From Erysipelotrichaceae bacterium OttesenSCG-928-M19 (GTDB lineage: Bacteria > Bacillota_I > Bacilli_A > JAJDGJ01): a stretch of DNA of 47,292 bases. Position 1 is the stretch's first letter; the number at the start of each line of letters is the position of its first letter. The translations under genes were made by a program, and so were the position numbers. Positions 1 through 47,292 of the stretch are shown piece by piece. The notes beneath the pieces are model-generated. The model had not been told where the DNA came from and searched no databases. It was given only the letters and a program-made list of their open reading frames with translations. Where the stretch lies: the NCBI GenBank assembly GCA_030265585.1, contig JAJDGJ010000007.1, positions 1 to 47,292 of the forward strand. Reading direction: 5' to 3'.

Positions 1-672
1 TAATGGTCGATATTCACCTGGAACTAAACCATTAAGATTTAAGAAAGCATAAGCTTCACGATGTAGTTTTCTTACTGGTAAATCTACAGCTTCAAACATT
101 TTTTTAACTTGATGGTTTTTACCCTCGGCAATTATTAAACGAACCTTTGATTTTTTGTGTTTAAAATCTTTTTCTAAAATTTTAGCTTTAGCTTTTCCGG
201 TTTTTTGATTATCAATAATAACGCCTTGTTCAAGCTTTTTTATTTGTTCTGCGTTAATTAAACCATCTACAAAGGCAATATAAGTCTTTTTTATTTGAGA
301 TGAGGGATGCATCATCTCATTAGCAAACTCACCATCATTAGTTAAAATAATAATACCTGTTGTATCGTAATCTAGACGCCCTACAGGATAGAGGCGAGCT
401 GTTGAATCTATTAAATCAACAACAGTTGTTCTCTCATGTTCATCATCAGTTGAGCTTATTATTGATTTAGGTTTGTACAATAAATAATATTCCTTTTTTT
501 GAGCCTTTAATTTTTTCCCATCAATAATAACAATATCACTATCGATGACTTTATAACCAAGTTCAGTAACAATATTTCCATTAACCTTTACTTTTCCAGC
601 TGTAATTAGTTCCTCTGCTTTGCGACGTGAACAATAGCCCGATTCAGCTATTCTTTTTTGTAATCTAATCAT
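1..672 (-). CDS. rluB: 16S/23S rRNA pseudouridine synthase, RsuA/RluB family (3' end outside window)
   Basis: The frame stays open from an ATG at 672 down to base 1, giving 224 residues without a stop, so the C-terminus lies outside the window. Residues 1-60 look like an S4 RNA-binding domain (MIRLQKRIAESGYCSRRKAE). The catalytic motif GRLDYDTTG follows with the nucleophile Asp at about residue 101, and a K-x-Y/A-E-G-K-NHQVKKMF stretch typical of this family lies near residue 195. The enzyme isomerises a specific uridine of rRNA to pseudouridine. An AAGGAG ribosome binding site sits 9 bases before the ATG. In many Bacillota rluB follows scpAB. Here the ribose operon lies between them. The subfamily (RluB or RsuA/RluE-like) is not settled. 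Confidence 0.9.
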   Translation of the reverse strand, partial: MIRLQKRIAESGYCSRRKAEELITAGKVKVNGNIVTELGYKVIDSDIVIIDGKKLKAQKKEYYLLYKPKSIISSTDDEHERTTVVDLIDSTARLYPVGRLDYDTTGIIILTNDGEFANEMMHPSSQIKKTYIAFVDGLINAEQIKKLEQGVIIDNQKTGKAKAKILEKDFKHKKSKVRLIIAEGKNHQVKKMFEAVDLPVRKLHREAYAFLNLNGLVPGEYRPL

Positions 673-699
673 TTATCATTCTCCTTACACTATTCAATT

Positions 700-708
700 A
701 TTATACCA
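700..708 (-). promoter_or_regulatory. extended -10 promoter of the pseudouridine synthase gene
   Basis: On the minus strand TGG-TATAAT lies 28 bases before the ATG at 672. No good -35 box is seen, which suits an extended -10 promoter. It lies directly behind the ribose operon terminator. Confidence 0.45.
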
Positions 709-726
709 TAAAAATAAGGACAATAA

Positions 727-764
727 AAAACACATAGTTGATAGATGCTATCATTATGTGTTTT
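727..764 (-). terminator. Rho-independent terminator of the ribose operon
   Basis: A ten-base stem, AAAACACATA (727-736) against TATGTGTTTT (755-764), has an inner GATAG/CTATC stem (740-744 and 748-752). On the minus strand it is followed by a T run. It lies 17 bases after the rbsB stop and closes the operon. Confidence 0.8.
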
Positions 765-780
765 ATAATTTAATTATTTA

Positions 781-1683
781 TTATTTTAAAAAATCAGCTA
801 CATTGTCTTTATCAACTAATACTAAATCAACAGGAATAGTTGCTTCAACTGCTTCACCTTTTAATAATTGTGCTGCAACTTTGATTGCTTCTGATCCCAT
901 GATATCTGGTTGTTGAATAACTGTTGCATCTAAGTCTCCAGCTTCAATTGCTTTTAAAGCATCATCTGTTCCATCAAAGCCAACTGTTATAACATCTTTA
1001 TCTTTAATTGCCTGTAATGCTCCCAAAATCATTTCATCATTATGAGCAAATACTGCATCAAAATCTTTGTTAGCTTGTGCTAAGTTTTCCATTACAGTCA
1101 TACCTTTATCACGATTGAAGTTTGCTGTTTGTTTAGCAATTACATCTAATTTACCATCAACAGATTTATTAAATCCTTCACCACGTTCAATTGTAGCTGA
1201 AGCACCAGTTTCACCTTCTAATTCGATAACTTTACCACTACCACCAAGTTTTTCAATTAGGTATTCTCCAGCTAATGTACCACCTGCTACATTATCACTA
1301 GCGATATGAGATGATACTTCAACACCATCTGCTGATCTATCAACTGTTATTATTTTAACATCTTTGGCTTGTGCTGCTTCAATTGCTGGTTTAATTGCTG
1401 TTGAATCAACTGGATTAACAATAATTACTTTAACACCTTTATTAACTAATGTTTCAATATCAGATGTTTGTTTTGCTACATCATCCTTTGCATCTAAAAC
1501 CTCTAATGCAACATTTGCACTTTCTGCTTCTTTTTCAGCAGATTCTTTCATTGTTACAAAGAATGGGTTTGCTAGTGTTGAAATTGACATTCCAACTGGT
1601 TCTTGATCACCACTTGATGATGCTCCCCCACAACCAACAAGTAAGAATAATCCTAAAACTAATGCTAAAACTTTCTTTTTCAT
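781..1683 (-). CDS. rbsB: D-ribose ABC transporter, substrate-binding lipoprotein
   Basis: A 300-residue periplasmic-binding-protein-type protein. It starts with a lipoprotein signal peptide (MKKKVLALVLGLFLLVGC; lipobox LVGC, Cys18), so it should be lipid-anchored on the outer face of the membrane. The sugar-contact segments NPFF near residue 40, VDRS near 115 and VGFDGTDDA near 238 match the RbsB family. It captures ribose and hands it to RbsC. It is the last gene of rbsR-K-D-A-C-B, 24 bases after rbsC with its own strong AAGGAG site, which fits a binding protein made in excess. Other sugars bound by this subfamily (allose, galactose) cannot be ruled out, but RbsD and RbsK in the operon favour ribose. 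Confidence 0.95.
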   Translation of the reverse strand: MKKKVLALVLGLFLLVGCGGASSSGDQEPVGMSISTLANPFFVTMKESAEKEAESANVALEVLDAKDDVAKQTSDIETLVNKGVKVIIVNPVDSTAIKPAIEAAQAKDVKIITVDRSADGVEVSSHIASDNVAGGTLAGEYLIEKLGGSGKVIELEGETGASATIERGEGFNKSVDGKLDVIAKQTANFNRDKGMTVMENLAQANKDFDAVFAHNDEMILGALQAIKDKDVITVGFDGTDDALKAIEAGDLDATVIQQPDIMGSEAIKVAAQLLKGEAVEATIPVDLVLVDKDNVADFLK

Positions 1684-1707
1684 CTTAATAATCTCCTTTT
1701 TTATTTT

Positions 1708-2640
1708 TTAATCTTGTTTAAATCGATCCATTAATACTGCTAATAGAATCACCGCCCCCTTTACAATATCTTGATAATCTGATTGAACTTGCATTAAATT
1801 CAATCCATTTCCTAAAACACCTATGATTAAAACCCCAATAAATGTTCCTGAGATTTTTCCTTTACCACCAACTAAACTTGTACCACCAATTACAACTGCA
1901 GCAATAGCATCCAACTCAAAGCCTTTTCCAAGCAATGGTTGTGCACTACCTAATCTCGATGCCAAAATAATACCTGATAAGGCACAAGCAACACCAATTA
2001 AACCATAAATTATTATTTTAGCGCGATCAGTTTTTATTCCTGACAAACGTGCCACTTCTTCATTACCACCAATTCCATATACTTTCTTGCCAAATTTAGT
2101 TTTTTCTAAAACGATCCAAAAAATTATATAAACGATAATTAAAATAATTACAGGCGTTGGAATTCCTAAAATATAGCCTTGTCCAAGCTTAGTAAATAGC
2201 TCACTATCACTAGCAACTGATACTGGTTTATTACCAGAAATAACTAACGTTAAACCACGTAGTATTGTCATACTTGCTAAAGTAACAATAAATGGTTGCA
2301 ATTTCATTTTTGCAATAAAGAAACCATTAAAGACACCTGCTAAGCCACCAATGATTAGTCCAATTATGATAGCAATAGGAATAGGCAAATTAGAATTGAT
2401 TAAAATTACTGTGGCCATTGAACTAAAACCTAAAATTGAACCAACTGACAAATCTATTCCCCCTGTTAGAATAACAAAAGTCATTCCCCCAGCTATTAAA
2501 CCATTAATTGAAATTTGTCTTAAAACTTGCAATAAATTATCTGTTGTTAAAAAGCTACTTGACATAAAACTCAAAGCAATGAATAAAACAGCAAAGGCAA
2601 TTAATGCTGTATATCTACTTATATCCTTATTTTTAAACAT
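1708..2640 (-). CDS. rbsC: D-ribose ABC transporter, permease
   Basis: A 310-residue, very hydrophobic protein with about eight to ten membrane helices, of the usual length for RbsC (BPD_transp_2 family). The segment GGIDLSVGSILG near residue 60 and the cytoplasmic-loop region GGNEEVARLSG near 190 are family hallmarks. GGTSLVGGKG near 250 also fits. It forms the membrane channel for ribose together with the ATPase RbsA. The start codon overlaps the rbsA stop by 8 bases, with GGGAGG just upstream, implying translational coupling. Confidence 0.95.
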   Translation of the reverse strand: MFKNKDISRYTALIAFAVLFIALSFMSSSFLTTDNLLQVLRQISINGLIAGGMTFVILTGGIDLSVGSILGFSSMATVILINSNLPIPIAIIIGLIIGGLAGVFNGFFIAKMKLQPFIVTLASMTILRGLTLVISGNKPVSVASDSELFTKLGQGYILGIPTPVIILIIVYIIFWIVLEKTKFGKKVYGIGGNEEVARLSGIKTDRAKIIIYGLIGVACALSGIILASRLGSAQPLLGKGFELDAIAAVVIGGTSLVGGKGKISGTFIGVLIIGVLGNGLNLMQVQSDYQDIVKGAVILLAVLMDRFKQD

Positions 2641-4117
2641 TGTTATTACCTCCCGTTGCTAATTTCATAACATTTTCTTGACTAGCTTCTTCTCTATTTA
2701 AAATATCAACTAAACGACCTTCGTGCATTACAGCAACGCGATCGGACATCCCTAAAACTTCAGGCATTTCCGATGAGACAAGAATAATTGAAATACCTTC
2801 TTCTTCACATAGCTCTTTCATAATAGAATATATTTCTTGTTTTGCACCAACATCAACACCACGTGTAGGTTCATCCATAATCAAGATACTTGGATTAATG
2901 TTAAGCCATTTACCAATTACTACTTTTTGTTGATTACCACCACTCATTTTTTTTAATAGGTGCTGAAGTCCTGAACATTTTATTTTTAAAAGTTCAATAT
3001 ATTCTGTAGTTACTTGATTTTGCATCTTATTACTGATTCGACCCTTTTTAGCAATTGAATCATAATTAGTCATTATAATATTATCCTTAATATTAAACTC
3101 TGTTATAATGCCTTCATTTTTACGATCTTCTGTAATAAAAGCTATTTTGTTTTTTATGCTATCTTCAATACGATTTTTTATTTTCTTACCATTGACAATA
3201 ATACTACCTTCATCATAGGGATCTGAACCAAAAACACCATGCATAACCTCAGTTCGACCTGCTCCCATCAAACCAGCAAAACCTAAAATCTCACCTTTAT
3301 GTAATTCAAAACTAACATCTTGATACTTATTTATTTTAGAAATATTATTAACTTGAAGTACAATATCATCTTGATAAGGCAATTTCTTTGGATAAATATC
3401 TACTATTTCACGACCAACCATTAATCTAATAACATCATTTCTAGTTGTCTGTTCACTCATTAATGTTTCAATAAAACTGCCATCTCTTAAAACTGATATT
3501 TTATCACACAACATAAAGACTTCTTCAATGCGATGCGAGATATAAATAATTCCAATACCTTGCTTTTTTAAATTGTTAATTATTTCAAAAAGCTTAACTG
3601 TTTCTTTTTCCGATAGTGCTGCTGTTGGTTCATCCATAATAATTAACTTAGCATGTTCCTTTAGTGCTTTAGCAATTTCAATAATCTGTTGTTGTCCAAC
3701 CGAGTATTGTCCTGCTTCTTTAGTTACATCAATATCTAAGCCAAGTTCATTTAAAAGACTTCTAGCTTGTTGATCCATTTCTTTTTGTTTAACAAAGATT
3801 CCTTTTGTTATTTCTTTATTTAAAAAGATATTATCAGTTACTGAAATAAAAGGTAAAATATTTAATTCTTGATGAATAAAAATGATTCCATCTTTTTCAG
3901 CCTCTTTAGGATGAGTATATTTTTTTTCTATACCATCAACAATAACTTGACCTTCATCACTTTGATAGACCCCAGTTAATATTTTCATTAATGTTGATTT
4001 ACCTGCTCCATTTTCACCCATTAAGGCATGGATTTTACCATCAATCGTAAAACTTATGTCATTTAATACTTGCACACCATTAAAAGACTTATTTATTCCT
4101 TTAAACTCAACTTTCAT
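2633..4117 (-). CDS. rbsA: D-ribose ABC transporter, double-domain ATPase
   Basis: A 494-residue protein with two fused ABC domains, as in all sugar ATPases of the RbsA/MglA type. The first half has Walker A GENGAGKST (34-42), a signature SVGQQQ near 140 and Walker B LIIMDEPTAAL near 160. The second half has the degenerate Walker A GLMGAGRTE near 283, the canonical signature SGGNQQK near 390 and ILIMDEPTRGVD near 410. It powers ribose import through RbsC. Its ATG overlaps the rbsD stop by one base (TAATG) and its end overlaps rbsC by 8 bases, so the operon is tightly coupled. Confidence 0.95.
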   Translation of the reverse strand: MKVEFKGINKSFNGVQVLNDISFTIDGKIHALMGENGAGKSTLMKILTGVYQSDEGQVIVDGIEKKYTHPKEAEKDGIIFIHQELNILPFISVTDNIFLNKEITKGIFVKQKEMDQQARSLLNELGLDIDVTKEAGQYSVGQQQIIEIAKALKEHAKLIIMDEPTAALSEKETVKLFEIINNLKKQGIGIIYISHRIEEVFMLCDKISVLRDGSFIETLMSEQTTRNDVIRLMVGREIVDIYPKKLPYQDDIVLQVNNISKINKYQDVSFELHKGEILGFAGLMGAGRTEVMHGVFGSDPYDEGSIIVNGKKIKNRIEDSIKNKIAFITEDRKNEGIITEFNIKDNIIMTNYDSIAKKGRISNKMQNQVTTEYIELLKIKCSGLQHLLKKMSGGNQQKVVIGKWLNINPSILIMDEPTRGVDVGAKQEIYSIMKELCEEEGISIILVSSEMPEVLGMSDRVAVMHEGRLVDILNREEASQENVMKLATGGNNNV

Positions 4118-4518
4118 TAAAAGATGACACCACCTTGTAATATGATATTAGCATATGGATTTGCTTCACCTGTTCTAATAATCAATTGACAATCTTTAGT
4201 CATTACTTTAAATTCTTCATGACTTACAAATGTATGAGGTAAGTCTTTTAAAGCATTGTTTTCAATTTCATTAACTAATTTCTTATTTTTTTCTTTTATT
4301 TCACTAGCAAGAACATAACTTTCAATTTGCATTTCCTCAATGATTACTTGTAAAACATCCATAAATGAAGGAATACCAATTTTAAGAGTTAAATCAACTA
4401 CTTTAATGCCTTTAGGTAAAGGCAAACCACAATCGCCAATGCAAATTGTATCAGTATGACCTAATTTACCTAGAACATCATTAATTTCTCTATTTAAGAT
4501 TCCATTTTTTTTCATCAC
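4117..4518 (-). CDS. rbsD: D-ribose pyranase
   Basis: A 133-residue RbsD/FucU family protein. It converts the beta-pyranose to the beta-furanose form of D-ribose, the form used by ribokinase. The N-terminal block ILNREINDVLGKLGHTD carries the conserved catalytic His near residue 20, followed by GDCGLPLP. The C-terminal TGEANPYANIIL block also matches. It overlaps the end of rbsK by 29 bases. The second Met (codon 2) is an equally good start and would align better with E. coli RbsD, so the first codon is uncertain by one residue. Confidence 0.93.
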   Translation of the reverse strand: MMKKNGILNREINDVLGKLGHTDTICIGDCGLPLPKGIKVVDLTLKIGIPSFMDVLQVIIEEMQIESYVLASEIKEKNKKLVNEIENNALKDLPHTFVSHEEFKVMTKDCQLIIRTGEANPYANIILQGGVIF

Positions 4519-5374
4519 TTATCTCCTCTTTCTTTGGCATACCAGCTTGAGCTCCAATTTTTTTGATTGATAAAGTTGCTCCGCTTACTGCTCTTTGCAA
4601 TGCTTTATGAAGGGTATAGTTCTCTGCTAAGCTAGCAGCTAAAATTCCATTCAATGTATCTCCGGCACCAGTAGTATCAATTGCTTTTGTAGGTTGTGGT
4701 GCAATATTAACTACTTCATTATCATAATATAAGATACCTTCTTTACCAACTGTGATAATAACCTTTCTAGGATATTTTTTAACAATTTCATTATAGTTAC
4801 TACTTTCAAAAATTTCTGAAGCCTCTGTTTCATTCGGTGTAAAGTAGCTAACTTTTTCTAACAATTTCAAATCAATTTTTCGTGCTGGAGCTGGATTATA
4901 GATTAGAGTAATTTCGTTTTTATAACAATAATCAATAATATATTCATTAGTTTCTTGTTTTATTTCATTTTGGATAACAACAATACTATCATTTAATAAA
5001 TATTCATACTTTTTTATATAGTCAATATCAATATCATTATTTGCACCTGGTATTACAACGATAGTATTATCGTTTTCAACGATTGTTATAATAGCGGTAC
5101 CGGTTTCAGTATTAGTCTCTTTCAACTGCGAAATATCAATATTTTCTTTACTGATAAAATCCTTTAAAAAAGCACTGTTACTACCACAGCCAAATGAGCC
5201 TAAAAAGATTACATTTTCACAAACTCTAGCTGCAGCTACTGCTTGATTCAAACCTTTACCTCCAGGTAAACGCTGTAAATCATTGCCAAAAATTGTTTCA
5301 CCTAATTGGGGAAGTCTTGTTACTTGATAAACTAAATCAATATTTGAACTACCTATTACAACTACTTGTTTCAT
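4490..5374 (-). CDS. rbsK: Ribokinase
   Basis: A 294-residue PfkB-family sugar kinase that phosphorylates ribose to ribose 5-phosphate in the cytoplasm. The N-terminal GSSNIDLVYQV block, the di-glycine sugar-binding motif GGKGLNQAVAAAR near residue 40, and the C-terminal ATP/catalytic motif DTTGAGDTLNG near residue 236 (catalytic Asp in GAGD) are all present. It starts on an ATGA overlap with the rbsR stop, so translation is coupled to the regulator. It lies between rbsR and rbsD, the same order as in Bacillus subtilis. Confidence 0.96.
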   Translation of the reverse strand: MKQVVVIGSSNIDLVYQVTRLPQLGETIFGNDLQRLPGGKGLNQAVAAARVCENVIFLGSFGCGSNSAFLKDFISKENIDISQLKETNTETGTAIITIVENDNTIVVIPGANNDIDIDYIKKYEYLLNDSIVVIQNEIKQETNEYIIDYCYKNEITLIYNPAPARKIDLKLLEKVSYFTPNETEASEIFESSNYNEIVKKYPRKVIITVGKEGILYYDNEVVNIAPQPTKAIDTTGAGDTLNGILAASLAENYTLHKALQRAVSGATLSIKKIGAQAGMPKKEEISDEKKWNLK

Positions 5375-6291
5375 TCATTAATCGCCTCAATATCTAAAAT
5401 TGTTGTTTCTTTAATGTTATCCCAATTAATAACTTTTTGATAAGCTAAAGTAGCTAGATCGTTAATGGGCTGTCTAATAGTAAAAATATCATCTAAAAGA
5501 AAATTATTTAAATAGGTTCCATCTACTGTTACTTTGACAATATCATCTCTAAGCTTATTCTTTAAGACACCAAAAGCTATTATCTCATTACCCATACAAA
5601 TACCATCAAAATTATTTAAATCAAGTTCCTTAATATCTTCATATACTTTATAGACGTCTGCAAATGAAGAACTAATTACTGTATAGTTCATATTTTTCTT
5701 AAGAGCCTCTTTAATAAAGGCTTCGCGACGCTTTATGGTTGTATCTAAAGTACTATCACCTTCAATTAATAAAATATTAGATACTTTTTTATCAAAGAAA
5801 TAATTAATAATTTTTTTACCAATTGCCTTATTATCTGCTTGAATATTTTTTATCGAAGTTTTTAAATAACGATCAATAGTAACAATAGGAATTAAATAGT
5901 CTTTTAGATCAGTCTTATTAGAAACTGGTGCTAATACAATACCTTGAACATTAAAGTTATTACATATCTCAATTGCTTTAGCTTCAATTTCACTATTATT
6001 ATCAGATGAAAAAATTAAACAGCTTATATTGTCTGCAAAAGCAGTTCTTTCAATTGTATTAACTATCTCACTAAAAAAAGGATTTAATAAATCAGGAACA
6101 ATGACACCAATAATATCACTTTTCTGATTTGATAATCCTTGCGCTACACGATTAGGGGTAAAATTTAAATCAGAGATAGCTTTATCAATCTTTTTGGCAT
6201 TGTTACTAGCTACCTTTTTACCATTTATATAACGTGAAACAGTTGCTTTTGAAACAAAAGCTTTTTTTGCGACATCATTAATTGTTGCCAT
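5371..6291 (-). CDS. rbsR: LacI-family ribose operon repressor
   Basis: A 306-residue LacI/GalR regulator. The N-terminus MATINDVAKKAFVSKATVSR is a classical LacI helix-turn-helix, followed by the hinge helix around PNRVAQGLS and a periplasmic-binding-protein-like effector domain (GVIVPDLLNPFFSEIV). As first gene of the ribose operon it most likely represses the operon in the absence of ribose (inference from context). An AACCGGTT palindrome lies just downstream of the promoter -10 and is the probable operator. The gene ends with TGA inside an ATGA overlap with rbsK. The RBS is GAGGTG, 5 bases before ATG. Confidence 0.93.
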   Translation of the reverse strand: MATINDVAKKAFVSKATVSRYINGKKVASNNAKKIDKAISDLNFTPNRVAQGLSNQKSDIIGVIVPDLLNPFFSEIVNTIERTAFADNISCLIFSSDNNSEIEAKAIEICNNFNVQGIVLAPVSNKTDLKDYLIPIVTIDRYLKTSIKNIQADNKAIGKKIINYFFDKKVSNILLIEGDSTLDTTIKRREAFIKEALKKNMNYTVISSSFADVYKVYEDIKELDLNNFDGICMGNEIIAFGVLKNKLRDDIVKVTVDGTYLNNFLLDDIFTIRQPINDLATLAYQKVINWDNIKETTILDIEAINE

Positions 6292-6304
6292 TACTTCACC
6301 TCAA

Positions 6305-6318
6305 TGTAACCGGTTTTA
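6305..6318. promoter_or_regulatory. Operator-like palindrome (RbsR site and/or cre)
   Basis: TGTAACCGGTTTTA centres on the perfect palindrome AACCGGTT (6308-6315), 8 bases downstream of the -10 box and so near the transcription start. LacI-family operators have such a CG-centred form. The 14-mer also matches the CcpA cre consensus TGWAANCGNTNWCA at all but one position. Whether RbsR, CcpA or both bind is not decidable from sequence. Confidence 0.65.
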
Positions 6319-6325
6319 TAAATTA

Positions 6326-6354
6326 ATGATAGCATAACAAAAATATGATTTCAA
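6326..6354 (-). promoter_or_regulatory. Promoter of the rbs operon
   Basis: Minus strand: -35 TTGAAA (6349-6354), 17-base spacer, -10 TATCAT (6326-6331) preceded by an extended TGC. It is 35 bases upstream of the rbsR ATG and abuts the AACCGGTT palindrome. Confidence 0.75.
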
Positions 6355-6386
6355 TAAAAAAAAGAAGATAAACAAAATTATCTTCT
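6355..6386 (-). terminator. Terminator of scpAB
   Basis: Stem AGAAGATA (6363-6370) against TATCTTCT (6379-6386) with an 8-base loop, followed on the minus strand by seven or more Ts. The stem overlaps the scpB stop codon, and the T run reaches the rbs -35 box. Confidence 0.75.
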
Positions 6387-6957
6387 AATCTTCTTCTTTT
6401 TCTTCAACAAATCTTGTGGCGAAAATATCCTTTTCGTCTTCATCTAATTCAATGTTTGCTAATTCTGGTAATTCATCTAGACTAGTTAAATTAAAGACAT
6501 CTAAGAAGTCATCAGTTATTGCATATAACATTGGTCGTCCAATAGTATCTTTTCTTCCAACTTCTTTTACTAGAGAGCGAGCCACCAATTTTCTAACCAT
6601 ATTATCGCTATTAACACCTCTAATATTCTCAATATCTAAACGTGTGATTGGTTGATTGTAAGCAATAATAGCCAATGTTTCCAAAGCAGCATTAGAAAAG
6701 ATAAAATTGCTTGGATTAGCAACTAGTTTTTGGTAATATTCAAAATGTTCTGGTTTAGTACTCATTTTATATTTATTACCTAAACTTACTAACATTAAGC
6801 CACGATCAGCACTTTTTAAACTATCTTTTATTTGTGAAATTAAGCCTGTTATCTCATCATCATCAATATCTAAAACAGTCTTGATACTTTCATTATCAAT
6901 TCCCTCATCACCAGCTAAAAATAACAAACCTTCCAAAACAGCAATATTATTATCCAT
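6385..6957 (-). CDS. scpB: Segregation and condensation protein B
   Basis: A 190-residue ScpB, the winged-helix kleisin-associated subunit of the SMC-ScpA-ScpB condensin that compacts and segregates the nucleoid. The family block from EGLLFLAGDEGI through the central IAYNQPITRLDIENIRGVNSD to GRKDTIGRPMLYAITDDFL near residue 150 is intact. The C-terminus is acidic. It overlaps scpA by one base (TAATG). It is the last gene of a two-gene operon with its own terminator. Confidence 0.95.
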   Translation of the reverse strand: MDNNIAVLEGLLFLAGDEGIDNESIKTVLDIDDDEITGLISQIKDSLKSADRGLMLVSLGNKYKMSTKPEHFEYYQKLVANPSNFIFSNAALETLAIIAYNQPITRLDIENIRGVNSDNMVRKLVARSLVKEVGRKDTIGRPMLYAITDDFLDVFNLTSLDELPELANIELDEDEKDIFATRFVEEKEED

Positions 6958-7688
6958 TAAATCACTCCATTCACATATATTTTATCAAAATTATCATCTT
7001 GTTTAATTTTAATTAAATTTCTTTTACTTAAATCTAACATCGCCAAAAAAGTTACTATTAAATATGACTTTGTTGGCTGATCAATTAAGTCATCCAATAA
7101 GATTGAGCTTTTATTACTCTTGTTTATTTGTTCAAGTAAGCTTTCACAACGTCTCTCAACTGATATCTCAGTATTTTCAAAAACTGATGTTAATGGCTGA
7201 CGAAACTTTAGTCTTTGTAGCATTTTATCCATCGATCTAACTAAATCAAATAATTCAATATTTTCTGGTAGCTCAACCATGGCTTCTTCTGGTTTAAAGT
7301 CAGATAAGTCTTCTAAAGGTTTAGTATAAAAGAGATTTCTTTCCTCATTATATTCACGAAACTTTTCACTAACCTCTTTATATTTTTTGTATTCTAATAA
7401 ACGCTTAATTAACTGTTCTTCAGCACTTTCTTGATATTCATCATCAATATCAATTTCAGGTTTTGGAAGTAAAGATTTTGATTTAATTTCAAGCAAAGTT
7501 GTCGCCATTACTAAAAAATCACTGGCAATTTCAAGATTAATGCTTTTAGCGTCTTCAATTATTGTTAAATATTGATCTATTAAAGTTGTTAATTCAATAT
7601 CAAAAATACTCATCTTATTCTCTTTAATAAGATGTAATAATAAATCCAATGAACCTTCAAAATCATTAATCTTAAATGTTGTTTCCAT
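6957..7688 (-). CDS. scpA: Segregation and condensation protein A (kleisin)
   Basis: A 243-residue ScpA. The N-terminal block FEGSLDLLLHLIKENKMSIFD is the SMC-contacting helical domain. The DFLVMATTLLEIKSKSLLP segment near residue 80 is diagnostic, and a C-terminal winged helix follows (FLAMLDLSKRNLIKIKQDD). It bridges the SMC heads and recruits ScpB. GAGGTG lies 6 bases before the ATG. Directly coupled to scpB. Confidence 0.95.
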   Translation of the reverse strand: METTFKINDFEGSLDLLLHLIKENKMSIFDIELTTLIDQYLTIIEDAKSINLEIASDFLVMATTLLEIKSKSLLPKPEIDIDDEYQESAEEQLIKRLLEYKKYKEVSEKFREYNEERNLFYTKPLEDLSDFKPEEAMVELPENIELFDLVRSMDKMLQRLKFRQPLTSVFENTEISVERRCESLLEQINKSNKSSILLDDLIDQPTKSYLIVTFLAMLDLSKRNLIKIKQDDNFDKIYVNGVI

Positions 7689-7708
7689 TTACTTCACCTC
7701 ACCGTAAT

Positions 7709-7717
7709 ATTATAGCA
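7709..7717 (-). promoter_or_regulatory. Extended -10 promoter of scpAB
   Basis: Minus strand TGC-TATAAT lies 21 bases before the scpA ATG, without a recognisable -35 at the right distance. Confidence 0.5.
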
Positions 7718-7764
7718 TATTTTTAAAAAAATGTACTATTACCTGTCAATGAATTTAGCTTATT

Positions 7765-7791
7765 AAATAAAAAAGCATCCATAATGGATGC
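7765..7791 (-). terminator. Terminator of feoAB
   Basis: Stem GCATCC (7775-7780) with GGATGC (7786-7791), extendable into the loop, then a minus-strand run of six Ts. It starts 6 bases after the feoB stop. Confidence 0.8.
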
Positions 7792-7796
7792 AATTG

Positions 7797-9965
7797 TTAA
7801 ATGATAAGACTACCTATTTGGAAAATAAGTGTTGAAATTACATATGGTACAAGTAAGGTTACAGCAATAACTTGCCACATGAATTTTGTACCGAATTCCT
7901 TTCTTACTGTTGCAACAGCAACACCGCATGGAACAACTAGTAAGATAAATACCATGTACGAATAAGCTCTTAATGAAGCATCTTCTTTAACATTTCCAGC
8001 ACTATCAACAAACATCGTTGATGCTGCGTTAATAGTCTCGCTTCCTGCCTCATCTGGATCGGCCTCAAATAATCCAGTAACATTTAACGGATTTAATGAT
8101 TGAAAAATTGAAATAGCACTTGTTTTAGTTGCTGACCATAGTTCTTCAACCTGATAACCTAGATATGTTTCCTCTGCTCTTTCATCACCCTCTGCTTCTT
8201 CAGTACCAGCTAATTGTTGAATGGTACTAACAACAGCCTCTTTAGCAGCAATTGATGTTGGAATAGCTGCTACTGCAATTGATGAATCACCAAAACCAGT
8301 AGGATAGAAAACCGGTTTAACAACTTCTGTCCCTTTATATAAATAACTATCCTTAATCTCTCCAGTTGGAAAGTATGATAAAATCCAAATGATAAAAGTA
8401 ATAGCCATTACAAGAGTTGTTACTCTTTTTAAGAAACCTTTGACACGATTATTAACATTTTTAAATAAAATTCTTCCTTCAGGAATACGATATGGTGGTA
8501 ATTCAATTGTAAAGGCTTCATTACTATCAGAACCATCATAGATTCCAGTAACTTTTAAGAACAAGCCAACTAATACAGCAATAAAAATACCTAAAATATA
8601 TAAACTAGCTACTACTAAACCAAAGCTTTTTGAAAAGAAAGCGGCGCAAAATAAAGCATAGACTGGTAGTCGTGCACCACAAGAAATAAACGGTAACATC
8701 ATTGCCGTTGCTTTACGTTGTTTCTCATTGTCTAGCGTTCTAGTTGAAGTAATTGCTGGAACGGTACAACCAAAGCCTATTATCATTGAAATAAAAGCTT
8801 TTCCATTCAAACCTAGTCCTTTCATAGCACGATCCATTACAAAGGCAATTCTTGACATAATACCACTTTCTTCAAGGATAGCCATTAATAGATAAATGAA
8901 ATACATTAATGGAGTAAAGGTTAAAACACCACCAACACCACCTAGAATACCATCGATAACCATTGATTGAAACCAGTCTGGTGTTGAACTAATCAAACCA
9001 CCGACATGGTATGATAAAAAGTCACCAACAAACCCATCAATCCAATCAACAAATGGATTCGCAACATTAAAGACTAATGATAAAAAATAGATCGCAAATA
9101 GAATAAAGATTGGTATACCTAACCATCTATTTAAAACAATACTATCAATTTTTTTGGTCAGCTTATAACGTGAAACTCCATTTTTATCAATTACACTTTT
9201 TAAAATCTTTTTTATTTGTTCATATCTTCTAATATGAAGTTGATCAGAACTTGATTCTTGTAAAGAAATACTACTATTGTTAATTACCTGATTAACTTTT
9301 TCAAGCGTATCTTCGTTAATTGTTCTTGTATAATGTGGTTCTTTCTCGAAAAGACGATAAGCTAAAAACTTTAAACCATAACTTGGTACTTCTACTTGAT
9401 CTTCAACAAGAATACTAAAGATTTGTGATACTGTCATATCAATATCATTATCATAATAAATATTATAATCCACATGATTAGAAAAATCATTGCCAACTAT
9501 ATAATCTAAAACATTACTAATTCCCGTTCCTTTGGTTGCTGATGTTTTAAACACAGGTACTTGTAAATAACGTTGTAATTTAACAGTATCTATCATTAAA
9601 CCGCTTTTGGTAACATCATCATCAAAATTTAATAATACAATCATTGGTTTTTCTAATTCTCGAGCTAATAATGTAACATTTAAATTTCTTTCCAAGTTTG
9701 TTGCATCAACAACATTAATTATTAAATCATAATCACCACTTAAGAGAACTTCAGTCGTAATTTTCTCTTCATGATTATTAGTAAAATTATAAGTACCAGG
9801 CAAATCAACTAATTGTAGATCAACACCTTTATAGTTAAACTGGGCTTCAATTTTTTCAACAGTTACTCCAGGCCAATTACCTACTTTTATTTTAGATTTA
9901 CTCATAGCATTAATAAGTGCTGATTTACCAACATTAGGATTACCTAAAAAAACTATTTTTTTCAT
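7797..9965 (-). CDS. feoB: Ferrous iron transport GTPase/permease FeoB
   Basis: A 722-residue FeoB that imports Fe2+ across the cytoplasmic membrane. The N-terminal G domain has G1 GNPNVGKS (8-15), G3 DLPGTY near 54-59 and G4 NFDD near 113. A helical spacer (about 170-270) follows, then a membrane domain with two gating (Gate) repeats, including the conserved GFGCTVPAI and FISCGARLPVYALF segments. Near residues 575-600 lies an acidic, soluble insertion (TEEAEGDERAEETY) between membrane helices. The ATG overlaps feoA by four bases. FeoC is absent, as usual in Bacillota. Confidence 0.95.
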   Translation of the reverse strand: MKKIVFLGNPNVGKSALINAMSKSKIKVGNWPGVTVEKIEAQFNYKGVDLQLVDLPGTYNFTNNHEEKITTEVLLSGDYDLIINVVDATNLERNLNVTLLARELEKPMIVLLNFDDDVTKSGLMIDTVKLQRYLQVPVFKTSATKGTGISNVLDYIVGNDFSNHVDYNIYYDNDIDMTVSQIFSILVEDQVEVPSYGLKFLAYRLFEKEPHYTRTINEDTLEKVNQVINNSSISLQESSSDQLHIRRYEQIKKILKSVIDKNGVSRYKLTKKIDSIVLNRWLGIPIFILFAIYFLSLVFNVANPFVDWIDGFVGDFLSYHVGGLISSTPDWFQSMVIDGILGGVGGVLTFTPLMYFIYLLMAILEESGIMSRIAFVMDRAMKGLGLNGKAFISMIIGFGCTVPAITSTRTLDNEKQRKATAMMLPFISCGARLPVYALFCAAFFSKSFGLVVASLYILGIFIAVLVGLFLKVTGIYDGSDSNEAFTIELPPYRIPEGRILFKNVNNRVKGFLKRVTTLVMAITFIIWILSYFPTGEIKDSYLYKGTEVVKPVFYPTGFGDSSIAVAAIPTSIAAKEAVVSTIQQLAGTEEAEGDERAEETYLGYQVEELWSATKTSAISIFQSLNPLNVTGLFEADPDEAGSETINAASTMFVDSAGNVKEDASLRAYSYMVFILLVVPCGVAVATVRKEFGTKFMWQVIAVTLLVPYVISTLIFQIGSLII

Positions 9966-10186
9966 ATTTTCTCCACCTCAATTTTCGCTGCATCTTTTTT
10001 TCTTATTGCAATATAATTACCTGCCACATAATATTGTTGTGGATCTCCAAGTGGAGCACTTCTTTCAAAAGTAATTGTATTGTCATAGGAAAAGCCAAGA
10101 GATATTAATCGATGTACTGAATCAGAATTCAAATCAATTTTTATTATCTTAGCTGATTCTCCTCTTTTTAACTCAGATAGTTTCAT
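9962..10186 (-). CDS. feoA: Ferrous iron transport accessory protein FeoA
   Basis: A 74-residue SH3-like FeoA protein with the family pattern MKLSELKRGESAKIIKI, a central HRLISLGF segment and a C-terminal GNYIAIRKKDAAKIEV strand. FeoA works with FeoB in the cytoplasm, probably tuning its GTPase. First gene of the feoAB operon. GAGGTG lies 5 bases before the ATG, and the stop overlaps the feoB start (ATGA). Confidence 0.93.
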   Translation of the reverse strand: MKLSELKRGESAKIIKIDLNSDSVHRLISLGFSYDNTITFERSAPLGDPQQYYVAGNYIAIRKKDAAKIEVEKI

Positions 10187-10204
10187 ACTTTCACCTCAAG
10201 ATAA

Positions 10205-10233
10205 ATTATAACCAATATAATTAACTAAGTCAA
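10205..10233 (-). promoter_or_regulatory. feoAB promoter
   Basis: Minus strand -35 TTGACT (10228-10233), 17-base spacer, -10 TATAAT (10205-10210), 19 bases upstream of the feoA ATG. No clear Fur box (GATAATNATTATC-like) was recognised. Confidence 0.8.
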
Positions 10234-10272
10234 CTATTTATAATCATTTTAATTAATTTTATTTTTCACAAA

Positions 10273-10302
10273 GAAAAGAAACAGCTTATTCAGCTGTTTC
10301 TT
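10273..10302 (-). terminator. Terminator after the thioredoxin-like lipoprotein gene
   Basis: An eleven-base perfect stem AAGAAACAGCT (10276-10286) against AGCTGTTTCTT (10292-10302) with a 5-base loop. The stop codon lies in the hairpin. The T tract is interrupted (TTCTTTG), so it is probably only moderately strong. It closes the long alaS-to-lipoprotein gene series. Confidence 0.65.
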
Positions 10303-10810
10303 GATAAAAATCATTTAATATTTCTTGCCATGAATTATAATTATCTAAATTCATATCATTACTATTTAAAGCTACTTTACCTTCTTTGACATAATAGAAG
10401 GTCGGTGTTGAATCTTGAAAATTATAGTAAGATAGTAAATAGTCATGAGCTTCTTTATTGTTATCGTCTACATAACCATTATTGCTGTTCATTTGCATTG
10501 CCATCTCTTCAAAACTAAAGTAATAAACCTCTTTGATACCATTGTTTTTAGCTACTGTAGAATAATCTAAAATAGAGCCAACACATGGTCCACATGAAGG
10601 ACGACCAATCATTAAATAATAACTTTCTTTAGCCTCGTTCATCTTTTTTAAATCATCGAAACTAACTTCCTTAATGATATGATCCTGGTTAGTTAAAGTT
10701 TCATAACCTAAATTGTTCGCTGATGCTGCATCAGTTTCTGTATTACTATCATTGCTTGCACAAGCTACTACTAATAATAAAACTAAAATTAAACTTAATA
10801 TTTTTTTCAT
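10286..10810 (-). CDS. Thioredoxin-fold lipoprotein (CGPC)
   Basis: A 174-residue secreted lipoprotein. The signal peptide MKKILSLILVLLLVVAC ends in lipobox VVAC (Cys17). After an Asn/Asp/Thr-rich linker comes a thioredoxin-like domain with the redox motif CGPC (Cys73, Cys76) and a cis-Pro loop STPTF near residue 136. It probably exchanges thiols or disulfides on the outer face of the membrane. It resembles the bacteriocin-transport-accessory/thioredoxin-like group of Bacillota. It lies 3 bases after the GPP34-like gene and downstream of L-serine dehydratase. The actual partner protein is unknown. Confidence 0.75.
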   Translation of the reverse strand: MKKILSLILVLLLVVACASNDSNTETDAASANNLGYETLTNQDHIIKEVSFDDLKKMNEAKESYYLMIGRPSCGPCVGSILDYSTVAKNNGIKEVYYFSFEEMAMQMNSNNGYVDDNNKEAHDYLLSYYNFQDSTPTFYYVKEGKVALNSNDMNLDNYNSWQEILNDFYQETAE

Positions 10811-10813
10811 ACA

Positions 10814-11497
10814 CTACACTCCAAAATAATTTGTGCTTCTTTGCGCAATTAATTGATAAAACTCTTCAATAACCTCTCTAAAGATTGCAATATCTTTATA
10901 AAGAGGAGTTTCTCTAAGTTTCTCCATTTCAATTTTAATAGTTTCATGTTCAGACTCATCAAAATAATCATCAATTGAAAAGAAAGTATCAATCAATAAA
11001 ACAAGGGCAATAAACTCTTGAGATTGCTCATCGTTAAATAAAGTATCAAAAAGTTTTTGATAAGCTTGACGAACTGAGTTTTGATCAACTAAACTAATAA
11101 TATTTTTTGTAAGAATCAACTGTCTTGTTTCTTCAACTTTAATTAAATTCTCATTTAATAATTCTTGGATAACCAATTCATAAAGTTGCATACTGAAATC
11201 TGTATCTAAAAACATTTCATGTGCTGCTTCTCTTAAATCAGTAATTTCATTTTCTTTTAAATAATCAATCATTAATTTATTATAAGTTCTAATACTACTT
11301 TCATCAACAATTTTAATTTCGCTCTCATTTAATTCAATCTTATGATTTAAATATAAATTGATAATAACTGAAGCGGCAATTGCTGAAAGAAAAGTTGATG
11401 ATGGACTAAAGTAAAAGATAATATTCTTGCGATATAAATCTAATAAAATGAAATCTCTGGTTACATTTAGGGTATTCATTAATAATGGAGTTTCCAT
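10814..11497 (-). CDS. GPP34/GOLPH3-like protein (tentative)
   Basis: A 227-residue soluble helical protein without signal peptide or cysteines. I prefer the ATG at 11497, with GGGAAG 8 bases upstream, over the GTG at 11506 that touches that site. The layout resembles the GPP34 (Golgi phosphoprotein 3) family. A hydrophobic Ala/Ile/Leu helix (SAIAASVIINLYLNHKIEL) leads into a small winged-helix-like strand (IKIVDES). A second helix pair with ELVIQELLNENLIKVEE follows, then a C-terminal helical bundle with IALVLLIDTFF. Bacterial members are poorly characterised, and some eukaryotic members bind phosphoinositides at membranes. The family call is by pattern only. It lies 19 bases after L-serine dehydratase and 3 bases before the thioredoxin lipoprotein. 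Confidence 0.5.
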   Translation of the reverse strand: METPLLMNTLNVTRDFILLDLYRKNIIFYFSPSSTFLSAIAASVIINLYLNHKIELNESEIKIVDESSIRTYNKLMIDYLKENEITDLREAAHEMFLDTDFSMQLYELVIQELLNENLIKVEETRQLILTKNIISLVDQNSVRQAYQKLFDTLFNDEQSQEFIALVLLIDTFFSIDDYFDESEHETIKIEMEKLRETPLYKDIAIFREVIEEFYQLIAQRSTNYFGV

Positions 11498-11516
11498 TTT
11501 TTTCACTTCCCAACTT

Positions 11517-12743
11517 TTATTTTTGTAACTTATTCTCGCGATAATAGTTAGTTGCTAAACCACCTAAAGCTGTTTCACGATATTCTTGTTTTAAGTCATC
11601 ACCAGTTTCTTTCATTGTTCTAACAACTGTATCAAATGAAACTGAATTCTTTCTTAATTTTGCTAAAACCTTAGCATATAACATAGCATCAATTGAACGA
11701 AGTGCTGCTTGACCATTTCTTTCAATACATGGAATTTGGACATAACCTTGAACTGGATCACATGTTAGGCCTAGATGGTGCTCAATTGCAATCTCGGCAG
11801 CATATTCAATTTGTGAATTATCTAAACCTTCTAAATATGATACTGCTGCAGCTCCCATTGAACAAGCAGTTCCAACTTCAGCTTGACAACCACCTTCAGC
11901 ACCTGAAATACTTGCATTTTGTTTAATTAAATTACCATATAAACCTGCAATTCCCAAAGCTTCAATCATCTTGTCTTTTGATATCTTACGATCTTTATAG
12001 TAATAATACATTAGTGCAGGGATTACACCAGCTGCGCCACATGTTGGCGCTGTAACAACAAAACCTCCTGAGGCATTCTCTTCTGATACTGCATAAGCAT
12101 AAGAAGAAACTAATAATTTATCTCTTTCATCAGCTGCTGTTGTTTCATGAGCAATTTTATTTAATCTTTTAGCAACTCTTTCTAATTTTAGTGTTCCAGG
12201 AATTAATCCCTCTGCATTTAAGCCACGCTCAACATTTCTAATCATACTATCAAAGATAGTTTCTAAGAAAGCTACAATATCATCACCTTCAACTTCTTTT
12301 ATATAATCAAATAATGTGATATCTTTTTTATTAATATATTTAATAATCTCATCAAGTGAATTTAATTCATAGATATGAGGAACACTGCCTCCACCATCTA
12401 AACCTTCAACGACAATTGTTCCACCACCGACTGAGTAAACAATCCATTCACCAAGCATTTTTCCTTCATCATCAAAGGCTCTAAAAATCATTCCATTTGG
12501 ATGCCCAGGTAATTCATCATCTTCCCATAAAATTTCAGTTGGGATATCCTTAATAGTTTGTAAAATAATCCAATCTGTTAAATGACCTTTTCCAGTTAAA
12601 CTTAAAGAACCGTGTAAAGTAACCGTAATCTTCTTTGCTTCTGGATATTCTTCCATAAATTTCTTTGCTGCTCTTTGTGGCCCCATCGTGTGAGATGAGG
12701 ATGGTCCAGGACCTTCTTTGTAAAATTCTTTTAATGATTGCAT
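11517..12743 (-). CDS. sdaA: L-serine ammonia-lyase (dehydratase), Fe-S type, single chain
   Basis: A 408-residue enzyme that deaminates L-serine to pyruvate and ammonia using a [4Fe-4S] cluster. The N-terminus carries the signature GPGPSSSHTMGPQRA. Candidate cluster and active-site cysteines lie in TAPTCGAAGV, GAEGGCQAEVGTACSMGAAA and HHLGLTCDPVQGYVQIPC. Both beta and alpha parts are in one chain, as in E. coli SdaA, but the protein is about 45 residues shorter than the 454 of SdaA. Start chosen at ATG 12743 with AGGAAAG upstream. It lies 17 bases after holA with no terminator, so it is probably co-transcribed with holA and the two downstream genes. Confidence 0.92.
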   Translation of the reverse strand: MQSLKEFYKEGPGPSSSHTMGPQRAAKKFMEEYPEAKKITVTLHGSLSLTGKGHLTDWIILQTIKDIPTEILWEDDELPGHPNGMIFRAFDDEGKMLGEWIVYSVGGGTIVVEGLDGGGSVPHIYELNSLDEIIKYINKKDITLFDYIKEVEGDDIVAFLETIFDSMIRNVERGLNAEGLIPGTLKLERVAKRLNKIAHETTAADERDKLLVSSYAYAVSEENASGGFVVTAPTCGAAGVIPALMYYYYKDRKISKDKMIEALGIAGLYGNLIKQNASISGAEGGCQAEVGTACSMGAAAVSYLEGLDNSQIEYAAEIAIEHHLGLTCDPVQGYVQIPCIERNGQAALRSIDAMLYAKVLAKLRKNSVSFDTVVRTMKETGDDLKQEYRETALGGLATNYYRENKLQK

Positions 12744-12760
12744 TTTCTTTCCTCCATTAG

Positions 12761-13714
12761 TTAAATACTTAATATTAATACTTTCATGCCATGATATTTG
12801 TTTATACGACCAGTCTTAATTTGATAATCTAATTTAGCTAGTTTGACAATAATAGCTTTTAAATCACGATCGCTAAAAGTTAATTGTGTTGCAATTTTAA
12901 TACGATAAGGGTGAATTTTCAATCTTTTTGCAATGGCACCATTATCAAACTGTAATCTTTGATAGCCTTTTGTTAAAAGAGCTATTCTAAATTGTGAGCC
13001 CAGTAAATTAACTAAATCCATTGGATCGATACCAGTCTTAGTTAACTCTTCAAACAAGGTAACTGCCTTAGCCGTATTACGAGCTAAAATAGCATCCGAT
13101 AAATCAAAAATTGATGAATCTAAATTGCAGGCTACAAAATCACTAATATCCTCTTTAGTTAGTTTTTCATCTGGTTTAAATAACGATAATTTATCAACCT
13201 CACTAATAATATCAACTAAATTAGTACCAATTTTCTCCAATAAAAAATTAACAGTATCTGTCTCTACTTGATTACCTCTTTTTTCAATCATCTTTTTTAC
13301 AATATCATTTAATTGCATTGCATTTGGTGTATCGACATTAATAAATTTTGATTTTTCTTTTAAAAATTTAACAATCTTTTTTCTCTCATCTAGCTTTTCA
13401 TAAAGTGAATAAATAATTAAAATAGTACTACTGTTCTCATTATCAATATATTCCATTAGTTTATCAATAAATTCAGTATAATCTCTTTTTGTTGTTTCTG
13501 CAGTTAAAAAGATAGGATTTTTTAATATTGCAACTTTATGAGATGCGAAAAAGGGACTGGTGTAACAAAAATCAATAATTTGGTTAATCTCAACATCAAG
13601 ACAATCAAATTCTACAGTATTCATCATATCTGTTTGAATACTGTCCTTGTCATAGATTTTTTTAAGCTGTTCGTGGCCTAAAACATCATCACTGGCTTGA
13701 ATTGTATATATCAT
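12761..13714 (-). CDS. holA: DNA polymerase III subunit delta
   Basis: A 317-residue HolA, the clamp-loader wrench subunit that opens the beta sliding clamp. It shows the family order: a weak Rossmann/AAA-like N-domain (YTIQASDDVLGHEQLKKIYD), a central helical segment (LLEKIGTNLVDIISEVDKL near 170) and the C-terminal collar domain (DLVNLLGSQFRIALLTKGYQ, then LKIHPYRIKIATQL). It lacks the Walker motifs of an active ATPase, as expected. In Bacillota holA usually follows comEC, as here (73-base gap). Confidence 0.92.
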   Translation of the reverse strand: MIYTIQASDDVLGHEQLKKIYDKDSIQTDMMNTVEFDCLDVEINQIIDFCYTSPFFASHKVAILKNPIFLTAETTKRDYTEFIDKLMEYIDNENSSTILIIYSLYEKLDERKKIVKFLKEKSKFINVDTPNAMQLNDIVKKMIEKRGNQVETDTVNFLLEKIGTNLVDIISEVDKLSLFKPDEKLTKEDISDFVACNLDSSIFDLSDAILARNTAKAVTLFEELTKTGIDPMDLVNLLGSQFRIALLTKGYQRLQFDNGAIAKRLKIHPYRIKIATQLTFSDRDLKAIIVKLAKLDYQIKTGRINKYHGMKVLILSI

Positions 13715-13787
13715 ATTATCACCATTAATATTATACCATTAAATTAAAGCTAGTCCAACACTCAAATAATGTTTATCTTGAATATTT

Positions 13788-15764
13788 TTATTGATATTTT
13801 TTAAAATAGTTAAAAAAAGAATTATAGTAAATTGTAATAGTGCCATTGTTCGCATTATTATAGATGGATGCCCCATAGTTATCTAATCTTGTAATAACCT
13901 CTTGATGAGGATGTTGATAGTGATTATTTTTTTTAGCTTGAATTATCGCAATCTTTGGCTTTGTAAGATTTAAAAATTCATTTGATGTTGACGTTTTTGA
14001 GCCATGATGTGCTACCTTTAAAACATCAACTGGTATCTTCTTAACATACCTTGTCAGCTCATATTCCCCTTCTTTAGTTAAATCTCCTGCAAAGAAATAA
14101 TTAAGACCATTTATCCTAGTATATAATGTTATTGAATTAGTATTTTTATCTTTGAAGGTAGTATTATATAAAAAATCAACAAATAAATAATCTTTAAATT
14201 TAATATATTTTTGTTTATTAGTAATAATATTTTCCACTGTAAATAATTTAACTAAATCATCTTTACCACCACTATGATCAATATCATTATGAGTAATTAC
14301 TAATTGTTTTATTTTAGTAATCTTTTGTGATTTTAAGTAAGGGACAATAATATTTTTCACTGTTTCTTGTCGATATGGTTTAGCAACATCAATCATCATT
14401 GCTTCTCTACTTAACGGTGGTTTAATAATAATACAATCACCTTGTCCAACATTTAAAAACGTTACAAAGCCATTAATACTTGGTAAAAAACTATAACCAA
14501 AAATAATTAAAAATGGTAATACTACTTTTAAAACCTTATTTTTTACTTTAAAGAGAATTAAAAAAACAATTATTAAATAAATAATACTAAAAGCTATCGG
14601 TAAAGACCCCATTAATAACCTTGGATTGTATTTGTTGATAAAGATAATTAGCTGTTCAAAATATTTTATTGCTAGCAAAGCTATATTACTTAAAGGATTT
14701 AGATAGTTACCTAAAAAAACAAGCAAATAAAAGATGATAATAAGTGGTGAAAAGATAATTTGATAAAGAATTGCTAAAGGACTTATTTGAAAATTAAATG
14801 AACATAGAAAGGGAACATTACAAAAGAAAATTGCACTGTTAAAAAGAATAGTACTTTCTTTAACTATTGAAGGAATTAGATTAATAATGAAAGTAATAAA
14901 AAATGTTAACAGAAAGCTAGTACTAAATAAACAGAGTGGTTTTATCAGCATAATGACTAGAGCAATTAAAGCCGTACTATTGATTATAGAGATCTTTTTA
15001 CAAAGCTTACTTTGCCTAAAAATTAAAGCCATAAATGCTCGTAGTGCAGGATAAGAAAAAGCAAGCAAAAAAAGATAATAACCAAGTATAGAAAAGATTA
15101 TAAGATTTTTTAACCAAGGTTGTTTAATAAAAGTAAAGATAAAGTTAAAGATCGAGAAAAAATAGTTAAAATGAAATCCTGAAACAACGACAAGGTGTAC
15201 GATTGCTAATTCTACTAAAGATGTTTTTATTTCATCATCAATATTATCTTTCTTCATAAAAAAAAGATAATCAAAGTAATAGTTAACTTTATTTTTTTCT
15301 TTAGTATACTCTTTAACATCATTAAGTACTTTGATACTTTTTTCGAAGGTCTCATAAAATATCTTTTCACTTTTTAAATAATTAGTATAACTAAATAAGT
15401 TAAAATTCTCTAAACTAGTTATCTCTTGTAATGGCTTAGTAATTCTTACTTGATCACCTTTGGTTAATTTGCTTTCCGTCTTTAATAAAATTTTACCTTC
15501 ATTATTTTGAGCATAATAATTATATTTATTGACCTTAACAATTGTAAACACCTTGTTATTAATTGGCACTGCTACTAATTGTTGATTGAAGTAAAATGTA
15601 AAACAAGATGCAAAGACTAAGGCAATTAAACAGTATTTTTTAGAATATCTACTTAATAGATAAAGAAAATATATAGCGACGACAATTAAAGAAATAATTT
15701 TATAAAGTAGCCCTAAACATAAACAAATAGTAATTATTAATAAGTGAAGGAAATGATTACTCAT
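13788..15764 (-). CDS. comEC: DNA internalization (competence) channel protein ComEC
   Basis: A 658-residue polytopic membrane protein, shorter than the roughly 750-780 residues usual in Bacillus. The order is N-terminal membrane helices, an extracellular OB-like region (KVNKYNYYAQNNEGKILLK), a competence-type helix bundle (about 175-430) containing VVSGFHFNYFF, and a C-terminal metallo-beta-lactamase domain. That domain carries NVGQGDCIIIKPP, the metal motif THNDIDHSGG and VAHHGSKTS. It conducts single-stranded DNA into the cell and its MBL domain may degrade the other strand. The start overlaps comEA by four bases (ATGA). Confidence 0.93.
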   Translation of the reverse strand: MSNHFLHLLIITICLCLGLLYKIISLIVVAIYFLYLLSRYSKKYCLIALVFASCFTFYFNQQLVAVPINNKVFTIVKVNKYNYYAQNNEGKILLKTESKLTKGDQVRITKPLQEITSLENFNLFSYTNYLKSEKIFYETFEKSIKVLNDVKEYTKEKNKVNYYFDYLFFMKKDNIDDEIKTSLVELAIVHLVVVSGFHFNYFFSIFNFIFTFIKQPWLKNLIIFSILGYYLFLLAFSYPALRAFMALIFRQSKLCKKISIINSTALIALVIMLIKPLCLFSTSFLLTFFITFIINLIPSIVKESTILFNSAIFFCNVPFLCSFNFQISPLAILYQIIFSPLIIIFYLLVFLGNYLNPLSNIALLAIKYFEQLIIFINKYNPRLLMGSLPIAFSIIYLIIVFLILFKVKNKVLKVVLPFLIIFGYSFLPSINGFVTFLNVGQGDCIIIKPPLSREAMMIDVAKPYRQETVKNIIVPYLKSQKITKIKQLVITHNDIDHSGGKDDLVKLFTVENIITNKQKYIKFKDYLFVDFLYNTTFKDKNTNSITLYTRINGLNYFFAGDLTKEGEYELTRYVKKIPVDVLKVAHHGSKTSTSNEFLNLTKPKIAIIQAKKNNHYQHPHQEVITRLDNYGASIYNNANNGTITIYYNSFFNYFKKYQ

Positions 15765-16228
15765 GTTTTAAGATACTCATAAATTTTATTAAATAATTTC
15801 TGTTTAATGCCTTTTACCTTCATTAAATCAGTTAGAATTTGATAATTACCATATTTTTGGCGATATTCTATAATTTTATAAGCTAACTTAGGGCCAATGC
15901 CCTTAATTTTTTGTAGTTCTATTGAAGAACAATCATTTAAATTTATTTTATTTTTTATCACATTTGAATTAATAAATAATATTTGATTATTATTTAATTT
16001 TTCTTCATCATTTAAGTATTCAGCATTAGCCTTGTAGCCTTTTGCGATTACAATTAAATCTTTTACTTGAGCATCTTTTTCTAAAACATAAGTTCCTGGT
16101 TTATTAATATGTCCTGTAATTGTTACTTTAATTCTAACTTCTTTATTATATTCAATTTGATTTAGTGTTAAATTATCATGACAACCATAACTAAATAACA
16201 CTATTAAAAAAAATAGTAATCTAGACAT
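15761..16228 (-). CDS. comEA: Competence DNA receptor ComEA
   Basis: A 155-residue protein. The start is placed at ATG 16228 with GGTGAG 4 bases upstream, because an upstream GTG/ATG extension to 16264 lacks an RBS and would precede the signal sequence. An N-terminal hydrophobic segment (MSRLLFFLIVLFSYGC) acts as anchor or lipoprotein signal. An SLBB-type domain follows (KVTITGHINKPGTYVLEKDA). The C-terminus holds two helix-hairpin-helix motifs (IKGIGPKLAYKIIEYRQKYG and LMKVKGIKQKLFNKIYEYL) that bind double-stranded DNA without sequence preference. It delivers DNA to ComEC, encoded immediately downstream. A TATAAT at 16247-16252 could be its -10 box. Confidence 0.9.
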   Translation of the reverse strand: MSRLLFFLIVLFSYGCHDNLTLNQIEYNKEVRIKVTITGHINKPGTYVLEKDAQVKDLIVIAKGYKANAEYLNDEEKLNNNQILFINSNVIKNKINLNDCSSIELQKIKGIGPKLAYKIIEYRQKYGNYQILTDLMKVKGIKQKLFNKIYEYLKT

Positions 16229-16289
16229 TATCTCACCTAAATTACTATTATAGACTTTTGTCATCTTTCCTAAGAATAACTATATTTAA

Positions 16290-16312
16290 TAAAAAAAGAC
16301 TTTTAAAAGTCT
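16290..16312 (-). terminator. Terminator of greA
   Basis: Self-complementary AGACTTTTAAAAGTCT (16297-16312) overlaps the greA stop and is followed on the minus strand by seven Ts. Confidence 0.75.
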
Positions 16313-16787
16313 ATTTTCTTTCAATTTTTAAGATTTGAATTTTATACTGATAATCACTAGTTTCGATATTTACAACATCGCCAACTTTCTTACCTTCTAT
16401 TTTACGTGCTAAAGGTGCTTCATTTGAAATCTTATTTTGATCAGGATCTGATTCAATTGAACCAACAATTGTATATGTTCTTTCAACATCATCATCTAAA
16501 TCTAAAATAGTAACAGTAGCTCCTAAGGAAACCTTTTTTACGCCACCTTTTTTTTCATCAATTAAAGTATAGTGGTCAAGCATATAACCAACTTCTTTAA
16601 TTCTTTCTTCTACAGAAGCCTGTCTTTCACGAGCTGCATCATAATCCGCATTCTCTGACAAGTCACCTTGTGCTCGAGCTGCTTGTAACTCCTCAATAAC
16701 TTCAGGTCGAACAACATTAATTAAATTTTCTCTTTCAGCTTCTAATTTAGCTACCCCTTCTTTGGTAAGCAAAATTCTTTCTTCCAT
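16311..16787 (-). CDS. greA: Transcription elongation factor GreA
   Basis: A 158-residue GreA of standard length. The N-terminal coiled coil (LTKEGVAKLEAERENLINVVRPEVIEELQ split over residues 8-36) carries the tip motif GDLSENADYDAARERQ near residues 42-57, with the acidic residues that act in the RNA polymerase secondary channel. The C-terminal FKBP-like domain ends in YQYKIQILKIERK. It rescues backtracked RNA polymerase by stimulating transcript cleavage. It has its own extended -10 promoter and terminator. Confidence 0.97.
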   Translation of the reverse strand: MEERILLTKEGVAKLEAERENLINVVRPEVIEELQAARAQGDLSENADYDAARERQASVEERIKEVGYMLDHYTLIDEKKGGVKKVSLGATVTILDLDDDVERTYTIVGSIESDPDQNKISNEAPLARKIEGKKVGDVVNIETSDYQYKIQILKIERK

Positions 16788-16817
16788 TTTAACACCTCTA
16801 TTTTTAATTTCTATAAC

Positions 16818-16826
16818 ATTATATCA
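16818..16826 (-). promoter_or_regulatory. Extended -10 promoter of greA
   Basis: Minus strand TGA-TATAAT, 31 bases before the greA ATG. No convincing -35 (TAGTAT at 17-base spacing). Confidence 0.55.
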
Positions 16827-16872
16827 AAAGCATCACTAAAATACTAGCAATCTTATTTAAATAACTTAATAA

Positions 16873-18069
16873 TTAGATTATTTTTCTTAACATACTATGC
16901 TGTACTATTTCATTTTCAAAAGGCAAATAAATTATTTGTTGTGGATGACGTGCGATAGTAATTTCATTTAAATCTTCATCATACATTTTGTCAATGACAA
17001 AAGAATAAAAAACATTATTAGGACCAAATAACTCAACATGATCACCCTTCTCAAAATAATTACGTTGTTCAAGTTTAATCATCTTATTTTCATAAGCTAA
17101 AACATAACCAATAAACTCTTTAGTTGGATGCTCATCACGGTTTTGATACAATTGCTTAGCTACATTCATCTCATTATTGAAAAAGCCATCATTAACAGCT
17201 CGATTAGCTGCTTTGCTTAAATTAGCTAATAGTCTTTCATCATAATAACCTTGTTGTGAGTATTGATCGATAATTTGACGATACGTTGAAACAATAGTTG
17301 CTAAATAGTAAATTGACTTCATTCGTCCTTCAATCTTTAATGATGAAATGCCCAAATCAATCAACTTTGGTAATTCTAGAGCAAGTGAAAGATCTTTACT
17401 TGACATTGTAAAATAACAATCATCAGTATTAATTTTTTCTAATTGTCCTTTATTTTCATGATATAGATTATAATTCCAGCGACATGATTGCGAACAACCA
17501 CCTCGATTACTATCTCGTTTTGAATAATAATTTGATAACATGCAACGTCCAGAATAAGCGACACACATCGCTCCATGAACAAAATATTCTAATTCTAAAT
17601 TTGATTTTTCTTTTAATAGCTTCAATTCAGCATACGTTGTTTCTCGTGCTAAAACAATTCTCGTTGCGTTTAATTTTTCATAAAACTTAATAGCATAACT
17701 ATTAGTAATTGATTGTTGTGTTGAAATATGAATTGGTAATGAAGGTGCATATTGATTTAGATATTTTACAACAATAACATCAGCACAAATTATTCCATCA
17801 ACTTTAATTTTCTCTAAAGCTTGTAAATATTCTTTTAAACCAGCTAAATCTTCATTATGAAATATAATATTAACGACAACATATACTTTTGCTTGATGTT
17901 GATGAGCAAAAATTACACCTTGTTCAATATCTTCTAAGGCAAAATTAGAAGCTGAGGAACGCAAAGAAAACTGTTTACCGCCAATATAAACAGCATCTGC
18001 TCCATAAAGGATTGCTATTTTAAGTTTTTCTAAATCACCTGCTGGTGCTAATAGTTCTGGTTTAATCAT
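16873..18069 (-). CDS. trhP2: U32-family tRNA 5-hydroxyuridine synthesis protein TrhP2 (YrrO-like)
   Basis: A 398-residue U32 'peptidase' family protein. The N-terminal TIM-barrel-like part starts KPELLAPAGDLEKLKIAI. The U32 signature is at residues 160-180 (EYFVHGAMCVAYSGRCMLS), with Cys169 and Cys176 followed by Cys192 and Cys196, the likely Fe-S ligands. Members such as E. coli TrhP and B. subtilis YrrN/YrrO make 5-hydroxyuridine at tRNA position 34 using prephenate. The methyltransferase TrmR is encoded two genes upstream. Together they would give 5-methoxyuridine. The start overlaps trhP1 by 8 bases. Confidence 0.88.
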   Translation of the reverse strand: MIKPELLAPAGDLEKLKIAILYGADAVYIGGKQFSLRSSASNFALEDIEQGVIFAHQHQAKVYVVVNIIFHNEDLAGLKEYLQALEKIKVDGIICADVIVVKYLNQYAPSLPIHISTQQSITNSYAIKFYEKLNATRIVLARETTYAELKLLKEKSNLELEYFVHGAMCVAYSGRCMLSNYYSKRDSNRGGCSQSCRWNYNLYHENKGQLEKINTDDCYFTMSSKDLSLALELPKLIDLGISSLKIEGRMKSIYYLATIVSTYRQIIDQYSQQGYYDERLLANLSKAANRAVNDGFFNNEMNVAKQLYQNRDEHPTKEFIGYVLAYENKMIKLEQRNYFEKGDHVELFGPNNVFYSFVIDKMYDEDLNEITIARHPQQIIYLPFENEIVQHSMLRKII

Positions 18070-18997
18070 TTTTAATATCCATTTCTAATAGTTTGGCTTG
18101 TTCAATTGTATATACCGTTTTATCATCATAAAAAGATTCTGATAAATTTGTACTAATTTCAATTAGTTTTTCCTGAGCACTAGCTATATCATAATCCTCG
18201 TTATCTAATACATCTTTAAATAAATAGACAACCTCTTCATATTCCTTAGTAGTACAAAAAAGATTATTCAAATATAAGTACTTAACATTTGCTCTACATA
18301 ATTGATGAAGATAGTTTAAAGCATTAACATTATTCTTAGTATAAATGTAAGTACCATGCTGATCCTCATAGATATATGATTGATTATCTTTATTAACTTC
18401 ATCACTGACAATTAAATAATTTCTTGGGCTAACATCGATTGGTTCTAGCTTACTATATTCAAAATAACTACTTAGTAATAAACGCTTAGAATTAAAGATT
18501 TTTTGTTTACCATAAACTTGGACAAATAAATTAGTTGAGCTTTTTTTAGCAATTTTTAAAATTTCATCAATATTAATTTCATTTGATAAAAAATAACCAT
18601 CATAAATATCACTAGTATATTCAATACTAGCATAGTTTGTATTTAAGATAGCTGTTCCATTAATAAATTTAAAATCTAAACCTAATTCTTCAACTAATTC
18701 AATAATACCTACATCATTAATAATTAGACCAGTAATTGCTAACTTATCAAGTTTCTTTAAAATAGCCTTAAGCCCAATTAAATCCTCTTCATGATATAAC
18801 ATATCTAAATTAATATATAGCTCAACATCATTTTCACTTGCGCGCTCAGCTAAAATACTTATTTCATTAGTATAACAATTAAATTGCTTTGTATAAGTCA
18901 AATCTTTAATATTTAATATTAAGGCTCCTAGCTTTTCATCAATGAATTTTAATCCTTGTTCTAAATTATTTATTTCAATTAAAAGCTTTGTTTCCAT
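18062..18997 (-). CDS. trhP1: U32-family partner protein TrhP1 (YrrN-like)
   Basis: A 311-residue, diverged U32-related protein. It keeps the barrel-like alternation (LYINLDMLYHEEDLIGLK parallels VNIIFHNEDLAGLK of TrhP2) but lacks the Cys-rich U32 signature. At the equivalent site it reads VQVYGKQKIFNSKRLLLSS, where Cys are replaced. This fits the YrrN member of the YrrN/YrrO pair, presumably a non-catalytic or assembly partner (inference). It begins directly after the trmR stop (TAAATG) and overlaps trhP2 by 8 bases. Function is assigned mainly from conserved gene order. Confidence 0.75.
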   Translation of the reverse strand: METKLLIEINNLEQGLKFIDEKLGALILNIKDLTYTKQFNCYTNEISILAERASENDVELYINLDMLYHEEDLIGLKAILKKLDKLAITGLIINDVGIIELVEELGLDFKFINGTAILNTNYASIEYTSDIYDGYFLSNEINIDEILKIAKKSSTNLFVQVYGKQKIFNSKRLLLSSYFEYSKLEPIDVSPRNYLIVSDEVNKDNQSYIYEDQHGTYIYTKNNVNALNYLHQLCRANVKYLYLNNLFCTTKEYEEVVYLFKDVLDNEDYDIASAQEKLIEISTNLSESFYDDKTVYTIEQAKLLEMDIKND

Positions 18998-19582
18998 TTA
19001 CATCTTCCTTTTTACAACGTATATCCCATCACCGATATTATAATATGTTGCTTCATATTTTGTTTGTTTTTCTAACCATTCAATAAATTTTCTTATCTTC
19101 TGTACTAATTGGCGCGTATTGCGATTATTAGTTACTCTCTTTTCAAAGACAAAACCATGAAAATTAATATTATCAATAATAATTGCCCCATCACTATTAA
19201 GTAAACTTACATATTTTTCAAAAAACTTTTGATATTGTGCTTTAGCTGCATCAATAAAAATTAAATCATAGTCTCTTTTTAATAACCTCATATCTAATAA
19301 TAAAGCATCGTGATGGTACAAAGTTATTTTATCTAATTTTTGATATTTAACAATATTTTCTAAAGCTAAATTATAACGCAAGCCATCTCTTTCAACACTA
19401 TCTATATGGACAACTGACTCTTGTAAAGACATCACTAACGCAGAATAACCAATAGCACTACCAATCTCTAATATATTTTTTACATTATTATCCTTTATAT
19501 ATTTAATAATGAAATCTCTACTAGCCTGTTCAATAATTGGAATATCATTAATAGCTGCATATTTTTCAAGTTCTTTTAACAC
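18998..19582 (-). CDS. trmR: tRNA 5-hydroxyuridine methyltransferase TrmR (YrrM-like)
   Basis: A 194-residue class I O-methyltransferase (methyltransferase_3/CCoAOMT-like family). It has the SAM motif ILEIGSAIGYSALVMS near residues 36-51, the acidic loop VERDGLR near 60 and the metal/substrate-site segment DLIFIDAAKAQYQKFFE near 105. The start is a GTG with AAGGTG five bases upstream. In B. subtilis the YrrM homolog (TrmR) methylates 5-hydroxyuridine-34 to 5-methoxyuridine. The neighbouring U32 genes support the same role here. Confidence 0.85.
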   Translation of the reverse strand: MLKELEKYAAINDIPIIEQASRDFIIKYIKDNNVKNILEIGSAIGYSALVMSLQESVVHIDSVERDGLRYNLALENIVKYQKLDKITLYHHDALLLDMRLLKRDYDLIFIDAAKAQYQKFFEKYVSLLNSDGAIIIDNINFHGFVFEKRVTNNRNTRQLVQKIRKFIEWLEKQTKYEATYYNIGDGIYVVKRKM

Positions 19583-19600
19583 AATTTCACCTTTTCACAA

Positions 19601-19627
19601 ATAAATTAGAGACAAGCTCTAATTTAT
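19601..19627 (-). other. Intercistronic hairpin between mltG and trmR
   Basis: A perfect 11-base stem, ATAAATTAGAG (19601-19611) against CTCTAATTTAT (19617-19627), with a 5-base loop, starting right at the mltG stop. On the minus strand the tail is only ATTTGTG, so it is a poor terminator. It may attenuate or be an mRNA processing/stability element. Confidence 0.55.
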
Positions 19628-19628
19628 C

Positions 19629-20696
19629 TTAATATTCAAACCACAAGCCATCTTCTTTTAACTTGTCAATCATTCGATTATGACCGGCATAAGTTTTAGT
19701 AGCGTAAATCTTACCATTTTTATCACTTACAAAATATAAATAATTAGTGCTAGTATAGTTTAAAGCAGCTAATATACTATCATTTGATGGTGCATTAATG
19801 GGTCCTACTGGTAAGCCATTCATATCAGCTCGTGTATTATAACCATTCTGTTCAGCTAGTTCAGCAGCTGTTAAATCACGTGATGCCATATCAATTTGAA
19901 GACCATAGTAAGTAGTTACATCACTACCTAATGCAACACCTTTTTTAATACGATTCATGAAGATAGAAGCGACCAAAACACGATCATCATATGTCTTAGC
20001 TTCTGCCTCTGCCATACTTGCTAGTGTATAAACCTCATTTATACTTAGCTTACTCTTATCAAATAAGGCTTTATTCTCCAAATATTTTTTATTACTTTGA
20101 GCTACTAATACTTCAATTAATGATCTTGCTGTTGTACTATTTGATACATTATAAGTATCGGGAGCAAGTAGCCCTTCTAATTTATAAATTTCTTGATCAT
20201 TAAACTCATATATTTTCAATAACTCATATTTACCTTGTAATTCTTTAATAAAATCTTGATCATTACATAACTTTAAAAAATCATCTTGTTTGATTTCCAA
20301 TTTTTCTTCAGCAACCTTCGCAAAATCAATAATACGATAACCCTCTAGAAAAGTAATGTTTTGATTGGTTGCTGTACTAACAGTATTTAATTGCTCGATG
20401 ATATCAAATAAAGACTGATTTTGCGATAATTCAAAGATACCAGCCTTAAAGTCACTTTTACCTGATAATCTAATATAGACCTTTGCAAATGTTTTAGACT
20501 TAATTAAATCTTCTTTTTGCAAATTGTTTAATATTTCATCAGTAGTCTCATTTTCAGCAACGCTAAAAGCTACTGCTGATTTTGTATTACTATTCACAGG
20601 AAAAGAAAAGTAATTTACTGCTCCAAAAATTACCAATAGGACAACTAAAATACTTATTAAAACAAGACGCTTTTTTCCTGGTTTTCTATTATTCAT
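19629..20696 (-). CDS. mltG: Endolytic murein transglycosylase MltG
   Basis: A 355-residue membrane-anchored YceG/MltG. A basic N-terminus and one membrane helix (about residues 10-28) are followed by a LysM-like region (AVAFSVAENETTDEILNNL). The catalytic domain has LASMAEAEAK near residue 228, with the conserved Glu, then GSDVTTYYGL near 258 and NGLPVGPINAPS near 290. The sugar-binding block LYFVSDKNGKIYATKTYAGHN lies near the end. It cleaves nascent glycan strands and sets their length, so the cell has peptidoglycan. The ATG overlaps the DUF1292 gene by 8 bases. Confidence 0.93.
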   Translation of the reverse strand: MNNRKPGKKRLVLISILVVLLVIFGAVNYFSFPVNSNTKSAVAFSVAENETTDEILNNLQKEDLIKSKTFAKVYIRLSGKSDFKAGIFELSQNQSLFDIIEQLNTVSTATNQNITFLEGYRIIDFAKVAEEKLEIKQDDFLKLCNDQDFIKELQGKYELLKIYEFNDQEIYKLEGLLAPDTYNVSNSTTARSLIEVLVAQSNKKYLENKALFDKSKLSINEVYTLASMAEAEAKTYDDRVLVASIFMNRIKKGVALGSDVTTYYGLQIDMASRDLTAAELAEQNGYNTRADMNGLPVGPINAPSNDSILAALNYTSTNYLYFVSDKNGKIYATKTYAGHNRMIDKLKEDGLWFEY

Positions 20697-20967
20697 CGAT
20701 ACCTAGTCCTTGCTCTGCGATAAAAGCATTATAAATTTCTTCTAATTGCGCTAATTCTTCATCAGATTCAATAAAGAAAATATTATTATCATCATCATAG
20801 ATTGACACATTCATCACTAGGTCTTCATCCTCATCTTCGATTGCACTATCATAATAATAAACATATTTTTTTCCTGTTTCTTCGCTCTCATAAGTAAATA
20901 AAATAGTAAATTCTTTTGCATTACCATGTTCATCTTCTAAAATAATTATATTATCTTGTTCTTCCAT
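20689..20967 (-). CDS. DUF1292 family protein (YrzB-like)
   Basis: A 92-residue acidic protein matching the DUF1292/YrzB family pattern. It has IIILEDEHGNAKEFTILFTY, then EETGKKYVYYYD and a C-terminal ESDEELAQLEEIYNAFI. The function is unknown. Its place between ruvX and mltG is conserved in Bacilli. GGAGG precedes the ATG, and it overlaps mltG by 8 bases. Confidence 0.88.
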   Translation of the reverse strand: MEEQDNIIILEDEHGNAKEFTILFTYESEETGKKYVYYYDSAIEDEDEDLVMNVSIYDDDNNIFFIESDEELAQLEEIYNAFIAEQGLGIDE

Positions 20968-20978
20968 TTCAAATCCTC

Positions 20979-21398
20979 CTAACTTTTTGCATCTAAATAA
21001 CCCTGCAGTATATTTATTGCAGCCATCTTATCAATTGTTTTCTTTCTTTTTTGACGTGATAAGTTCATACTAATCATACTTTTTTCCATTAAGACACTAG
21101 TTAAGCGCTCATCCCATAATATAACGTCGACCTTAAAATAGTTTTCTAGACGTTTTTTAAAAGCAATTGATCTTTGTGATGAATCACCTAAATCACCATT
21201 CATATGTTTAGGATTACCTAAAACAAATAATTCTATTTCATATTCTTGAAGTGCTTTAGCTAATAATTGCAGTGCCATTTTATATGAATTTTCATTAAAA
21301 TTAATTGTCGTTAGTCCTTGTGCTGTAATTTTTAAAGGATCGCTTATTGCTACCCCTAAAGTTTTACTTCCTAAGTCTAAGCCGATTATCCTTTTAAT
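20979..21398 (-). CDS. ruvX: Holliday-junction resolvase-like RuvX/YqgF, apparent ATT start
   Basis: The frame gives 139 residues if begun at ATT (21396-21398), equal to the family length. It then reads KRIIGLDLGSKTLGVAISD, the conserved RNase H-like first strand with catalytic Asp. Then come LFVLGNPKHMNGDLG, VILWDERLTS with the second acidic site, and SRQKRKKTIDKMAA. No ATG, GTG or TTG occurs in frame between the preceding stop and this block. The first ATG (21278) would delete the catalytic strand. GGAG lies 10 bases upstream and the ATT overlaps the ireB TAA. In other bacteria the protein is implicated in pre-16S rRNA end processing. An ATT start or a sequencing error remain the two explanations. 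Confidence 0.85.
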   Translation of the reverse strand: MKRIIGLDLGSKTLGVAISDPLKITAQGLTTINFNENSYKMALQLLAKALQEYEIELFVLGNPKHMNGDLGDSSQRSIAFKKRLENYFKVDVILWDERLTSVLMEKSMISMNLSRQKRKKTIDKMAAINILQGYLDAKS

Positions 21399-21663
21399 CG
21401 TTATTCTTCTCCAAATATGATTTGACTAACTCTTCAATTATTTCATCACGAGTTACTTTTTGAATAACTTTACGTGCTCCATCGTGACTTGAAATATAAG
21501 CCGGATCATTTGAAATTAGATAACCAACTATTTGATTAATAGCATTATAGCCTTTTTCTTCTAGTGCTTTAACAACATGCTCCAAAATTGAACGTACTCT
21601 TTGATCTTGAATTTCATTTGCATCAAAAAGCATTGTATGTTGTGTGTTATTATTATCCATCAT
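21394..21663 (-). CDS. ireB: IreB family regulatory phosphoprotein (DUF965/YrzL)
   Basis: An 89-residue protein of the IreB family (TQHTMLFDANEIQDQRVRSI, then HVVKALEEKGYNAINQIVGYLISNDPAYISSHDGARKVIQ in two conserved blocks). In Enterococcus, IreB is a substrate of the Ser/Thr kinase IreK and affects cephalosporin resistance. The frame opens at 21675, but GGTGAT overlaps that codon, so the ATG at 21663 (or the adjacent one at 21660) is the likely start. It lies between alaS and ruvX as in B. subtilis. The stop is shared with the ruvX ATT. Confidence 0.9.
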   Translation of the reverse strand: MMDNNNTQHTMLFDANEIQDQRVRSILEHVVKALEEKGYNAINQIVGYLISNDPAYISSHDGARKVIQKVTRDEIIEELVKSYLEKNND

Positions 21664-21721
21664 AACAATCACCATCCTATCTAGCCTTAATTTTACTATA
21701 TATTCCTTTAAAATACTACTT

Positions 21722-24331
21722 TTATTTAATTTGTTCTAAAATATTACATAGTTCCTCTCTAGTAATATCAATAGTAGTAGCACCTTGTGCCATATCTAAT
21801 TTTCCGCCACCCTTACCAGTGAATGCTTCATTGATAGCTTTTGCTATTTCATTAGCATAAACACCACGAGCAACTAAATCTTTACTTACACCAACAACAT
21901 ATGGTTTTTTATTTTCAACAGTATAAACGATAGCTATTGCATTATCTTTCTCATTTTTTATATTATCGACAAATGATTTCATATCTTTGATATCATCATT
22001 ATGTAATAAAAGAAGATATACTTTCATTCCGTTAATATCATAGTATTCATCATCAATAATTGTCGAAACTCCCATAGTAAGTTTTTCTTTAATATTATTT
22101 AAATCAGTTTTTAAAGTTGCTAATTCATCTAAAATATTGTCTAATCTTTTATTAGCTTTTGAAGTATCTTTAATACCTAATTTATAAGTTAATTCCTTTA
22201 GTTTATCTTCTTCTGCACATAACATCTTATAAGCAAATTTTGATGTTTTAGCAATAATTCGACGCATTCCCGATCCTACTGATTCCTCTTTTTCAATTCT
22301 AAACAAACCTAATTCATTAGTTTTAGTAACATGTGTTCCACCACATAATTCAATAGAAAAACCAGGTATTTCAATTACTCTTACAAAATCATCATATTTA
22401 TCACTAAACAAAGCTTGCGCACCTTTAGCTTTGGCTTCTTCAATATTCATATAAGAGATTTCTAAATCTAACCCCTCAAAAATTACATCATTAACAATTC
22501 TTTCAATTTCTAAAAGATCTTCTTCAGCAACTTTTTCAAAATGATTAAAATCAAAACGTAAATATTCATCAGTCACATATGAACCTGCCTGATTAACATG
22601 ATTTCCTAAAACATCTTTTAATGCTTGATGTAATAAATGAGTTGCACTATGATTACGAGAAACTAGCTTTCTAAAAGTTTGATTAATTTTTAAGTGTGCT
22701 TTATTACCCTTTTTGATTGGAAAAGTATCTACTAAATGAAGATGCTGTCCATTAGGAGCTTTTCTAACATTTAAAACTTCTAATTCAATACCATCTATTT
22801 CAATTGTTCCCTGATCACTAATTTGACCGCCACTTTCAGCATAGAAAACAGTTTTATCAAAAGCAATTTCGCCTTCACCCTCTAAAGTATCTACTTTCTC
22901 ACCAGCTTTAAATAAACCAATTACTTTAGCATCCGTTTCATTTAGATTATAGCCTACAAAAGTTGACTCATTTTTAAAAGCTAATAAATCAGCCGATTGA
23001 CTCTTCATATTTGAAGTATCCTTAAAACTTGAACGAGCCATCTCTTGTTGATTTTTCATTAATTTATCAAAACCATCCATATCAACTAAGTAACCAGCTT
23101 CTTCACTTAATTCTTGAACGATTTCAATTGGAAAACCATAAGTATCATAAAGTCGAAATGCTTGTTCACCAGTAATTGTTTTATCAATACTAGTCTTTTT
23201 AACATCCTCAAACATTTTCATACCTGATGCTAATGTTTTATGAAAACGTTCCTCATCAGCTTTAATAATTTTTGCAACTAGTTCTTGTTTATCACTTAAG
23301 AATGGATAGTAATCATTCATAACATCAACAACTGTATGAACAATGCGATATAAGAAAGGTTCTTCTATTCCTAAATCTAAACCAAAACGTGAAGCACGAC
23401 GTAGTAATCTTTTTAAAACATAACCGCGACCTTCATTAGAGAACATACCACCATCAGCCAAGGCAAAAGTAATTGCTCTAATATGATCAGCAATCACTTT
23501 ATATGCTCGCTTATATTTTCCTTCATAAGGAAATTTCGCTAATGATTCTATTTCAATAATAATCGGCATAAATAAATCAGTTTCAAAGTTTGTTTCAGCT
23601 TCTTGAACAATGGAAGCTAAACGCTCTAAGCCCATTCCAGTGTCAATATTTTTTTGTGGAAGTAGCTTGTATTCTGCACGACTAACACCTTCTTCAGCAT
23701 TAAACTGTGAAAAAACAATATTCCAAATTTCAATATAACGATCATTATCCATATCTTTAGCAAGTAGATCAATTCCTATATTATCTGGATCATAGGCAAG
23801 ACCACGATCATAAAAAATCTCACTGTTTGGCCCACATGGTCCCGCTCCTATTTCCCAAAAATTACCATCTAATCGAAAAATTCTTGAATCATCTAAACCA
23901 ATCACATTTTTCCAAATATCATATGCTTCATCATCATCTGTATAAACAGTTGCATATAATTTATCAACATCCATACCAATCCACTCTTCGCTTGTTAAAA
24001 ACTCCCAAGCATATTCAATACCCTCTTTTTTAAAATAATCACCTATTGAAAAATTACCTAACATCTCAAACATCGTGTGATGGCGAGCTGTTAAACCAAC
24101 ATTTTCAATATCATTAGTTCTTATTGATCGTTGTGAGTTTGCAATACGTGGTTTCTCTAAAGTTGTTGAGCCATCAAAGTACTTCTTTAAAGCACTAACT
24201 CCTGAATTAATCCATAATAAAGATGGATCATTAATTGGAATTAAGGGTACTCCTGGCTCTATCATATGATCTTTTTCCTTAAAAAAGTCTAAAAACATCC
24301 TTCTTAATTGGGAACTTGTTCTAAATTTCAT
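21722..24331 (-). CDS. alaS: Alanyl-tRNA synthetase
   Basis: An 869-residue class II synthetase charging tRNA-Ala. The catalytic core is residues 1-240, including SLLWINSGVSALKKYFDG, RHHTMFEMLGNFSIGDYF and RYIEIWNIVFSQF. The editing domain has HSATHLLHQAL (HxxxH) near 565 and CGGTH near 668, which together form the zinc site. The C-terminal C-Ala domain ends with GKGGGKLDMAQGAT. It is preceded by an alanine-type T-box leader and so is induced by uncharged tRNA-Ala. First gene of the long series toward ireB, ruvX and mltG. Confidence 0.98.
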   Translation of the reverse strand: MKFRTSSQLRRMFLDFFKEKDHMIEPGVPLIPINDPSLLWINSGVSALKKYFDGSTTLEKPRIANSQRSIRTNDIENVGLTARHHTMFEMLGNFSIGDYFKKEGIEYAWEFLTSEEWIGMDVDKLYATVYTDDDEAYDIWKNVIGLDDSRIFRLDGNFWEIGAGPCGPNSEIFYDRGLAYDPDNIGIDLLAKDMDNDRYIEIWNIVFSQFNAEEGVSRAEYKLLPQKNIDTGMGLERLASIVQEAETNFETDLFMPIIIEIESLAKFPYEGKYKRAYKVIADHIRAITFALADGGMFSNEGRGYVLKRLLRRASRFGLDLGIEEPFLYRIVHTVVDVMNDYYPFLSDKQELVAKIIKADEERFHKTLASGMKMFEDVKKTSIDKTITGEQAFRLYDTYGFPIEIVQELSEEAGYLVDMDGFDKLMKNQQEMARSSFKDTSNMKSQSADLLAFKNESTFVGYNLNETDAKVIGLFKAGEKVDTLEGEGEIAFDKTVFYAESGGQISDQGTIEIDGIELEVLNVRKAPNGQHLHLVDTFPIKKGNKAHLKINQTFRKLVSRNHSATHLLHQALKDVLGNHVNQAGSYVTDEYLRFDFNHFEKVAEEDLLEIERIVNDVIFEGLDLEISYMNIEEAKAKGAQALFSDKYDDFVRVIEIPGFSIELCGGTHVTKTNELGLFRIEKEESVGSGMRRIIAKTSKFAYKMLCAEEDKLKELTYKLGIKDTSKANKRLDNILDELATLKTDLNNIKEKLTMGVSTIIDDEYYDINGMKVYLLLLHNDDIKDMKSFVDNIKNEKDNAIAIVYTVENKKPYVVGVSKDLVARGVYANEIAKAINEAFTGKGGGKLDMAQGATTIDITREELCNILEQIK

Positions 24332-24352
24332 AATTATTCACTCCTTTATATT

Positions 24353-24562
24353 AAAAAAAAGACAAGCTCTAGGAACGAAATTAATCGCGGTACCATCCTA
24401 GTTCATTGTCTCAATGCCCTTTATTATGTTTTAACGCAACATCAACGCTATTGTTTGCAATAGACCATAGAAAGAGCTTCATTTTAAACAATTTCATAAG
24501 TTTGCACCAACCACTTACTCTCTCTATTGTTGCTTAAAACTACTTATTTCCTATCTAGTATG
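24353..24562 (-). promoter_or_regulatory. T-box leader of alaS (alanine, specifier GCU)
   Basis: Minus strand. The leader has the stem I motif AGAGAG followed by GGTTGGTG. The specifier GCU (24475-24477) is in the usual GAA-NNN-C context and codes for Ala. The T-box core TGGTACCGCG (24386-24395) is present. A terminator stem pairs CTAGGA (24369-24374) with TCCTAG (24396-24401) and GACAA with TTGTC, ending in eight Ts (24353-24360). Uncharged tRNA-Ala should favour antitermination. Confidence 0.93.
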
Positions 24563-24567
24563 GTGAA

Positions 24568-24596
24568 AGTATAACACATATTCACTAAATGTTCAA
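24568..24596 (-). promoter_or_regulatory. alaS promoter
   Basis: Minus strand -35 TTGAAC (24591-24596), 17-base spacer, -10 TATACT (24568-24573), directly upstream of the T-box leader. Confidence 0.75.
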
Positions 24597-24702
24597 GAAA
24601 TATAATTATTAAATTAAGATAAATAATTTTTTATTACAATCTAAAGTTACACAAAAACAGCTGACTTAGCATTACTAAAATGTTATCTATTAGTCTACAA
24701 AT

Positions 24703-24731
24703 TTGGACGTAATGTGTATCATATTTATAAT
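24703..24731 (+). promoter_or_regulatory. Promoter of the M23 peptidase gene
   Basis: -35 TTGGAC (24703-24708), 17-base spacer, -10 TATAAT (24726-24731). Between this and the alaS promoter (24597-24702) I see only AT-rich sequence without clear structure. Confidence 0.75.
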
Positions 24732-24762
24732 CATAAAAATAATATGTTAACATATAGTAAAC

Positions 24763-24774
24763 AAGGAGGTGATC
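24763..24774 (+). promoter_or_regulatory. Full-length Shine-Dalgarno site deciding the start at 24778
   Basis: AAGGAGGTGATC is complementary to the complete usual 16S anti-SD tail. It contains the in-frame GTG at 24769, which therefore cannot be the start. The ATG at 24778 lies at normal distance. Confidence 0.8.
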
Positions 24775-24777
24775 ATA

Positions 24778-26616
24778 ATGTTAATAAAGAAAACGACCAC
24801 TAGATTATTATTTTTATTAACAATATCACTTATTATGCAAGGAGTCTACCAAATTAATGCTGCAAGCTATGATAATGTTGAAAAAAAATTCAATGAGAGA
24901 AAACAGGTTATTGAAGAAATTTATTTTGAAAGTGATACTAAAAAAATTAGAAAAGAATTTTTTTACAATAACGATGATTCTTTAGCAAGAAGTATTGATT
25001 ATGATTATGAAACCAAACAATATGTTAGTGAATCTTTTTACAGTCCTCAAGCACGCTATGAAAACAAAACAAGAGAAATTACTTATAGAAATACTTATCA
25101 GTATGAAAATGGAAAATATCTGAAGAAAAGTTATCGTTATGATTATAGTTTAGGAAAATATACTCATGAGTTTATTTATGAAAATAAAACAAAATTCAAA
25201 AATAGAGCTGATAGTCTAAGATACCAAATAATTTATGAATATAAAAACGACTTAACTTTGAGTAAAGCCATCAAGTATGATTACAAAACAAAACAATATC
25301 TAAGCGAATACTATTACAAAGTAGATACAGACTTTAAAGAGCGCGAAACAAATTATGATTATCGTTTAGACTTTTACTATAATAGTGATAATACTATTAA
25401 TAATATTCAAGAATATAATTATGATCAAACTAATTATCACAAACAATATTTCTTTAAAGCAGATACAATTTATGGAAATCACTTCCAGTATTTATTATTC
25501 AGTTACCTGTTTGAATATGATAAGAATAATTTCTTAGTAAAAACACTTAAATATGATTATCTAACAAAACACTATCTAAGTGAATTGTACTATGATGATG
25601 ATACTCAATTTAGTGAGCGAAGCACTAAATTAAGTTACTATTTTATCTTTTACTATGATAAAGATGATAACTTAGTAAATTCTTTTAAATATGATTATAA
25701 AATAAAACAGTTTACCTATGAATATATCTATTATCCTAATACTTATTATGGTGATAGTCATGATGATAAAATTAAAAAGAAAAAACAGCTATTATTCTCA
25801 TCGAAATTAGTATTACCATTAAAAAGTGGTATTGTCTCAGCTACAGCTTGGTCATATCAAGATGGTGGGTGGCATCCAGCAGTTGATATTGCTACACCAA
25901 TAAACTCACCGATTTATGCACCAGCTAATGGTGAAATCTTAATGCGTATGACTACTACAACTGGCTATGGCATTCACATGGTCACTATTCATCAAATTGG
26001 TGATGATACTTTTACATTTATTTACGGACATCTAAATAAACAAGGTAATAAAGATAAGTTTCTTCAAGGTGATATTATTGGTTATACTGGAACAACTGGT
26101 AATTCAACTGGACCACATCTTCATCTTGAAATTATAAAGCATCCTAACCAATCACTTAATGAAGTTAAACAAAAATTTGCTAGTAATCAAGATTATTGGT
26201 TTGGTTTAGGCTATCATAGTATTGGTAATTGTAAGATAGATACTGTTTGTCGATTAAATCCAATTGAATACTTTAATTTAAACTATCAACAAGCAATAGC
26301 AATAAATACGGTTCAAACAAATACTATACTATCAAATAACTATCTTGATAACGTTAGAAAAACATATTCACAATTATCATTTGGAACTGATGCCTTATAT
26401 ACTAAAGAAGGTTTGAGTTATTATAAAATAATCGCTGATAAAGTAACTAGGATTCAGGCTAAAACAAAAAGTGAACAAGAACTTAAAAAGAAACTTGAAC
26501 ATCTTCTAACTAAAAAGACTGAATTGCTTAAAAAAATAGTCTATGAACAAAACAAACTAAGTAATAAAGAAAAAGATGAGAAAATCAATAGAGAAATTAT
26601 TGAAATAATCTACTAA
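24778..26616 (+). CDS. Secreted M23 metallopeptidase with tyrosine-rich 46-residue repeats
   Basis: A 612-residue exported protein. Signal peptide at residues 1-28 (cleavage near INA-A). Residues 72-330 hold five complete 46-residue repeats and part of a sixth, each starting with a YDY-x-TK-x-Y-x-SE-x-YY-like block. A shorter related segment precedes them. The LytM/M23 peptidase domain is about 340-480, with His366 and Asp370 (HPAVD) and His447/His449 (HLHLE) as the usual zinc and catalytic residues. The approximately 110-residue tail is Lys-rich and helical. It probably cuts peptide cross-links of peptidoglycan, while the repeats may bind the wall or fold as a beta-structure (inference). Single-gene transcription unit with its own promoter and terminator. 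Confidence 0.88.
   Translation: MLIKKTTTRLLFLLTISLIMQGVYQINAASYDNVEKKFNERKQVIEEIYFESDTKKIRKEFFYNNDDSLARSIDYDYETKQYVSESFYSPQARYENKTREITYRNTYQYENGKYLKKSYRYDYSLGKYTHEFIYENKTKFKNRADSLRYQIIYEYKNDLTLSKAIKYDYKTKQYLSEYYYKVDTDFKERETNYDYRLDFYYNSDNTINNIQEYNYDQTNYHKQYFFKADTIYGNHFQYLLFSYLFEYDKNNFLVKTLKYDYLTKHYLSELYYDDDTQFSERSTKLSYYFIFYYDKDDNLVNSFKYDYKIKQFTYEYIYYPNTYYGDSHDDKIKKKKQLLFSSKLVLPLKSGIVSATAWSYQDGGWHPAVDIATPINSPIYAPANGEILMRMTTTTGYGIHMVTIHQIGDDTFTFIYGHLNKQGNKDKFLQGDIIGYTGTTGNSTGPHLHLEIIKHPNQSLNEVKQKFASNQDYWFGLGYHSIGNCKIDTVCRLNPIEYFNLNYQQAIAINTVQTNTILSNNYLDNVRKTYSQLSFGTDALYTKEGLSYYKIIADKVTRIQAKTKSEQELKKKLEHLLTKKTELLKKIVYEQNKLSNKEKDEKINREIIEIIY
24991..25767 (+). repeat. 46-residue protein repeat array (about 5.6 units)
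   Basis: Units start at residues 72, 118, 164, 210, 256 and 302 (138-base period). Recurrent features are YDY or YNY near positions 4-6, TK/TN near 8, Y at 11, SE near 13, YY near 16, and a second Y-x-F/Y-x-Y-x-x-D/N-x-L block near 36-44. Exact 46-residue spacing is kept five times without insertions. Nucleotide identity is modest, so the array is old. Confidence 0.85.
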
Positions 26617-26640
26617 AAAAACCGTTATCTAACGGTTTTT
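26617..26640. terminator. Bidirectional terminator between the M23 gene and valS
   Basis: Stem AAAAACCGTT (26617-26626) with AACGGTTTTT (26631-26640) and a 4-base loop. T tracts follow on both strands, so it can end both convergent transcripts. Confidence 0.85.
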
Positions 26641-26642
26641 CT

Positions 26643-29231
26643 TTACTTTAAATCAGCTATTATTTGTAGGATACTATCATATTGTGCCTGATAGTCTTTT
26701 AATTTTGCTTGTTCTTCTTCTATTTTAGCAGCAGGTGCTTTTGCAAGGAACTTTTCGTTACTTAACATTCCCTGAGCACGAGTTAATTCTTTTTTTAGTT
26801 GCTCAAGTTCAATTTCATATTCTGCAATTAACTCATCATTAGATTTTTCAGCTACCATCGATAAATCAATCAACAACTTAGCTCCATTGCTAATGATTGA
26901 TGTTTCAATTTTACTTGCACTACTATTAATACCGTATTTAAAATTCGTCATTTTTTCAATATATTCTTTACCATTTTCAATATCAGTACTCAATTCATAA
27001 TTAATAACTATTTTCTTTTTTAGATCATGTTCTAAACGTGTTTCGCGAAATTTAGTAATTAGTTCCATAGCGATTTTAACATCATTAATATCATTAAAAT
27101 TATAGTCTTCATTTACTTGAGGATAGTTTTCAAGTGAAATTGTTGCTTTATTAGTCAGAGTAGTAAAAATCTCTTCAGTAACAAAGGGCATAAAAGGATT
27201 AAGCATTTTTAAGATAGCTTGTAAAACATATTTAAGAACTTGCTTTGTGGTAACTGTTTCAATTGTTGCCTTAGACATTTCTATATACCATGAACAATAA
27301 TCATCCCAAACAAAATTATATAATAAATCGCCAACAACCGAAAACTCATACTTATCCATATTAGGGATTACTTCAGCAATCGTCTCATTAAGACGTGTTA
27401 AAATCCATTTGTCTGCTCCTGCAAGTGAATCAATATCAATATTATCATTAATATCTTCATCTAAGTTCATCATAACAAAACGTGATGCATTCCACAATTT
27501 ATTGATAAAGTTCCAAGTTGCTTCAACCTTTTCTTCACTATAACGCAAATCTTGTCCAGGTGATGATGTTGTCGTTAAAAAGTAGCGAAGTGAATCAGCA
27601 CCATATTGCTCAACGACATCCATTGGATCAACACCATTACCAAGTGATTTTGACATTTTACGTCCTTCACTATCTCTAATTAAACCATGAATTAAAGCAT
27701 GATTAAATGGTTTTTCATCTAAAAACTCTAAACCAGTAAAAATCATACGTGCTACCCAAAAGAATAAGATATCATAAGCTGTTACTAAGGTTGCTGTTGG
27801 ATAATAGCGTTGAAGATTGGCTGTTTGCTCTGGCCATCCCAAAGTTGAAAAAGGCCATAAACCACTACTAAACCAAGTATCTAAAACATCTTCATCTTGA
27901 TGCCAATTTTCAATATCTTGAGGTGGTGTCGCACTTACATATAGTTCTCCTGTCTCATTATGATACCATGCTGGGATACGATGTCCCCACCACAATTGAC
28001 GTGAAATACACCAATCTTCAATATTTTCCATCCATTGAATAAATGCTTGTTCAAAGCGAGGTGGGAAAAACTCTATTGCCTCAGCACTATCTTGAAAATC
28101 AATTGATAACTTAGCTAGTGGTTCCATCTTGACAAACCATTGTTTTGATAAAAAAGGTTCAACAATTACACCACTACGTTGTGAATGACCAACACTATGA
28201 ACAATTGGCACTATTTTTTCTAATGAGCCATCTTCCTTAGCAAGCTCTATGAATTTTTTACGAGCTACAAAGCGATCTAAGCCTTGTAAAACTTCTGGTA
28301 CCCATTCATTGCTAGCCATTGTTGCATCATCATTCATAATAATACGAAAAGGAATATCATGACGTACTCCAACATTGAAATCATTTGGATCATGAGCAGG
28401 TGTTATCTTTACACAACCACTACCCGTCTCTATTGAAACATAATCATCAGCAATAATTGGTATTTTAACATGTGACACTGGCACTAAGACTTCTTTACCA
28501 AGATATTGTAAATATCTTTCATCACTTGGATTAATGGCAATTGCCCCATCTCCTAAAATTGTCTCTGGTCTTGTTGTCATAACTTCTAAATACTTTGTCT
28601 TATCATCAGCAAAGTAGTAGCGAAAATAATGTTCATTCCCCTCAATATCATAGTGATCAACTTCAATATTACTTAAAGCTGTTTTGGTTTGCGGATCCCA
28701 ATTGATAATCCTTTCGCCACGATAAATTAATCCTTTATTATATAGATCAACAAATACTTTAGTTACTGCTTGATTTAAACCTTCATCCAAAGTAAAACGC
28801 TCATTACTATAATCCAAAGCTAAACCTAGTTTGCCCCATTGTTCTCTAATAAAACTAGCATAGTCTTCTTTCCATTCCCAAGATTTTTCCAAGAACTTTT
28901 CACGTCCAAGATCATAACGATTAACACCCTGCTCACGAAGTTTTTCATCAACTTTAGCTTGTGTCGCAATTCCAGCATGGTCCATTCCTGGTAACCATAA
29001 AGTATCATACCCTTGTAATTTTTTATAGCGAATAATAACATCCTGTAACGAAGTATCCCAAGCATGTCCTAAATGTAATTTACCTGTAACATTTGGTGGT
29101 GGAATGACAATACAGAAAGGCTCTTTACTCAAATCATGTTCTTGAAAATACTTCTTTTCAATCCACTCTTTGTTTTTACCTTTTTCTACATCTTGATGGT
29201 TATACTTACTTGCTAACTCTTTCATCTTCAT
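26643..29231 (-). CDS. valS: Valyl-tRNA synthetase
   Basis: An approximately 862-residue class I synthetase. The HIGH motif appears as HLGH in PPPNVTGKLHLGHAWD near residue 44, and KMSKS in GRKMSKSLGN near 515. The CP1 editing domain (MTTRPETILGDGA, SGCVKITPAHDPND) lies between them. A C-terminal coiled-coil arm begins near 795 (LIAEYEIELEQLKKELT) and contacts tRNA-Val. The frame stays open up to 29291, but those codons are the T-box terminator hairpin. The start is ATG 29231 (GAGG 8 bases upstream) or ATG 29225 (AAGGA 8 bases upstream). Single gene under its own T-box. Confidence 0.97.
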   Translation of the reverse strand: MKMKELASKYNHQDVEKGKNKEWIEKKYFQEHDLSKEPFCIVIPPPNVTGKLHLGHAWDTSLQDVIIRYKKLQGYDTLWLPGMDHAGIATQAKVDEKLREQGVNRYDLGREKFLEKSWEWKEDYASFIREQWGKLGLALDYSNERFTLDEGLNQAVTKVFVDLYNKGLIYRGERIINWDPQTKTALSNIEVDHYDIEGNEHYFRYYFADDKTKYLEVMTTRPETILGDGAIAINPSDERYLQYLGKEVLVPVSHVKIPIIADDYVSIETGSGCVKITPAHDPNDFNVGVRHDIPFRIIMNDDATMASNEWVPEVLQGLDRFVARKKFIELAKEDGSLEKIVPIVHSVGHSQRSGVIVEPFLSKQWFVKMEPLAKLSIDFQDSAEAIEFFPPRFEQAFIQWMENIEDWCISRQLWWGHRIPAWYHNETGELYVSATPPQDIENWHQDEDVLDTWFSSGLWPFSTLGWPEQTANLQRYYPTATLVTAYDILFFWVARMIFTGLEFLDEKPFNHALIHGLIRDSEGRKMSKSLGNGVDPMDVVEQYGADSLRYFLTTTSSPGQDLRYSEEKVEATWNFINKLWNASRFVMMNLDEDINDNIDIDSLAGADKWILTRLNETIAEVIPNMDKYEFSVVGDLLYNFVWDDYCSWYIEMSKATIETVTTKQVLKYVLQAILKMLNPFMPFVTEEIFTTLTNKATISLENYPQVNEDYNFNDINDVKIAMELITKFRETRLEHDLKKKIVINYELSTDIENGKEYIEKMTNFKYGINSSASKIETSIISNGAKLLIDLSMVAEKSNDELIAEYEIELEQLKKELTRAQGMLSNEKFLAKAPAAKIEEEQAKLKDYQAQYDSILQIIADLK

Positions 29232-29246
29232 CTTCCTTTCCTCAAT

Positions 29247-29483
29247 AAAAAAATCGTCCTTAACAAAGGACGACATAACGCGCGGTACCACCTTAATTCA
29301 TACAAAATGACTTTGTATGCACTCAATGCCTTGTAACGTCATGGCTTACGAATCAAACTACTACTACTACTTCATCTGATTAACTCCTAGACTACTTCAA
29401 ATAACATATTTATATCTTTACACCAACCAGATACTCTCTACAAAATAGTGGTTATTCTACTACTTCTATTCCACGTTTTATAT
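29247..29483 (-). promoter_or_regulatory. T-box leader of valS (valine, specifier GUA)
   Basis: Minus strand. It has the stem I motif AGAGAG, then GGTTGGTG. The specifier GUA (29393-29395) lies in a GAA-GTA-GTCTAGGAG context. The T-box core TGGTACCGCG is at 29281-29290. The terminator stem TCGTCCTT (29254-29261) pairs with AAGGACGA (29266-29273), with seven Ts at 29247-29253. The layout parallels the alaS leader. Confidence 0.93.
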
Positions 29484-29512
29484 ATATTAGCATTTAAAAA
29501 AATAAAAATCAA
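29484..29512 (-). promoter_or_regulatory. valS promoter
   Basis: Minus strand -35 TTGATT (29507-29512), 17-base spacer, extended -10 TGC-TAATAT (29484-29489). Confidence 0.65.
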
Positions 29513-29517
29513 GCTAA

Positions 29518-30069
29518 TTATTTAGTTTTTATACCCAACATCCAATATTTATTATTATTGAAAGGAAAAGTTTTAATAACATCCATTTTTGCCTTTCTTA
29601 CATGAGCTTCATAACTTCTTGGATTAATCGTATTAACAAAAGTTATCATATAAGGATAGCGATCAGCCATCGTTGAAAGAGAATAATTAAACAATTCTTC
29701 CATTATCCCTTGATTTCTAACTTCTTTAGCTAAACAGATTGGTCCATATTGATAAGAGTTCTCAATGCTCATTTGTTCATTATCATAGGTAACATTTTTT
29801 AAATCTTCAATCATATATTGAAATAGTGGCCACTCTGACCAATAATCCCATGAACCTGCCATTGCATACCCAACAATTTTACCATCATTATCTACAGCAA
29901 TTGAAATACCGTTCTCTTGTTCAATTAGAGCTTGTAATTGTTCTTTAGTAAATAAAGTTGTGACAAAGCCATCCTTCTTATCTTCCTCATTAATAGTAGC
30001 AACGTGATATCGTTGTTGTAATTTAAAAATATCATCGATATCAGCTATTGTTGCTTGAGTATATCTCAT
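29518..30069 (-). CDS. GNAT-family N-acetyltransferase
   Basis: A 183-residue protein with GNAT features: an N-terminal TQATIADIDDIFKLQQRYH start, a central strand pair IAVDNDGKIVGYAMAG, and GPICLAKEVRNQGIMEELFNYS, a degenerate acetyl-CoA loop (R/Q-x-x-G-I/A type). A late TINPRSYEAHVRK segment follows. The substrate is unknown. Start at ATG 30069 with AAGGGAG upstream; the TTG at 30087 is excluded because the RBS lies within that extension. Single gene upstream of the valS leader. Confidence 0.75.
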   Translation of the reverse strand: MRYTQATIADIDDIFKLQQRYHVATINEEDKKDGFVTTLFTKEQLQALIEQENGISIAVDNDGKIVGYAMAGSWDYWSEWPLFQYMIEDLKNVTYDNEQMSIENSYQYGPICLAKEVRNQGIMEELFNYSLSTMADRYPYMITFVNTINPRSYEAHVRKAKMDVIKTFPFNNNKYWMLGIKTK

Positions 30070-30113
30070 ATTAACACTCCCTTTCAAGTTCTCTTCTTAT
30101 CATAACATTAAAG

Positions 30114-30138
30114 AAAAAGAAGGTAAACATTACCTTCT
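30114..30138 (-). terminator. Terminator after the OPT-PqqD pair
   Basis: Stem AGAAGGTA (30118-30125) with TACCTTCT (30131-30138) and a 5-base loop, followed on the minus strand by five Ts. It overlaps the end of the PqqD-like gene. Confidence 0.75.
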
Positions 30139-30496
30139 ATTTTTTCTCAATATATTTTTCATTTACTTCAATATGGTTTAAAAATAATAATAGATTTTCA
30201 TATAATGGATGAGCTTGTTCTTTAAATTCTTTATCCACTAATTCACCAATTTCTCTCACTGTTCTTTGTGCATCAATTTGTCTAAAAACAAAGCTTGATC
30301 TTTCATCTAGTTCAATTCTCGTATATTCTGGAATTTTAAATTTTAATTTTCTAAAAAATCTTTGAATACCTTTATCTTGTTTTTTTAAAATTGTTACAAT
30401 ACCAGTAGCAGAAACCTCAAATTCTATCTCATCTTTAACACCGTAAACAATGTCTAAAACATCATCATCTGTTTCAATTGTTTTTTTATTACTCAT
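30137..30496 (-). CDS. PqqD-like (RRE-fold) small protein
   Basis: A 119-residue protein. The second half (LDERSSFVFRQIDAQRTVREIGELVDKEF, in two blocks) matches the PqqD pattern: a D-x-x-G/S-S-x-V-F/W-x-x-I-D-G/A-x-x-T-V-x-E-I block and a following helix. The N-terminal half has an acidic start (TIETDDDVLDIVYG) and a basic segment (RFFRKLKFKIP). PqqD-type domains bind peptide precursors in RiPP pathways, but no radical SAM or precursor gene is nearby. It starts 2 bases after the OPT transporter stop with a weak RBS, implying translational coupling to that transporter. A role as transporter accessory is an inference. Confidence 0.75.
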   Translation of the reverse strand: MSNKKTIETDDDVLDIVYGVKDEIEFEVSATGIVTILKKQDKGIQRFFRKLKFKIPEYTRIELDERSSFVFRQIDAQRTVREIGELVDKEFKEQAHPLYENLLLFLNHIEVNEKYIEKK

Positions 30497-30498
30497 TA

Positions 30499-32412
30499 CT
30501 ATTTTTTAAGTTTCCCAAATAAGATTGGTAGTGTTGTTAGGACAACTAAGAAAATTAAAAGAATAATTGCCATACCATTACCAGCAACAAATCCTGATAA
30601 TTCTTGAAGTTGAATAACGCCACCAACTTGTAAAATAATTCCTAGTAAACCAATAATTGATCCACCAGCTACAAGTCCTGATGATAAAGAAATACCATTA
30701 GAAACTCTTGCTTCTCTTTCAGCATCATCTTTAACAACATTTTCAACTAATACTTTAATTAAAGCACCAACTAAAATGATTGATGTTGTTGCAATTGGTA
30801 AATAGAATCCAATTGCTACTGTCATGATTGGTAATTTTAAGAAATAGCATACAATTGCTAAGAAAACACCAGCATAAATCATAATCCATGGTAAGTTACC
30901 AGACATAATTCCTGAAGTTAAAGTAGCCATTAAGTTAGCTTGAGGTAAAGCGAATTGTTCTGGATCAGATAATTGACCACTTAAAGCAACAATTACACCA
31001 ATAACAGTTACAACACCAATTAAACCAGCGATTGTAAAGTATCTTTGCATTTCACCTTTATTACCACCAACAATATAAGTTGCTTTTTGAGATTGTAAAT
31101 ATCCTCCAGCCATAGCAATTGCAGTAACAATTAATGTACCAAATAGTAATAATGAAACGTTATTTGTAATTGAACCAGCTGCATCAGTCCATCCCATAAC
31201 CACAAAGATTAAAGTTAAGATTACAAGAGATGCGATTGTCATCCCTGAAACAGGTAAGTTAGATGTTCCAATTGTCCCTGTTAAACGACCAGCAACAATA
31301 ACAAATAAGGCCATTAAAATTAATGATACGATTGTTGATAAGAGTGCCATACCAATGTTTCCACCAGAAATGATGAAACCACCAACGAATGCAAGAATAA
31401 TACCAGCAAGTAAGATAAACATTTGTTGTTTACCATCTGTTCCAGCTGCATCTTTAGCTCCAAATGTTGCTTTTAGTGAAGCGATGATTACTGGAATTAA
31501 TTGAATTGCTCCAATGATACCACCACAAAGCATCATACCTGCACCAATATAACGTCCATATGCTCCTGAAATAGTTCCAACTTCCATTGCATTAATTGCT
31601 GTTGAAGGATCGTTCCATACTACAGCACTATCTTGAGCCATACTTGCAAAGTAACCAATTAATGGGTTTACTGCAAAGTTTGCAAGAATTGATCCAGCAA
31701 ACATTGTTAATGAAACTTCAAGTCCAACAATGAATCCAATTCCTAAAAGTAAAGGGTTAACTTCTAATTCGAATTTCCATTTGTATGAAGCTTCGCCCAC
31801 ATAAGAAATAACATTATTTACAAGACCTAATGCTGATCCAGTAACTAAGTTAACAAGACCACCAATACCGAATCCCATTCCCATGTATTTTAGTGCTTCT
31901 CCACCTGTACTTGATGCAACAAGTGTTTCTGAAATAGCCATTGCTTCTGGATACATTAATTTTCCATGCTCTTCTACAATTAAATAATTATGAACTATTG
32001 AAGCTACACCAATACCTACTAAAACACCAGCAATTCCTACTGCAAGTCCTTGCGCAAAACTGATTTGTCCACCAATTAAGATAACAGCTGGTAAAACGAA
32101 GATAATACCACTCGCAACTGATTCTCCACCACTAGACATACCTTGAACTAAGTTTGTTCCTAAAAGTCCTTTTTGTTTAGCAAGAACACTAATTAATCCT
32201 GCCCCAACAATTGCTCCAGGGATACCAGCTGCTACTGTTAAACCTGCTTTCATTCCTGAGTAAGCTGTTGATGCTGCAAACAATACCGCAAGTAGAATAC
32301 CGATAATTAAGACAACGATATTGCCACCCATGTTGTTTTTGTCGCTTATATATGGAACATAGTCTTTACCATGTACTCCACCATAAGCATCTTTAGATAA
32401 TTTTTTACTCAC
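30499..32412 (-). CDS. OPT family oligopeptide/metal-chelate transporter
   Basis: A 637-residue protein with about 14-16 membrane helices. Family signs are the Gly/Ala-rich helices, an early MKAGLTVAAGIPGAIVGAGLISV block, NLVQGMSSGGESVASGIIFVLP in two parts near residue 90, and LPIMTVAIGFYLPIATTSII near 520. OPT proteins import short peptides or metal chelates with protons. The start is GTG with AAAGGAG 9 bases upstream. It is followed at 2 bases by a PqqD-like gene. The promoter region carries an inverted repeat. The substrate cannot be told. Confidence 0.9.
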   Translation of the reverse strand: MSKKLSKDAYGGVHGKDYVPYISDKNNMGGNIVVLIIGILLAVLFAASTAYSGMKAGLTVAAGIPGAIVGAGLISVLAKQKGLLGTNLVQGMSSGGESVASGIIFVLPAVILIGGQISFAQGLAVGIAGVLVGIGVASIVHNYLIVEEHGKLMYPEAMAISETLVASSTGGEALKYMGMGFGIGGLVNLVTGSALGLVNNVISYVGEASYKWKFELEVNPLLLGIGFIVGLEVSLTMFAGSILANFAVNPLIGYFASMAQDSAVVWNDPSTAINAMEVGTISGAYGRYIGAGMMLCGGIIGAIQLIPVIIASLKATFGAKDAAGTDGKQQMFILLAGIILAFVGGFIISGGNIGMALLSTIVSLILMALFVIVAGRLTGTIGTSNLPVSGMTIASLVILTLIFVVMGWTDAAGSITNNVSLLLFGTLIVTAIAMAGGYLQSQKATYIVGGNKGEMQRYFTIAGLIGVVTVIGVIVALSGQLSDPEQFALPQANLMATLTSGIMSGNLPWIMIYAGVFLAIVCYFLKLPIMTVAIGFYLPIATTSIILVGALIKVLVENVVKDDAEREARVSNGISLSSGLVAGGSIIGLLGIILQVGGVIQLQELSGFVAGNGMAIILLIFLVVLTTLPILFGKLKK

Positions 32413-32435
32413 GTATTTTCACTCCTTTTAATAAT

Positions 32436-32455
32436 TAATACATACAAACGTATTA
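32436..32455. promoter_or_regulatory. Inverted repeat overlapping the OPT promoter
   Basis: TAATAC (32436-32441) and GTATTA (32450-32455) are separated by 8 bases. It overlaps the -10 box and the likely transcription start. A similar ACGTAT-containing element lies at 32528-32546. Candidate operator for an unknown regulator. Confidence 0.45.
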
Positions 32456-32480
32456 TAACAACTATTTATAGTTAAGTCTA
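32452..32480 (-). promoter_or_regulatory. Promoter of the OPT-PqqD operon
   Basis: Minus strand -35 TAGACT (32475-32480), 17-base spacer, -10 TATAAT (32452-32457). Confidence 0.6.
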
Positions 32481-32547
32481 TATTTTGTCTAGTTTTTTTA
32501 TTCTTTTTACATCTATGTAAAAATAGTGTTATACGTCTGTGTAATTA

Positions 32548-33924
32548 TTATTTGAAAAAACGTTGTAAAATTCTTAAGTTATTTTTATAAGGTGCGTATC
32601 TAAAAGGAAATTCAATTAAATTTGAACGTGACATGATAGCTTTGCTATTTGTGAAACTAAAATAACTATATTGACCGTGATACGTCGCTATTCCGCTCTT
32701 TTGAACGCCTCCAAAAGGTAAGTTTTTGTTCCCTGCATGGATCAAGGTATCATTAAAAATAATAGCTCCACTACGTGATTGGTTAATTATTTTTATAAAA
32801 TTAGCTTTATCTTTACCAAAGTAATAAATAACTAATGGTTTGTCCTTATCAGCTAATTTAACTAGTTCATCATCCAAACTAGAGAATGTTATAATCGGTA
32901 GCATTGGTCCAAAAATTTCTTCTTGCATTATTTTACTTTTTAAATTAGTTACTTCAATTAGAGTCGGCTCAATATATAATTCATCTTTAATGGTACTGCC
33001 ACCATAAATTATTTGATTTTCATTAAGATAAGCCTCTAAGCGTAAAAAGGATTTTTCGTTAATGATACGACCATAATCACTTGAATAAAAAGCTTCATTG
33101 CCATACTGCTTCTTTATTTCACTAATTAATCTTTTAATAAATTCATCCTTAATAGCTTCATGAAGTAATAAATAATCAGGTGCAATACATGTTTGACCAG
33201 CATTAGTTAATTTACCCCAAATAATACGCTTAGCACTCATGGTAAGATTAGCATCCTTATCAACTATACATGGTGATTTACCACCTAACTCTAAAATAAC
33301 TGGTGTTAGATTTAATGCTGCCTTCTCTAATACAATTTGACCAACTTGTTGGCTACCTGTAAAAAAGATTAAATCAAAATCTAGAGTTAATAGCTCTTGC
33401 AAGTCATATTTACCATTATCAAAACTAGTTACATATAAATGTTCTTTTTTAAAATTATCATTGATCATTGCTCTTAATAAGGTGCTCGTATGATACGATA
33501 ATTCAGAAGGCTTGATTATAGCTGTATTACCTGTTGCCAAAGCAGCAATAATTGGCATCAAAACCAACTGAACTGGATAATTGAATGGTCCAACAATTAA
33601 AACTTGTCCATAAGGATCTCTTTTAATAAATGATTTAGCCTTAAAGAGATATAAAGGTGTTTTTGCCCTCTTTAAAGACATATTATTTTTTAAATGTCTA
33701 ATTTGATAATCCAACTCCTCGTAAACGACAGCTAATTCTGTTAAAAAGGCCTCAGTATTTGCTTTATGTAAATCACTATAAAGGGCATTCATTAATTCCT
33801 GTTCATTTTCTTTAATGATTCTTTTTAATCGTAGCAGATGTCTTCTTCTAAAATGATAGTTTTCTGTTTGGTTTGTTTTAAAAAAGATTCTTTGTTGCTT
33901 AAACAACTCTCTAATTTCTTGCAT
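32548..33924 (-). CDS. Aldehyde dehydrogenase, class 3-like (YwdH type)
   Basis: A 458-residue NAD(P)-dependent aldehyde dehydrogenase, short like class 3/fatty-aldehyde enzymes. It has the early VLIVGPFNYPVQLVLMP block (109-125), the general base Glu212 in LELGGKSPC, the nucleophile Cys246 in NAGQTCIAPDY and the cofactor loop FFTGSQQVG (188-196). The C-terminal block is LPFGGVQKSGIATYHGQYSY. It oxidises medium or long aldehydes to acids. The substrate is not known. GAGGTGG precedes the ATG. It is divergent from the polysaccharide deacetylase gene, with a palindrome in between. Confidence 0.92.
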   Translation of the reverse strand: MQEIRELFKQQRIFFKTNQTENYHFRRRHLLRLKRIIKENEQELMNALYSDLHKANTEAFLTELAVVYEELDYQIRHLKNNMSLKRAKTPLYLFKAKSFIKRDPYGQVLIVGPFNYPVQLVLMPIIAALATGNTAIIKPSELSYHTSTLLRAMINDNFKKEHLYVTSFDNGKYDLQELLTLDFDLIFFTGSQQVGQIVLEKAALNLTPVILELGGKSPCIVDKDANLTMSAKRIIWGKLTNAGQTCIAPDYLLLHEAIKDEFIKRLISEIKKQYGNEAFYSSDYGRIINEKSFLRLEAYLNENQIIYGGSTIKDELYIEPTLIEVTNLKSKIMQEEIFGPMLPIITFSSLDDELVKLADKDKPLVIYYFGKDKANFIKIINQSRSGAIIFNDTLIHAGNKNLPFGGVQKSGIATYHGQYSYFSFTNSKAIMSRSNLIEFPFRYAPYKNNLRILQRFFK

Positions 33925-33960
33925 GTTACCACCTCATCATAAGTATACTAATTCTTTTAT

Positions 33961-33976
33961 AATTGGAGTGCCAATT
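33961..33976. promoter_or_regulatory. Palindrome between divergent genes
   Basis: AATTGG (33961-33966), 4 bases AGTG, CCAATT (33971-33976). It sits 36 bases upstream of the aldehyde dehydrogenase ATG and 47 bases upstream of the deacetylase ATG. Candidate regulator site; binding protein unknown. Confidence 0.4.
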
Positions 33977-34023
33977 TCTTTTAAAAAACACAAAAAAAGT
34001 GTATAATTAGATTAGGTGATAGC

Positions 34024-35148
34024 ATGAAGAAAAACTTGATAATTTTCATATTGTTTTTTTTATTTAGTTTTACATCAGTTATTAAAGCTGACACTTTTAA
34101 TTATCAAGAATATTATCAACAATTAAAGATAACTACTAATATTACAATTGATAAAGAAATGTCGCGTTTCAATGAAATGATAAAAAATAATAGTACTACT
34201 TTTTCTAATGATTTTCTAGAAGACTTTAAGACTAATTCAATAAGTAGTCAAGAATATCAACAACTTTATGATGAAATAACTTTTTATCAATTAAGACTAA
34301 ATAATTTTAGTGAGATACAATTAAAAAAAGAACTTGATGTTTATCAACAACAACTTAAAAGAAACTATCTTTTAGTTAATGAGTTCAATAAGATGCTCGA
34401 TTCTTATTTAAAATATAAGTCTAACGATAATTATGGTAACTTTGTTCAAATTCAGTATATTGTTAATGATTTTTGTCTTAGAAATAAACTTAAACCAAAT
34501 AAAGTAATTGATACTATTGAGGGTAAAAAGATTAAACTTGCCTATTTAACATTTGATGATGGTCCATCGCCTAAAACTAATGATATTATTAAAGTGTTAA
34601 ATAAACATCAGGTTAAAGGGACTTTCTTTTTAGTGGGACGTGAAGTAGATAAAGCTAGAAACGCCAAAACAATTGAAAATCTCCTTAACAATAAACAAAT
34701 TATTGGTATGCATGGTTATTCACATATTTATAAGAAAACAATTAAAAGAAGTCAATTTGAAAAAGAATTACAAAAAACCAAACAAATTTTAAAGAATGAT
34801 TTTAATTATACCACTAACCTTGTTCGCATTCCTTATGGATCAACAATTTTAAAGAAAAAAGATTTAGATTACTATACTAAAAAACAAATTTATTATCTTT
34901 GGGATTGGAACGTTGATTCAAATGACTGGAGAACAAAGAAAAATAGTAATAAAGTAGGCAAAAGTATTAATAAACAAATCGATAAAATTAAAGGAAAAGA
35001 TGATATTGTAGTTTTATATCACGAATATTCTAGTACTATTCATTCTTTAGATAAGACAATAACTAAATTAAAAAAACAGGATTACCGTATCGTTAATATG
35101 GTTCCTGAATATTTCTATAGTAATTATTTTGATAAACCAAAAAAATAA
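34024..35148 (+). CDS. Secreted polysaccharide deacetylase (NodB domain)
   Basis: A 374-residue protein. A signal peptide or anchor (residues 1-22, ending near IKA-D) precedes an approximately 145-residue helical, Gln/Asn/Tyr-rich N-domain of unknown type. The NodB domain follows (about 170-350): LTFDDGPSPK with Asp178/Asp179, metal ligands His230 and His234 (HGYSH), RIPYGS near 268, WDWNVDSNDW near 293 and LYHEYSS with His333. It probably removes acetyl groups from peptidoglycan or another envelope polysaccharide. GGTGAT is upstream of ATG. Single transcription unit ended by a shared terminator. Confidence 0.9.
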   Translation: MKKNLIIFILFFLFSFTSVIKADTFNYQEYYQQLKITTNITIDKEMSRFNEMIKNNSTTFSNDFLEDFKTNSISSQEYQQLYDEITFYQLRLNNFSEIQLKKELDVYQQQLKRNYLLVNEFNKMLDSYLKYKSNDNYGNFVQIQYIVNDFCLRNKLKPNKVIDTIEGKKIKLAYLTFDDGPSPKTNDIIKVLNKHQVKGTFFLVGREVDKARNAKTIENLLNNKQIIGMHGYSHIYKKTIKRSQFEKELQKTKQILKNDFNYTTNLVRIPYGSTILKKKDLDYYTKKQIYYLWDWNVDSNDWRTKKNSNKVGKSINKQIDKIKGKDDIVVLYHEYSSTIHSLDKTITKLKKQDYRIVNMVPEYFYSNYFDKPKK

Positions 35149-35169
35149 TGGAGTTATTTAAACTCCATT
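35147..35169. terminator. Bidirectional terminator between deacetylase and adenosyltransferase genes
   Basis: Stem ATGGAGTT (35148-35155) with AACTCCAT (35161-35168). The minus strand has a strong T tract, the plus strand TTTTC. It overlaps both gene ends. Confidence 0.75.
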
Positions 35170-35687
35170 TTCATTTCTTGATAATTATTTTCTTTATTTA
35201 AATAGCGTGATAATACGTAAAAGTAATCACTTAAACGATTAACTAATGGTAAGATATTTTTATTAATATCTTCTTTTAGACTTAATGTTACAATCTTTCT
35301 TTCAGCTCTTCTAATAATAGTACGAGCAATATTAGCTTCACATGAAGCTGGATGGCCTGCTGGATAGATAAATGATGTTAGTGGCTCATTTTCCTCTTCA
35401 ATATAATCAATATATTCTTCTATTTTTAAAGCATCTTCATTAGTGATTGCATAAGGAATTGTTTGTTTTGGATTCGCTAAATCTTGACCAATTAAAAAGA
35501 ATAGTTTCATAATATGAGTTACTTGTTCAATAATAACCTCATCCTTCAAATAATAAAATGCTAAACCAATATGCGCTAAAGCCTCATCAGTTGTTCCATA
35601 ACAATCAATACGTAAACTTGATTTAGAAATGCGATCACCAATCACTCCTGTTGTTTGTTTATCTCCTGTTTTTGTATACACTTTCAT
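35154..35687 (-). CDS. ATP:cob(I)alamin adenosyltransferase (PduO/MMAB type)
   Basis: A 177-residue enzyme that transfers the adenosyl group of ATP to cob(I)alamin. It has the N-terminal ATP site YTKTGDKQTTGVIGDRISKS, then IDCYGTTDEALAHIG and the C-terminal ARTIIRRAERKIV and NRLSDYFYVLSRYLN blocks with the conserved Arg and Glu. Start at ATG 35687 with GAGGTG upstream; the GTG at 35696 lies inside that RBS. No B12-dependent enzyme or other cobalamin gene is in the window, so the user of the cofactor is elsewhere. Confidence 0.92.
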   Translation of the reverse strand: MKVYTKTGDKQTTGVIGDRISKSSLRIDCYGTTDEALAHIGLAFYYLKDEVIIEQVTHIMKLFFLIGQDLANPKQTIPYAITNEDALKIEEYIDYIEEENEPLTSFIYPAGHPASCEANIARTIIRRAERKIVTLSLKEDINKNILPLVNRLSDYFYVLSRYLNKENNYQEMKMEFK

Positions 35688-35707
35688 TTCTTTCACCTCA
35701 CTTTTAA

Positions 35708-35736
35708 ATTATAACCTATTGTAATATCTATTTCAA
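35708..35736 (-). promoter_or_regulatory. Promoter of the adenosyltransferase gene
   Basis: Minus strand -35 TTGAAA (35731-35736), 17-base spacer, -10 TATAAT (35708-35713). It overlaps the divergent promoter of the MBL-fold gene. Confidence 0.75.
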
Positions 35737-35748
35737 ATTAGTTATAAT
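35719..35748 (+). promoter_or_regulatory. Promoter of the MBL-fold gene
   Basis: Plus strand -35 TTGTAA (35719-35724), 18-base spacer, -10 TATAAT (35743-35748). It is interleaved with the minus-strand promoter. Confidence 0.65.
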
Positions 35749-35765
35749 AGTAACAGGTGATAAAA

Positions 35766-36572
35766 ATGTTTTTAAAAGTTTTAGTAGATAACAATACAAT
35801 TATTGATGATTATGCACTTGGTGAACCAGGTTTAGCATTTTATTTAGAAATTGATAACAAAAGAATTCTATTTGATACTGGTTATTCAGATATTATTATT
35901 AATAATGCTTTACATTATAATATTGATTTAAATAATCTTGATTATATTATTCTTTCACATGGTCATAATGATCATAGTCGTGGTTTACAGTACTTAATTG
36001 ATACATATGATTTTAAAAAGACAACACTTCTAGCACATCCTCATGTTTTTGATGAGAAAAAAGAAGCAAGTTTAGAAATAGGTAATCCCCTATCATATGA
36101 AATACTAAAAGACAAAATGAATATTGTTTTAACTGATTTACCTTATAAAATAAGTGATAATCTTTATTTTCTTGGTGAAATTAAACGTTATAACAATTTT
36201 GAAAATCAAGAACCAATTGGACAAACTAAATATAATAGCACTATTATTGATGATTATCTTTATGATGATAGTGCCCTTGCTTATTGCGAAAACAAACAAT
36301 TAACAATTATTACCGGTTGTTCGCATAGCGGTATTACCAATATTTGTGAGCATGCTAAAGAGGTTACTCAATGTCAAGAAATTAAAACTATTATTGGTGG
36401 TTTTCATCTTTTTGAGGATAATGAACAATTAACAAAAACAATTAATTATTTCATTTCTAACAAGATTACTAATCTTTATCCATGTCATTGTGTTTCCTTT
36501 GTTGCTAAAGCAAAAATCAATAATCACATCCCAATTACTGAAGTTGGGGTTGGTTTTGAATTAAAAGAATAA
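35766..36572 (+). CDS. MBL-fold metallohydrolase
   Basis: A 268-residue metallo-beta-lactamase-fold protein resembling the group of archaeal dihydropterin/RFA-P synthase-like MBL proteins. It has LSHGHNDHSRG (HxHxDH) near residue 60, FDTGYSD near 36, TGCSHSGITNICEHA near 180 and IGGFHLF near 210, all likely metal-site segments. The true substrate is unknown. Start at ATG 35766 with GGTGAT upstream; the earlier in-frame GTG at 35757 is part of that site. It is convergent with radC. Confidence 0.85.
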   Translation: MFLKVLVDNNTIIDDYALGEPGLAFYLEIDNKRILFDTGYSDIIINNALHYNIDLNNLDYIILSHGHNDHSRGLQYLIDTYDFKKTTLLAHPHVFDEKKEASLEIGNPLSYEILKDKMNIVLTDLPYKISDNLYFLGEIKRYNNFENQEPIGQTKYNSTIIDDYLYDDSALAYCENKQLTIITGCSHSGITNICEHAKEVTQCQEIKTIIGGFHLFEDNEQLTKTINYFISNKITNLYPCHCVSFVAKAKINNHIPITEVGVGFELKE

Positions 36573-36573
36573 A

Positions 36574-37248
36574 TTAGAAATATTCATTCTCTTTAAAACT
36601 AAAGTAGCTTGCTTTACCAATAATAATGTGATCCAGTAAAGGAATTGCTAATAAATCACCAATTTCCTTTAACATCATAGTAACATCAATGTCATTTTGT
36701 GATGGTTGCGGATCACCAGAAGGATGATTATGAAGGCAGATAAAAGAAGAAGCACTATTAATAATAACCTGCTTAAACACCTCTCGTGGATGGACAAGTG
36801 ATTGAGAAAGAGTACCTACAAAAATAGTACGCTCATTGATAATTGCATTTTTAGCATTTAAAGAAACAATTACAAAATGTTCCTGTTGAACAAACTCAAA
36901 TTGTTTTTGATAAAGATTATAAAGAATTAAAGGGTTATTAGCATAAATAAATTTATTAATTGCCACCTTATTTATTCTTTTACTTAGTTGAGCGATTGCT
37001 AAAAGCTCTAGTGCTTTAATTTCACCAATACCATCAATTAAAGTTAACTGATTTAATGAAACCTTACTTAAATTGGAAAGACAGCCAATTTCACTAATAA
37101 TGCGATTCGCTAGTGAAATAACACTGTCTTTTTTTGTTCCTGTTCGTAATATTATCGCAAGTAATTCTACATCATCTAAGGAATCAATTCCATTATTTAA
37201 AGCTTTTTCACGTGGCTTAATGCGGGTTGGCAAATATTTCATTTTCAT
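36574..37248 (-). CDS. radC: RadC/JAB-domain DNA repair-associated protein
   Basis: A 224-residue RadC. The N-terminal block is IKPREKALNNGIDSLDDVELLAIILRTG, followed by a helix-hairpin-helix (LTLIDGIGEIKALELLA). The JAB/MPN domain carries the metal motif LHNHPSGDPQPSQND near residue 180. The family's role is unclear despite the name. The frame stays open to 37356, but the ATG at 37248 overlaps the upstream peptidase stop (ATGA) and matches the family start, so it is preferred (37242 is an alternative). Confidence 0.92.
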   Translation of the reverse strand: MKMKYLPTRIKPREKALNNGIDSLDDVELLAIILRTGTKKDSVISLANRIISEIGCLSNLSKVSLNQLTLIDGIGEIKALELLAIAQLSKRINKVAINKFIYANNPLILYNLYQKQFEFVQQEHFVIVSLNAKNAIINERTIFVGTLSQSLVHPREVFKQVIINSASSFICLHNHPSGDPQPSQNDIDVTMMLKEIGDLLAIPLLDHIIIGKASYFSFKENEYF

Positions 37249-37601
37249 AATAATACACCAATATATGATATTAGAAAAAAAGGAAACATTCTTATTGTTT
37301 GTTGCTTTTTTACTAACGCATAGCTTAAAGCAAGCAACGAAGAAACTAAGAGCCAAGTAACAACATCAAACAAGGGAAAAATCAGTAAAAAGAGAAAGAT
37401 TAGCTTAATATCAGCACCGCCAATATAGTCTTCTATTTTATGATAAAAGATGATTACTAAAATAAAAAAAATGATTGTAAAATTAAGTTTTATAAAAAAA
37501 AGAAGTGGAAGATATAAGTAATCAGCAACCAGTCCCTGGCGATAATCTTGAAAGGCCATGGGCAATAAAAAAAATAAGATAAGTAATTTAATTATCATCA
37601 C
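37245..37601 (-). CDS. Minimal prepilin-type (A24) aspartyl peptidase
   Basis: A 116-118-residue membrane protein with about four helices. The two aspartates of A24 peptidases are present: PMAFQDYRQGLVADYLYLP near residue 18 and GGADIKLIF near residue 62. The amino-terminal methylation domain of ComC/PilD is absent and the protein is less than half their length, as in minimal A24 proteins. It may process a competence-pilus prepilin (inference). The start is uncertain. GAGGTG directly abuts the GTG/ATG at 37601/37598, while ATT at 37592 has normal spacing. It follows dnaJ and its stop overlaps radC. Confidence 0.75.
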   Translation of the reverse strand: MMIIKLLILFFLLPMAFQDYRQGLVADYLYLPLLFFIKLNFTIIFFILVIIFYHKIEDYIGGADIKLIFLFLLIFPLFDVVTWLLVSSLLALSYALVKKQQTIRMFPFFLISYIGVLL

Positions 37602-37638
37602 CTCATCTTATTTTTTATAACTTAGTTAATTTATCCTA

Positions 37639-38754
37639 TTAAAATTTAATTTTACTTTTAAATTTATCAAAGATTGAAGAACCATCTTTATTATCATGCT
37701 CTTGTAATTTCTTAAACAAATCCTTTTCCTCTTTTGATAATTTTGTTGGTGTTACAACATCTGTAATTACATATTGATGTCCATAACCTTTCGTTCTGAT
37801 ATCTTTAATTCCTTTATTTTTTAATCTAAATTTTGTTTTAGCTTGCGTTCCCTCCGGAATGTTTAATTCAACATCACCATGAACTGTTGGTACATCAACT
37901 TTACAACCTAGAGCTGCATCACTAAACGAGATTGGAATTGTTAAGTAAACATCATTACCATCTCTTGTAAAATAATCATGTTTCTTTATGTTTATTTCAA
38001 CATATAGATCACCATATGGTCCGCCATTACGTCCACGTTCACCTTTTCCAGAAACTCTTAGCTGTTGTCCTGTATTAATACCTGCTGGAACTTTAAGATC
38101 AACTTTAATTTTTTTATTGATACTTCCAGCTCCATGACATTTATGACATTTATTTTCAATAATCTTACCTGTTCCATGACATGTTGGACAAACTTTTTGT
38201 TGCATCATTGTTCCAAAAGCTGTTCTAACTTGTTCATTGACAACTCCGGTACCACCACATGTTGAACAAGTGCTAATATCACTACTGCTTTCAGCACCAC
38301 TACCGTGACAATGATCACATTCTTCATCATATGATATTGATATTTCTTTTTCAACACCATGAGCTGCTTCCATAAAACTAATCGTTAAAACTAGAAATTT
38401 ATCATCACCCTGAATTGGGGCATTAGCTCTTGATTGTCTTGAGCCAAAGCCACCTCCAAAGAATGATCCAAAAATATCAGAAAGATCATCAAAGCCACCA
38501 AAACCACTGAAGCCTCCAGCTTGTCCATTTTGATCAAAAGCTGAATGACCAAATTGATCATAAGTAGCTTTTTTGTTTGGATCTCCTAAGACTTCATAAG
38601 CCTCTTGAATCTCTTTAAATTTTTCCTCTGCATCAGGGCTATCATTAGCATCAGGATGATACTTCTTTGCTTGTTTTCGATAAGCCTTTTTTATTTCACT
38701 AGCATCAGCATTTTTGCTGACTCCTAGCACTTCATAATAATCTCTTTTTGCCAT
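37639..38754 (-). CDS. dnaJ: Hsp40 co-chaperone DnaJ
   Basis: A 371-residue type I DnaJ. The J domain has the HPD motif in KKYHPDAND near residue 33. It is followed by a Gly/Phe-rich linker (70-110), then four zinc repeats [24 protein letters not shown] and CHKCHGAG (about 145-205), and the substrate-binding C-terminal domains. It delivers clients to DnaK and stimulates its ATPase. GGTGAT upstream of ATG. Fourth gene of hrcA-grpE-dnaK-dnaJ. There is no terminator before the A24 peptidase gene. Confidence 0.97.
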
Positions 38755-38772
38755 GAAATCACCCGCTAACTA

Positions 38773-41143
<2,371 letters not shown>

Positions 41144-41147
<4 letters not shown>

Positions 41148-42175
41148 TCTTTTTCACCTCTTTTTTCATCAAATAATTGCGTTATTTTATCGGATGCATA
41201 ATCTAATAAACGAATTACTTTGTCATAATTCATTCTCGTTGGTCCAATAATAGCAATTACTCCTTTTTCATCATCAGAAACCTGATAATTTGAAGTTACA
41301 ATTGTAACATCATCATCAATAAAGTATTCATTTTCATGACCAATAATTACTTTATTTCCATCAATGTTTTTAGCAAGTGTTTCAAAGAAATCATAGTCTT
41401 CAATAACATTTACTAAAGAACGAATCTTTTCAATATCATCAAAATCAGGTTGATTGATAATATTATTTCTACCACCAACATACACATGGTCAGAGGCAAA
41501 TTTAATAAAAGCATTTACAAAAGCATCTAAAAGATTCTCATAGTTTGATACATGTTTTCCTAATTCATCTTTAATTTCATCATCAATTTTTTTAACAACA
41601 TCTCCTAGTTTTGTTCCGACTAGCATTTTGTTTAAAACATTTACACATTTCTTTAATTCGTTTAGATCAATATCATTTTCTATATTGAATATTTTTGATT
41701 CAACTTTACCTGAGCTGGTAACAATTACAATAACTACCGAAGTTGTTGAAACAGGAATAATTTCAACTTTAGATAAAACCTCATCTTTACTTTCTGCTCC
41801 TAAAGCTATCGAAGTATAATTAGTCATTGAAGCAATCAAATCACATGTTTGTTTGACAATTTCCTCAATTTCTAATTTACGATTATTAAAAAGTTCTTCT
41901 AATTTTTCTTTAAGTCCTGCATCGATATCCTGATCATCAATCAAATAATCAACATAGTAACGATATCCTTGATTAGAAGGAATACGTCCTGATGAAGTAT
42001 GAGTCTTCTCTAATAATCCTAAAGTTTCTAAAGTTGCCATTTCGTTTCTAATTGTCGCGCTAGAATATGGTAGTTCATGATTAGCTTTTAATGTTTTAGA
42101 ACCAACTGGCATCGCATCATTAATAAAGTCATCAATAATTACTTTTAAAATATCAATCTGACGAGATGTTAACAT
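41144..42175 (-). CDS. hrcA: Heat-inducible transcription repressor HrcA
   Basis: A 343-residue HrcA with the N-terminal winged helix (LTSRQIDILKVIIDDFINDA, PVGSKTLKANHELPYSSATIRNEMA in sequence) and the dimerisation/inserted domains ending in GVIAIIGPTRMNYDKVIRLLDY. It binds the CIRCE operators just upstream and represses the chaperone operon until heat or misfolded proteins occupy GroEL. First gene of the operon; GGGGTG upstream of ATG. Confidence 0.97.
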
Positions 42176-42188
42176 GGTATCACCCCTT

Positions 42189-42215
42189 TTAGCACTCTAT
42201 CTATCTCAATGCTAA
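42189..42215. promoter_or_regulatory. CIRCE operator, promoter-downstream copy
   Basis: TTAGCACTC, 9 bases, CAATGCTAA. The first arm is the perfect consensus, the second has two changes from GAGTGCTAA. It lies between the -10 box and the hrcA ATG. Confidence 0.9.
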
Positions 42216-42219
42216 TACG

Positions 42220-42248
42220 ATTATACAATACCGTTTTAGCAATGTCAA
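42220..42248 (-). promoter_or_regulatory. Promoter of the hrcA-grpE-dnaK-dnaJ operon
   Basis: Minus strand TTGACA (42243-42248), 17-base spacer, TATAAT (42220-42225): full sigma-A consensus, framed by two CIRCE elements. Confidence 0.95.
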
Positions 42249-42262
42249 TAAGTGAGTGCTAG
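42236..42262. promoter_or_regulatory. CIRCE operator, -35 overlapping copy
   Basis: TTAGCAATG, 9 bases, GAGTGCTAG. It covers the -35 box. One arm has two changes and the other one change from the CIRCE consensus. Confidence 0.88.
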
Positions 42263-42328
42263 TATACACATTATATTAATATCTTTTTTTAAACACTTAA
42301 ATATGATAAAATAAGCATGGTGATATTG

Positions 42329-43147
42329 ATGAAATATTATGTTTATAATCCCTTAACAAGAAATCAAACAGGAAAAGAAGCCATTAAAAAATTAAATAAA
42401 AATGATATTTATGATTGTACTAATAAAAATGAAATGAAAGAACTAGAAAAGTTATTACAAAAAGACGATATAATTTATGTTATTGGTGGCGATGGCACAA
42501 TACATTATTTAATCAATAATTATAACTTCCTTTTTAAGCATAAAATTCTTTTTTATAAAAATGGTAGTGGTAATGATTTTCATCGTTCCCTAAAAGATAG
42601 TAACGCTTACTACTATACAATCAATAATAAGTATAGTTTTATTAATAGTTTTGGACTTGGCTTTGATGCCTTAGTTTGTAAAAAGGTTAACCAAGAAAAA
42701 AATAAAACTAAATTATCATATTTAAAGCAATGTTATTTGTCATTAAAAGAATACCAACCAATTAACATTGATATTCATTATCATAACAAATGGCATCATT
42801 ACAAGAATGTTTGGCTTTGTTCATTACAAAATGGTAAATATTTTGGTGGTGGCATTAATATTGCTAGAAATGCTGATGTCGCTAATGAGAAAATAGATTT
42901 ATGTATTGGACACAATCTAAGTACTTTAAAAGTCTTAATATTACTATTATTTGTGAAATTAGGTTTAACACATTTATTTAGTAATTATTTCTTCACAGTA
43001 AAAGTAAGTGACTTAATAATCAAAAATCAAGACTCACTACTATGTCAATTTGATGGTGATACTTTTACTATTAATAATGATTTAGAAATAACTAATTGCC
43101 AAAAAATAAAAATAAATAAAGTAAATTCATTAGAAAATAATGATTAG
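42329..43147 (+). CDS. Diacylglycerol/lipid kinase family protein
   Basis: A 272-residue DAGK-catalytic-domain protein. The nucleotide motif IGGDGTIHYL near residue 50, the second motif NGSGNDFHRSL near 76 (GTGND type) and SFGLGFDALV near 105 are present. The C-terminal half has the usual beta-sandwich with GGGINIARNA and LCQFDGDTF. It probably phosphorylates diacylglycerol or a related lipid at the membrane. Start at ATG 42329, six bases after GGTG, rather than the ATG at 42317 that overlaps this RBS. It is divergent from hrcA, with no strong -35/-10 pair found. Confidence 0.85.
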   Translation: MKYYVYNPLTRNQTGKEAIKKLNKNDIYDCTNKNEMKELEKLLQKDDIIYVIGGDGTIHYLINNYNFLFKHKILFYKNGSGNDFHRSLKDSNAYYYTINNKYSFINSFGLGFDALVCKKVNQEKNKTKLSYLKQCYLSLKEYQPINIDIHYHNKWHHYKNVWLCSLQNGKYFGGGINIARNADVANEKIDLCIGHNLSTLKVLILLLFVKLGLTHLFSNYFFTVKVSDLIIKNQDSLLCQFDGDTFTINNDLEITNCQKIKINKVNSLENND

Positions 43148-43160
43148 TTTATGTTTATCA

Positions 43161-43189
43161 TTGTTTATTTTCATAAAATATACTATAAT
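43161..43189 (+). promoter_or_regulatory. Promoter of the FKBP gene
   Basis: -35 TTGTTT (43161-43166), 17-base spacer, -10 TATAAT (43184-43189). AAAGGAGCTG follows ahead of the ATG at 43221. Confidence 0.7.
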
Positions 43190-43220
43190 TGATTAGGAAT
43201 TTAAAAAAGGAGCTGAAAAA

Positions 43221-44222
43221 ATGGCAAAAAAGAACGAGGAAGAAATTGTAAAAGAAGATATGAAGGAAGAAACAAAAAGCAAAGCAAAGAAAGCTAGTAA
43301 AACAACTACTAAAAAGACTAGTTCAGCTAAGACTGGTGAAAAGAAAGCTAGTTCAACAAAAGCCGCTACTAAAAAAACAAGCACAAAAAAAGCAGCTGAT
43401 AAAAAGACTACTACTGCTAAGAAAACTAAAGATGATAAAGATGCAATCGTAGCTGAAGAAAAGAAAACTCCTACAAAAGCTGATAAAAAAGCTGAAGTAG
43501 CTGAAGAAAAGAAAGAATTAGTTAAAGATAATGAAGAAATCAAAGCAGAAAAGCCAGTTGCAATGAACACTGAAACTAAAGAGACCGTTGAATTAGATAG
43601 TAATAATAAAGAAAAAACTAATCAATTATTTATTTGGTTTGGATTACTAGCAGTTGTTATTGCTGCAATGTTTGGTGTTAATCATTTTTTCCCAAATGAT
43701 TATCAATCACAAAGTTCAACACTAGATCAACAAGTTGATATGATGATGATGGGTGTTCAAATTGATGTCTCAGATGAAGAAAAAGATGGCACAGTTGCCA
43801 AAGGTGACATCATTGTTATTGACTATGTTGGTACAATGGATGGCAAAGAATTTGATGGTGGTTCGCAAACTGGAGCTCGTTCAAAAGTCGGTGAAGGTTT
43901 ATTTATTGATGGTTTTGAAGATTCAATTATCGGTAGTAAAAAAGGTGATACAGTAACCTCAGAAATTACTTTCCCAACTGATTATGCTTATACTGAATAT
44001 CAAGGAAAAAAAGCGACTTTTAAAATAACTATTAAAAATGTTTACAAAGCGGCCGAGATTAATGATGCAACTGTTGAAAAATATGTTAATCAATTAGTAG
44101 AAAGTGGTACTACTAGTGTGCAAGGCATTAAAACTGAAAAAGAATTAAGAGCATTCTTTAGTGAGTATATTCAATCGCAACAAGAACAGCAAAATGCTTA
44201 TACCACTGAAGAATCACAATAA
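43221..44222 (+). CDS. Membrane-anchored FKBP-type peptidyl-prolyl isomerase with Lys/Ala/Thr-rich tail
   Basis: A 333-residue protein. Residues 1-132 are low complexity: a Lys-rich tract (about 18-70) of KKAS, KKTS and KKTT repeats, similar to histone H1-like bacterial tails, followed by an acidic/basic mixed stretch. One membrane helix (about 136-155, FIWFGLLAVVIAAMFGV) follows. The extracytoplasmic FKBP domain (195-274) reads DIIVIDYVGTMDGKEFDGG and GEGLFIDGFEDSIIGSKKGD, closest to the trigger-factor FKBP type. A helical C-terminus ends the protein. The positive-inside rule puts the tail in the cytoplasm and the isomerase outside. It probably folds secreted proteins. The tail's role is unknown. 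Confidence 0.88.
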   Translation: MAKKNEEEIVKEDMKEETKSKAKKASKTTTKKTSSAKTGEKKASSTKAATKKTSTKKAADKKTTTAKKTKDDKDAIVAEEKKTPTKADKKAEVAEEKKELVKDNEEIKAEKPVAMNTETKETVELDSNNKEKTNQLFIWFGLLAVVIAAMFGVNHFFPNDYQSQSSTLDQQVDMMMMGVQIDVSDEEKDGTVAKGDIIVIDYVGTMDGKEFDGGSQTGARSKVGEGLFIDGFEDSIIGSKKGDTVTSEITFPTDYAYTEYQGKKATFKITIKNVYKAAEINDATVEKYVNQLVESGTTSVQGIKTEKELRAFFSEYIQSQQEQQNAYTTEESQ

Positions 44223-44231
44223 TAATCAAGA

Positions 44232-44259
44232 AAATTAGTAACTAGTTACTAATTTTTTT
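44232..44259 (+). terminator. Terminator of the FKBP gene
   Basis: A perfect 24-base palindrome (44232-44255, centre ACTAGT) runs into a plus-strand T tract, starting 9 bases after the stop. It could also end the convergent GNAT transcript. Confidence 0.85.
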
Positions 44260-44285
44260 ATATCACGAATTATTATAAGTTGCTA

Positions 44286-44807
44286 CTATTCAGTTCTTTT
44301 AACACTAAAAGCATAATAATTAACGACACCATAAGGACGCTGTTTTAAATAGCGCTTTCTTATTACCATACCATTTCTAATTGCAACATTCATTGATGGT
44401 ATGTTAGTATCTCTGATTAATGAATATATTTCATCAAAACCAAAATAATTAAAGCCATACTCTTTTAAAGCCTGCACTGCTTCAATTGCATAGCCTTGTT
44501 TCCAATAGTCTTTATTGAATAAATAACCTAATTCAATAATCTTCTTATCATCCAAATACCTAGTTGAAAGACCGGCTTGTCCAATCACCTTGCCATTTTC
44601 TTTTAACACAACAGCTAAAAGACCATGCTTATCTCTTTTGTATCTCACAAATAATTTTTCAAGCCACTCTTTAGTTTCCTCATCACTCAAGCCACCATTA
44701 TAAGCATACATAGTTTCATCATTTTGAATAATCTCAGCAATTGCATCATAATCAGCCCAACTTATTTCTCTTAGAAACAAACGTTTGGTTTCAATAAGAT
44801 ATTTCAT
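44286..44807 (-). CDS. GNAT-family acetyltransferase (RimJ/RimL type)
   Basis: A 173-residue Acetyltransf_3-type protein. It has IETKRLFLREISWADYDAI at the start, VVLKENGKVIGQAGLS, then LGYLFNKDYWKQGYAIEAVQA with the acetyl-CoA loop Q/R-x-x-G-Y-A, and IPSMNVAIRNGM near the end. It acetylates an N-terminus or small amine; the substrate is unknown. Start at ATG 44807; the GTG at 44816 overlaps GGAAGTG. Confidence 0.88.
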   Translation of the reverse strand: MKYLIETKRLFLREISWADYDAIAEIIQNDETMYAYNGGLSDEETKEWLEKLFVRYKRDKHGLLAVVLKENGKVIGQAGLSTRYLDDKKIIELGYLFNKDYWKQGYAIEAVQALKEYGFNYFGFDEIYSLIRDTNIPSMNVAIRNGMVIRKRYLKQRPYGVVNYYAFSVKRTE

Positions 44808-44834
44808 TAAAATCACTTCCTTATTATTAGTTTT

Positions 44835-44843
44835 ATTATACCA
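44835..44843 (-). promoter_or_regulatory. Extended -10 promoter of the GNAT gene
   Basis: Minus strand TGG-TATAAT, 28 bases before the ATG. No standard -35 at 17 bases. Confidence 0.5.
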
Positions 44844-44912
44844 TTTATCTTTGAGAGTAAAATAACAATATTACTTTAATATAATAAAAAAGATGGTAAT
44901 AACCACCTTTAA

Positions 44913-45557
44913 TTAGTCCTCAGTAAATAATAAACTACCTATTCTTAACATATTAGCTCCATTTTTTAAGGCAATAATATAATCTGTTGACATTCCCATT
45001 GAAAGATATTTGAAATTATTATTATATTTATCATACCACTCTTTTGCCTTTGCAAATACCTCATTAACAATTAGCTCATCTGCAACTAATGGAGCCATAC
45101 ACATTAAACCAACAACTTCAATATAAGGTAACTCTTGAGCATATTTTAATGCTTCTTGAAGCTCCTCTTCATTAAAGCCTTGCTTACTCTCCTCATTGCT
45201 TGTACTAATTTGTAATAAAATTTCAATAACTTTATTATTCTTTTGTGCTGCCTTATTTATTTCTGACATCAACTTTAAATCAGCTACTGAATGAATTAAA
45301 CTAGCACGATTAATTACATATTTAATCTTGTTAGTTTGTAATCTTCCAATCATATGCCATGTAACATCTTCATTAATTTCATCATACTTATCACGTAATT
45401 CCTGAGGTCTATTCTCACCTAAGTTAGTAATACCTAATGATATCAGTTGTTCAATTTTAGCAACTGGCTGTGTCTTAGTAACACCTACTATTGTGACTTT
45501 ATCAACTTGTTTGTATTGTTCAATATCTTTAAGAACTTGTTCTAACTCTTTTTTCAT
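44913..45557 (-). CDS. PLP homeostasis protein YggS/PLPBP
   Basis: A 214-residue alanine-racemase N-domain protein that binds pyridoxal phosphate and balances the cofactor pool. It has the PLP lysine in VGVTKTQP (Lys28), LGENRPQELRDKYDEI, the block WHMIGRLQTNKIKYVI and the phosphate-binding MSTDYIIALKNGANMLRIGS. In many Bacillota it neighbours sepF and ylmG; here it does not. AGGAGTG upstream of ATG. Confidence 0.95.
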   Translation of the reverse strand: MKKELEQVLKDIEQYKQVDKVTIVGVTKTQPVAKIEQLISLGITNLGENRPQELRDKYDEINEDVTWHMIGRLQTNKIKYVINRASLIHSVADLKLMSEINKAAQKNNKVIEILLQISTSNEESKQGFNEEELQEALKYAQELPYIEVVGLMCMAPLVADELIVNEVFAKAKEWYDKYNNNFKYLSMGMSTDYIIALKNGANMLRIGSLLFTED

Positions 45558-45577
45558 TTTGATCCACTCCTATATGA

Positions 45578-45586
45578 ATTATAGCA
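45578..45586 (-). promoter_or_regulatory. Extended -10 promoter of the YggS gene
   Basis: Minus strand TGC-TATAAT, 20 bases before the ATG; the -35 is weak. Confidence 0.55.
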
Positions 45587-45600
45587 AATTATTTAATCAT

Positions 45601-45629
45601 TTGCATTAAATAAATGATAAGCGTATGAT
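45601..45629 (+). promoter_or_regulatory. Promoter of the HAD phosphatase gene
   Basis: -35 TTGCAT (45601-45606), 17-base spacer, -10 TATGAT (45624-45629), 17 bases before the ATG, back to back with the YggS promoter. Confidence 0.55.
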
Positions 45630-45646
45630 ATAAATGAGGTGATTTC

Positions 45647-46423
45647 ATGAAAGATAAACTAATTTTTTTTGATATTGATGGTACAATCATTGATCATTAT
45701 AAAAAAGAAATACCTAGAACAACCATCACTGCATTAAAACGATTACAAGCTAATAATCATAAAATAGTCATCGCTTCAGGAAAAGGTCCTGTTTTTATTG
45801 AAAATCTTTTTAACGAGATTAAAATTGATACTTATATTGCCTTGAATGGTAATTATGTTGTTTATAATAACAAAGTAATTTATAAAGAATACTTACCTGA
45901 AAATGAAGTAAAAGCTTTTTGTGATTATTGTCTAAATAATAATATTGCCTTTGTAGTATCAGATGAATATAGTACTAAAACTTTATATAAAAACGATGCT
46001 CGTGTTCAAGAATATTATGATGAGTTTACAACACCATATCCAAAAGTAATTAATGAAATTAATGATTATTCAATTTATATGCAAATGAGTGTTATGATTG
46101 CTCAAGAAGATGAAAAACATTTGATCTCACTATTTCCAAAACTAACCTTTGTAAGAATGTCTGAGTTTGGAATGAATGTTATCCCTAAAAATGGTATGAA
46201 AGAAAAAGGAGTTATCCAGATTTTAGAACATAGTCACTACCAAAAAGAGGATACAATTGCTTTTGGTGATGGATTAAATGATATAAGTATGTTTAAACTA
46301 GTTAATACTAGTGTTGCTATGGGAAATGCAAATCAAAAAACTAAAGATAATGCTACTTTGATTACTGATCATATTTCTAATGATGGTCTTTATAAGGTTT
46401 GTAAAAAGCTGAACTTGTTCTAA
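45647..46423 (+). CDS. Cof-type HAD-superfamily phosphatase
   Basis: A 258-residue HAD-IIB (Cof) hydrolase. Motif I is FFDIDGT with Asp9 and Asp11, motif II IASGKG near 44, and motif IV GDGLNDISMF near 205, followed by VAMGNANQKTKDNA. The C2-type cap lies between motifs II and III. Members dephosphorylate sugar phosphates, FMN or PLP; the substrate is unknown. GAGGTG is upstream of the ATG. It converges with the DUF523 gene at a distance of 6 bases without a visible terminator. Confidence 0.92.
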   Translation: MKDKLIFFDIDGTIIDHYKKEIPRTTITALKRLQANNHKIVIASGKGPVFIENLFNEIKIDTYIALNGNYVVYNNKVIYKEYLPENEVKAFCDYCLNNNIAFVVSDEYSTKTLYKNDARVQEYYDEFTTPYPKVINEINDYSIYMQMSVMIAQEDEKHLISLFPKLTFVRMSEFGMNVIPKNGMKEKGVIQILEHSHYQKEDTIAFGDGLNDISMFKLVNTSVAMGNANQKTKDNATLITDHISNDGLYKVCKKLNLF

Positions 46424-46429
46424 GCTTAT

Positions 46430-46885
46430 TTAGAGATTATCATCACCTACTCTAACCTTGATTTCATTTTTTATTAATAACGAAGTAAGAACGCCAGGCT
46501 TACTTATTTTTCTATTTGAAAAGGTGCCATCATAAATATAATTAACACCACATGAAGGACTATTATCTTTTAAAATAACTTCTTTGATATTATTATCAAG
46601 AATTTGTTTTAATATGATTTGAGCACCTGCAATAAAAGCCTGAGAATAATCTTGTCCATCTTTATTGATAACTTTAATTTGTTGTTTAACTAAGTCATCA
46701 TAGGCATTAGTTTTTATTTTACCAACTATTTCCATTGGTTGTCTTGGAATTGATAAACCTGCACTAACTTCTGGACAGATTAAAAGAAAAGTTTCTTTAT
46801 CAGCTTCATATTCTTTATTAAGGTAACTTGTTTTATTATAACGACAATTAACTCCTGCTAAACAAGCTGAAATTGCTTTCTTCAT
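46430..46885 (-). CDS. DUF523 family protein
   Basis: A 151-residue DUF523 protein with the conserved ISACLAGVNCRYN start, ICPEVSAGLSIPRQPMEI and LKDNSPSCGVNYIYDG. Three conserved cysteine sites (ACLAGVNC, ICPE, SPSCG) suggest metal or Fe-S binding. The function is unknown. The ATG at 46885 is preferred over the GTG at 46894, which touches AAAGGAT. Confidence 0.9.
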   Translation of the reverse strand: MKKAISACLAGVNCRYNKTSYLNKEYEADKETFLLICPEVSAGLSIPRQPMEIVGKIKTNAYDDLVKQQIKVINKDGQDYSQAFIAGAQIILKQILDNNIKEVILKDNSPSCGVNYIYDGTFSNRKISKPGVLTSLLIKNEIKVRVGDDNL

Positions 46886-46950
46886 TGTTTTCACATCCTT
46901 TTTTATATTATAAATTATTTTTGTACTTTTTGTATCCTAAAAGCAAATTT

Positions 46951-46980
46951 TTGTACTGTGTTTAGCTGAGATGTTATAAT
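46951..46980 (+). promoter_or_regulatory. Promoter of trxA
   Basis: -35 TTGTAC (46951-46956), 18-base spacer, extended -10 TGT-TATAAT (46975-46980), 21 bases before the ATG. Confidence 0.7.
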
Positions 46981-47001
46981 ATTAACGAAAGGAATGATAG
47001 T

Positions 47002-47292
47002 ATGTCAGTAATTCAATTAAATGATAATAATTTTAATGAAGAAATAGCTCATGGTATTACAATGGTTGATTTTTATGCCGACTGGTGTGGTCCATGTAAA
47101 ATGTTTTCACCAGTTATTGAAGAGTTTTCTCAAGATTCTACTATTAAAGTAGGTAAACTTAATGTTGATCAAGCACAACAAACAGCTATGAAATACAATG
47201 TTATGTCAATTCCAACCGTTATCATTTTTAAAGATGGACAGCCTGTTAAAACACAAGTTGGTTTTGTCCCAAAAGAACAATTAGAAGCAATG
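47002..47292 (+). CDS. trxA: Thioredoxin (3' end outside window)
   Basis: 97 codons from ATG 47002 to the window edge without a stop. The redox motif WCGPC lies in VDFYADWCGPCKMFSPV (Cys31 and Cys34), and the cis-Pro loop SIPTVIIFKDG near residue 72 follows. It is the cytoplasmic disulfide reductase working with thioredoxin reductase. AAAGGAATG precedes the start. Only the last few residues should be missing compared with the usual 103-107. Confidence 0.95.
   Translation, partial: MSVIQLNDNNFNEEIAHGITMVDFYADWCGPCKMFSPVIEEFSQDSTIKVGKLNVDQAQQTAMKYNVMSIPTVIIFKDGQPVKTQVGFVPKEQLEAM

What the first reader, a model, noticed from the sequence alone, without database searches (positions are those of the whole stretch)
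24778..26616. M23 endopeptidase carrying an exact-period array of tyrosine-rich 46-residue repeats
Residues 72-330 consist of five full and one partial 46-residue unit with strict spacing (starts 72, 118, 164, 210, 256, 302). Each has a YDY-TK-Y-SE-YY half and a Y-x-Y-x-x-D/N-x-L half. The pattern recalls YD or MORN-like beta-repeats but I do not recognise the family. Fused N-terminally to a LytM domain with all metal residues, it may be a new wall- or glycan-binding module or a beta-solenoid spacer.
Basis: partly seen in the sequence, partly recalled or inferred. Interest (0 to 1): 0.62.

Follow-up and report, generated by a model that had tools for sequence, protein, structure and literature searches.

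The report
New wall-enzyme accessory repeat, tyrosine-rich
A secreted cell-wall-cutting enzyme of an uncultured, small-genome gut-type bacterium carries a repeated tyrosine-rich building block that no family library lists, that is predicted to form a repeating beta-sheet, and that relatives attach to several unrelated wall enzymes, so it is probably a new kind of wall-targeting tail.

Summary
Confirmed. The ORF at 24778-26616 (612 aa) encodes a secreted M23 peptidase with an array of strict 46-residue period (autocorrelation z about 11 at 46, 92 and 138). The array has five full units (residues 72-301) and a partial last unit that looks like a C-terminal cap. Pfam and NCBIfam list only the M23 domain. 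The same repeat (44-residue period; BLASTP E=6e-15, in register) occurs in a related MAG, Md513_bin19. There it is fused to four other catalytic domains: glucosaminidase, NlpC/P60, YkuD L,D-transpeptidase and a C39-like peptidase. A glucosaminidase in another family also carries it. On the orthologous glucosaminidase of the three other genomes of the order, a different tail sits in its place. The repeat is therefore a swappable accessory module. AlphaFold2 predicts three strands per unit (pLDDT mostly 84-96). Foldseek finds only local likeness to Rhs/teneurin YD shells, OspA and MORN sheets, and there is no sequence membership in them. Best reading: a narrowly distributed, uncatalogued repeat that holds secreted wall enzymes on the envelope (0.6); a rigid spacer is the main rival (0.25). 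Binding is untested. New variant of a known kind; interest 0.42.

The parts
24764..24774 (+). Shine-Dalgarno-like AGGAGGTGATC before the ATG at 24778
   Evidence: read directly
24778..24864 (+). N-terminal signal peptide-like segment, residues 1-29 (KK..LLFLLTISLIMQGV..NAA)
   Evidence: sequence reading; not run through a signal-peptide predictor
24883..24990 (+). possible shortened first unit (N-cap), residues 36-71
   Evidence: weak: resembles the first unit of the NlpC-fused array (15/1000 shuffles reach the score); the C39 match is out of register
24991..25128 (+). repeat unit 1, residues 72-117
   Evidence: unit profile match
25129..25266 (+). repeat unit 2, residues 118-163
25267..25404 (+). 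repeat unit 3, residues 164-209
25405..25542 (+). repeat unit 4, residues 210-255
25543..25680 (+). repeat unit 5, residues 256-301
25681..25770 (+). partial sixth unit / C-terminal cap, residues 302-331 (KYDYKIKQFTYEYIYYPNTYYGDSHDDKI)
   Evidence: resembles the last units of L092 (z=9.3), the glucosaminidase (z=7.4) and C39 (z=4.0); weak in YkuD (z=3.0), absent in NlpC
25798..26157 (+). M23 (LytM-type) peptidase domain, residues 341-460; H366, D370, H418, H447, H449
   Evidence: PF01551 7.7e-17; alignment to LytM and TagE structures
26158..26292 (+). family-specific extension after M23, residues 461-505 (DYWFGLGY..C....VCRLNP)
   Evidence: shared with the M23 paralogues of all four genomes of the order
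26395..26613 (+). Lys/Glu-rich C-terminal tail, residues 540-612, coiled-coil-like
   Evidence: sequence reading only

Best explanation
The array is a stand-alone accessory module on a secreted murein endopeptidase. Each 44-46 residue unit forms three beta strands plus a short helix/turn (NT.YGNH..), and the units stack into one long sheet. One face of the first strand is a conserved aromatic/aliphatic stripe and the other is more polar and variable. It most likely holds the enzyme on the cell envelope by many weak, repeated contacts with peptidoglycan or a wall-attached glycan, as SH3b, choline-binding and similar repeats do on other wall enzymes, and it sets how far the catalytic domain reaches. 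Shown by computation: secretion-type N-terminus, period, M23 residues, homology of the arrays, attachment to five catalytic types, tail exchange on one orthologous enzyme, and murein synthesis genes in the host. Inferred: sheet topology, binding, the ligand, and the physiological role (autolysin for growth or separation).
For: Same repeat on four other catalytic domains in G003: glucosaminidase, NlpC/P60, YkuD and C39_2, and on an SH3/glucosaminidase-like protein in another family (G004, L092; found with a profile that held no G004 row, E=6.5e-8; period 44, z=20.6). Homology is not a composition effect: composition-adjusted BLASTP E=6e-15 in register and hhalign 97.2%, E=4e-11, between window units and G003 units. 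The module sits N-terminal in some proteins and C-terminal in others, with about 4-10 units. The single glucosaminidase orthologue ends in this repeat in G003 but in an RCC1-like plus other Y-rich tail in G000-G002. The host makes peptidoglycan: penicillin-binding transpeptidases in 4/4 genomes and MltG/YceG in the window. Repeating beta fold at pLDDT 84-96 over most of the array. In strand 1 the alternate columns 30, 32, 36 and 38 are conserved aliphatic/aromatic while 31, 33 and 35 vary. Modular catalytic plus wall-binding architecture is standard for M23 enzymes (PMC9662197).
Against: No ligand or binding data. No residue set looks like a recognised sugar or stem-peptide pocket. Conserved aromatics in a sheet can be purely structural. 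The C39_2 partner is not necessarily a wall enzyme. Only three genomes carry the module, so co-occurrence statistics are thin. The family's main M23 paralogues do without it.
Confidence: 0.6

Rival explanations
1. The array is a passive rigid spacer (stalk) that projects the catalytic domain through a thick envelope; the sheet needs no ligand.
For: All-beta repeated sheet prediction; structural likeness to the OspA single-layer sheet; variable unit number; units diverged to 20-50% identity with the period kept.
Against: On the glucosaminidase of G003 the array is C-terminal and ends the protein, with nothing beyond it to project. A pure spacer would not need a conserved aromatic face or a conserved NT.YGNH loop.
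Confidence: 0.25
2. The array is a protein-protein docking surface (division machinery, self-association or adhesion to a host or neighbour surface) rather than a wall binder.
For: Rhs/teneurin and MORN-type sheets, its structural neighbours, often act in protein contacts (own knowledge). Lineage-specific Y-rich surface repeats could serve adhesion in an insect gut.
Against: Found only next to wall enzymes and a secreted peptidase in the genomes searched; no surface-anchor motif seen; no free-standing array protein found.
Confidence: 0.1
3. The whole gene is a phage-derived lysin or a bacteriocin-like weapon whose array recognises a competitor's wall.
For: No same-place counterpart in three relatives: in G002 the valS-alaS interval holds an unrelated gene, and in G001 and G003 valS has other neighbours. 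Patchy presence in the family.
Against: No repeat hits in phage, plasmid or IMG/VR collections (one search shows M23-only hits). The M23 domain is closest to the family's own chromosomal paralogues, 42-51%. No phage genes among the neighbours annotated. Same array on an L,D-transpeptidase, which builds rather than cuts.
Confidence: 0.05

Closest known systems
M23 peptidases with wall-targeting domains (lysostaphin SH3b, zoocin A TRD) and LytM
   Same: Secreted M23 catalytic domain with complete zinc and catalytic residues joined to a non-catalytic module (PMC9662197)
   Different: The module is a 46-residue tyrosine-rich beta array at the N-terminus, not SH3b, LysM, TRD or choline-binding repeats; no Pfam or NCBIfam family detects it
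RHS/YD repeats (Rhs shells, teneurins)
   Same: Tyrosine-rich antiparallel beta repeats; best Foldseek neighbours (E 1e-8 to 1e-12)
   Different: TM-score mostly 0.1-0.26 and rmsd about 20 A or more, so only local likeness; no PF05593 hit at E<=10; no shell-forming length and no cleaved cargo
MORN / MORN_2 (YwqK-like) repeats
   Same: Beta-hairpin sheet repeats; neighbours in the viral structure library
   Different: PF07661 unit is 22 positions against 44-46 residues and glycine-poor (1.5%) here; no PF07661 match in the window genome or its family
Borrelia OspA single-layer sheet
   Same: Long beta-sheet meander predicted; Foldseek E about 1e-5, TM up to 0.32
   Different: OspA is a single lipoprotein, not a periodic tyrosine-rich module on wall enzymes; 6-10% identity

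Membership tests
Peptidase M23 (PF01551) | HxxxD and HxH zinc/catalytic motifs in a significant profile match | tested here: met
   61.7 bits, cut-off 28.7; H366, D370, H418, H447, H449 aligned to LytM
Peptidase M23 (PF01551) | endopeptidase activity on peptidoglycan | not testable with these tools
   needs biochemistry
RHS/YD repeat (PF05593) | profile match to the repeat | tested here: not met
   no hit at E<=10 among six arrays
RHS/YD repeat (PF05593) | spiral beta shell enclosing a cargo | tested here: inconclusive
   local 3Di likeness only, low TM; coordinates not available
MORN / MORN_2 (PF02493, PF07661) | about 22-23-residue repeat with a profile match | tested here: not met
   period 46/44; no profile match
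Known wall-binding modules (SH3b, LysM, choline-binding, GW, PG_binding) | profile match in the non-catalytic part | tested here: not met
   window protein: M23 only; relatives: only a weak SH3_3 in the glucosaminidase, outside the array
Wall-targeting accessory module (functional kind) | swappable between unrelated wall enzymes | tested here: met
   five catalytic types; tail exchange on orthologous glucosaminidases
Wall-targeting accessory module (functional kind) | binds the envelope | not testable with these tools
   no binding data

The most novel reading that the evidence does not exclude
This is the founding example of an undescribed wall-glycan-binding beta-meander repeat, confined so far to small-genome Bacilli that sit between walled Erysipelotrichia and wall-less Mycoplasmatota, and reading a wall polymer peculiar to them.
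Probability: 0.3. Interest if true: 0.6.

Novelty: new variant of a known kind. Interest (0 to 1): 0.42.

Why it matters
Wall-enzyme targeting modules are how Gram-positive bacteria aim their own lytic enzymes, and few repeat types are known. A new one with a clear unit, a confident fold prediction, known partners and an exchange event is directly testable. It also bears on how reduced-genome lineages near the wall-less mycoplasmas still manage a wall.

Tried and rejected
Phage or mobile origin: no repeat hits in the phage, plasmid or IMG/VR collections. Simple low-complexity artefact: rejected by composition-preserving shuffles, composition-adjusted BLASTP and in-register profile comparison. 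Recent tandem slippage: rejected, units 45-64% identical in DNA. A DUF4854 match (E 0.0004 for one relative in the lenient scan, 28 residues; 15.5 bits against a cut-off of 28 on the whole protein) was treated as chance, as was the Sclerotium lectin hit (E 0.05). Isolated hits in G337, G476 and G526 (E 4e-4 to 1e-3) were not arrays: the G337 hit was looked at and is an unrelated acetyltransferase-like ORF; the G476 and G526 hits cover about 31-35 residues once and were not read further. The own-genome Y-rich M23 protein L041 and its G001 counterpart L042 do not match the unit profile and have no 44-46 period: likely analogous, not shown homologous. A combined full-length alignment was misaligned by mixed domains, so it was not folded. 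RHS toxin sequences were deliberately not fetched as yardsticks.

Full report
OBSERVATION. The ORF is 24778-26616 (+), 612 residues, with AGGAGGTGATC just before the ATG. Self-comparison of residues 30-335 gives peaks only at lags 46, 92 and 138, with z of 9-11 against 500 shuffles of the same residues (z 9-12). The stated unit starts (72, 118, 164, 210, 256, 302) are correct. Units are 20-52% identical in protein and 45-64% in DNA: an old array kept in strict register. The M23 domain is complete: H366, D370, H418, H447, H449.

WHERE IT LIES. The window is contig C67 of a 1.12 Mb, 62% complete genome. The order holds four genomes here, of about 1.1, 1.6, 1.2 and 1.3 Mb. PMC12786226 describes an unclassified Clade A next to Erysipelotrichales made of Pq454_bin41 (1.2 Mb), Md513_bin19 (1.3), OttesenSCG-928-M19 (1.1) and PM5-9 (1.6). 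By size the window would be OttesenSCG-928-M19; this is inference. Another Md513 bin comes from the gut of the termite Mastotermes darwiniensis (PMC12483993). The lineage is walled: penicillin-binding transpeptidases in 4/4 genomes, and YceG/MltG and a polysaccharide deacetylase in the window.

THE REPEAT IS A SEPARATE MODULE. In Md513_bin19 the same repeat, period 44, is fused to glucosaminidase (L037:2473-4566 +, array C-terminal), NlpC/P60 (L038:2809-3819 -), YkuD L,D-transpeptidase (L039:2867-4033 -) and a C39-like peptidase (L040:3109-5142 -, about 10 units). Homology with the window array: tblastn E=4.8e-16, composition-adjusted BLASTP E=6e-15 in register, hhalign 97.2%. In another family, G004 carries about seven such units at the end of a protein that reads as SH3/glucosaminidase-like (L092:460-3162 +; with a profile that held no G004 row; its catalytic domain was named by reading, not by a profile scan). 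Over 395 class genomes and 392 phylum genomes (partly the same ones) nothing else convincing was found. The sampling is partial, and the profile could miss diverged arrays: the phylum search did not list G004, for instance. The same-genus genome G001 (98% complete) and G002 (96%) lack the array.

TAIL EXCHANGE. Each of the four genomes has one glucosaminidase. In Md513_bin19 it ends in this repeat; in G000, G001 and G002 the same enzyme ends in an RCC1-like stretch plus a different tyrosine-rich stretch. The window gene has no same-place counterpart: in G002 the valS-alaS interval holds a different gene, and in G001 and G003 valS has other neighbours.

STRUCTURE. AlphaFold2 of residues 27-345 with ten rows: mean pLDDT 79.6, pTM 0.67; about residues 147-336 at 84-96. 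The 10-unit array of G003: mean pLDDT 80.7, pTM 0.57, later units at 82-96 and the middle poor. Both give three strands per unit with a short helix or turn at the NT.YGNH loop. Alignments were shallow (10 and 6 rows) and share sequences, so the two models are not independent. Foldseek ranks Rhs/teneurin YD shells (E 1e-8 to 1e-12), then OspA (1e-5), and in the viral library MORN proteins, with TM no higher than 0.47 and mostly below 0.3. This is local beta-meander likeness, not a shared global fold. Column conservation alternates in strand 1: positions 30, 32, 36 and 38 are conserved I/Y/F/Y and 31, 33 and 35 vary; position 37 is also mostly tyrosine.

KNOWN FAMILIES. Pfam and NCBIfam match only the catalytic domains, apart from a weak SH3_3 in the glucosaminidase. 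At E<=10 neither RHS nor MORN profiles appear. No PDB sequence matches the unit profile. A role by analogy with SH3b-type wall binding (PMC9662197) is inference.

JUDGEMENT. The fusions and the tail exchange say accessory module on wall enzymes with high confidence (about 0.85). Binding rather than spacing is likely but unshown (0.6 against 0.25).

Noticed in passing
L119:826-3051, L120:455-2674, L121:306-2594: Glucosaminidases of the own genome, G001 and G002 end in an RCC1-like stretch (IWGKNNLGQLGNG) and a different Y-rich tail, where Md513_bin19 has the window's repeat.
   Followed up: partly
L041:2853-4679 and L042:1862-3949: Second Y-rich N-terminal stretch on an M23 domain, conserved in place between the two congeners; L042 shows an 80-residue period (z=6.5), not 44-46, and no match to the window's unit profile.
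   Followed up: partly
window 26158-26292; L003, L004, L005, L043-L048: M23 proteins of this order share an extension after the M23 domain (YWFGLGY....C..VCRL.P...F.L) with two conserved cysteines in most copies, not covered by the Pfam M23 match.
   Followed up: partly
L005:1331-2353: An M23 protein sits directly downstream of an ATPase-like gene that looks like a conjugation protein (VirB4-like by reading), possibly a mobile-element wall hydrolase.
   Followed up: no

Follow-up and report, generated by a model that had tools for sequence, protein, structure and literature searches.

A membrane-anchored FKBP of trigger-factor descent, with a polycationic tail, near hrcA in an Erysipelotrichaceae bacterium

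The extracytoplasmic foldases of Gram-positive bacteria are generally taken to encounter their client proteins once these have been exported. Those of the PrsA/parvulin type share a surface foldase role with the protein that we describe here, but have a different fold. Exported FKBPs are themselves already known: the available excerpt on Sli-FKBP of Streptomyces lividans (PMC6833217) describes an exported FKBP with a role in the folding of secreted proteins. The orthologs of our protein in a sister genus are lipoproteins of this general kind, whereas the protein itself has a transmembrane helix and a polycationic tail instead of the lipid. Trigger factor (TIGR00115) is homologous to it in the linker helix, the FKBP domain and the first segment of the arm, but our protein lacks the N-domain and most of the arm, and is membrane-anchored and (by prediction) extracytoplasmic. 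The trigger-factor descent argued for below concerns the present family alone, Sli-FKBP lying outside the comparison.

The closest working analogue is human FKBP11, the likeness being one of layout and not of descent. According to the excerpted report (PMC12804085), this is a transmembrane FKBP of the ER, with a lumenal FKBP domain and a positively charged cytosolic helix that is important for its binding to translocon-bound ribosomes and lies near uL22 and 28S rRNA H24; the catalytic site is buried in the complex, and the authors argue against isomerase action there. FKBP11 differs from our protein in its opposite orientation, in having a short helical basic segment rather than a long disordered tail, in not being of the trigger-factor type, and in that its ribosome binding is for our protein a proposal. 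Extended tails of insertion factors also bind ribosomes (Oxa1, where the tail is positive, and YidC2, in the part of PMC10572626 available), but these are multi-pass insertases whose tails are C-terminal and make helical contacts. In the open-licence literature we found no description of a membrane-anchored trigger-factor FKBP or of a polylysine-tailed foldase; this exported FKBP is set apart from the known ones by its anchor and by its polycationic tail.

The window, that is, the whole stretch of 47,292 nucleotides that was analysed, comes from an assembly (G000) of 1.12 Mb in 76 contigs that is 62% complete, and the order is sampled by four genomes (G000 to G003) belonging to one family and two genera. 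The gene (43221..44222, +) encodes 333 amino acids, as judged from its ORF and from profile matches, and starts with an ATG that has a ribosome-binding site, AAGGAG, 8 bases ahead of it (43207..43212, +). The protein begins with a polycationic tract rich in K, T, A and S (about residues 17-70; 43269..43430, +), predicted from its composition and a pLDDT of about 30 to be disordered and cytoplasmic. Then come a linker of mixed charge (about residues 71-135; 43431..43625, +, from composition) and a single transmembrane helix (residues 136-154; 43626..43682, +, from hydropathy and the model). Beyond the membrane, a helix (residues 168-183; 43722..43769, +) corresponds, in the structure-hit alignment and the model, to the last part of the region that immediately precedes the FKBP in E. 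coli trigger factor. It is followed by the FKBP domain proper (residues 190-276; 43788..44048, +), placed by profiles and by an alignment in which the aromatic pocket positions are kept, and by a stub of the C-terminal (arm) domain of trigger factor (helices 282-294 and 306-332; 44049..44219, +), placed by the model and by a TIGR00115 match that runs to residue 328.

Residues 1-75 contain 25 K, 14 T, 11 A and 7 S (net +13, pI 10.0) and residues 76-134 are mixed (net -3), while the 19-mer of highest hydropathy is 136-154 (mean 2.29), the sole region above 1.2. The tract is far from the composition of its neighbours: among the 41 ATG ORFs of at least 120 amino acids within the window, the best 60-residue segment of this one is 87% K/A/T/S, and the next ORF reaches 45%. 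The AlphaFold2 model, built from this protein together with one trigger factor, has pLDDT below 50 over residues 1-165 (with a helix at 130-150) and, beyond the helix, a confident linker helix, FKBP domain and two C-terminal helices; the arm stub is mostly at 85-92, dropping at the extreme C-terminus. A sequence-only reading of this DNA had already seen a Lys/Ala/Thr/Ser tract, a mixed charged segment and one membrane helix, and composition and hydropathy agree with it; the tract that it put at about 70 residues is indeed present, with an extent here corrected to residues 17-70 or so, and it had missed that the FKBP is followed by roughly 55 residues with homology to the beginning of the arm. 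On sequence grounds we reject an untranslated tail, created by a wrongly chosen start site: the ATG that includes the tail has its AAGGAG at a distance of 8 bases, and a like site (GGAG) precedes the tail-bearing start of the ortholog in G001, the tail-bearing frame being open in both genomes.

The orientation in the membrane is suggested by two arguments. We infer that the FKBP domain lies outside and the tail inside because the sister-genus orthologs are lipoproteins and because the distribution of charge across the helix agrees: the 180 residues C-terminal of the helix have a net charge of -15 and a pI of 4.4, and the corresponding segment is also acidic in G001. This is the arrangement that had been proposed earlier from the letters alone, and the predicted layout (FKBP outside, one helix, basic cytosolic segment) would match that of FKBP11. 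We are highly confident of the architecture (tail, helix, trigger-factor FKBP) and of this topology.

The claim that the FKBP domain is closest to that of trigger factor was borne out by four kinds of analysis. FKBP_C (PF00254) is matched at 47.9 bits (cut-off 21.1), and the three other orthologs likewise exceed this cut-off; it is the only Pfam domain found in the protein, with no match to Rotamase or to the ribosome-binding N-domain of trigger factor (PF05697). TIGR00115 matches residues 185-328 at 105.1 bits, which is below its cut-off of 180.2 because the remainder of trigger factor is absent. The best matches among solved structures are all trigger factors, about 30 bits or more above other FKBPs, and trigger factors also head the Foldseek ranking obtained with the model, in which the PDB entry holding FKBP11 comes at rank 11. 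Finally, in a tree of 53 rows, the four anchored proteins form one clade (100/98), split two and two by genus, and the three canonical trigger factors of the family stand apart from it (99/100). In the alignment with E. coli trigger factor, the four orthologs retain an aromatic residue ahead of the first conserved G and an F ahead of the GG pair, together with the IxxF stretch and the late F; these hydrophobic and aromatic positions are presumably those that line the FKBP active-site pocket, and the protein may well be an active prolyl isomerase. Taken at the level of sequence, the four-member family is an additional, exported derivative of trigger factor, made of its linker helix, its FKBP domain and the start of arm 1.

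The anchored FKBP is not a replacement for trigger factor in G001, G002 and G003, the three near-complete genomes of the order, each of which has a separate full trigger factor with its N-domain; PF05697 has no match anywhere in the G000 assembly, 62% complete. A profile of the family, run against 395 genomes of the class, exceeds 290 bits in G000 to G003 only, the runner-up being a longer trigger-factor-like frame at 118 bits. A scan of public genomes, with patterns that reach close relatives only, matched a single trigger factor from Clostridia. Other families have second trigger-factor genes without the N-domain (L006:1387-2337, L066 and L084); they have no evident signal or helix, and we do not consider them to be of the same type.

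The gene is present in all four genomes of the order, and it is in the anchor that the two genera differ. The ortholog in G001 (same genus, 98% complete) has 366 amino acids and the same layout as ours. Those of the sister genus, in G002 and G003, are tail-less lipoproteins of 195 and 193 amino acids, whose signal sequences end in MIGC and LVGC (lipobox Cys21 and Cys20); cysteine is entirely absent from the G000 and G001 proteins, which excludes lipidation via a lipobox. The anchor therefore alternates between sister genera, a lipid in one, and a transmembrane helix with a polycation in the other. As to conservation of the tail in orthologs, the answer is a divided one: its composition is kept in G001, but G002 and G003 lack it (two of four genomes carry it), so the tail is a feature of the genus and not of the whole family. 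Loss of lipoprotein processing does not account for the change in G001, where lgt and lspA are found, as they are in G002 and G003 (neither was found in the 62% complete G000); since G001 keeps both, its missing lipid anchor is not due to loss of the enzymes. The lipid is probably the ancestral anchor, because it is the common one of such foldases, although two genera do not settle the polarity.

Nor does the FKBP substitute for a lost PrsA. A Rotamase-type exported foldase with a signal sequence occurs in all four genomes; the Rotamase_2 profile scan missed those of G000 and G001, which were recovered when the protein of G003 itself served as the query. In all four genomes the paired PrsA-like genes (L093, L094, L097 and L098) adjoin a gene for an unrelated membrane protein, which is small, has one helix and carries a short K/R-rich tail N-terminal of it.

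The genomic context is that of chaperones. Just upstream of the FKBP gene lies a YegS/DAGK-like lipid kinase gene (42317..43147, +), syntenic in all four loci (the Pfam match was obtained for the copy in the window only), and the pair lies near hrcA in all four genomes, with a transporter gene between hrcA and the pair in G003. The divergent neighbours in the window are hrcA-grpE-dnaK (38773..42175, -; names read from the sequences), and the same three ORFs are found in G001, so that grpE and dnaK follow hrcA in these two genomes. A scan for sites gave two CIRCE-like sequences, with 2 mismatches (42189..42215) and 3 mismatches (42236..42262), and a 12/12 sigma-70-type promoter facing hrcA lies between them, overlapping the second (42248-42220, -). 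Such paired sites stand beside hrcA in all four genomes, with a chance expectation of at most 0.01 per sequence. The gap between the DAGK-like and FKBP genes is about 70 bases in G000 and about 145 in G001; in G002 the start of the FKBP gene overlaps the 3' end of the DAGK-like one, and only a short distance separates them in G003. The weak promoter-like match in the gap of G000 is no better than chance in that scan. This chaperone neighbourhood fits a role in folding, but does not by itself prove co-regulation.

We propose the following scenario. The protein would be an exported prolyl isomerase, or foldase, built from the central part of trigger factor (its linker helix, its FKBP and the beginning of arm 1), which would sit at the outer membrane surface and aid the folding of exported proteins across the order. 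It would be held there by a lipid in the sister genus; in the present genus a single transmembrane helix would hold it, with a disordered polycation attached on the cytoplasmic side. This polycation, about 65 residues from the membrane, would bind the RNA of ribosomes docked at the Sec translocon, and the isomerase would thereby wait at the exit of the nascent chain: the proximity to the ribosome that was lost with the N-domain of trigger factor would be restored across the membrane by other means. The parts of this scenario are not equally secure. That the protein is a surface foldase is probable. That the main target of the tail is RNA, or the ribosome, is hypothetical, and we put it somewhat below an even chance; the explanation as a whole, a surface foldase with a tail that binds ribosomal RNA, is tentative to much the same degree. 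Rather unlikely, in our opinion, is its most specific form, an independently arisen bacterial counterpart of FKBP11 in which an exported fragment of trigger factor became linked to the ribosome through the membrane, gaining its tail as the lipid anchor was dropped. The coupling to ribosomes is a testable mechanism and a moderately surprising one.

The main rival, ahead of DNA and lipid, is that the tail is an extension of low complexity, inert or permissive, whose only use would be that of a spacer or of a strong positive-inside signal. A signal anchor would have replaced the lipobox, and slippage in an A-rich open frame would then have expanded a K/T/A repeat. The G001 tail (49 K, 35 T and 15 A in 153 residues; net +21) lends itself to this interpretation, as it consists largely of a 45-bp tandem repeat (5.8 copies, 94% matches), which is compatible with neutral growth. 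The tail lacks both a fold and a fixed sequence, is carried by two genomes only and is absent from the sister genus (points that also speak against a ribosome-binding role), and comparable tracts are borne by an SDR-like enzyme, among other unrelated proteins of the class. However, the two species both keep the K/T/A composition and the high net charge despite FKBP domains that are identical at only 43 of 87 residues, which argues that the tail is old in the genus; the tail of G000 is strongly charged with no detectable tandem repeat, and its tract is, as mentioned above, far outside the composition of the other ORFs in the window. The identities in the tail region of the two proteins (46/130) possibly reflect just this shared composition. 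On balance we regard an inert extension as possible but unlikely, and prefer a tail that would bind RNA or ribosomes.

The reason for preferring RNA or the ribosome as the target is the company that similar tails keep in the class, which is mostly that of ribosomal proteins, RpoD, regulators and one trigger factor. A strict motif, KK[TA]x[TA]KK[TA], searched at the DNA level, is present in 32 of 100 related genomes. We examined 30 of its loci, of which 21 have a motif ORF of at least 80 amino acids and 9 do not; two are the present FKBP family, and the other 19 tail-bearing ORFs, among the matches listed, include seven ribosomal proteins (uS2, two bL20, two uL22 and two uL5), one RpoD, two MarR/FabT-like regulators and one H1-like protein. 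The remaining eight have no evident nucleic-acid role, which speaks against RNA as the target; one is the SDR-like enzyme, and of the four membrane proteins among them one matches a SipW-like signal peptidase weakly, one is a PASTA protein and two are unknowns. Seven ribosomal proteins among 19 has a small binomial probability if 55 ribosomal genes in 1200-1800 are assumed, but the motif favours lysine-rich proteins, and we give this figure no weight. Ribosomal proteins are generally lysine-rich, so their share among the tail-bearing ORFs is biased. Outside this family, the canonical trigger factor of G080, from another family (L007:811-2337, -; 324 bits), has a long C-terminal K/T/A-rich tail, and two more (L071 and L074) have shorter ones; G080 also encodes the SipW-like signal peptidase with its K/T/A tail (L104:61-1542). 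K/T/A tails found on ribosomal proteins, RpoD, regulators and trigger factors are thus a recurrent add-on in the class, most often on ribosomal proteins. Disordered extensions are also described for ribosomal proteins of Mycoplasma, where their disruption affects fitness (PMC9534751, in the excerpt available).

Within G000 and G001 themselves the strict motif is confined to the tail of the FKBP (1/1 and 12/12 matches). A looser motif gave one match in G000, in the tail, and 15 in G001, of which 12 are in the tail; the other three lie in or near ordinary genes and do not represent tails. A genome-wide habit of such tails in these two species is thus unsupported by this narrow motif, although other basic tails may exist, as the short K/R-rich one of the membrane protein beside the PrsA-like genes illustrates. 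A stricter first pattern gave no match, and a search with the tail as query found only itself, missing even the tail of G001.

The tail had also been likened to histone H1, which holds for its composition but not at the level of profiles, none being matched above cut-off in G000 or G001: HC2 (PF07382) is not matched in G000 and reaches 39.1 bits in G001, just under its cut-off of 40. This H1/HC2-like composition, and the tracts of the H1-like protein and of the MarR/FabT-like regulators, are what would favour a tail that tethers the nucleoid to the membrane near secretion sites, one of the three targets (nucleoid, ribosomes, anionic lipid) that the sequence-only reading had offered. A surface foldase has no evident need to hold DNA, however, and the tail-bearing relatives are most often ribosomal, so that we find DNA an improbable target. 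Very doubtful, too, is a tail that binds anionic lipid on the inner leaflet and so concentrates the isomerase at SecYEG or within membrane domains rich in acidic lipid. In its favour, the polycation lies on the same protein next to a membrane helix, and a membrane-associated archaeal parvulin has been described with a discussion of its lysine-rich features (PMC4922055, in the text available), but about 65 residues of mixed or negative charge separate tract and helix, and the helix already anchors the protein.

If the tail does bind ribosomes, a foldase tied to them through the membrane would make extracellular folding in bacteria co-translational, as has been suggested for the ER in connection with FKBP11. 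In the sister genus, the lipoproteins encoded at the corresponding locus offer a natural tail-less control. The K/T/A tails on ribosomal proteins, RpoD and trigger factor across related Bacilli merit a separate study. In various Bacilli, uS2, bL20, uL22 and uL5 have a K/T/A-rich extension at one end (L102, L111, L124, L126, L127, L128 and L129), and the RpoD at L107:3-1622 (-) has a lysine-rich N-terminal extension of about 190 residues. In Clostridia, a long K/T-rich N-terminal tract precedes an unrelated domain at L002:10701-11960 (-).
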